Positions 1-32,231 of a stretch of DNA of 32,231 nucleotides are shown piece after piece. The translations under genes and the position numbers were made by a program. Location: contig CANSGE010000004.1 of assembly GCA_947646295.1 (NCBI GenBank), forward strand, positions 1 to 32,231, written 5' to 3'. Numbering within the stretch: position 1 is the stretch's first letter; the number at the start of each line of letters is the position of its first letter. Below the pieces are notes generated by a model. That model did not search any database. It was not told where the DNA came from and saw nothing but the letters and a program-made list of their open reading frames with translations. The stretch is from an uncultured Bacteroidales bacterium. GTDB taxonomy: Bacteria > Bacteroidota > Bacteroidia > Bacteroidales > Muribaculaceae.

Positions 1-1757
1 CTGCTCCATAAGTTGGTGCTGGTCAGGCCTACTGCACCGTAGATCTTTGTGTTCACGTCAGTCCAGGGCATCTGCATGCCGAAGGTCTGGTAGTCCTTGG
101 TGAGCTGAGAGTACTTGATAGTCTTCTCGGGCATCACGATGGCCTTGTCAGGCTGCGGGTTCTGCTGCTGTGTCTCGCGGGTGATCTGTACCTTGATGTA
201 AGAAGAAGCCACCATGCGTTTCACACCGGCGTTGTCGGTGATGAAGGCGTCAACGCGCACAACGGGAGTACGGCCGATAGCGGCTGTGTTGGGCTTGTCG
301 CCGAGATTCTTGGCATTCAGGGTCAGCACGCCGTCGGTCAGAGTCACGAACCACTGCTGGTTGGTGTTCTGGGCATCAGCTGCTTTGTATTCAGCGGGGA
401 GGCTGAATTCGTAGCTCATGCCGCTGAAGTTGAGCTTCGAGAGCATGCAGCTTTCTGTGGTGCAGTAGAGGTCTACGTAGTCATAGAGGTTGAGACCGTT
501 GGCATCGTCATACTTGAAGGTGAGGTTGGCAGCTTTGTCAAGTGTCACACCGCAAGTCTTCTGGATGAAGTCGCTTGTCTCAGCGGCTGCATTGGCGAGC
601 ACGTAGTTACGTGCATAGTATGTAGCGGGCTGTGTGGCAGCGGTGGGGTTGACGATCACAGCTTCAACAGCTTTCGACGATACTGCGATATAGTCCGAGG
701 TGTAGGGGCTTGTACCTGCCCAGACCTGTGCGGCCACGATGTTGTTCTTGGGGCTGGCAGCAAGTTTCGAGGGGTTGATGAGCGCGCTCAGTGTCAGTTC
801 GCCTGCTGAGTAGATCTGGTCGCCGGCGATGTTGACAAGGAGGTTGTTCATATCACCGGTGGCGCGTGATGTCACGGCACGGTTGATGAAGCCTACATTC
901 AGGGTTTCGGGAAGAGTTGCCTCGGTGGGGTTGATGCGGTAGTGCAGTTTCACTGCGTTTGACTTGTCAAATGTCAGGTGTTTGAAAGTCTTGGTAGTGG
1001 TGGCCTCTGCATCGTCGATGTAGTAAGCGAGGTTGTAGAAAGGCTCGTCAGTGGTAGGATAAGCTACCTGGCTGCTCATCACGCTGGGGATGAAAGCTAC
1101 AGAGCCCATCGGAGTACCAGAGTTGATGGTCACGCTCTTCTGGTCGCCGTCGAGACCGGAGATGATCAGGTTGGTGCCGTCGAGCACAGCTGAGAGACCG
1201 CCTTCTACGTTGGCACGCCATGAGATGTTGGTCGATTCTACTTTCTTGCCGTCGATATATTTGTCGAAGCAGCCTGTTTCAGCATTGGGGACGTAGTAGA
1301 TTGTCTCACCGTCTTTGCCGTCGGTACCGTTTGTACCGTCAGTACCATTGGTACCGTTGGTGCCGTCTGTACCGTTGAGACCTACAGCACGGTATTCGGT
1401 CTTCTGGCCGTTCTTGTACCAGTAGCCGTCGGTGCCGATTGTCCATACGTCGGCATCTTTGCCATTCACACCATCTGTGCCGTTGGTGCCGTTGGCGCCG
1501 TCCTTGCCATTGGTGATGGTGTAGCTCTTGCCGTCGGAGAGAGTCACTACAATACCATCGGCGTTGGTGGTAACGCCGGTGATCACTGCCCCGGCGTCGA
1601 TTTTGGCTTGCAGCTGCTCAACCGATGCCTTGATAGCGTTGACTTGAGTCTGCAGGTTGTCAATGTCATCATCATAATCCTTGCAAGATGTGAATGAGGT
1701 TGACATCGAAGCGCACATCATCGAGAGGAGTGCGATTTTCAAATAACCTTTGTTCAT
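1..1757 (-). CDS. Surface lipoprotein with DUF4988/PL29-N-like N-terminal region and collagen-like repeats (3' truncated by window edge)
   Basis: Not in the supplied ORF track because it runs off the edge. Reverse strand reads MNKGYLKIALLSMMCASMSTSFTSCKDYDDDIDNLQTQVNAIKASVEQLQAKIDAGAVITGVTTNADGIVVTLSDGKSYTITNGKDGANGTNGTDG... and I saw no stop down to base 1. SPII lipobox (SFTSC) followed by acidic KDYDDD, a lipoprotein surface-export-like signal. Confidence 0.85.
   Translation of the reverse strand, partial: MNKGYLKIALLSMMCASMSTSFTSCKDYDDDIDNLQTQVNAIKASVEQLQAKIDAGAVITGVTTNADGIVVTLSDGKSYTITNGKDGANGTNGTDGVNGKDADVWTIGTDGYWYKNGQKTEYRAVGLNGTDGTNGTNGTDGTNGTDGKDGETIYYVPNAETGCFDKYIDGKKVESTNISWRANVEGGLSAVLDGTNLIISGLDGDQKSVTINSGTPMGSVAFIPSVMSSQVAYPTTDEPFYNLAYYIDDAEATTTKTFKHLTFDKSNAVKLHYRINPTEATLPETLNVGFINRAVTSRATGDMNNLLVNIAGDQIYSAGELTLSALINPSKLAASPKNNIVAAQVWAGTSPYTSDYIAVSSKAVEAVIVNPTAATQPATYYARNYVLANAAAETSDFIQKTCGVTLDKAANLTFKYDDANGLNLYDYVDLYCTTESCMLSKLNFSGMSYEFSLPAEYKAADAQNTNQQWFVTLTDGVLTLNAKNLGDKPNTAAIGRTPVVRVDAFITDNAGVKRMVASSYIKVQITRETQQQNPQPDKAIVMPEKTIKYSQLTKDYQTFGMQMPWTDVNTKIYGAVGLTSTNLWS
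1306..1380 (-). repeat. Collagen-like G-x-x coding repeat (LNGTDGTNGTNGTDGTNGTDGKDGE)
   Basis: About 9-bp-period imperfect DNA repeat (ggtaccgttggtaccgtc...) encoding GTDGTNGTN; a second shorter tract (KDGANGTNGTDGVNGKD) lies at about 1461-1515. Confidence 0.8.
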
Positions 1758-1898
1758 AAAAGAGTAATTAAATTATAGTGTATATAGTATGTTTGTATCG
1801 ATAACTGCAGCACCGGGGCTGCGGTGCAGAATACAACGATGCAAAGTTACGCCAAAGGTTTATAAATTAGAGGGTTGATTTGTAGCGATAATGCAACA

Positions 1899-2123
1899 CT
1901 ACTGTTGCGAATTTTGCCTATCAGCGATCTGCTGCGACAAAACGGCAAAAAAATCCTTGCCCAGCACGAGCGATATGCGTGACAGCAGGTCGGTGTCGAT
2001 ACTGTTTTTCTGAAACAGACGGTACACGTTCGAGCGGTCGAGATGCAACTTCCGGGCGAACCAGGTCACGGAGCGTTCCTGTGCGAAGAGTTCTTGTTTG
2101 ATAAGTTGGCCAAGTGGTTCCAT
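1899..2123 (-). CDS. Small helix-turn-helix (XRE-like) DNA-binding protein, 74 aa
   Basis: MEPLGQLIKQELFAQERSVTWFARKLHLDRSNVYRLFQKNSIDTDLLSRISLVLGKDFF; HTH-like pattern (TWFARKLHLDRSNVYRLFQ). Confidence 0.75.
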   Translation of the reverse strand: MEPLGQLIKQELFAQERSVTWFARKLHLDRSNVYRLFQKNSIDTDLLSRISLVLGKDFFAVLSQQIADRQNSQQ

Positions 2124-2202
2124 GAATCACGTGTGCTCCGAGCTCTCTCTCGGAGGAGGTATTGTCGTCCGGCAGACCCCGGCCGGACCGATTATATACG
2201 AA

Positions 2203-2469
2203 TGACGTGGGATCTGTTACTCTCAGGCTCAATCCACGTCGCAGGCCTTCGCAATGCCTCTTACCGGAACGAGCAACTCAGACAGCCCACGTCACTGATG
2301 CTTATATTGGCACGCGTAGTTAAGCGGTACGTGATGGGGCGCGTGTGGGCGCCCATCACTACCGCAGGTCGCGTGTGTAAACATCAACCGTGGACGCTTA
2401 CATTGCTGTTTCTCCGGTAAGTCAAAAGTTGCGAAGTTTGGACGTGGGGAAACGATTAAGTAAACGTCA
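2203..2469 (-). ncRNA. Candidate structured RNA: long rod-like nested hairpin in the leader of the small HTH gene
   Basis: Nested complementary blocks read by eye (+ coordinates): 2203-2208/2464-2469, 2228-2233/2455-2460 (one G-U on minus), 2234-2240/2441-2447, 2247-2254/2429-2436, 2260-2268/2413-2421, 2272-2276/2403-2407, 2285-2291/2389-2395 (one G-U on minus), 2296-2300/2382-2386, 2311-2316/2370-2375, 2324-2342/2349-2365; apical loop 2343-2348. Confidence 0.6.
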
Positions 2470-2544
2470 CCTTTATGTTGTAGACATCGACGGAATATAT
2501 CTGACGATATCAGGCTCTCTGGGCACCGCTGTGCATGAGCGCTG

Positions 2545-2577
2545 CAAAATTACAAAAAAATCTCCGAGACTTGCAAA
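2545..2577 (-). promoter_or_regulatory. Bacteroidetes-type promoter driving the structured leader / HTH gene
   Basis: Minus strand TTTG (2574-2577) - 21 nt - TAATTTTG (2545-2552), matching the TTTG/TAnnTTTG consensus; TSS predicted near 2540. Confidence 0.55.
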
Positions 2578-2582
2578 TCTCG
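2558..2582 (-). terminator. Candidate rho-independent terminator downstream of dgt
   Basis: Minus strand CGAGA-TTTGCAAG-TCTCG stem followed by GAGATTTTTTTG; on + it is also followed by ATTTTTTATTT. Confidence 0.5.
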
Positions 2583-2625
2583 ATTTTTTATTTCTGCTTT
2601 ACCTCCCGCCCTAAGGCTGAATGGA

Positions 2626-2662
2626 GGCTTTTAAACAAGTTGCAGGGGCTTTTAAACAAGTT
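2626..2662. repeat. Tandem direct repeat: 16-bp identity with 21-bp period
   Basis: ggcttttaaacaagtt at 2626-2641 and 2647-2662, directly downstream of the dgt stop codon. Confidence 0.85.
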
Positions 2663-2663
2663 C

Positions 2664-4028
2664 TCAATTCTCGATGCGCAGCTGGGTGCCGTTGAGCTTG
2701 CGGTACAGATCCAGCGCGTAGACGTCGGTCATCGCGCTCAGATGATCGAGCACAGCCTGGATGCGCCCGAAGAGCGTGGCCGACCGCACATCATACTGCT
2801 CCGGGAATTTTGCCAGAAGCAGGCGCGAGTAATGCAGCTCCGGATGCAATACCGCCTCCGTAAGCCGCGTCAGCAAATCCGTGATGATATGATTGCCCGC
2901 AAGCTCGATATCCACTACATCGCCCGAACAATAGATCTTGTCCCACGAAATACGCGAGCAATTGCGGTATCCCTCGCGCTCACGCTCCGGGATATGATCG
3001 AGCAGGCAGCCCTCCATCTCGCCGCGCAGGATGCTTTCCTCATGCTCGATGAATGCCTCGGCGCACCGCTTCACCAGCACGCCCACAACGCACGAGCGCA
3101 GGTAAGCCACCTTCTCGTTGGGGTCGTCCACCATATCCATCACCTGCTCCATTGATGCGCGCCGCTCATCGGGGAAATATGCCAGAAAGGCGTCGATGAC
3201 CTCGCGCGTGGAGAGGATCTTCAGCTTATGGGCATCCTCGATGTCCATCACCTCGTAGCATATGTCATCGGCTGCCTCCACGATATACACGAGCGGGTGC
3301 CGCGCATAGCTCAGATGCCCCGATGCAGTCTCACGGCGTATCAGACCAAGCTCCGTGGCCACTTTCACAAAATCATCACGCTCCGAGGTGAAGAAGCCGA
3401 ATTTGTTTTTGGTGGCGAGCGACGATTCGAAGGGATATTTCACTATGGAGGCCAGCGTGGAGTAGGTCATGGCGAAGCCGCCCTTGCGGCGCCCCTTGAA
3501 TTGGTGTGTGAGCACACGGAAGGCGTTGGCATTGCCCTCGAAATGTATCAGGTCAGTCCATTCCTCCTCCGAGAGCATCGGCCGGAGTGACTTGCCCGCG
3601 CCCTCGCTGAAATATGTCGATATGGCCTTTTCGCCCGAGTGGCCGAATGGCGGATTGCCCAGGTCGTGTGCCAGGCACGCCGCCGCCACGATGTCGCCGA
3701 TGTGGTCGAACACTTCCGTGAAGCCCTCCCCGGCGTATTTACGGCGCAGGGCACCGGCCACCTCATCAGCCATCGACTTGCCCACGCACGCCACTTCCAT
3801 CGAGTGGGTGAGGCGGTTGTGCACGAAGATGCTGCCCGGCAGCGGGAATACCTGGGTCTTGTTCTGCAGGCGCCGGAAGGGCGATGAGAATACCAGACGG
3901 TCATAGTCGCGGCGGAAATCCGTGCGCACGGCATCTTTAGGCTTGGGCAGATGCAGGTCTTCCAGCCCGAAGCGTTTGTCGCAGATGAGACGCGGCCATT
4001 GCATTTTCTGTTCTGAGGAGGCTGACAT
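2664..4028 (-). CDS. dgt: Deoxyguanosinetriphosphate triphosphohydrolase (HD-domain dGTPase)
   Basis: RRDYDRLVFSSPFRRLQNKTQVFPL...NRLTHSMEVACVGKSMA...ACLAHDLGNPPFGHSGEKAI is the typical dGTPase HD motif. The track start at 4058 is a TTG; the ATG at 4028 (MSASSEQKMQWPRL) is more likely. Confidence 0.93.
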   Translation of the reverse strand: MSASSEQKMQWPRLICDKRFGLEDLHLPKPKDAVRTDFRRDYDRLVFSSPFRRLQNKTQVFPLPGSIFVHNRLTHSMEVACVGKSMADEVAGALRRKYAGEGFTEVFDHIGDIVAAACLAHDLGNPPFGHSGEKAISTYFSEGAGKSLRPMLSEEEWTDLIHFEGNANAFRVLTHQFKGRRKGGFAMTYSTLASIVKYPFESSLATKNKFGFFTSERDDFVKVATELGLIRRETASGHLSYARHPLVYIVEAADDICYEVMDIEDAHKLKILSTREVIDAFLAYFPDERRASMEQVMDMVDDPNEKVAYLRSCVVGVLVKRCAEAFIEHEESILRGEMEGCLLDHIPEREREGYRNCSRISWDKIYCSGDVVDIELAGNHIITDLLTRLTEAVLHPELHYSRLLLAKFPEQYDVRSATLFGRIQAVLDHLSAMTDVYALDLYRKLNGTQLRIEN

Positions 4029-4157
4029 GTTTTGAGGGTATTTAGAGGTCGTTTTCAATATAGAACGATGGCCCGAAGAACTATGTCCGACGGGCCATCA
4101 TGTGATTTAACAAAGTGGGGTTACGGAATGTTACTTCCGGTTTGTTTTTCCTGAAGC

Positions 4158-6272
4158 TTATTCACCGAAGCCCTGGATGAAGTTGAGGCTGTTGTTCTCT
4201 ACCTCTTCGTCGCCCAGGAGCAGGTTGAAGATGCTCTGCTGGTTCTGCAGACGGTAGGTGGAGATGCCGAGGGCGCGGTTGAACTGGTTGGCGTATTCCG
4301 TGAAGTCGTATTCGCGGCCTGAGTTGTCCTGACCGTTCACTACGAATACCACTACGGCGTTGTTGCCCTTGACAGGACCGGTCACTTTGCCTTTCTCAGC
4401 TGCTGCGATGGCACCCTGGAGCGCGCTTTCGCCGAAGCCGATACCGCTGATCATAGGCGAATTGAACATCGCGTCGGCGGTCTGGGGAGCTACTTCCATG
4501 AGTTTGGCGTAGCCGGCTATGTCCTGAGCCTTGCCTGCGTAGCGTTCAGCCAGCATGGCGGCTTTCTTGTTGTGGAGGGCTTTCTGATTGATCTGGTCAG
4601 CGATGATCACAGCATCCCAGGGGATGTAGTCGCCGTCATAGATACCCTTGACAGCGGCAGTCATGAGGTACGACTGCTTGTTGTCCTGGAATACGGGCAT
4701 CACCTGACCCTGCTTGGCGTTCATCACCCATTTCACGGCTGAGCGTGAGTCGGGGGCGCCGCCGAGGTGGGGCGAGCTTGCGCGTACCACATCGCTCATG
4801 ATGGTGTAGCCTGCTTCCTGGGCGTTGGCTGCGAAGTCGGCTGCCGATGAGTTGTTGGATACGTAGGTGTGGAGGTCGGAGGAGAGCTGCGAGAGAGTTT
4901 CCTGCGAGGGATCCACGGTGTAGTCGATCAGGGCGAGTTCGTAGAAGGGCACTGCGGCGTGGCGGCGGTTGATGACGTAGAGGGCGCTCTGTGCCTGACC
5001 CGATACGGTATCGGTGAGGATGAAGGGACGGCCGATCTCGCCGTTCACGAGGGCGTCCTTGAGCTTTTCGGGCACGTTGCCTGCCAGTGAATACCATACG
5101 CTGTCGCGGCCGGCATAGATTTCGTCATCGACGATGTCGGCGAATTTCTTACCTTCAGCCATCAGAGCGAGAGCGCTGTCGAGCGGAGCGCCGTCGGGGC
5201 GGCCGATCATGGTCACGTTGATGGAGTCGATCTCGTTGGTCACCGAGAGGAGTTTGGCGATGCTGTACTGGTCGCCTACGGTGGCGAAGATGGCAGCCTG
5301 GCCTACGGAAGCCGAGTCAACGAATTCCTTGAGGCGGTTGTCGGTGATATTGGCTTTGGTTGTGGAGACGTTGTTCACCACAAAGCTGCTGTTGGCAGCT
5401 ACGTCCTCCACACCTTCCTTGGCGTTGAGGGTGATGAGGGCTTCTTCGACGGCCTTCTGTCCGGCGGCGCGGTCGGCGGCCGACGGCTCGATGCGTACCA
5501 TGATGTAATCGATGGCGCGCATGGGCTCGGTGATGCGGTATGTGCCCTTGTCTTCCTGCCATGCTGCGCGGCGGTCGTCATCGGTGATGGCGGCTTCCTC
5601 ATCGGTGATGGCCGAGAGGGGCTTGGCTGCATATGAGATGTGGCGGGTGGTGGCGATGTCGTCGTAGAGGCCGTGGGCGTCGAGCTCGTTGGCTGAGAAG
5701 AGGCCGCCTACGAGACGGGCAAACTTCTGTGTGAGCATGATTTTCTCGAGCTGGCGTTCCTGGTTGGCCCATTCCTGCTGGAGGGGTGCTGAGATTTCAG
5801 CGGGCAGACCGTATTTGGCCGGATTCATCATGGCGTCGTAGACAGCGGCGCCCGAGGGAGCGGGGAGGCCGAGACGCTGCGACATCACAGCTACAAACTG
5901 CTGCACGGCGGGGTGGGGAACGGCGCCGGTGAGGGCTTCGGAGATTTCTTCGTCGGTCACGACGATGCCGAGGTCCTGATATTCGTTTTCAAGCATCTTT
6001 TCGAGGAGAAGCTCGTTGAGCACGTCGCGGGAGAGCTCGTCGGCGTCGACGTTGGCCTGCTGCTGGCGGCGGGCTTCACTTTCCTGATTGATGCGGGCCT
6101 GATAGTCGGTGTAGTCGACTTTGGCATTGCCGGCCTTAGCTACAGTAGTACCCGAGCCGAAATATGTGCGGCCCGATGTAAGGAAGTCTCCGAGAATGAA
6201 TGCAAGCAGCGCCACGATGATGATGACGAAGAGCAGCACGGACTTGCTTCGGATTTTTTCGAGAGTTGACAT
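4158..6272 (-). CDS. SurA/PpiD-type periplasmic peptidylprolyl isomerase
   Basis: MSTLEKIRSKSVLLFVIIIVALLAFILGDFLTSG: N-terminal TM anchor typical of SurA_N_3/PpiD-like proteins, 704 aa. Confidence 0.85.
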   Translation of the reverse strand: MSTLEKIRSKSVLLFVIIIVALLAFILGDFLTSGRTYFGSGTTVAKAGNAKVDYTDYQARINQESEARRQQQANVDADELSRDVLNELLLEKMLENEYQDLGIVVTDEEISEALTGAVPHPAVQQFVAVMSQRLGLPAPSGAAVYDAMMNPAKYGLPAEISAPLQQEWANQERQLEKIMLTQKFARLVGGLFSANELDAHGLYDDIATTRHISYAAKPLSAITDEEAAITDDDRRAAWQEDKGTYRITEPMRAIDYIMVRIEPSAADRAAGQKAVEEALITLNAKEGVEDVAANSSFVVNNVSTTKANITDNRLKEFVDSASVGQAAIFATVGDQYSIAKLLSVTNEIDSINVTMIGRPDGAPLDSALALMAEGKKFADIVDDEIYAGRDSVWYSLAGNVPEKLKDALVNGEIGRPFILTDTVSGQAQSALYVINRRHAAVPFYELALIDYTVDPSQETLSQLSSDLHTYVSNNSSAADFAANAQEAGYTIMSDVVRASSPHLGGAPDSRSAVKWVMNAKQGQVMPVFQDNKQSYLMTAAVKGIYDGDYIPWDAVIIADQINQKALHNKKAAMLAERYAGKAQDIAGYAKLMEVAPQTADAMFNSPMISGIGFGESALQGAIAAAEKGKVTGPVKGNNAVVVFVVNGQDNSGREYDFTEYANQFNRALGISTYRLQNQQSIFNLLLGDEEVENNSLNFIQGFGE

Positions 6273-6391
6273 TGATTTATTATGTGTTTAGATTTATTTT
6301 TCCAAATATAGCGCACAAAGATACGGTATTTTTGGGAAAAATAAAAATGCAAAGCGTAAAATTGCGAATTTGGCTACAAATCAGCGGGCTT

Positions 6392-7249
6392 TCAGAGGGG
6401 TAAAGGCCCGCGCTCGAAGGCGTCGATATATGATCCGGGCGTGGAATTGATCACGCTGATGCCCGAGCGCTCGGCGAAGCGGCGCAGCTCGTGGTAGGAT
6501 GCGAAGGCTATGCGGAAGCTTTCGAGTATGTCGTGCAGGTGGTAGCCTTGGTATTCGGTGCGGTTGCGGCTGCGCTCCTTGTCGGAGTCGGCATAGAAGT
6601 GCGGCTGTACGGACACCACATGGTTGTCGTCGTCCACGCGGATGGTCTCGAGCCATGAGTGGTCGGCCCCGGTGATGTAGATGCGGCGGTATCCGGCGTT
6701 GATGGCTGTCATCAGTGCCGGTATGAGCACGTTGCGTGGCCGGGGCATGGCTGTGCCGCGGGCAAATAGAAAATGCCGCAGGCTCTCGAAGCCCTCGATA
6801 CCTACGAAGTTGAATGTGGAGATGGTGATCTGCGGGGCTACTTTGAGGAGCTCTCGGGCGGCATCGGCGCAGGGCACGGGCACGCACAGGCACATGGGCC
6901 AGTCGGTGGCGGCGAGGTTCTGCCAGAGCTGCCGCACGTTGTCGTGCGCGATACCGTTGAAAAAGTGCGGGTCGGCCATCACGTAGTAGGCGGGCCGCAG
7001 CTCGCGGAATGCCGGAGTGTTGGCAAAGAAGTTGACGGCGATGGTCCTGGCCCGGCGCAGCTGCTCGCCGTAGTCGGCTATGGTGCGTGAGAGCGATGGG
7101 CCGTTGCCCAGTATGATGACGGGGGTATCGGGCGATGGCGCGGGCACGGGCGGCAGCGTGTGGCGCGACTGTAATGCCACTTTCACGAGCGCTTTGGCCG
7201 ATGAGCCGAGCTGTGAGGCGAAATCAGATATCCGTTTGGTCGTAGACAT
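6392..7249 (-). CDS. DUF115/MptE-like glycosyltransferase-associated protein
   Basis: TPVIILGNGPSLSRTIADY...AVNFFANTPAFRELRPAYYVMADPHFF...YITGADHSWLETIRVDDDN. The ATG at 7249 (MSTTKRISDF) gives a shorter overlap with the upstream gene than 7291. Confidence 0.65.
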   Translation of the reverse strand: MSTTKRISDFASQLGSSAKALVKVALQSRHTLPPVPAPSPDTPVIILGNGPSLSRTIADYGEQLRRARTIAVNFFANTPAFRELRPAYYVMADPHFFNGIAHDNVRQLWQNLAATDWPMCLCVPVPCADAARELLKVAPQITISTFNFVGIEGFESLRHFLFARGTAMPRPRNVLIPALMTAINAGYRRIYITGADHSWLETIRVDDDNHVVSVQPHFYADSDKERSRNRTEYQGYHLHDILESFRIAFASYHELRRFAERSGISVINSTPGSYIDAFERGPLPL

Positions 7250-7832
7250 GTGTGCGCAGATATTCGGTGACGTTGTGCGGATGGAAGTCAAACCGGGCGG
7301 CGAAGTCCGAGCCGTCGGCTGTCACGGGTGCGTCGGCTTCGGGGCCGAGCCCGTCGCCCAGGAGTAGGCGGGTGAAGGCTGTGCGGTGGCGCAGGATGCG
7401 GCGGTCGCCCATGCGGCGTGCGAGCGCTTCGGCAAATTCACCCAAGGTATGCTCGGCGCCGTCGGTAATGGTGTACAGGCCGGGCTTCCCGAGCACGAGG
7501 CGCACGGCGGCGGCCACGTCGAGTGCGTGGATGAGCGATATCGGATTGTCGGAGCGGCGTGTGTGGTAGAAGCGGCCTTTGAATACGGCCGAGGCTACCT
7601 CGAAGGGGAAGCCCGTCATGCCGGTGCCTACTATGCCGGGGCAGAGCAGCACGGGTGTGTGGGCGGCCAGGTCGCGCATTTTGGCGGCATCGGCCACGGG
7701 CGCGATGGCCACGCAGCGGTCGGCTGTTTCCGAGCCGGTGAGGTCGGCCTCGGGGATGGCTGCGCTCACGTAGGGGAGCAGGAAGTCCAGCCCGGGGGCT
7801 ATGAGGCGGAGGGAGAAGCGGTTATCGTCCAT
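7224..7832 (-). CDS. Truncated/degenerate NAD-dependent epimerase (SDR-like) protein
   Basis: GIVGTGMTGFPFEVASAVFKGRFYHTRRSDNPISLIHALDVAAAVRLVLGKPGLYTITDG resembles the C-terminal half of extended SDR epimerases. The track start at 7838 is TTG; ATG at 7832. Confidence 0.6.
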   Translation of the reverse strand: MDDNRFSLRLIAPGLDFLLPYVSAAIPEADLTGSETADRCVAIAPVADAAKMRDLAAHTPVLLCPGIVGTGMTGFPFEVASAVFKGRFYHTRRSDNPISLIHALDVAAAVRLVLGKPGLYTITDGAEHTLGEFAEALARRMGDRRILRHRTAFTRLLLGDGLGPEADAPVTADGSDFAARFDFHPHNVTEYLRTHVYDQTDI

Positions 7833-8586
7833 GTACAAAGAAGTCTTTGATAGAGTCGCGGGCGACTTTGAAGTATTTGAGGAAGAGGCGGAGTGGATTG
7901 GCCGGCTTGCCGTTGGCGCGCAGGGCGCGCAGTTTCTCGATATTATTAGTGTAAAGGCGCGACCGCCATTTTGTCGACAGTCCGCCGGTGGTCATGTTGA
8001 CCATGATCAGGGGCAGGTGGCGGTATTTGAGCGGGGGCTCGGCGCAGAAGAGTCGTATCCACATATCGAAGTCGGCGCCGATGCGGTAATTCTCAGCGTA
8101 TTCGCCGATGCGGTCGGCGGTCGTGCGGCGTATGTACAGGGTGGGATGCGGAGGGCAGACGCCGCCGATGAGCTGCTCGGTGGAGAAATCCTCGGCATGG
8201 TAAATGCGGCCCGGCTTATGATTGCGGGGCGACACGTAGCGGAGGTCGCCGAATACGAAATCCAGCTCAGGGTCAGCCTCGAATGCTTCTACGACGCGGC
8301 TGATTACGTCGGGCGATGCCAGGGCGTCGTTGCCGTGCACGAATCCGAATATGTCGCCTGTCGTGTTGCGGATGCCGAAGTTGAGAGCATTGTACACGCC
8401 CATGCGGTCGCGCAGCAGCAGGCGCACGCCCTCGTATGAGCGGACAATCTCGGCGGTGCGGTCGGTGCTGTTGCCGTCCACCACCACGTGTTCTATATCG
8501 GGATAGGTCTGTGCCTGCACGCTGCCGATGGTGTAGCCGAGCGATTTCTCGCCGTCGATTGTCGCTGTGATGATCGATACTTTCAT
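7822..8586 (-). CDS. Family 2 glycosyltransferase
   Basis: MKVSIITATIDGEKSLGYTIGSVQAQTYPDIEHVVVDGNSTDRTAEIVRSYEG...GVYNALNFGIRNTTGDIFGFVHGNDAL. The track ORF (to 9006) has a spurious N-terminus; the start at 8586 forms an ATGA overlap with the upstream gene. Confidence 0.92.
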   Translation of the reverse strand: MKVSIITATIDGEKSLGYTIGSVQAQTYPDIEHVVVDGNSTDRTAEIVRSYEGVRLLLRDRMGVYNALNFGIRNTTGDIFGFVHGNDALASPDVISRVVEAFEADPELDFVFGDLRYVSPRNHKPGRIYHAEDFSTEQLIGGVCPPHPTLYIRRTTADRIGEYAENYRIGADFDMWIRLFCAEPPLKYRHLPLIMVNMTTGGLSTKWRSRLYTNNIEKLRALRANGKPANPLRLFLKYFKVARDSIKDFFVHGR

Positions 8587-9965
8587 AGCAGTGACGTTTG
8601 CATGTGATGGCAGATGATGAGCGTGGGCATCAGCAGCAAGGTGAACACCCCGAGCCATATCCACAGGCTGCGCCGGCGGCGCGCCTCGATGAGCACGTAA
8701 GCTGCGGCGGGCATGAGCAGGGGCAGCAGGGGCAGGCAGTAGCGCGAGATGCGGCCCGAGGAGAAAAAGGCGATGGCAAAGGTGCAGAGCACTCCCCACA
8801 TGACCAGGCGGCGCAGCCCCGAGGGCGAGCGGCGCATCATGGCGAATATATAATATATGACGAGCGCGCCGGCGTAGTACCAGCAGTAGCCGAAGTGGGC
8901 CACGGCCAATGCGGGGCCGAAGATGATGTCGCGGCTGAAATTCCAGGGAAAGGGTATGAGATATTGCACCAGCACTGACATAGGCAGTGTGGCCAGACGG
9001 CGCCACAGGGGCTGTGAGGCGTATTCGCCCACGATGTTGTCCCAGGCGCGGGTGTATTGTTGCTTGAGGTTGATGGCGCCGTAAGTGTCATTGACGATTT
9101 CCTCGGCCCGGGCTACGCCGGGATTGAGCTGCATCAGGCCCCATACGCCTACGCAGATGCATATGAATGCGAGCATGCGCGAGTCGAGCCGCTGCCTGCC
9201 GCCTACGCTGAACACTGCCGCGCCTATCACGAGCAGGCAGATGCCGTTGGGGCGGTAGAGTGTCATCATGGCGAGGGCCAGGGCGAATAGGAGCGTGGGG
9301 CCCACGGGCAGACGGCGCTCCTCACGGCTGATGCGCAGCAGGGCCAGGGCGGCCATGGCCATGATGAGGGCGACTATGTCGTCCTTGATGGGCACTGTGG
9401 CCTGCACCATGAAGTAGCAGATGAGTGAGATGCATATCATTGCGGCGTTCACCACGCGGCGGTCGGCGGTGAGCTGTCCGGCTATGACACCTGTGATGCC
9501 AATCGAAAGGATGGCGCAGAGGATGTTGAACATGATGAGCACGCCGACGTCCTTGCCGAATATCCAGAGCAATACCGCGCCGGCGTATCCGGGCAGATGG
9601 CGCGCATAGCCTTGGTCGGGCAGCGGGGTGCCGTCGAGCAGCCAAGCCGAGGCGCTCCAGTAGCGCTCGTGGTCGTAATTCTGCAGCACGGGGGCGTAGT
9701 AAGTGCCTCCGGAAAGCTCCGTGTAGTAATGGATGTTGATGACTGCCCCGATGGAGAGCACGCATAGCGCGGCACCGAGTATCACGAGAGTCCAGCCGTC
9801 GCGCCACCGCATGTTGCGCCAAAAAAGCCAAGCCGCGGCGCCGATGACGACGTCGCCGCAGAGTATAGTAGCGGCACGCGCTCCTTGCCATATCTGTAAT
9901 GCAATGACAATGAGTGTGAAAGCTACCAAAACAGCTGCTATGCCGGAAACTTTTGTGCGAAGCAT
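8583..9965 (-). CDS. Polytopic membrane glycosyltransferase (GT39/ArnT-like)
   Basis: Many TM segments; YYTELSGGTYYAPVLQNYDHERYWSASAWLLDGTPLPDQGYARHLPGYAGAVLLWIFGKDVG pattern of dolichyl-P-mannose/ArnT-like proteins. Confidence 0.65.
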   Translation of the reverse strand: MLRTKVSGIAAVLVAFTLIVIALQIWQGARAATILCGDVVIGAAAWLFWRNMRWRDGWTLVILGAALCVLSIGAVINIHYYTELSGGTYYAPVLQNYDHERYWSASAWLLDGTPLPDQGYARHLPGYAGAVLLWIFGKDVGVLIMFNILCAILSIGITGVIAGQLTADRRVVNAAMICISLICYFMVQATVPIKDDIVALIMAMAALALLRISREERRLPVGPTLLFALALAMMTLYRPNGICLLVIGAAVFSVGGRQRLDSRMLAFICICVGVWGLMQLNPGVARAEEIVNDTYGAINLKQQYTRAWDNIVGEYASQPLWRRLATLPMSVLVQYLIPFPWNFSRDIIFGPALAVAHFGYCWYYAGALVIYYIFAMMRRSPSGLRRLVMWGVLCTFAIAFFSSGRISRYCLPLLPLLMPAAAYVLIEARRRRSLWIWLGVFTLLLMPTLIICHHMQTSLL

Positions 9966-10047
9966 GGTGCAAAAATAGTTAAAAAATGTGGGAAAACATA
10001 TTTTTGCACGTCAGAATTTAATAAATTTGCGCCTCAAAAGCTCTGCT

Positions 10048-10863
10048 ATGTCAGGAAAAGAAGGCCCGATACAGATTGATGTCAATGCCGTCTTGCACGA
10101 AAAACTCGGCAAGAGGGCCTCGCGTGTACCTGCATGGCTGGTGCGCCGTATCGAGAAACTTATCCGTCAGGACGGGCTCAATGAGCTGCTGCGCCATGCG
10201 TGGCCCCGGCGCGGGGCTGACTTCTGCGAGGCAGTGCTCGGGCGGCTCGACGTGCGCCTTGATGTGGTGCATCCCGAGCGGCTGCCTGCCGGGCGCCGCA
10301 TCGTGATAGCCAGCAATCATCCGCTGGGCGGTATCGACGGCATGGCGCTGATACGCTATTTCGCCTCGGTATATGGTGATGACCTACATTTTGTGGTCAA
10401 CGACATGCTCCGGGCCGTGGAGCCGCTCAATGATGTCTTCCTGCCCATCAACAAGCATGGCGCGCAGTCGCGCGAGGCCATCGCGGCCATTGACGCGGCC
10501 TTTGCCGGCGACGCCCCTGTGCTGGTATTCCCGGCCGGACTGTGCTCGCGGCGCCGCGGCGGACGGGTTGAGGACCTTGAATGGCATAAAATGTTCGTGG
10601 CCAAGGCCCGGCAATATCACCGCGACATCGTGCCGGTGCATTTCATCGGCCGCAATTCGCCGCGCTTCTACCGCTTCGCATCGCTGCGTGAGCGGCTCGG
10701 CATAAAACTCAATATAGAAATGACACTCCTGCCCTCGGAAATCTTCCGCGGAGCGGGATCCACTTATAGGCTTGTGTGCGGACAGCCGATACCATGGCAG
10801 TCGCTCGGCGCCGATGCGCGCTCCGAAGCCGCCCGCATACGCAAGATAGTAAACGATCTCTAA
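10048..10863 (+). CDS. Lysophospholipid acyltransferase-family O-acyltransferase (GlsA-like)
   Basis: RIVIASNHPLGGIDGMALIRYF (HxxxxD-like acyltransferase motif)...VFPAGLCSRRRGGRVEDLEWHKMFVAKA. ATG at 10048 preferred; a TAAATTTG -7 box lies at 10022-10029. Confidence 0.75.
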   Translation: MSGKEGPIQIDVNAVLHEKLGKRASRVPAWLVRRIEKLIRQDGLNELLRHAWPRRGADFCEAVLGRLDVRLDVVHPERLPAGRRIVIASNHPLGGIDGMALIRYFASVYGDDLHFVVNDMLRAVEPLNDVFLPINKHGAQSREAIAAIDAAFAGDAPVLVFPAGLCSRRRGGRVEDLEWHKMFVAKARQYHRDIVPVHFIGRNSPRFYRFASLRERLGIKLNIEMTLLPSEIFRGAGSTYRLVCGQPIPWQSLGADARSEAARIRKIVNDL

Positions 10864-10869
10864 TACGCT

Positions 10870-11811
10870 ATGAACCAAAAAATAATACCTCCCGTAGAAC
10901 TGAGCCTCATCGAAGCCGAACTGACCCCCGAGCGTTTTCTGCGCAATACCAACAAGGGTGGCAATCAGATATTTGTGGTGGACGCCCATACAGCGCCGAA
11001 TACCATGCGCGAGATAGGCCGCCTGCGTGAGGTGGCATTTCGTCTGGCCGGCGGCGGCACGGGCAAAGAGTGCGATATCGACGAATTTGACACGATGGAC
11101 CCGCCCTGCAGTCAGCTCATTGTGTGGGATCCCGACAGCAAGCTCATCCTGGGCGGCTACCGTTTCATCTGCGGCCGCGACATACGGCTCGACGACAAAG
11201 GGCTGCCGCGCATCGCCACAAGCCACATGTTCAGCTTCTCGGATAAGTTTCTGAGTGAATATCTGCCCTACACGCTGGAGCTGGGCCGCTCCTTTGTGCG
11301 CCCCGAATATCAGTCGTCGCGCGCCGGTGCGAAGGCACTTTACGCGCTCGACAATCTCTGGGACGGTCTTGGCTGCCTCACGGTGGTCAACCCCGAGATA
11401 AAATACCTCTTCGGCAAGGTGACTATGTATCCGAGCTACACCGAGGAGTGCCGCGACATGATACTGTATTTCATGAACAAACACTTCCCCGACCACGAGC
11501 AGCTTGTGCGTCCGATACGTCCGTTGCCCCAGAAATATGACCGCGAGGCTATGGCGCGTCTCTTCTCGGGCACGACCTTCAAGGAAGATTATATGATACT
11601 CAACAATAATGTGCGTGCGCATGGACTGAATATCCCGCCGCTCGTCAATGCGTATATGAGTCTCTCGCCCACGATGCGTATGTTTGGCACGGCCATCAAT
11701 GACGAATTCGGCATTGTAGAGGAAAGCGGCATTTTCTTTGCCATCGATGAGATCTTCGACGAAAAGAAGCGCCGCCACATTGATTCGTACCGCCCGATAA
11801 AGCTCGGGTGA
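10870..11811 (+). CDS. GNAT/OlsB-like N-acyltransferase (GlsB-like)
   Basis: NTMREIGRLREVAFRLAGGGTGKECDIDEFDTMDPPCSQLIVWDPDSKLILGGYRFICG...ELGRSFVRPEYQ: hemolysin/OlsB-type acyltransferase pattern. Confidence 0.75.
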   Translation: MNQKIIPPVELSLIEAELTPERFLRNTNKGGNQIFVVDAHTAPNTMREIGRLREVAFRLAGGGTGKECDIDEFDTMDPPCSQLIVWDPDSKLILGGYRFICGRDIRLDDKGLPRIATSHMFSFSDKFLSEYLPYTLELGRSFVRPEYQSSRAGAKALYALDNLWDGLGCLTVVNPEIKYLFGKVTMYPSYTEECRDMILYFMNKHFPDHEQLVRPIRPLPQKYDREAMARLFSGTTFKEDYMILNNNVRAHGLNIPPLVNAYMSLSPTMRMFGTAINDEFGIVEESGIFFAIDEIFDEKKRRHIDSYRPIKLG

Positions 11812-11820
11812 ACGCCCCCA

Positions 11821-12774
11821 CTACCTTACATTGTATTTTTGCAGGATGGCCGTCGGATGATAGGCCATTTTTGCTGCGCGGAGGCCTTCGTCGCCGCAGT
11901 CTTCCTCGCGGTTGACGTAGCGCAGCTGCGGGTAGCGGCGCATCATGTATGATGCGAAGAGCTTGCATATGGCAGCCCCGGCACCTGATATCTCATGGTT
12001 GATCTTCTCGATGTGCACGTAAAGCGTATCGCCGATGACCTCGCCCACGGTGAATGCGGCTATCTCACCGCTCTCGTCGCGCAGCACGGCCGCCTCGAAG
12101 GGATACGACGAGAAGTTGGCCAACACCTCGGCGCAGGCATTGCGCTCATGTATTGCGGGGGCTGAGTCGGTGTCGGCGGCAAGTGATTGCCCGGCGAAGA
12201 AGAGCGATACCTCCGGGATGAGATCGTAGGTGAGCGCCTCGAATTTCCAGTGCGGATTGTCGGCCAGGAAACGATTGACGTGATTGCGTTTCTTCATCAT
12301 ATGCTTGCCTGAGAATGTGGCCAGCGAGCTGATGTCGTAGAGATAGTCTGACCATCCCTCGAGATTTTCCACACGCGCGTCGTCGCCCAGTATGTCGAGC
12401 AGCTCGTCGAGGCGGTCGGCGGGCACGGCTGAGAATACCGTGGGTATACCCTTGAGGGCGCAGTAATCCTGTATCATGCCTACGGATGTGCGCAGAGGCA
12501 GGGCGCCTACCGGGAGGCAAAATGCGGTTTCGTCGAGCTTGTTCTCGGTGCGGCCTTTTATGAAGAGAGTGTCGTTGAGCACGCAGTATTCGTATCCGAA
12601 ATATGCGATCCACATGTATAGGCCGCCGATGGTGTAGTCGCAGGTGCGGCTGCCGGCGTTTTGCAACAATTTATTGATAAGTGGCATATCGGCCAGAGAG
12701 ATGCGCTTGAATCGGAGTGCCGACAGCGGAATGGTGTCGACGGCGGGACGGCGGAAAGAGAATATCGGTTTCAT
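11821..12774 (-). CDS. DUF2156 (phosphatidylglycerol lysyltransferase C-terminal-like) protein
   Basis: LRFKRISLADMPLINKLLQNAGSRTCDYTIGGLYMWIAYFGYEYCVLNDTLFIKG...SGKHMMKKRNHVNRFLADNP...FTVGEVIGDTLYVHIEKINHEISGAGAAICKLFASYM. Confidence 0.8.
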   Translation of the reverse strand: MKPIFSFRRPAVDTIPLSALRFKRISLADMPLINKLLQNAGSRTCDYTIGGLYMWIAYFGYEYCVLNDTLFIKGRTENKLDETAFCLPVGALPLRTSVGMIQDYCALKGIPTVFSAVPADRLDELLDILGDDARVENLEGWSDYLYDISSLATFSGKHMMKKRNHVNRFLADNPHWKFEALTYDLIPEVSLFFAGQSLAADTDSAPAIHERNACAEVLANFSSYPFEAAVLRDESGEIAAFTVGEVIGDTLYVHIEKINHEISGAGAAICKLFASYMMRRYPQLRYVNREEDCGDEGLRAAKMAYHPTAILQKYNVR

Positions 12775-13267
12775 AGGATGTTACGTCTTGTTTTGTCTTT
12801 AAATTGTAACATCTCTGAGCGCTAAAAGTTTTGACGAGCGGCTCCCAATTTTCGGGATTCTGAGGCCGGCGCAAGGAGGCCAGCGCCCCGGCCACCGCCG
12901 GATATGTATCGCTGATGAAGCGGCACGACTCATGCGCCGGCGAAGGGGCCGGCTGCCGGTGCTCGGGCTGATGCCCCGGTGCGGGAGTGGTCGGTAGAGG
13001 CTCGGGAGCCGGTACGGGCTCGGGAGCGACTGTTGCGGATGGCTTCGGGGTGGTTTTCGCCTTGGGCTTGCGGGGCTTGGGAGCCGAGCCGCCGCGGCTG
13101 ATGCGGTCTTTGGCAAGTATGAATATAGCCTGTGCGGCGGGTGAAAGCTCCGTCGGCTCGATGCCTTGGAAGGCGTAGGCCATGATTGCCTGATAAACTT
13201 CACCTGCGAGGGCTGCGTCGGCAGCTGCAAGTGCCTGTGCGATAATCTCGGGAAAACGTACTGTCAT
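12671..13267 (-). CDS. DUF6291-like protein with Pro-rich linker
   Basis: ALAGEVYQAIMAYAFQGIEPTELSPAAQAIFILAKDRI resembles the DUF6291 N-terminal pattern; then KPRKPKAKTTPKPSATVAPEPVPAPEPLPTTPAP. Upstream TATCTTTG -7 box. Confidence 0.5.
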   Translation of the reverse strand: MTVRFPEIIAQALAAADAALAGEVYQAIMAYAFQGIEPTELSPAAQAIFILAKDRISRGGSAPKPRKPKAKTTPKPSATVAPEPVPAPEPLPTTPAPGHQPEHRQPAPSPAHESCRFISDTYPAVAGALASLRRPQNPENWEPLVKTFSAQRCYNLKTKQDVTSYETDILFPPSRRRHHSAVGTPIQAHLSGRYATYQ

Positions 13268-13384
13268 AATTTTGAATTTTTAAATTTGATTTATTTACGC
13301 TGCAAAGATAATATCAAAATTTATCAAATGCAAGAAATATTGAAAATAATTTTGAAATATTTATTGTATGGGTGGGTGCGGATG

Positions 13385-13424
13385 AAAAAAAGTGCAGGAG
13401 GCGGCCTCTCGGCGTGCCTCCTGC
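13385..13424 (-). terminator. Rho-independent terminator of metH
   Basis: Minus strand GCAGGAGGC-N13-GCCTCCTGC (9-bp perfect stem, 13394-13402/13416-13424) followed by ACTTTTTTTC. Confidence 0.85.
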
Positions 13425-13459
13425 GGGGATCTGGAATATAAAAACTTTCTAATGCTTGT

Positions 13460-16400
13460 CTATACGGTGAAGTATTTTGAATGTGGCGAAGCAAAGTAGA
13501 ATCCGGCGACCGTGCTCGAGGGGCTGAGCGCTCCGTTGGGTGTGACCTCTACGCCGATCGCATCAAAAGATATCAGGCGCGCGAGCGTGTGCATGAGCAT
13601 CTGATCGGGCAGCGACGGATAGCCTACAGCGGGGCGGATGCCTTGATATTTGCCTCGGCGTATGGCCAGCATATCGTCGGGCTCGTCGGGAACGTAGCCC
13701 CAGTAGCTGCGGCGCACTTGGCGGTGTAGATACTCTGAGGTGGCTTCGGCGAGGCGGTCGCATACGGATTGTAGCAGCAGATGCCGGTAGGAGTCTTTTT
13801 CGGTGTCGAGCATGCCGCGCAGGTGTGTGCCTATGGTCACGCTGAAGCATCCGAGGTGGTCGTGGTAGCCCTCGGGGGCGATGAAATCGCACAGCGAGAG
13901 GCACTCGGAGCGCGTGGCCGACGGTTTCTGTCGCGGAGTTGGTATGGTGACACCGTGGGCCACGATGGCGTCGCCGGTGGAGTGAGCCTCGTAAAATGCC
14001 ACAGTAGCCTGCATCGAAGCTCCGGCAGCCACGATTTCGTCGAGTATTTTTTCGGCCTCGGCCAGCAGGTCGGCTGCCGCGGGATTATCGGGACGCACTT
14101 TCCAGCAGTTGAGGAAGTATGTCCAGTTGATGTATGGCCGTACATCCGCCACGGGTAGTGGCTCTGTGACGCGCTCTCCGGTGAAGTCCGGAGCGGTGAT
14201 TTTTTCGTTTTTCCAGTCGATTTCGGGGCGTTTTGCTGCGCCGGCATTGCATTTCGGGGCTTTGTCACGCGCGAAATACTCCTCGGCGAGCTGCCGTTGG
14301 CGCGCTTTGACACTCTCGGTCACCTCGGCAGGCGAGGCCATCAGACGGTTGGCCACCACAGGATTCTGGGCGGCATCGGCGAGGCGTACCACCAATCCCG
14401 ATGGATAAGCCGGGGCGATTTTCAGCGCTGTGTGGAGCTCCGAAGTGGCAGCCCCGCCCACAAAGAGAGGCAGCGTGATGCCGGCGCGCTCCAGGGCCTC
14501 GGCCACGATGGCCATTTCATTGAGCGAGGGGGCAATAAGGCCGCTCAGGCCGATGAAATCAGGCTTATGCTTGGCTATGGCCTCGATGATTGTGGCGGCA
14601 TCGACCTGCACACCGAGGTCCACGACGCGGAAATTATTACATTCGAGCACCACTTTCACGATATTTTTGCCTATATCGTGCACGTCGCCGCGCACGGTGG
14701 CCAGCAGGAAAGTGGCTTTTGCAGCGCCCTGCGGACGGTCGGCCTCAAGGAGCGGGGTGAGGATTTCGACGGCGCGGTGCATCGTGCGGGCGCTCTTGAC
14801 GACCTGGGGCAGGAACATCTTACCTTCCTCATACAGTTTGCCTACCAGCTCCATACCCGCCATGAGCGGGCCTTCGACCACGGCGTTGGCCGAGCCATAT
14901 TCGCCGACGGCCTCATCGAGGTCAGCTTCGAGATACGCATCATCGCCCGAGCGGAGCGCGTGCGAGAGGCGTTCGGCCACCGGGGCGCTGCGGTCTGTGG
15001 AGGCGGCGTTGCTGTCGGCTGCGCTGACGCTGAGGCCTGAGAAGGCGGCTGCCGCCGCCGTAAGCCGTGCGGCCGCATCGTCGCGGCGCATGAGTATCAC
15101 GTCTTCGAGCAGTTCGAGCAGCTCGGGGGGGATGGCGTCGTAGGTCACCTTGGTCGAGGGATCGAGGATGGCCATGCTCATGCCGGCTTTAACGGCATGA
15201 TAGAGGAATACGGCGTGCATGGCCTGCCGCAGATAGTTGTTGCCGCGGAAGGCGAATGACAGATTGCTGATGCCGCCGCTTGTCTTGGCGCCGGGGAGAT
15301 TGCCGTGTATCCAGCTGACGGCGCGGATGAAGTCGAGGGCATAGGCGTCATCGGATTTCATGCCGGTGGCCACGGGCAGCACATTGGGGTCGATGACTAT
15401 GTCGGCGGGATCGAAGCCGGCTTTATCGACGAGCAGACGGTAGGCGCGGGCGGCGATTTCGATCTTGCGTGCGTAGTCGGTGGCCTGACCGTTTTCATCA
15501 AATAGCATCACCACTACGGCGGCTCCGTAGCTGCGCACGATGCGGGCGCGGCGCAGAAATTCCTCCTCGCCATGTTTGAGGGAGATGGAGTTGAGGATAG
15601 CTTTGCCGGGGACATTCTGCAGGGCTGCCTCGGCCACATCGAAGTCGGATGTGTCTATCATCCAGGGCACTGAGGCTGTGACGGGGTCGGAGGCGAGCAG
15701 ACGCAGGAAATGCACCATCTCGGCACGGGCGTCGAGCAGGCCGTCGTCGAAGTTGATATCGAGTATCATCGCTCCCGCTGATACTTGCTTGCGGGCTATA
15801 TCGAGGGCTTCGTGGTAATTTTTTTCGTTGATGAGGCGCAGGAACTTGCGGCTTCCGGCTACATTGCAGCGCTCACCCACGTTGATGAATCCGCGATTGT
15901 CGTAAAATGCGTCGAGGGCGGCGAGCCATCCGGTCTGTGGGCTTTCAGGCACTGTACGCGGCTCAGCGGCAGCCGCCAAAGGCGCTATCGCGGCGATATG
16001 TTCGGGCGTGGTGCCGCAGCAGCCCCCCACGATATTCACCAGGCCCTCATCAAGGAGAGTTTTGGTGGTGGAAGCGAATGACAGGGGCGTCTCGACGTAT
16101 TGCCCAAGCTCGTCGGGAAGGCCGGCGTTGGGGTAGAAAATGATCGGGAAAGGCGATTTCCGTGCCAGGTCGCGCACATAGGCTGCCAGGCCATCGGGCC
16201 CTGCGGAGCAATTGACACCTACAGCCAGCGGGCGTGCTGATGCCACTGCCGTGACAAATGCGTCGAGGGTGTGGCCCGAGAGCAGGCGCCCGGTGGTGTC
16301 GGAAATGGTGACCGACAAGATGAAAGGAATATCGGAGCCGGCAGTGACGCGCGCCTGCTCCACGCCGGCGATGGCCGCTTTGGCGTTGAGGATATCGAAA

Positions 16401-16954
16401 ATGGTCTCTATGAGCAGCACATCGGCGCCCCCCTCGATGAGGGCGGCCGCCTGCTCGGCATAGGCGTCGGCCAGCTCCGTGAAGTCGACCTGCCGGGCCG
16501 CGGGGTCATTGACATCGGCCGGCAGCGATGCGGCCACGCCCGTGGGGCCGATTGAGCCGGCCACGAAGCAGCGGCGACCGGGCTGGCGGCTTTCGTATTC
16601 GTCGGCCACGCGGCGGGCGATGACCGCTCCGGCGCGGTTGATTTCAGCTACCAGATGCGAGCATCCGTAGCGGGCCTGTGACAGACGGTTGGAATTGAAA
16701 GTGTTTGTCTCGATGATGTCGGCCCCGGCCTCGAGATATCCGCGGTGGACTTCCTCGACGATCTCGGGACGGCTGAGGCACAAGATATCAAAATTGCCCG
16801 CCAGCGGATACGGGTGGGTGATGAAGCGACGTCCGGCAAAGTCATTGGCCGAAAGCTTGCGGCGCTGTAGCACCACGCCGGTGGAGCCGTCGAGCACGAG
16901 CACTTTGCGCGAGAGCGCCTGAGGGAGAGAGATTTTATCTTTGATGTCTTGCAT
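13460..16954 (-). CDS. metH: Cobalamin-dependent methionine synthase
   Basis: [53 protein letters not shown] (B12-binding DxHxxG); [12 protein letters not shown] activation domain. Start [12 protein letters not shown] at 16954, not 17074. Confidence 0.96.
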   Translation of the reverse strand: [1164 protein letters not shown]

Positions 16955-16955
16955 T

Positions 16956-17912
16956 TCAATAAACTTGTCGGGCGATTTCGGCCACACTTTTTGTGGCGTG
17001 CATCGCATAGAAGTGTATACTCGGCACATGGGCCTCCTTGAGCTCGCGTGCCTGGCGCACAGCCCATTCGACACCGATTGCCTTGACTTGCTCGTCGGTG
17101 GTGCATTTGAGCAGCTCGGCCGACAGCTCCTCGGGCAGGTCGATATGGAAAGTGCGTGGCAGCAGCGAGAGCTGACGCAGCGAGGTGAGCGGCTTCAGTC
17201 CGGGCACGATGGGCACGGTGATGCCGGCCTCGCGGGCGCGCTCCACGAAACGAAAGAATTTAGCATTGTCGAAGAACATCTGTGTGACGACGTAGGATGC
17301 TCCGGCGTCGACTTTGGCCTTGAGGTTGCGGAGGTCAAACGAGAGGTTCATGGCCTCCTCGTGCTTCTCTGGATAGCCGGCCACGCCGAAGGTGAAAGGC
17401 GGGAAGACCGGTTCGGCCTGAGAGCCGTCGGCCATCAGCCCGCGGTTGAAGTCAGAAATCTGGGCGGCGAGATCGGCGGCATGGTGGTGGCCGTCGGGCG
17501 CCGTGGTGAAAATGCCGGCAGAGCGCACGCGGTCGCCGCGCAGCGCGAGTATGTCGGTGATGCCGAGGTAAGAGAGGTCGATGAGCTGGTCTTCTATCTC
17601 GCGGCGGCTGTAGTCGCCGCAGATGATGTGCGGCACGGGCCGCACGCCATAGCGTTCGCGCAGTACGGCGGCGATGGCCACTGTGCCGGGGCGGCGTTGC
17701 GATGAAAACTCGCGGAAGGTGCCGTCGCCTATGTGCTTGTATGTCACCTCGGTGCGGTGAGTGGTGATATTGACATAGGCCGGCGAGAAGGCCATGAGTG
17801 TCTCGATATCGGCATAGGTGCTGCTGATGCTTTTGCCGCGCAGAGGGGGCAAAATTTCAAAAGAGAAGGCCGTATCGTGTGGCGCCGAGAGAAACTGTGC
17901 TACGCTTTCCAT
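16956..17912 (-). CDS. metF: Methylenetetrahydrofolate reductase
   Basis: MESVAQFLSAPHDTAFSFEILPPLRGKSI...YVNITTHRTE...GRPGTVAIAAVL-type core...GASYVVTQMFFDNAKFFRFVERAREAGITVPIVPGL. Start at 17912; the track N-terminus is spurious. Confidence 0.95.
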   Translation of the reverse strand: MESVAQFLSAPHDTAFSFEILPPLRGKSISSTYADIETLMAFSPAYVNITTHRTEVTYKHIGDGTFREFSSQRRPGTVAIAAVLRERYGVRPVPHIICGDYSRREIEDQLIDLSYLGITDILALRGDRVRSAGIFTTAPDGHHHAADLAAQISDFNRGLMADGSQAEPVFPPFTFGVAGYPEKHEEAMNLSFDLRNLKAKVDAGASYVVTQMFFDNAKFFRFVERAREAGITVPIVPGLKPLTSLRQLSLLPRTFHIDLPEELSAELLKCTTDEQVKAIGVEWAVRQARELKEAHVPSIHFYAMHATKSVAEIARQVY

Positions 17913-17917
17913 ACTGA

Positions 17918-19201
17918 TTATACGTGTGTAAGTGCTTCGTCGAGTGCTTCGATGAGGTCGTCGGCGTGCTCGAGTCCGATGCTGAGGCGGATAGTCGAGG
18001 GGGTGATGTGTGCCTCGGCGAGCTGGGCCTCGTTCATTTGCGAATGAGTTGTCGTGGCGGGATGTATCACAAGGCTCTTGGCGTCGGCGACGTTGGCCAG
18101 GAGCGAGAAGATGCGGAGATTGTCGATGAAGCGCCATGCGGCGGCCTGGTCGCCTGCGATCTCGAATGTGAAAATGCTGCCGCCGCCTCCGGGGAAGTAT
18201 TTTTGGTACAGTCCGTGGTCGCGGTGGGCCGGGAGCGATGGATGGCTGACGGATTTTACCTTGGGATGACCATCGAGGAAACGTACGACTTTGAGGGCAT
18301 TTTCGGTGTGGCGCTCCACACGGAGCGACAGAGTCTCAAGTCCTTGCAGGAATAAGAAGGCGTTGAAGGGCGAGATGGCCGCGCCTTCGTCGCGGAGCAC
18401 GACGGCGCGGATGCGCGTCACGAAAGGTGCGGCGGGAGCGGCATCTGCGAATACGGCGCCGTGGTAATTGGGATCGGGAGCGCCGAGGGTGGGGAAACGT
18501 GTAGCATCAGCTTTGAAGTCGAAGCGTCCGGCATCGATGATGAGTCCGCCGAGTCCTGTGCCGTGGCCACCGATGAATTTTGTGGCCGAATGTACCACTA
18601 CATCGGCTCCGTGCTCGATGGGCCGGATGAGATATGGTGTGCCGAATGTATTGTCGACGATGAAGAGAGCCCCGTGGGCATGGGCTATGTCGGCCACGGT
18701 GTCGAGGTCGGTCACGTCGCTGTTGGGATTACCGAATGTCTCGCCGTATACTACTTTGGTATTGGGGCGGAAGGCTGCGCGCAGGGCGTCGCGGTCATTG
18801 AGGTTGACAATCGTGTATTCGATTCCGCGGGCGCTGAGATTGTTGACTATCAGATTGTAAGAGCCTCCGTAGAGATTGTCGGCGGCAATGATGTGGTCGC
18901 CGGGGGCGAGGACATTTTCGAGCGTGTAAGTCACTGCAGCCGCTCCTGAGGCCACGGCCAGGGCAGCGGTGCCTCCCTCGAGTGCGGCGATGCGCTCCTC
19001 GAGCGCCTGCTGGGTGGGGTTGGTAAGGCGGCTGTATATGTTGCCCGGCTCGCGCAGGGCGAAGCGGTCGGCCGCGTGCTGGGCGTTGTCAAATACGTAG
19101 GCGGCTGTCTGGTAGATAGGTACCGCGCGTGCTCCGGTGGCGTCGGTGTTTTCCTGGCCTGCATGGAGCTGGAGCGTCTCGAAGTGTAATTTTTTACTCA
19201 T
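17918..19201 (-). CDS. metY: O-acetylhomoserine sulfhydrylase (PLP-dependent)
   Basis: MSKKLHFETLQLHAGQENTDATGARAVPIYQTAAYVFDNAQHAADRFAL...HSATKFIGGHGTGLGG (PLP Lys motif). Start at 19201. Confidence 0.94.
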   Translation of the reverse strand: MSKKLHFETLQLHAGQENTDATGARAVPIYQTAAYVFDNAQHAADRFALREPGNIYSRLTNPTQQALEERIAALEGGTAALAVASGAAAVTYTLENVLAPGDHIIAADNLYGGSYNLIVNNLSARGIEYTIVNLNDRDALRAAFRPNTKVVYGETFGNPNSDVTDLDTVADIAHAHGALFIVDNTFGTPYLIRPIEHGADVVVHSATKFIGGHGTGLGGLIIDAGRFDFKADATRFPTLGAPDPNYHGAVFADAAPAAPFVTRIRAVVLRDEGAAISPFNAFLFLQGLETLSLRVERHTENALKVVRFLDGHPKVKSVSHPSLPAHRDHGLYQKYFPGGGGSIFTFEIAGDQAAAWRFIDNLRIFSLLANVADAKSLVIHPATTTHSQMNEAQLAEAHITPSTIRLSIGLEHADDLIEALDEALTHV

Positions 19202-19224
19202 TTTGCGTTTCTTTTTTCTTGTTG

Positions 19225-19257
19225 CAAAGTTACGCAAAATGAAATATACGTTCCAAA
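19225..19257 (-). promoter_or_regulatory. metY promoter
   Basis: Minus strand TTTG (19254-19257) - 21 nt - TAACTTTG (19225-19232). Confidence 0.65.
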
Positions 19258-19269
19258 CATACGCTTAAC

Positions 19270-19320
19270 TATAGAACAAAACTATATTTTATGCCGAAAT
19301 ATGCTGTGATATGTTCTATA
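19270..19320. promoter_or_regulatory. Candidate operator between metY and the lrp-like gene
   Basis: 9-bp perfect inverted repeat TATAGAACA (19270-19278) ... TGTTCTATA (19312-19320), 42 bp start to start. Confidence 0.5.
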
Positions 19321-19337
19321 AATGCTAAATTTGCAGT

Positions 19338-19826
19338 ATGAAAACAGAACATCTGCCTACAGAAAAAGAACTTGATGCGATAGACATCTCGATAATCAAT
19401 GAATTGCAGCGCGACAGCCGTCTGTCGGTGCGCGAGCTTGCATCGCGCGTGCATCGCTCGCCGACGCCCGTATTCGAGCGCCTGCGGCGCCTTGAGTCGG
19501 AGGGTATCATCACGGGCTATACCGTGCGGCTCGATGCCGACAAGGTGGGACGTGGCTTCACAGTATTCTGCAACGTGCGGCTGAAACATATCAATACGGA
19601 TATCCACATTGCTTTCGCTGAGGCTGTCAGGGAGATGGCTGAGGTGGCCGAGTGCTACAACGTATCGGGAGCCTTCGACTATATGCTCAAGGTGCAGGTG
19701 CCGGATATGAAGAGTTACCGCCGCTTCGTGACAGAGAAACTCGGCTTGCTCTCAATGCTTGATTCGGTGCAGAGTGTGTTTGTGATGGAGGAAATCAAGC
19801 AGGAGGCCGTCAGCGTCGGGGTCTGA
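19338..19826 (+). CDS. Lrp/AsnC family transcriptional regulator
   Basis: LDAIDISIINELQRDSRLSVRELASRVHRSPTPVFERLRRLESEGIITGYTVRLDADKVG...AFDYMLKVQVPDMKSYRRFVTEKLG. Confidence 0.95.
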   Translation: MKTEHLPTEKELDAIDISIINELQRDSRLSVRELASRVHRSPTPVFERLRRLESEGIITGYTVRLDADKVGRGFTVFCNVRLKHINTDIHIAFAEAVREMAEVAECYNVSGAFDYMLKVQVPDMKSYRRFVTEKLGLLSMLDSVQSVFVMEEIKQEAVSVGV

Positions 19827-20196
19827 GCAGGGCTGACGCCAGTTCGTAGGAATTGAGCGAGAGCAGCACGGATGCGCCCACGGCAAGAATCCATGCGAAA
19901 AGGTAGTAATGTCCGGATACGAATCCGAAAATCGAATCAGATGCGGCTGCTCCGGCGACAGCTGTGACGCTTTGTCCCAGATACGGTATGAGCCACGCGA
20001 ACAGGATGCCTGCTACGAAGCCTACGGCGGCCGCTATGGCCATGGCTTTGCGGTGGCGCGCCTGCAGCTCTGATGTGCGCTGCCGGATCATCTCCACGGA
20101 GTGAAGATTGCGTTGCAGCTTGTCCATGAAATCATCGTCGGGACTGAGGGCTGGCTCGAAGTCGGCGAATAGATTTTTTATGCGTTCATCTTCCAT
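19810..20196 (-). CDS. Small membrane anti-sigma-like protein
   Basis: MEDERIKNLFADFEPALSPDDDFMDKLQRNLHSVEMIRQRTSELQARHRKAMAIAAAVGFVAGILFAW...; directly downstream of and overlapping the ECF sigma gene. Start at 20196. Confidence 0.6.
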   Translation of the reverse strand: MEDERIKNLFADFEPALSPDDDFMDKLQRNLHSVEMIRQRTSELQARHRKAMAIAAAVGFVAGILFAWLIPYLGQSVTAVAGAAASDSIFGFVSGHYYLFAWILAVGASVLLSLNSYELASALLRPRR

Positions 20197-20680
20197 CGTT
20201 TGCGGGTTGTTGAAGTAGTCCGCGCAGGTGGGCGCGTCCTCGTGAGAGATGCTGGCGCACGGCCTCGGGGGTGGCGTCGACGATGTCGGCGACCTCCTTG
20301 ATGGCGTAGCCTTCCATGTAATACAGCAGCACTGATGTGCGCTCCTTGGCCGGGAGGTGGTCGAGTGCGGCGTAGAGTGCCTGGTAGCGGAAGGCTGCCT
20401 CGGGGGTATCGGGGGCCGGGGTGTCGCGTGCGGCGTCGTAGCCGGTGAACATGCGTTCCGAGCGCTTGTGATTGAGAAAAGTATTGTAGCCGATGCGGAA
20501 AATCCAGGCCTTGAATTTGTCAGGGCTGTCGAATCCGTCGGATGAGAGGTAAGCCTTGATATACGTTTCCTGGGCGATATCGTCGGCTGAATGAGCGTCA
20601 CCGCAGCATAGAGCTGTCAGAAAGCGGCGGAGCGCCTTCTGATTTAGCTCTACGTGTGATATGAATTGCTCGCGTGTCAT
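20186..20680 (-). CDS. ECF-type RNA polymerase sigma factor
   Basis: MTREQFISHVELNQKALRRFLTALCCGDAHSADDIAQETYIKAYLSSDGFDSPDKFKAWIFRIGYNTFLNHKRS...KERTSVLLYYMEGYAIKEVADIVDATPEAVRQHLSRGRAHLR. Start at 20680. Confidence 0.93.
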   Translation of the reverse strand: MTREQFISHVELNQKALRRFLTALCCGDAHSADDIAQETYIKAYLSSDGFDSPDKFKAWIFRIGYNTFLNHKRSERMFTGYDAARDTPAPDTPEAAFRYQALYAALDHLPAKERTSVLLYYMEGYAIKEVADIVDATPEAVRQHLSRGRAHLRGLLQQPANDGR

Positions 20681-21096
20681 TATTTTTCGCCGTCGTGTGC
20701 AGGCAGGTCCTTGCGGGTGACGAAATATACTATCAGGAAGCTTACGCCTACGGCCAGAGAAATGGCTCCCGACATGAGGGGCAGCGCCACGGGATCGGCT
20801 TCGATGTCTACGCCGCAGGCACGGTTGAAGATGCCGACGGCGAGCAGGACTATGCCCACCAGGCTGAAGATGCAGCCGCGCAGCAGGCGTCCGGTGAGAC
20901 GTTCGCGGGCGGTCTTGCGGGGTTTGTTGAGTGCTTCGGCGAGCTTGTCGGCGTCGATGTTGTTGTTGGTCTCGAGTGCCTTCATGAGCACGGCGGCGCG
21001 CTTGTTGTCGGCATTCATTATTGTAGAGAAGATGATAGCCACGATGCAGATGGGCAGTATGGCGCAGATGGCGATGGGTACGAGGATGTTTACCAT
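20680..21096 (-). CDS. DUF6249-like small membrane protein
   Basis: MVNILVPIAICAILPICIVAIIFSTIMNADNKRAAVLMKALETNNNIDADKLAEAL... with two further TM segments. Confidence 0.65.
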   Translation of the reverse strand: MVNILVPIAICAILPICIVAIIFSTIMNADNKRAAVLMKALETNNNIDADKLAEALNKPRKTARERLTGRLLRGCIFSLVGIVLLAVGIFNRACGVDIEADPVALPLMSGAISLAVGVSFLIVYFVTRKDLPAHDGEK

Positions 21097-21117
21097 AGAT
21101 ATTCAGTTTATTTTCGT

Positions 21118-21158
21118 TCTTATTATCAATCAATTTCTGAGACGTCTCGATAATAAGA
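21118..21158. promoter_or_regulatory. Candidate operator upstream of the DUF6249/ECF operon
   Basis: 10-bp inverted repeat TCTTATTATC (21118-21127)/GATAATAAGA (21149-21158) enclosing the palindrome GAGACGTCTC (21139-21148). Confidence 0.5.
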
Positions 21159-21209
21159 CACATCCGCCGCCCGAAAGGTGACATGGCCGGTGCAAAATTT
21201 TATGAACTC

Positions 21210-22115
21210 TTATTTTTTATGGAGATAATCGAGCAGGTCGCGGGCGGAGATGGGGGTGTCGCTGTCGCGGAGATTGGCCATGCGGGCTACCCGCGCGATG
21301 ACCTGTCCGGGGGTGTGCTCGGCGCGCAGGACGTCCATTGCCAGGGAGCGGTCGCGCTTGGAGAGACGTTGGCCGGATTCATTGCATATCAGCGGCAGAT
21401 GCTTGAATTGCGGGGCCCGGTAGCCGAGGAGTTCATAGAGATAGATTTGCTGTGCCGAGCTGAGCAGGAGGTCGGCACCGCGGACCACTTCGGTGATGCC
21501 CATCATGGCGTCGTCGACCACTACGGCGAGCTGATAAGCCCAAGCGCCGTCGGCGCGGCGCAGCACGAAGTCGCCGCAGTCGCGGGCGAGATTGAGTGTC
21601 TGCGGGCCGTAAGTGAGGTCGGTGAAGCGGATTTCGCGGTCGGGCACGTACAGGCGTGTGGCGTGAGGGCGCTCAGGCTCAGGTACGTGCGCGGGCATAG
21701 ATGCCGGGCGGCACGTGCCGGCGTATATCACGCGGCCATCGGACTGATGCGGGGCCTGCGTGGCCATGATATCGGCGCGGGTGCAGGTGCAGGGGTAGGT
21801 GAGGCCAAGCGCGCGGAGGCGATCGAGCGCCTGCTGATATATGTGGCCGCGCCGGCTCTGTGAATATGGACCGGCGGGGCCGATGTCGTCGAGGCCGCCT
21901 TCGTCCCAGTCGAGACCGAGCCACCGGAGGTCGTCCTCAAGCAGCTCGGCGTACTCGCGACGGGAGCGTTGGGGGTCGAGATCCTCGATGCGGAGCACCC
22001 ATGAGCCGCCTTTGAGCCGCACGGAGAGCCACGACATCAGGGCGGCATAGATGTTGCCTAAATGCATACGGCCGGTTGGCGATGGAGCGAACCGGCCTTT
22101 TGGCGTAGCTGACAT
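21210..22115 (-). CDS. gluQ: Glutamyl-Q tRNA(Asp) synthetase
   Basis: KGRFAPSPTGRMHLGNIYAALMSWLSVRLKGGSWVLRIEDLDPQRSRREYAELLEDDLRWLGLDWDEG; zinc site YPCTCTRADI...YAGTC; no anticodon-binding domain. Start MSATPKGRF at 22115. Confidence 0.9.
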   Translation of the reverse strand: MSATPKGRFAPSPTGRMHLGNIYAALMSWLSVRLKGGSWVLRIEDLDPQRSRREYAELLEDDLRWLGLDWDEGGLDDIGPAGPYSQSRRGHIYQQALDRLRALGLTYPCTCTRADIMATQAPHQSDGRVIYAGTCRPASMPAHVPEPERPHATRLYVPDREIRFTDLTYGPQTLNLARDCGDFVLRRADGAWAYQLAVVVDDAMMGITEVVRGADLLLSSAQQIYLYELLGYRAPQFKHLPLICNESGQRLSKRDRSLAMDVLRAEHTPGQVIARVARMANLRDSDTPISARDLLDYLHKK

Positions 22116-22128
22116 GTATGTCGGTGAA

Positions 22129-23178
22129 TTATCGGATGAGCATGGCGTCGCCGTAGCAGCCGAAGCGGTAGCCTTCCTTGATAGCGACCTCGTAGGCATG
22201 CATGATGTGTTCGTAGCCGCCGAAAGCAGCCACCATCATGAGCATGGTGGAGTAGGGGAGGTGGAAGTCGGTGAGCAGCGATGTGGTGATGGTGAAGTCG
22301 TAGGGCGGGAAGATGAATTTGTTTGTCCATCCTTTGTAGAGCTTCATGTGTCCGCCCATGCTCACGGCGGTGGCGATGCCGCGGAGCACTGATGTGCCTA
22401 CGGCGAGCACTTGCTTGTTGTTGTCCTTGGCTTTGTTGACGGTGTCGATGAGCGCCTGTGACGCTTCCATTTCCTCGGAGTCCATGCGGTGCTTGGTGAG
22501 GTCTTCGACGTCAATGTCGCGGAAACTGCCCAGACCGCTGTGCACGGTGATGAAGGCTTGCTCGACGCCTTTGATCTCGTGGCGTTTGAGGAGCTCGCGC
22601 GATCTGTGGAGTCCGGCGCCGGGCGACACGACTGCGCCCTCGCGGCGTGCGTAGAGTGTCTGATATGCCTCGGCGTCCTCGGGACGTGGCTCGCGGCGGA
22701 TGTATTCGGGCAGGGGGGTGTTGCCCAGGGCGAAAAGTTCTTGCTTGAACTGGTCGTGGGGGCCGTCATAAAGGAAGCGGAGCGTGCGGCCGCGGGATGT
22801 GGTATTGTCGATGACCTCGGCTACCATGGCGCCGTCTTCGCCGAAATAGAGTTTGTTGCCGATGCGTATCTTGCGGGCGGGCTCTACGAGCACGTCCCAG
22901 AGCTTATTGTCGGCGTTGAGCTCGCGGAGCAGAAATACTTCGATGCGGGCACCGGTCTTTTCCTTGTTGCCGTAAAGGAGGGCCGGAAAGACTTGTGTGT
23001 CGTTGAAAACCATCACATCGCCTTCGTCGTAGTAACCGAGAATGTCCTTGAACTGTTTATGCTCGATTTCTCCGGTACGTCGGTCGACAACCATCAGGCG
23101 GCATTCGTCGCGATTTTCCTGCGGTTCTTGTGCTATGAGTTCGTCGGGAAGACGGAATTTGAATTGTGAGAGTTTCAT
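22129..23178 (-). CDS. queA: S-adenosylmethionine:tRNA ribosyltransferase-isomerase
   Basis: [86 protein letters not shown]. Confidence 0.95.
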
Positions 23179-23195
23179 ATTCTTATACTATCGAA

Positions 23196-23930
23196 TTATT
23201 TTTCATTAGGAATGTTTTCGGCGGGGTAGTCGTCGGGAAATTCGAGCGGAACTTCGGCGATGATTGCCGCCGCCTGTTCGGGCGAGAGGCAGTCGGCGAT
23301 GGTGAAATCGCCTACACGTGTGCGACGCAGGTCGGTGAGATGGGCGCCGGAGCCGAGAGCGAGCCCGATGTCGCGTGCCAGCGCACGGATGTATGTGCCC
23401 TTGCTGCACACTACGCGCACGGTGATGTGCTCCGGGGAGTATTGGAGCAGCTCTATGCTGTCGATGACGAGTGTCTTGGCCTTGAGCTGTACGTCGCGGC
23501 CCTTGCGGGCGAGGTCGTAGGCGCGTTTGCCATCGACTTTGCAGGCTGAGAATGCCGGGGGCACCTGCTCGATGCGTCCGATGAAGCCGCGCAGAGCCTC
23601 CTCGACGGTCACGCGGGTGATATGGTCGGTGGGGTAGGTGGCGTCGATGGGTGTCTCGAGGTCGAATGACGGGGTGGTGGCGCCCAAAGCTATGTCGGCC
23701 ACGTATTCCTTGACGCCTGCCTGGAGCTCGTCGATGCGCTTGGTGGCGCGGCCCGTGCAGATGATGAGCACCCCTGAGGCGAGGGGGTCGAGCGTGCCGG
23801 CATGGCCTACCTTGAATTTCTTGAGGCGCAGGCGGCGCAGCAACGCCCCGCGAATGTATTTCACGGCGTTGAACGACGTCCACGTCTTGGGCTTGTCGAT
23901 ACAGATGATTTCGCCTGTAATGAAGTCCAT
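23196..23930 (-). CDS. truB: tRNA pseudouridine(55) synthase
   Basis: MDFITGEIICIDKPKTWTSFNAVKYIRG...KVGHAGTLDPLASGVLIICTGRATKRID; ATG at 23930 (track start is TTG). Confidence 0.96.
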   Translation of the reverse strand: MDFITGEIICIDKPKTWTSFNAVKYIRGALLRRLRLKKFKVGHAGTLDPLASGVLIICTGRATKRIDELQAGVKEYVADIALGATTPSFDLETPIDATYPTDHITRVTVEEALRGFIGRIEQVPPAFSACKVDGKRAYDLARKGRDVQLKAKTLVIDSIELLQYSPEHITVRVVCSKGTYIRALARDIGLALGSGAHLTDLRRTRVGDFTIADCLSPEQAAAIIAEVPLEFPDDYPAENIPNEK

Positions 23931-24769
23931 CAATTGAAGATTATGCAGAGTACGCCCACTACGAGGCAGTAGAGAGCAAACCAGATGAGTTTACCTTTCT
24001 TGACGATCTCGAGCATCCATTTGCAGGCGATGCATCCCACGATGAATGATGCAAGGAAGCCGAGCAGCATGGGCAGCCAGCCGATGGATGATGCCACGGT
24101 GGCGGCCGGCTCGGTGAAATAGTCCTTGATGTCGAGCAGAGCCTCGCCGAGGATGGGTATGATGACCATCAGGAATGAGAATCGTGCCACTTGCTCGCGT
24201 TTGTCGCCGATGAGGATGCCTGTGGCGATGGTGGTGCCTGAGCGTGAGAGTCCGGGGAGCACGGCCACGGCCTGGGCGCAGCCGATGATGAATGCGTCGA
24301 GGTAGGTGATGTCGCGGGGAGCTTTGCCGGGGCGCAGCGAGCGGCCGGCTTCAAGCGGACGTGTGCGGAAGGCATATGAGAATGTGAGCAGTGCGGCCGT
24401 GACAAGCAGGCAGATGCCTACGATGCGCAGCCCTGTGCCGAAAAAGGCTTCAATATTGTCTTTGAAACATACGCCTACGATGGCGACGGGGATGCAGGAG
24501 AGCAGTATCTTGCATACGTAGGTGAAGTTGGCGTCGCGTCGCCAGGTGAAAAATGATACGCATAGCGGAGCGAACTCGCGCCATAGTATCACGATGGTGC
24601 TGAGCACGGTGGCTACGTGGAGGAGGACGTCGAATTCGAGGCTCTCGGCGCCGGTGAGGTCGAGCCCGAGCAGGTCACGGCATATCTCCAGGTGACCCGA
24701 TGAGCTGATGGGGAGGTATTCGGCAAGTCCTTGCACGATACCCATTATGATAGCGTTGATGATATCCAT
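23930..24769 (-). CDS. uppP: Undecaprenyl-diphosphatase
   Basis: MDIINAIIMGIVQGLAEYLPISSSGHLEICRDLLGL...VLPGLSRSGTTIATGIL. Confidence 0.96.
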   Translation of the reverse strand: MDIINAIIMGIVQGLAEYLPISSSGHLEICRDLLGLDLTGAESLEFDVLLHVATVLSTIVILWREFAPLCVSFFTWRRDANFTYVCKILLSCIPVAIVGVCFKDNIEAFFGTGLRIVGICLLVTAALLTFSYAFRTRPLEAGRSLRPGKAPRDITYLDAFIIGCAQAVAVLPGLSRSGTTIATGILIGDKREQVARFSFLMVIIPILGEALLDIKDYFTEPAATVASSIGWLPMLLGFLASFIVGCIACKWMLEIVKKGKLIWFALYCLVVGVLCIIFN

Positions 24770-24801
24770 TCTCTTGTGTTACTCTTTGTCGTCAGGTGCT
24801 C

Positions 24802-25077
24802 TTATTTCTTTTTTGGCATGAGGCACACGGCCACTGCCATCATCACGAAGCCGAGGAACGCTATGGCCGGGCCGATGACGATGCGGCGGGTGCTGAAAAT
24901 ATCGGGGTTGAACTCCGTCTCGGTGGATGCGCCTCCGAGCATGAGCAGGAAGCCTGCCACGATCATCACGCCTGCGATGATCATGCAGATGAAATTATTG
25001 CGCCCGAGAGCTTTCTGATCGAAAGTCTCCGGCTCGATGCCCTTCGCGGGCTTGATGGGTTCGGTGGATTGAGACAT
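24802..25077 (-). CDS. DUF3098 small membrane protein
   Basis: FDQKALGRNNFICMIIAGVMIVAGFLLMLGGASTETEFNPDIFSTRRIVIGPAIAFLGFVMMAVAV. Confidence 0.85.
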   Translation of the reverse strand: MSQSTEPIKPAKGIEPETFDQKALGRNNFICMIIAGVMIVAGFLLMLGGASTETEFNPDIFSTRRIVIGPAIAFLGFVMMAVAVCLMPKKK

Positions 25078-25098
25078 GTATTATATGTAGATTATTTT

Positions 25099-25971
25099 TT
25101 ACTTGAACATATCGTCATATGCCGCCCGCAGATATCTGTTGGTGGCAAACATCGAAGCGAGTGTGCATATGAGGATGCCGGCGAGGAGTACACCGGCGAA
25201 TATGAAAATCATGAGTTGCCAGCTGAGGACGGCGTCGACCATGGCGTCGAGAGTGGACAGCCATGTGCGGAGACCGGCGAGGAGGGCTATCGCGATGGTG
25301 GCGGAGAGGGCTCCCGTGGCCACACCGGCCAGGGTGAATGGGCGGCGGATGAAGCCTCCGGTGGCTCCGACGAGCTTCATTGTGTGGATGATGAAGCGGC
25401 GCGAATATACGGCGAGGCTCACGGTATTGTTGATGAGCACGCATGAAATCACGAGCAGGGCTACGCCTATGGCGAAAAGAGCCCAGCCGAGGCGGTGCAT
25501 GACGGAGTTGATGTTGTTGACTACGGCTGTCTCTGTGACGACGGTGTCGACGCCGGGATATTGGCCGAAGCGCGTGGCGAGGTGCTCGATGCTGTCGCCT
25601 TCGGCCCAGAGGGGGCGTACTTTCACGTCGAATTCGGCGCCGTAGGGGTTTTCGTCGAGCATTGCGGCGATATCCTCACCCATCATTTCGGATTCCTGGG
25701 CGAGTATCTCGTCGGCGCCGGAGAATACGTAGCGGTCAGTGAAAGGCGCTTTGGCGAGAGTCTTTTTTATATTGTTGACCTGCGCGTCGGTAGCGGCCGG
25801 CTCCATCTTGACGATGAAACCCATATTGCTGCGCAGGCGGTCGGACAGACCGTGAGAGGCCGTCAATACCATAGCCAAAGCCCCGAGTATGAGAAGTACG
25901 AGAGTGACGCTGATCACCGACGTAACCTGAGAGCCGAGGGTGGATATATGAGCGGTGCGTTTTCTTGCCAT
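25099..25971 (-). CDS. ftsX: Cell division permease FtsX
   Basis: Four-TM FtsX topology; TSVISVTLVLLILGALAMVLTASHGLSDRLRSNMGFIVKMEP...ARRFIIHTMKLVGATGGFIRRPF-type region; adjacent to DUF3098/uppP. Confidence 0.88.
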   Translation of the reverse strand: MARKRTAHISTLGSQVTSVISVTLVLLILGALAMVLTASHGLSDRLRSNMGFIVKMEPAATDAQVNNIKKTLAKAPFTDRYVFSGADEILAQESEMMGEDIAAMLDENPYGAEFDVKVRPLWAEGDSIEHLATRFGQYPGVDTVVTETAVVNNINSVMHRLGWALFAIGVALLVISCVLINNTVSLAVYSRRFIIHTMKLVGATGGFIRRPFTLAGVATGALSATIAIALLAGLRTWLSTLDAMVDAVLSWQLMIFIFAGVLLAGILICTLASMFATNRYLRAAYDDMFK

Positions 25972-26080
25972 TCCTAAAAAGAATCTTTCATAACCCCAAA
26001 TCGGGGCAAATTTCGTGCAAAGATACTAATTTTTAGGGCGGATGTCAAGAGTGGCGGCTGATTTTTTTGGGGTGCAGGCT

Positions 26081-26431
26081 CTAATTGTGCCAGCGGGAGG
26101 TGATTTCGTCGATGGATATGCCTAAAAGTCGCATTTGGGAGAAAAGAGAGGGTAGAGTATCGTTGAAAAATGCGTTGCGGCGGTCGTCATTGACGCGTGC
26201 TTTTGCATCCGGCTCGAGGAAATATCCCATGCCGCGGCGCGATGCTATCACGCCGTGGTCGGTGAGGTAGTCGTAGGCCTTGAGCACGGTGTGGGAATTG
26301 ACAGAGAGTGCCACTCCGAGCTCGCGCACGGATGGGACTCGTTGTCCGGGCAGCCACTCGTCGGCGAGTATGCGTGCATAGGCGTAGTCGACGATCTGAC
26401 GGTATATCGGTTTTTCGGAAGTAAACTCCAT
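26081..26431 (-). CDS. GntR-family (YtrA-type) transcriptional regulator
   Basis: MEFTSEKPIYRQIVDYAYARILADEWLPGQRVPSVRELGVALSVNSHTVLKAYDYLTDHGVIASRRGMGYFLEPDA. Start at 26431. Confidence 0.92.
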   Translation of the reverse strand: MEFTSEKPIYRQIVDYAYARILADEWLPGQRVPSVRELGVALSVNSHTVLKAYDYLTDHGVIASRRGMGYFLEPDAKARVNDDRRNAFFNDTLPSLFSQMRLLGISIDEITSRWHN

Positions 26432-27210
26432 CACTTTCTTGCCTTGTAAAAGATTAGGGATGCAATTGCGACGTTTATCACACCTGCGACGGCTGATACG
26501 ATCCACATGGATGAGCTGACGGAGTCCATGATTGTTTTGACGATAGCTTTCTCATCGGGCTCGTTGCCGGCGATGGCTGCGTCAAATCCGGCCTTGAAAG
26601 CATATACTCCGGCGATGATGCCACCGGTGAGCGACAATACCACAAGTGTGACGAAAATCGCCACTATTCCGAATACGACAGGCGAACGCCGTACGTTGAG
26701 CACCACGTAAAGTGCTATCATGGGGGCGAGCATCTCGGTGACCCAGCGGTAGCGGTTGAGATCGCTGACGGAGAGGTTTGATATGCCGCCTTCGGAGAGT
26801 TGGCGGTCGGCCATATTGAGTATGCAGGTAGTGACGTCGGCGTGGCTTGTGAAGAGGGAAGCTACCCCCATGGAACAATACCATACGAGAGCCATGAGCA
26901 GCGGTGTGACCACAAAGCAGTAGAGGAGGGCGAAGAGGGGCTTTTCGAATGTGGATGCCGGGAGGGACAGGGATAAAGTGCGGTCGGAGTAGCGTGCGAA
27001 TACGAGCGGTGCGGTGTAGAATGGCATGTAGACGAGTATGCTCCCCAGCGAGAGGAGCAGATGCCACTCTTGCAGTACGGCCAGCAGTTGGATCAAATAG
27101 CTGAGAAGCACGCAGATGACCGAGAGAATCATGTGTATGCGTATCGTGGGGCTGTAAAAGCGGGCGAGGAGGCCCATGCGGCGCATGGAAAATGTATCGT
27201 TATTCTTCAT
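26431..27210 (-). CDS. ABC transporter membrane subunit-like protein
   Basis: Six or so TM segments; lies between the ABC ATPase gene and the GntR gene with short overlaps. Confidence 0.65.
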   Translation of the reverse strand: MKNNDTFSMRRMGLLARFYSPTIRIHMILSVICVLLSYLIQLLAVLQEWHLLLSLGSILVYMPFYTAPLVFARYSDRTLSLSLPASTFEKPLFALLYCFVVTPLLMALVWYCSMGVASLFTSHADVTTCILNMADRQLSEGGISNLSVSDLNRYRWVTEMLAPMIALYVVLNVRRSPVVFGIVAIFVTLVVLSLTGGIIAGVYAFKAGFDAAIAGNEPDEKAIVKTIMDSVSSSMWIVSAVAGVINVAIASLIFYKARK

Positions 27211-28051
27211 CGTTGTCGGTTTTAAGAGCGTCGAGGACGGCCTGCGATGAGGGCGACATGACGGCAGAATATAGTAGGGCGTAGTTGACGTCGGTATCGA
27301 GTGCGTCGTCGTTGGGTATGACAGCGCGGAAGAGTCCGCCCTCGGGCTCCTGATATAATGCCTGCTGGAGCGGGGAGGTGGATGCCACGAAAGCCAGCCG
27401 GCGGGATATTTCCCATGTGGGCATGGACAGGAGGAGTTGGCCGTGGGATAGGATTATGACGCCGTCGAAGAGCGACTGAAGGTCGTGGACGGTGTGCGTG
27501 GATATGATCACGGTGCCGTCTTCGGGTATGGAGCGCCCGATCATGCGCCGCAACTCTTTTTTTGAGTCGATATCGAGGCCGTTGGCTGGCTCGTCGAGCA
27601 GGAGGAGCTCCACCTGCAGAGAGAGGGCATATGCCACGAAAGCCTTGCGGCGCATGCCGAGCGATAGATTCTTGATGCGCTCCGAGCCGTCGAGCCCGAA
27701 GGCGGCGAGGTTTTCGGCGAGCCGTTCCCTATCGAATCGCGGATAGAATGGCGCGTGGCAGTCAGCCATACGGTTGATGGTGGAGAAAGGGCATTCGAAA
27801 GACTCCGAGAGGAAGAAAACCTTGTTGAGATAGTCGGGCTGGCGGCGGGCGGGGGCGTATCCGTCGACGTCGCATGTTCCGGCTGAGGGTATCAGGAGAC
27901 CGTCGAGAATGTGCAGGAGTGTGGTCTTGCCGGCGCCGTTCTCGCCGAGCAGGAGATGTATGCCCGGCTCAATGCGGGTGGTGATATCCGAGAGGGCCAG
28001 GCTGCCGCGGCGATAGCTGTATGAGAGATTTTGCAGGTCAATCATAGTCAT
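27200..28051 (-). CDS. ABC transporter ATP-binding protein
   Basis: Walker A LLLGENGAGKTTLL; signature IKNLSLGMRRKAFVAYAL; Walker B LLLLDEPANGLD. Confidence 0.93.
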   Translation of the reverse strand: MTMIDLQNLSYSYRRGSLALSDITTRIEPGIHLLLGENGAGKTTLLHILDGLLIPSAGTCDVDGYAPARRQPDYLNKVFFLSESFECPFSTINRMADCHAPFYPRFDRERLAENLAAFGLDGSERIKNLSLGMRRKAFVAYALSLQVELLLLDEPANGLDIDSKKELRRMIGRSIPEDGTVIISTHTVHDLQSLFDGVIILSHGQLLLSMPTWEISRRLAFVASTSPLQQALYQEPEGGLFRAVIPNDDALDTDVNYALLYSAVMSPSSQAVLDALKTDNDEE

Positions 28052-28104
28052 AGGGCGATTACGCAGATAAGTACTGTGAGAAAGGTGATGAGAACTTCTT
28101 CCAT
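28048..28104 (-). CDS. Candidate 18-aa hydrophobic small ORF upstream of the ABC ATPase
   Basis: Minus strand ATG GAA GAA GTT CTC ATC ACC TTT CTC ACA GTA CTT ATC TGC GTA ATC GCC CTA TGA = MEEVLITFLTVLICVIAL*, ending in an ATGA overlap with the ABC start codon. Confidence 0.5.
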   Translation of the reverse strand: MEEVLITFLTVLICVIAL

Positions 28105-28152
28105 AGCCGGGGGTGTTTGAGTGTTTAGGTGTTGTACATGACTAACACACTG

Positions 28153-28182
28153 CAAAGGTATGCAAAAAAATAAATCTCCAAA
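28153..28182 (-). promoter_or_regulatory. Promoter for the sORF-ABC-GntR operon
   Basis: Minus strand TTTG (28179-28182) - 18 nt - TACCTTTG (28153-28160). Confidence 0.5.
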
Positions 28183-28200
28183 TTTTTTGGAGATTTATTT
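28164..28200 (-). terminator. Rho-independent terminator of the acyl-CoA synthetase gene
   Basis: 15-bp perfect stem AAATAAATCTCCAAA (28168-28182)/TTTGGAGATTTATTT (28186-28200), 3-nt loop, minus-strand T tract. Confidence 0.85.
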
Positions 28201-28239
28201 CGTAATATTGTGAATCAGAGACTGATTTGTTGACAGCGA

Positions 28240-30048
28240 TCAGCAGTACATTGCTTCGATCTGCGGTGCGAAGTGGCTGTTGATGACGCGGCGGCGGAGC
28301 TTGAGGGTGTTGGTGAGCTCGCCGTTCTCGATTGTGAATTCGCGTGGCAGGAGGGTGAAGCGCTTGATTTTCTCGAAACCGGCCAATCCGCGCTGGAGAC
28401 GCTCGATGCGTTCGGCGAAGAATTTGATGATTTCGGAGTTGTTGAGCAGATCCTCGATGTTCTTGAAGTGGATCTTGTGGCGCAGGGCGTACTCCTTGAG
28501 TGCTTCGAATGCCGGTATGATGATGGCTGTGACGTACTTGCGGCTGTCGCCGATGACGGCTACCTGTTCGATGTAGCGGTCTTCGCCCAGACGGCTTTCG
28601 ATGGCCTGGGGCGCGATGTATTTGCCGTTGGACGTCTTGAAGAGGTCCTTGATGCGGTCGGTGAGTATGATCGCGCCCGAGGGGTCGATGCGTCCGGCAT
28701 CGCCGGTGCGGAACCATCCGTCGGCCGTGAATGCCTCGGCGGTCTCAGCGGGACGGTTGAAGTATCCGCGCATTACTGTGGGGCCTTTGATCTGTATTTC
28801 GTCGTCGGCGCCGATGCGCACCTCCACTCCGGGGATGGGCACGCCGACCGTGCCGATTTCATAATCGACGGGCGGATAGCATGATACGGTGGCTGTGGTC
28901 TCGCTCAGGCCGTAGCCGATGACGATGTTGACGCCTATGGTATGGAAAAATTCGACGATGTTTGACGACAGCGGCGCCCCGGCTGTGGGGTAGATGTTAC
29001 CGCGGTCGACTCCCATGGCGCGACGAATCTGACTGAATACCTTCTTATCGAAGAATTTGTACTGCAACTCCAGCATCATGGGCGCTTTTTTGCCCAAGCG
29101 TGCATAGCGCAGATTGCGTTCGGCGCCTACGCGGAGAGCTTTGAAAATCATTTTTTTCTTGAGCCCTGACGCTTTGGAGAGTTTTTCCTGGATGGCGGCG
29201 TAGGCCTTTTCCCAGAATCGCGGCACGGAGCACATGCATGTGGGGCGCACGGAGCGGACACTTGCTGCGATTTCCTTGGGGTTGCGGTTGATATACACTT
29301 CCATGGACATGTAGAGACAGAAGTATGTCCATGCCTTTTCGAAGATGTGGCTCAGGGGGAGGAAAGAGAGTGAGATATCGTCGGAGGAGAGCATCGTGAG
29401 GAGCTCGCGGTGTATGCGCAGGCATGCGTTGAAGCAGCTGTGGGGTAGCATGGCGCCCTTGGGCTCGCCTGTGGTGCCTGATGTATAGATGAGGGTGGCG
29501 AGGTCGTCGTCGGATGCTTCGGCCGTGCGGGTATTGACTTCAGCGCGGCATTTCTGCGAGGCGGCCGCTCCGAGAGCGAGGAGGCTGCCCATGGTCATCG
29601 AGATGCGGTCGGCCTTCTCGGTGATGATACTCGGATCATATAGGATGATATGGCGCAGCGAGGGGCAGTCGTCGATGATGGAGCGGATGATATCGTATTG
29701 CTTCTGGTTGCCTACGAATACCATGCGGCTGCCGGCATCGTTGATGATGAAGCGCACCTGTTCGGGGCTACTGGTGGAGTATATTGATACGGGGACAGCG
29801 CGATTGCGGTAGCAGGCAAAGTCGGTGATGAGTATTTCGGGGCAGTTGGCCGAGAAAATCGCCACCATCTGTCCGGGCATGAGATCGAGGGTCTCCAGGG
29901 CGAAAGCGGCATTGTCGACAGCAGCGGAAAGCTCGCCCCAGCTCACGGGAGTCCAGTCGGCACCGTCGGCCTTTTGATAGTGCAGCGCTGTGCGCGATGC
30001 GTGTGAGCGGCTTTGGCAAGCAATCAGATTTGTAAGGATATTAGCCAT
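28240..30048 (-). CDS. AMP-dependent synthetase / long-chain acyl-CoA synthetase
   Basis: LATLIYTSGTTGEPKGAMLPHSC; GYGLSETTATVSCYPP; DGWFRTGDAGRIDPSGAIILTDRIKDLFKTSNGKYIAPQ. Confidence 0.95.
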   Translation of the reverse strand: MANILTNLIACQSRSHASRTALHYQKADGADWTPVSWGELSAAVDNAAFALETLDLMPGQMVAIFSANCPEILITDFACYRNRAVPVSIYSTSSPEQVRFIINDAGSRMVFVGNQKQYDIIRSIIDDCPSLRHIILYDPSIITEKADRISMTMGSLLALGAAASQKCRAEVNTRTAEASDDDLATLIYTSGTTGEPKGAMLPHSCFNACLRIHRELLTMLSSDDISLSFLPLSHIFEKAWTYFCLYMSMEVYINRNPKEIAASVRSVRPTCMCSVPRFWEKAYAAIQEKLSKASGLKKKMIFKALRVGAERNLRYARLGKKAPMMLELQYKFFDKKVFSQIRRAMGVDRGNIYPTAGAPLSSNIVEFFHTIGVNIVIGYGLSETTATVSCYPPVDYEIGTVGVPIPGVEVRIGADDEIQIKGPTVMRGYFNRPAETAEAFTADGWFRTGDAGRIDPSGAIILTDRIKDLFKTSNGKYIAPQAIESRLGEDRYIEQVAVIGDSRKYVTAIIIPAFEALKEYALRHKIHFKNIEDLLNNSEIIKFFAERIERLQRGLAGFEKIKRFTLLPREFTIENGELTNTLKLRRRVINSHFAPQIEAMYC

Positions 30049-30098
30049 ATTGAGAATGGTTTTTTCAAAAATCGGTGCAAAGTTAGCTTCTTTATCAT

Positions 30099-30174
30099 TA
30101 ACAAACTAACAAACGGGGTGGCAAAACGACGTATAGTTAACAAACATTACTAAGTTGCACACGGTTTGTTAGTA
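30099..30174. promoter_or_regulatory. AACAAAC repeat cluster in the intergenic region between the acyl-CoA synthetase and lipoprotein genes
   Basis: AACAAAC at 30101-30107, 30109-30115 and 30140-30146, inverted GTTTGTT at 30165-30171; 10-bp inverted repeat ACTAACAAAC (30106-30115)/GTTTGTTAGT (30165-30174). Confidence 0.5.
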
Positions 30175-30239
30175 AATATTAAAACGCGGCACTGAGGCGG
30201 GTTTTGCAATAAAATGAGGTGAAACGCGTTAATAGATAG

Positions 30240-31658
30240 ATGAAACGCAAATACATAATCTCTCTCATTATCGCCATAGTAGCTGTGATATCGCTGCCCT
30301 CGTGCATAGAGGACGGCTTCAGCTCATCGTCGGCTGACCAGCCGCAATTTTCAGTAGACACGCTCTATATGGGTGAAATCTTCACCGGCCAGGTATCCAC
30401 CACGCACCGGATGACGGTGTACAATCCGGCCGACAAGGGAATCTCCATAGGCCGTATCAGGGTTTCGGGGCCGAATGCCTCGCTTTTCCGCCTGAATGTG
30501 GATGGCTTCAGCGGCACGGATTTTCAGAATGTGGAAATACGTGCCAATGACTCTATATTCATCCTCGTATCGGCGACTTTGCCTGAGAATGGCGAGGAAG
30601 TGCCGGTGGATGTCAATGCCTCGCTCGATTTCGAGACTTTGGGTGTGAGCAAGTCGGTGGTGCTCAATGCGCAGGGCCGTGATGTGACCCGCCTGCGCGC
30701 AGTGACTCTTATGGAGGATACCCGCTTCGCGGCCGGACGTCCGTATCAGATATTTGATTCGCTCGTGGTGAGCGAGGGTGTGACGCTGGACATAGATCCG
30801 GGTGCTGACCTGCGCTTCCACGACGGCGCATCGATGATAGTGCGCGGCACGCTGAAGGCGGTCGGTAAGGTGGGCAGTGAAATCTCATTTGCCGGCGACC
30901 GCACGGGCAATGTCGTGACGGATATATCATTTGACATCATGTCGCGGCAGTGGCAGGGGATTTTCTTCACGCCTACGTCGCGCGACAATGAATTGTCGTA
31001 CGCGCACGTGCGCAATACCTGGCAGGGCGTGACGGTGAACGGCTACGACTCGGCTGAGCCGGTAGATCTGACGATGGTCAATTCGCGGCTGCGCAACGCG
31101 GCCTACTGTCCCCTGGAGGCTTATCACGCGAAAATCACGGCCTACGGTTGCGAGTTTGCCGAGGCCGGGCAGAGCGCTGCATATCTTGTGGGCGGCGACC
31201 ATGTGTTTGAGAATTGCACTTTTGCCAACTATTACTTATTCTCGGCGATAAGCTCTCCGATAATCACACTCGCGCATACGTCGGACAAGGATGCCGATGA
31301 GTCGGACAAGCCATTTATGGAGGCAGGATTTTTCAACAGCATCATCTATGGTCTCGGCACCGACTTCTCCCATGGCGACCTCGAGGGTACCAACGTGTAT
31401 CTCTACAATTGCCTGCTGAAGAGTGCGGGGAGCAACGACGATCATTTCGTTGACTGCCTTTGGGACAGCGATCCGCTTTTCCGCACTGTGCGTGAGGATT
31501 ACTATTTCGACTATCGTCTCAAGGAAGATTCACCCGCACGTGACGCAGGGCAAGCTTCCTATATTTCGTCTCCGGCGTGGTACGACCGCTACGGTACGCC
31601 GCGTAAATTGACGGGAGGTACCGATTTAGGAGCCTACGTTTACACAGAGGCAGAGTAA
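30240..31658 (+). CDS. Lipoprotein with right-handed parallel beta-helix-like region
   Basis: MKRKYIISLIIAIVAVISLPSCIEDGFSS (SPII); GVTLDIDPGADLRFHDGASMIVRGTLKAVG...WQGIFFTPTS...SPARDAGQAS...GTDLGAYVY (choice-of-anchor Q/beta-helix pattern). Confidence 0.8.
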   Translation: MKRKYIISLIIAIVAVISLPSCIEDGFSSSSADQPQFSVDTLYMGEIFTGQVSTTHRMTVYNPADKGISIGRIRVSGPNASLFRLNVDGFSGTDFQNVEIRANDSIFILVSATLPENGEEVPVDVNASLDFETLGVSKSVVLNAQGRDVTRLRAVTLMEDTRFAAGRPYQIFDSLVVSEGVTLDIDPGADLRFHDGASMIVRGTLKAVGKVGSEISFAGDRTGNVVTDISFDIMSRQWQGIFFTPTSRDNELSYAHVRNTWQGVTVNGYDSAEPVDLTMVNSRLRNAAYCPLEAYHAKITAYGCEFAEAGQSAAYLVGGDHVFENCTFANYYLFSAISSPIITLAHTSDKDADESDKPFMEAGFFNSIIYGLGTDFSHGDLEGTNVYLYNCLLKSAGSNDDHFVDCLWDSDPLFRTVREDYYFDYRLKEDSPARDAGQASYISSPAWYDRYGTPRKLTGGTDLGAYVYTEAE

Positions 31659-32231
31659 TGAATAAATGAACATCGAGAGCGCCGTTGCCCCCAGCAGCGG
31701 CGTTAATTTTGCGCCTTGGCGTCGGCCGAGCTGCAGGGCTATGATGGCGGATGTGACGAGATATACTCCCGGTGCGAGCCACCAGAAGGCGACGCCGGTA
31801 CCTGTGGCGAATACCGTCAGCACGGCGGCTGCGGCGACGTCAGTGGCATAGAGATATCGCATGGCCGGCCGTCCGAGGCGCACGGCAAGGGTGCGCTTGG
31901 CCACGGCACGGTCGTCCTCGACGTCGCGATAATTGTTGATGATCAGGACATTGGCGCCCATCAGACCTACGGCGATACTGCTGAGAAATACCGGGAGGCT
32001 CCATGATGCCGTCATGAGCCAGAAGGTGAAGTTGACGGGTATGATACCGAAGAAACACATCACGGCTACCTCGCCCAGGAAGTGTGTGGAGAGAGGGTAT
32101 GGCCCTGTGCTGTACGCGAATACGCCTACGGCGATGAGTGCTCCTACGGCGAGCAGCCACCATCCGCCCCAAGCTACGAGACTCAGACCGATGCATCCGG
32201 CTATGCCGAGCGTGACGAGTGTGGCCTTGAG
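31626..32231 (-). CDS. menA: 1,4-dihydroxy-2-naphthoate polyprenyltransferase (UbiA family; 5' truncated by window edge)
   Basis: The reverse-strand frame continues to the window end (LKATLVTLGIAGCIGLSLVAWGGWWLLAVGALIAVGVFAYSTGPYPLSTHFLGEVAV...); GANVLIINNYRDVEDDRAVAKRTLAVRLG is the MenA NxxRDxxxD motif. Confidence 0.88.
   Translation of the reverse strand, partial: LKATLVTLGIAGCIGLSLVAWGGWWLLAVGALIAVGVFAYSTGPYPLSTHFLGEVAVMCFFGIIPVNFTFWLMTASWSLPVFLSSIAVGLMGANVLIINNYRDVEDDRAVAKRTLAVRLGRPAMRYLYATDVAAAAVLTVFATGTGVAFWWLAPGVYLVTSAIIALQLGRRQGAKLTPLLGATALSMFIYSLLCLCVNVGS

Follow-up and report, generated by a model that had tools for sequence, protein, structure and literature searches.

The window, a stretch of 32,231 nucleotides from an uncultured Bacteroidales bacterium of the Muribaculaceae, contains a predicted minus-strand transcription unit whose parts, all read on that strand unless stated otherwise, run from a promoter through a structured RNA into a pair of genes. 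As the first-pass annotation had proposed, a promoter of the Bacteroidota type is legible in the sequence at 2545-2577, with a -33 TTTG (2577-2574), 21 nt and a -7 box TAATTTTG (2552-2545), and transcription probably begins near 2541. The predicted fold places 5'-terminal hairpins between the transcription start and the RNA core (2540-2483), as is usual at the 5' end of other copies, and the core itself occupies 2201-2471 according to folding and a covariance-model match (2193-2297, 66.4 bits). The interval had been described as lacking a credible ORF, which holds: frames at 2043-2420 on the plus strand and 2232-1921 on the minus strand span it, and neither looks coding. The first gene of the transcript, found by ORF analysis at 1899-2123, encodes a 74-aa Cro/CI-like HTH protein, and behind it lies a large surface lipoprotein-like gene (1-1757; MNKGYLKIALLSMMCASM...TSCKDYDDDID; MNK...TSCKDYDDDID) that continues past the window edge, so placed that the transcript would carry both. 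The two genes stand together, in conserved synteny, in most of the HTH orthologues examined.

The core had been read as one nested rod at 2203-2469, and the minus-strand fold of 2190-2480 recovers the helices and coordinates of that rod. Its MFE of -117.1 kcal/mol is far better than that of dinucleotide-shuffled controls (mean -81.5, sd 4.95; z = -7.2), none of 200 shuffles being as good; the plus-strand fold of the same segment reaches -115 kcal/mol (z = -5.96). From outside inwards, the predicted outermost helices (2471-2464/2201-2208 and 2463-2458/2217-2222) are followed by A1 (CCACGTC/GACGTGG, 2447-2441/2234-2240), the site of the strongest covariation in the family; A2 (2436-2429/2247-2254), a conserved heptamer CTTCGCA(A)/(T)TGCGAAG that is near invariant in type I copies, shows compensated swaps elsewhere and is our proposed loop-loop nucleus; and A3 (2421-2412/2260-2269), supported by both family covariation and the predicted fold. 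The inner helices A4 (2407-2402/2272-2277) and A5 (2395-2389/2285-2291) are predicted by folding and entered the antiterminator pairing test described below, the CGTGGGC strand of A5 being one that helix P3 of the second fold also uses. Further predicted helices (2387-2378/2295-2304 and 2375-2370/2311-2316) lead to the apical ones (2365-2360/2324-2329, 2359-2352/2331-2338 and 2351-2349/2340-2342), which belong to a variable stem-loop at 2324-2375 in the region that differs most in length among copies.

The rod is nevertheless only part of the picture: it stands as a structure, but not as the sole fold, because some of its bases are reused in a second, competing arrangement comprising a 5' hairpin domain and a terminator-like helix. 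The 5' domain is closed by the 9-bp helix P1 (GACGTTTAC 2468-2460/GTAAGCGTC 2401-2393), which is supported by the sequence, by compensatory changes in the family and by the MFE folds of nascent transcripts of 156-276 nt, and within it the nascent-transcript fold forms P2 (2453-2447/2415-2408). The terminator-like helix P3 (TGACGTGGG 2294-2286/CCCACGTCA 2211-2203) is legible in the sequence and supported by covariation of P3 and P4 together, and it encloses P4 (2274-2263/2239-2227), the inner helix of the 3' hairpin in the fold of the 3' domain. Folded alone, the 3' domain of the window copy reaches -41.8 kcal/mol, and the 3' hairpin alone averages -40.6 kcal/mol across the family.

This RNA belongs to a large family. 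BLAST of the leader among 148 relatives gave matches in 29 genomes, mostly in two blocks, one per half of the leader (5', AAACTTCGCAACTTT; 3', GGCAATGCGAAGGCC). A covariance model (R1) built from the 3' half finds four copies in the window's own genome, copies in 84 of the 89 genomes of its family, the Muribaculaceae, and copies in 90 of the 148 relatives overall; the highest number per genome, 16, is a lower bound, as only the best candidates were scored. In a phylum-wide sample of 399 genomes, the same model at E <= 1e-5 hits just two, that of the window and a second from its order; the model is therefore specific, and the RNA hardly occurs outside Bacteroidales. Named carriers include Muribaculaceae, Prevotella, Xylanibacter rarus, Prevotellamassilia timonensis, Paludibacteraceae MAGs and Bacteroides caecigallinarum, together with complete plasmids of Phocaeicola dorei CL06T03C03, P. 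vulgatus CL10T00C06 and Bacteroides finegoldii. The copies L245:3147-3251, L246:3004-3107 and L247:2680-2784 lie on P. dorei and B. finegoldii plasmids and on a 4.3-kb 'Bacteriophage sp.' scaffold that has no annotation, and such plasmid and scaffold copies suggest spread with mobile DNA. A viral origin is unlikely, since the exact pattern has no match in IMG/VR, though two short, unannotated 'Bacteriophage sp.' scaffolds carry it.

The position of the family relative to genes identifies it as a leader. Among 155 copies, 148 have a downstream ORF in reach, and this next gene is co-directional in 142 (96%), whereas genes on the upstream side show no preferred orientation (73 to 61). Start codons follow the end of the RNA at a median distance of ~58 nt, a figure that RefSeq CDS on plasmids, independent of our own ORF calls, reproduce with starts ~60 nt after the RNA. 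A -7 box TAnnTTTG occurs within 260 nt upstream in 135 of 142 copies, where ~18 would be expected by shuffling, and lies between RNA and gene in only 9 of 128. Because the promoter is upstream of the RNA and almost never between it and the gene, the RNA is an mRNA leader; these family positions and promoter counts bear out the proposal that it forms, on the minus strand, the leader of a gene behind its own promoter. It has what is expected of a cis-regulatory leader, lying between promoter and co-directional gene with a conserved structure that shows compensatory changes. The same evidence makes it improbable that the RNA is an independent ncRNA, that is, a stable terminated transcript acting in trans whose place before genes is secondary. 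A very stable rod, a promoter and terminator of its own and a multicopy distribution like that of the FopS sRNAs of Bacteroides would all suit such a molecule, but the co-directional next gene, the tight distance to it and the lack of an intervening promoter would not, and the A1 and A3 sequences are private to each copy, which leaves no shared trans target apart from A2. A leader-peptide attenuator is ruled out as well, as there is no conserved short leader ORF: upstream ORFs occur in 69 of 131 copies, compared with 83 in shuffled sequences.

The genes behind the RNA are diverse. A Pfam scan of 127 downstream genes found the BspA-type leucine-rich repeat to be the commonest domain (10 genes); six others encode Cys-Xaa-Xaa-Xaa radical SAM target peptides (TIGR04117), and the rest include outer-membrane barrels, TRL-like proteins, UvrD-type helicases, DNA methylases, DUF4007, a dynamin-like protein and small HTH proteins. 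Downstream genes are enriched in N-terminal hydrophobic segments (64.5% vs 43.3% of other ORFs, p = 4e-5), and they share no metabolism. At L039, L127, L134, L182, L186 and similar loci, from different species, the RNA precedes Cys-Xaa-Xaa-Xaa repeat radical SAM target peptides, which are RiPP precursors.

The suggestion that the leader is particular to the HTH gene therefore did not survive: the same RNA precedes many unrelated genes, and some syntenic HTH orthologues do without it. It is present before syntenic orthologues at L006, L007, L009, L017 and L019; at L008, L014 and L015 the leader is a version with a different core (TCGCCAAA/TTTGGCGA); and at L010-L013 and L018 the RNA is absent, with the promoter 51-75 nt before the start codon. 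Its variable presence at syntenic orthologues shows the RNA to be a module that is acquired, dropped or swapped in the interval from promoter to gene. A different conserved leader (GATTACATC...CTCGGCAATTCGGTC...GAAAGTGATGGAACGGCTCTTC...TTACATCCCGTTTGTAATATTT), without an Rfam match in the three genomes concerned, stands before small HTH genes with ~50% identity to the window's at L024, L025 and L027.

Comparison of homologues, in an alignment of 143 sequences, reveals strong covariation in the long-range helices of the rod. The strongest signal joins the two halves of the RNA, at columns 37-45/161-169 (A1, with all four Watson-Crick pair types) and 64-70/137-143 (A3). Six A1 pairs (E<0.05) exceed every pair of 40 tree-simulated alignments free of structure, and this covariation is not a product of selection of sequences, because copies were chosen by the A2 core only. 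A small hairpin formed locally at the 5' core (columns 44-45/59-60), which competes with A1, also covaries significantly; at the strict level, significance is confined to A1 and this hairpin, and P1-P4 rest on shuffle and slide controls. Where the A2 core varies it does so in a compensated manner (CTTCGCA/TGCGAAG, TCTCGCA/TGCGAGA, TTCTCGCA/TGCGAGAA, CCTGGAA/TTCCAGG, CTTAGCA/TGCTAAG, CTTCGAAC/GTTCGAAG and also TCGCCAAA/TTTGGCGA), as if subfamilies carried different loop-pairing codes. Loci L008, L014, L015, L022 and L023 share the leader architecture with another core (TCGCCAAA/TTTGGCGA or CCTAGGAA/TTCCTAGG), and a strict pattern for the TCGCCAAA variant matches just 2 of 100 genomes. In 137 of 145 copies the MFE fold is the rod.

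The first-pass annotation had argued for a minus-strand RNA from two G-U pairs, and this reasoning holds family-wide: G.U far outnumbers A.C in P4 (346:14), P3 (151:21) and P1 (276:49), which makes the RNA one of the gene's strand, and does so again in the 5' local hairpin (128:11). This asymmetry, present on one strand only, is what chiefly decides against a DNA-level element such as a MITE-like mobile hairpin or a folded-DNA recombination site, in which neither strand should favour G.T over A.C mismatches. Multiple copies near accessory genes and on plasmids, present or absent before orthologous genes, are what such an element might produce, but the orientation to the gene and the upstream promoter are fixed, and copies within one genome have diverged and form no cassette arrays; we accordingly reject this possibility, raised when the locus was first annotated, as exceedingly unlikely.

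The second fold is conserved alongside the rod. Standard pairing reaches 91% in family P3 (GCGTGGG/CCCACGC) and P4 (GTTGCTCGTTC/GGAACGAGCAAC) taken together, where 11 pairs show changes on either side, and moving the partners by 1-3 columns lowers pairing to 43-48%; P4 alone is 92% paired. P1 (GGCGTTTAC/GTAGATGCC) is 88% paired, with compensatory changes, compared with 36-50% when slid. The 12 nt 3' of P3 are 71% U across the family, compared with 25%, and the family thus has the GC-rich hairpin followed by a U-run that marks an intrinsic terminator. In the window copy only ATTCGTATATAAT, a poor U-run, follows P3; judged by its sequence, this copy is perhaps weakened and may not terminate, or may act on translation.

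The rod and the two-hairpin fold compete, because P1, P3 and P4 share bases with A4 and A5 and because geometry would forbid closure of P2 and P4 once A1-A3 are fully paired. With both A1-A5 and P1-P4 supported and sharing bases, the rod has the properties of a conserved, mutually exclusive antiterminator, and A5 antiterminator pairing shows a small excess over that with shuffled middles (94% vs 86%, p = 0.014). At full length the rod is favoured over the two-domain fold by ~14 kcal/mol, so that switching must depend on kinetics or on a ligand. When nascent lengths of the window copy are folded, the 5' hairpin fold persists up to 276 nt and the rod takes over from 288 nt, as the 3' core emerges.

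A third element lies between the U-run and the start codon. This short segment, D, ~47 nt downstream of the 3' strand of P3, reads GGGGTCTG at 2180-2173 in the window and is complementary to CAGATCCC (2216-2209) on the 3' strand of P3 over 8 pairs, one of them G.U. Across the family the complementarity is significant (longest D/P3 match 5.4 nt vs 3.6 shuffled, p = 1.7e-18) and includes compensated variants (GATTCCC/GGGAATC, GACTCCC/GGGAGTC, ACACCC/GGGTGT and CGACCC/GGGTCG); in about half of the copies the pairing is absent or short. The MFE fold of the read-through RNA contains both rod and D pairing in 54 of 110 copies, although in the window the MFE fold leaves D within a local hairpin.

From the family, its leader position, both folds, the U-run and the D complementarity, all of which sequence comparison establishes, we infer an order of events, a direction of control and the existence and nature of a signal. 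By its sequence, the transcript from the upstream Bacteroidota promoter passes through the RNA and into the gene ~60 nt beyond, and its leader can take either of two folds. In one fold the 5' half forms the P1/P2 hairpin with CTTCGCA in its loop, and the 3' half the P3/P4 hairpin with TGCGAAG in its loop, followed by the U-run as an intrinsic terminator; in the other, the two loops pair (A2) and pairing spreads through A1 and A3-A5 into a long rod that dismantles both hairpins. The 5' hairpin would form first, the loop of the emerging 3' half would kiss the 5' loop, and strand exchange would yield the rod, in which the terminator could not form and the gene would be read through. A signal (a metabolite, protein, RNA or condition) that held the 5' domain closed would let the terminator form. 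Pairing of D with the terminator strand, once that strand is released, would secure read-through or adjust translation. On the evidence of sequence and modelling, these loci represent a large cis-acting leader RNA family of Bacteroidales, and we think it probable that the family works as a bistable attenuator.

The main rival is that the same two folds control translation. With P3 formed, D near the start codon would be free and the gene translated, and in the rod the released 3' strand of P3 would pair with D and cover the initiation region. Both the place of D just before the start codon and its compensated complementarity to the P3 strand agree with this, as does its pairing alongside the rod in about half of the read-through folds. 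Such control would also be the better match for the window copy, with its poor U-run and a D that can pair over 8 bp. The family's U-rich tract after P3 is, however, a requirement of an intrinsic terminator, and roughly every second copy has little or no D pairing; we consider translational control rather unlikely.

Returning to the bistable attenuator, we favour, on balance, a reading in which it constitutes a new class of large leader RNA, found in almost every genome of the window's family and in part of the other Bacteroidales, whose hairpins with complementary loops would fuse into a rod and so, in response to one common signal, govern read-through into a dispersed regulon of genes for surface proteins, peptides, defence and regulators. 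The mammalian gut is dominated by Bacteroidales, and to our knowledge few cis-regulatory RNA classes are known in this order. Placed before BspA-like surface proteins, Cxxx radical-SAM peptide precursors, DNA methylases, helicases and small HTH regulators, as many as 16 copies in one genome would suggest that surface and accessory functions answer to a shared signal. The lack of a shared metabolism among the regulated genes could also be read in favour of a binding platform for an RNA-binding or processive antitermination factor (a NusG paralogue or similar), with the rod's conserved internal loop AA/GCC as recognition site, and this loop and the A2 core are indeed the most conserved sequence. 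We regard this as quite doubtful: the analysis brought up no candidate factor, the sequence of A2 comes in several versions, and the downstream genes are not long operons, unlike those of known processive antitermination systems.

An Rfam 15 scan of the window and 24 related loci at permissive E returned matches at chance level only, none of them on the RNA, in keeping with the earlier inability to assign it to a known family; the RNA family is absent from the Rfam catalogue. The likeness to 6S RNA that had been suggested consists in a rod with internal loops and goes no further, as the present RNA is multicopy and leader-borne and matches no 6S model in the Rfam scans. With T-box and metabolite riboswitch attenuators it shares the 5' leader position, mutually exclusive folds, a terminator-like 3' hairpin with a U-run and repetition across a regulon, but it differs in lacking an Rfam match, in its diverse targets with no obvious common ligand, and in an antiterminator that is a global 270-nt rod formed by the pairing of two hairpin loops. 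Kissing-to-duplex RNA pairs such as CopA-CopT, which serve plasmid copy control, likewise start from a kiss between the complementary loops of two hairpins, from which a long duplex can grow; in the present RNA both hairpins share one leader, so that the exchange is intramolecular. The openly accessible journal literature yielded no description of this switch.

Two previously described Bacteroidales RNAs deserve mention. The FopS sRNAs of Bacteroides are also a multicopy family, but they are 65-70 nt long, with a single-stranded seed and one terminator hairpin, and act in trans on susC mRNAs (PMC11697453); length and architecture rule out identity with the present RNA, which is ~270 nt and situated before a gene. 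The candidate structured RNA HMP2_1881 is an uncharacterised 108-nt element, mostly from Bacteroidetes, near radical SAM genes and expressed in stool (Fremin and Bhatt 2021; PMC8040213), and the accessible text of that report describes no full structure, switch or multicopy leader role for it. Compared by description only, it might be the 3' domain of the present RNA, which measures ~106 nt and belongs to a family with six Cxxx radical SAM targets downstream. DUF805b RNA (RF02914) is excluded as the identity of the leader, its match at L022 being a separate one: this sub-threshold hit (1342-1377, minus strand; 31.6 bits, E 2.8e-5) lies downstream of the HTH gene at that locus.
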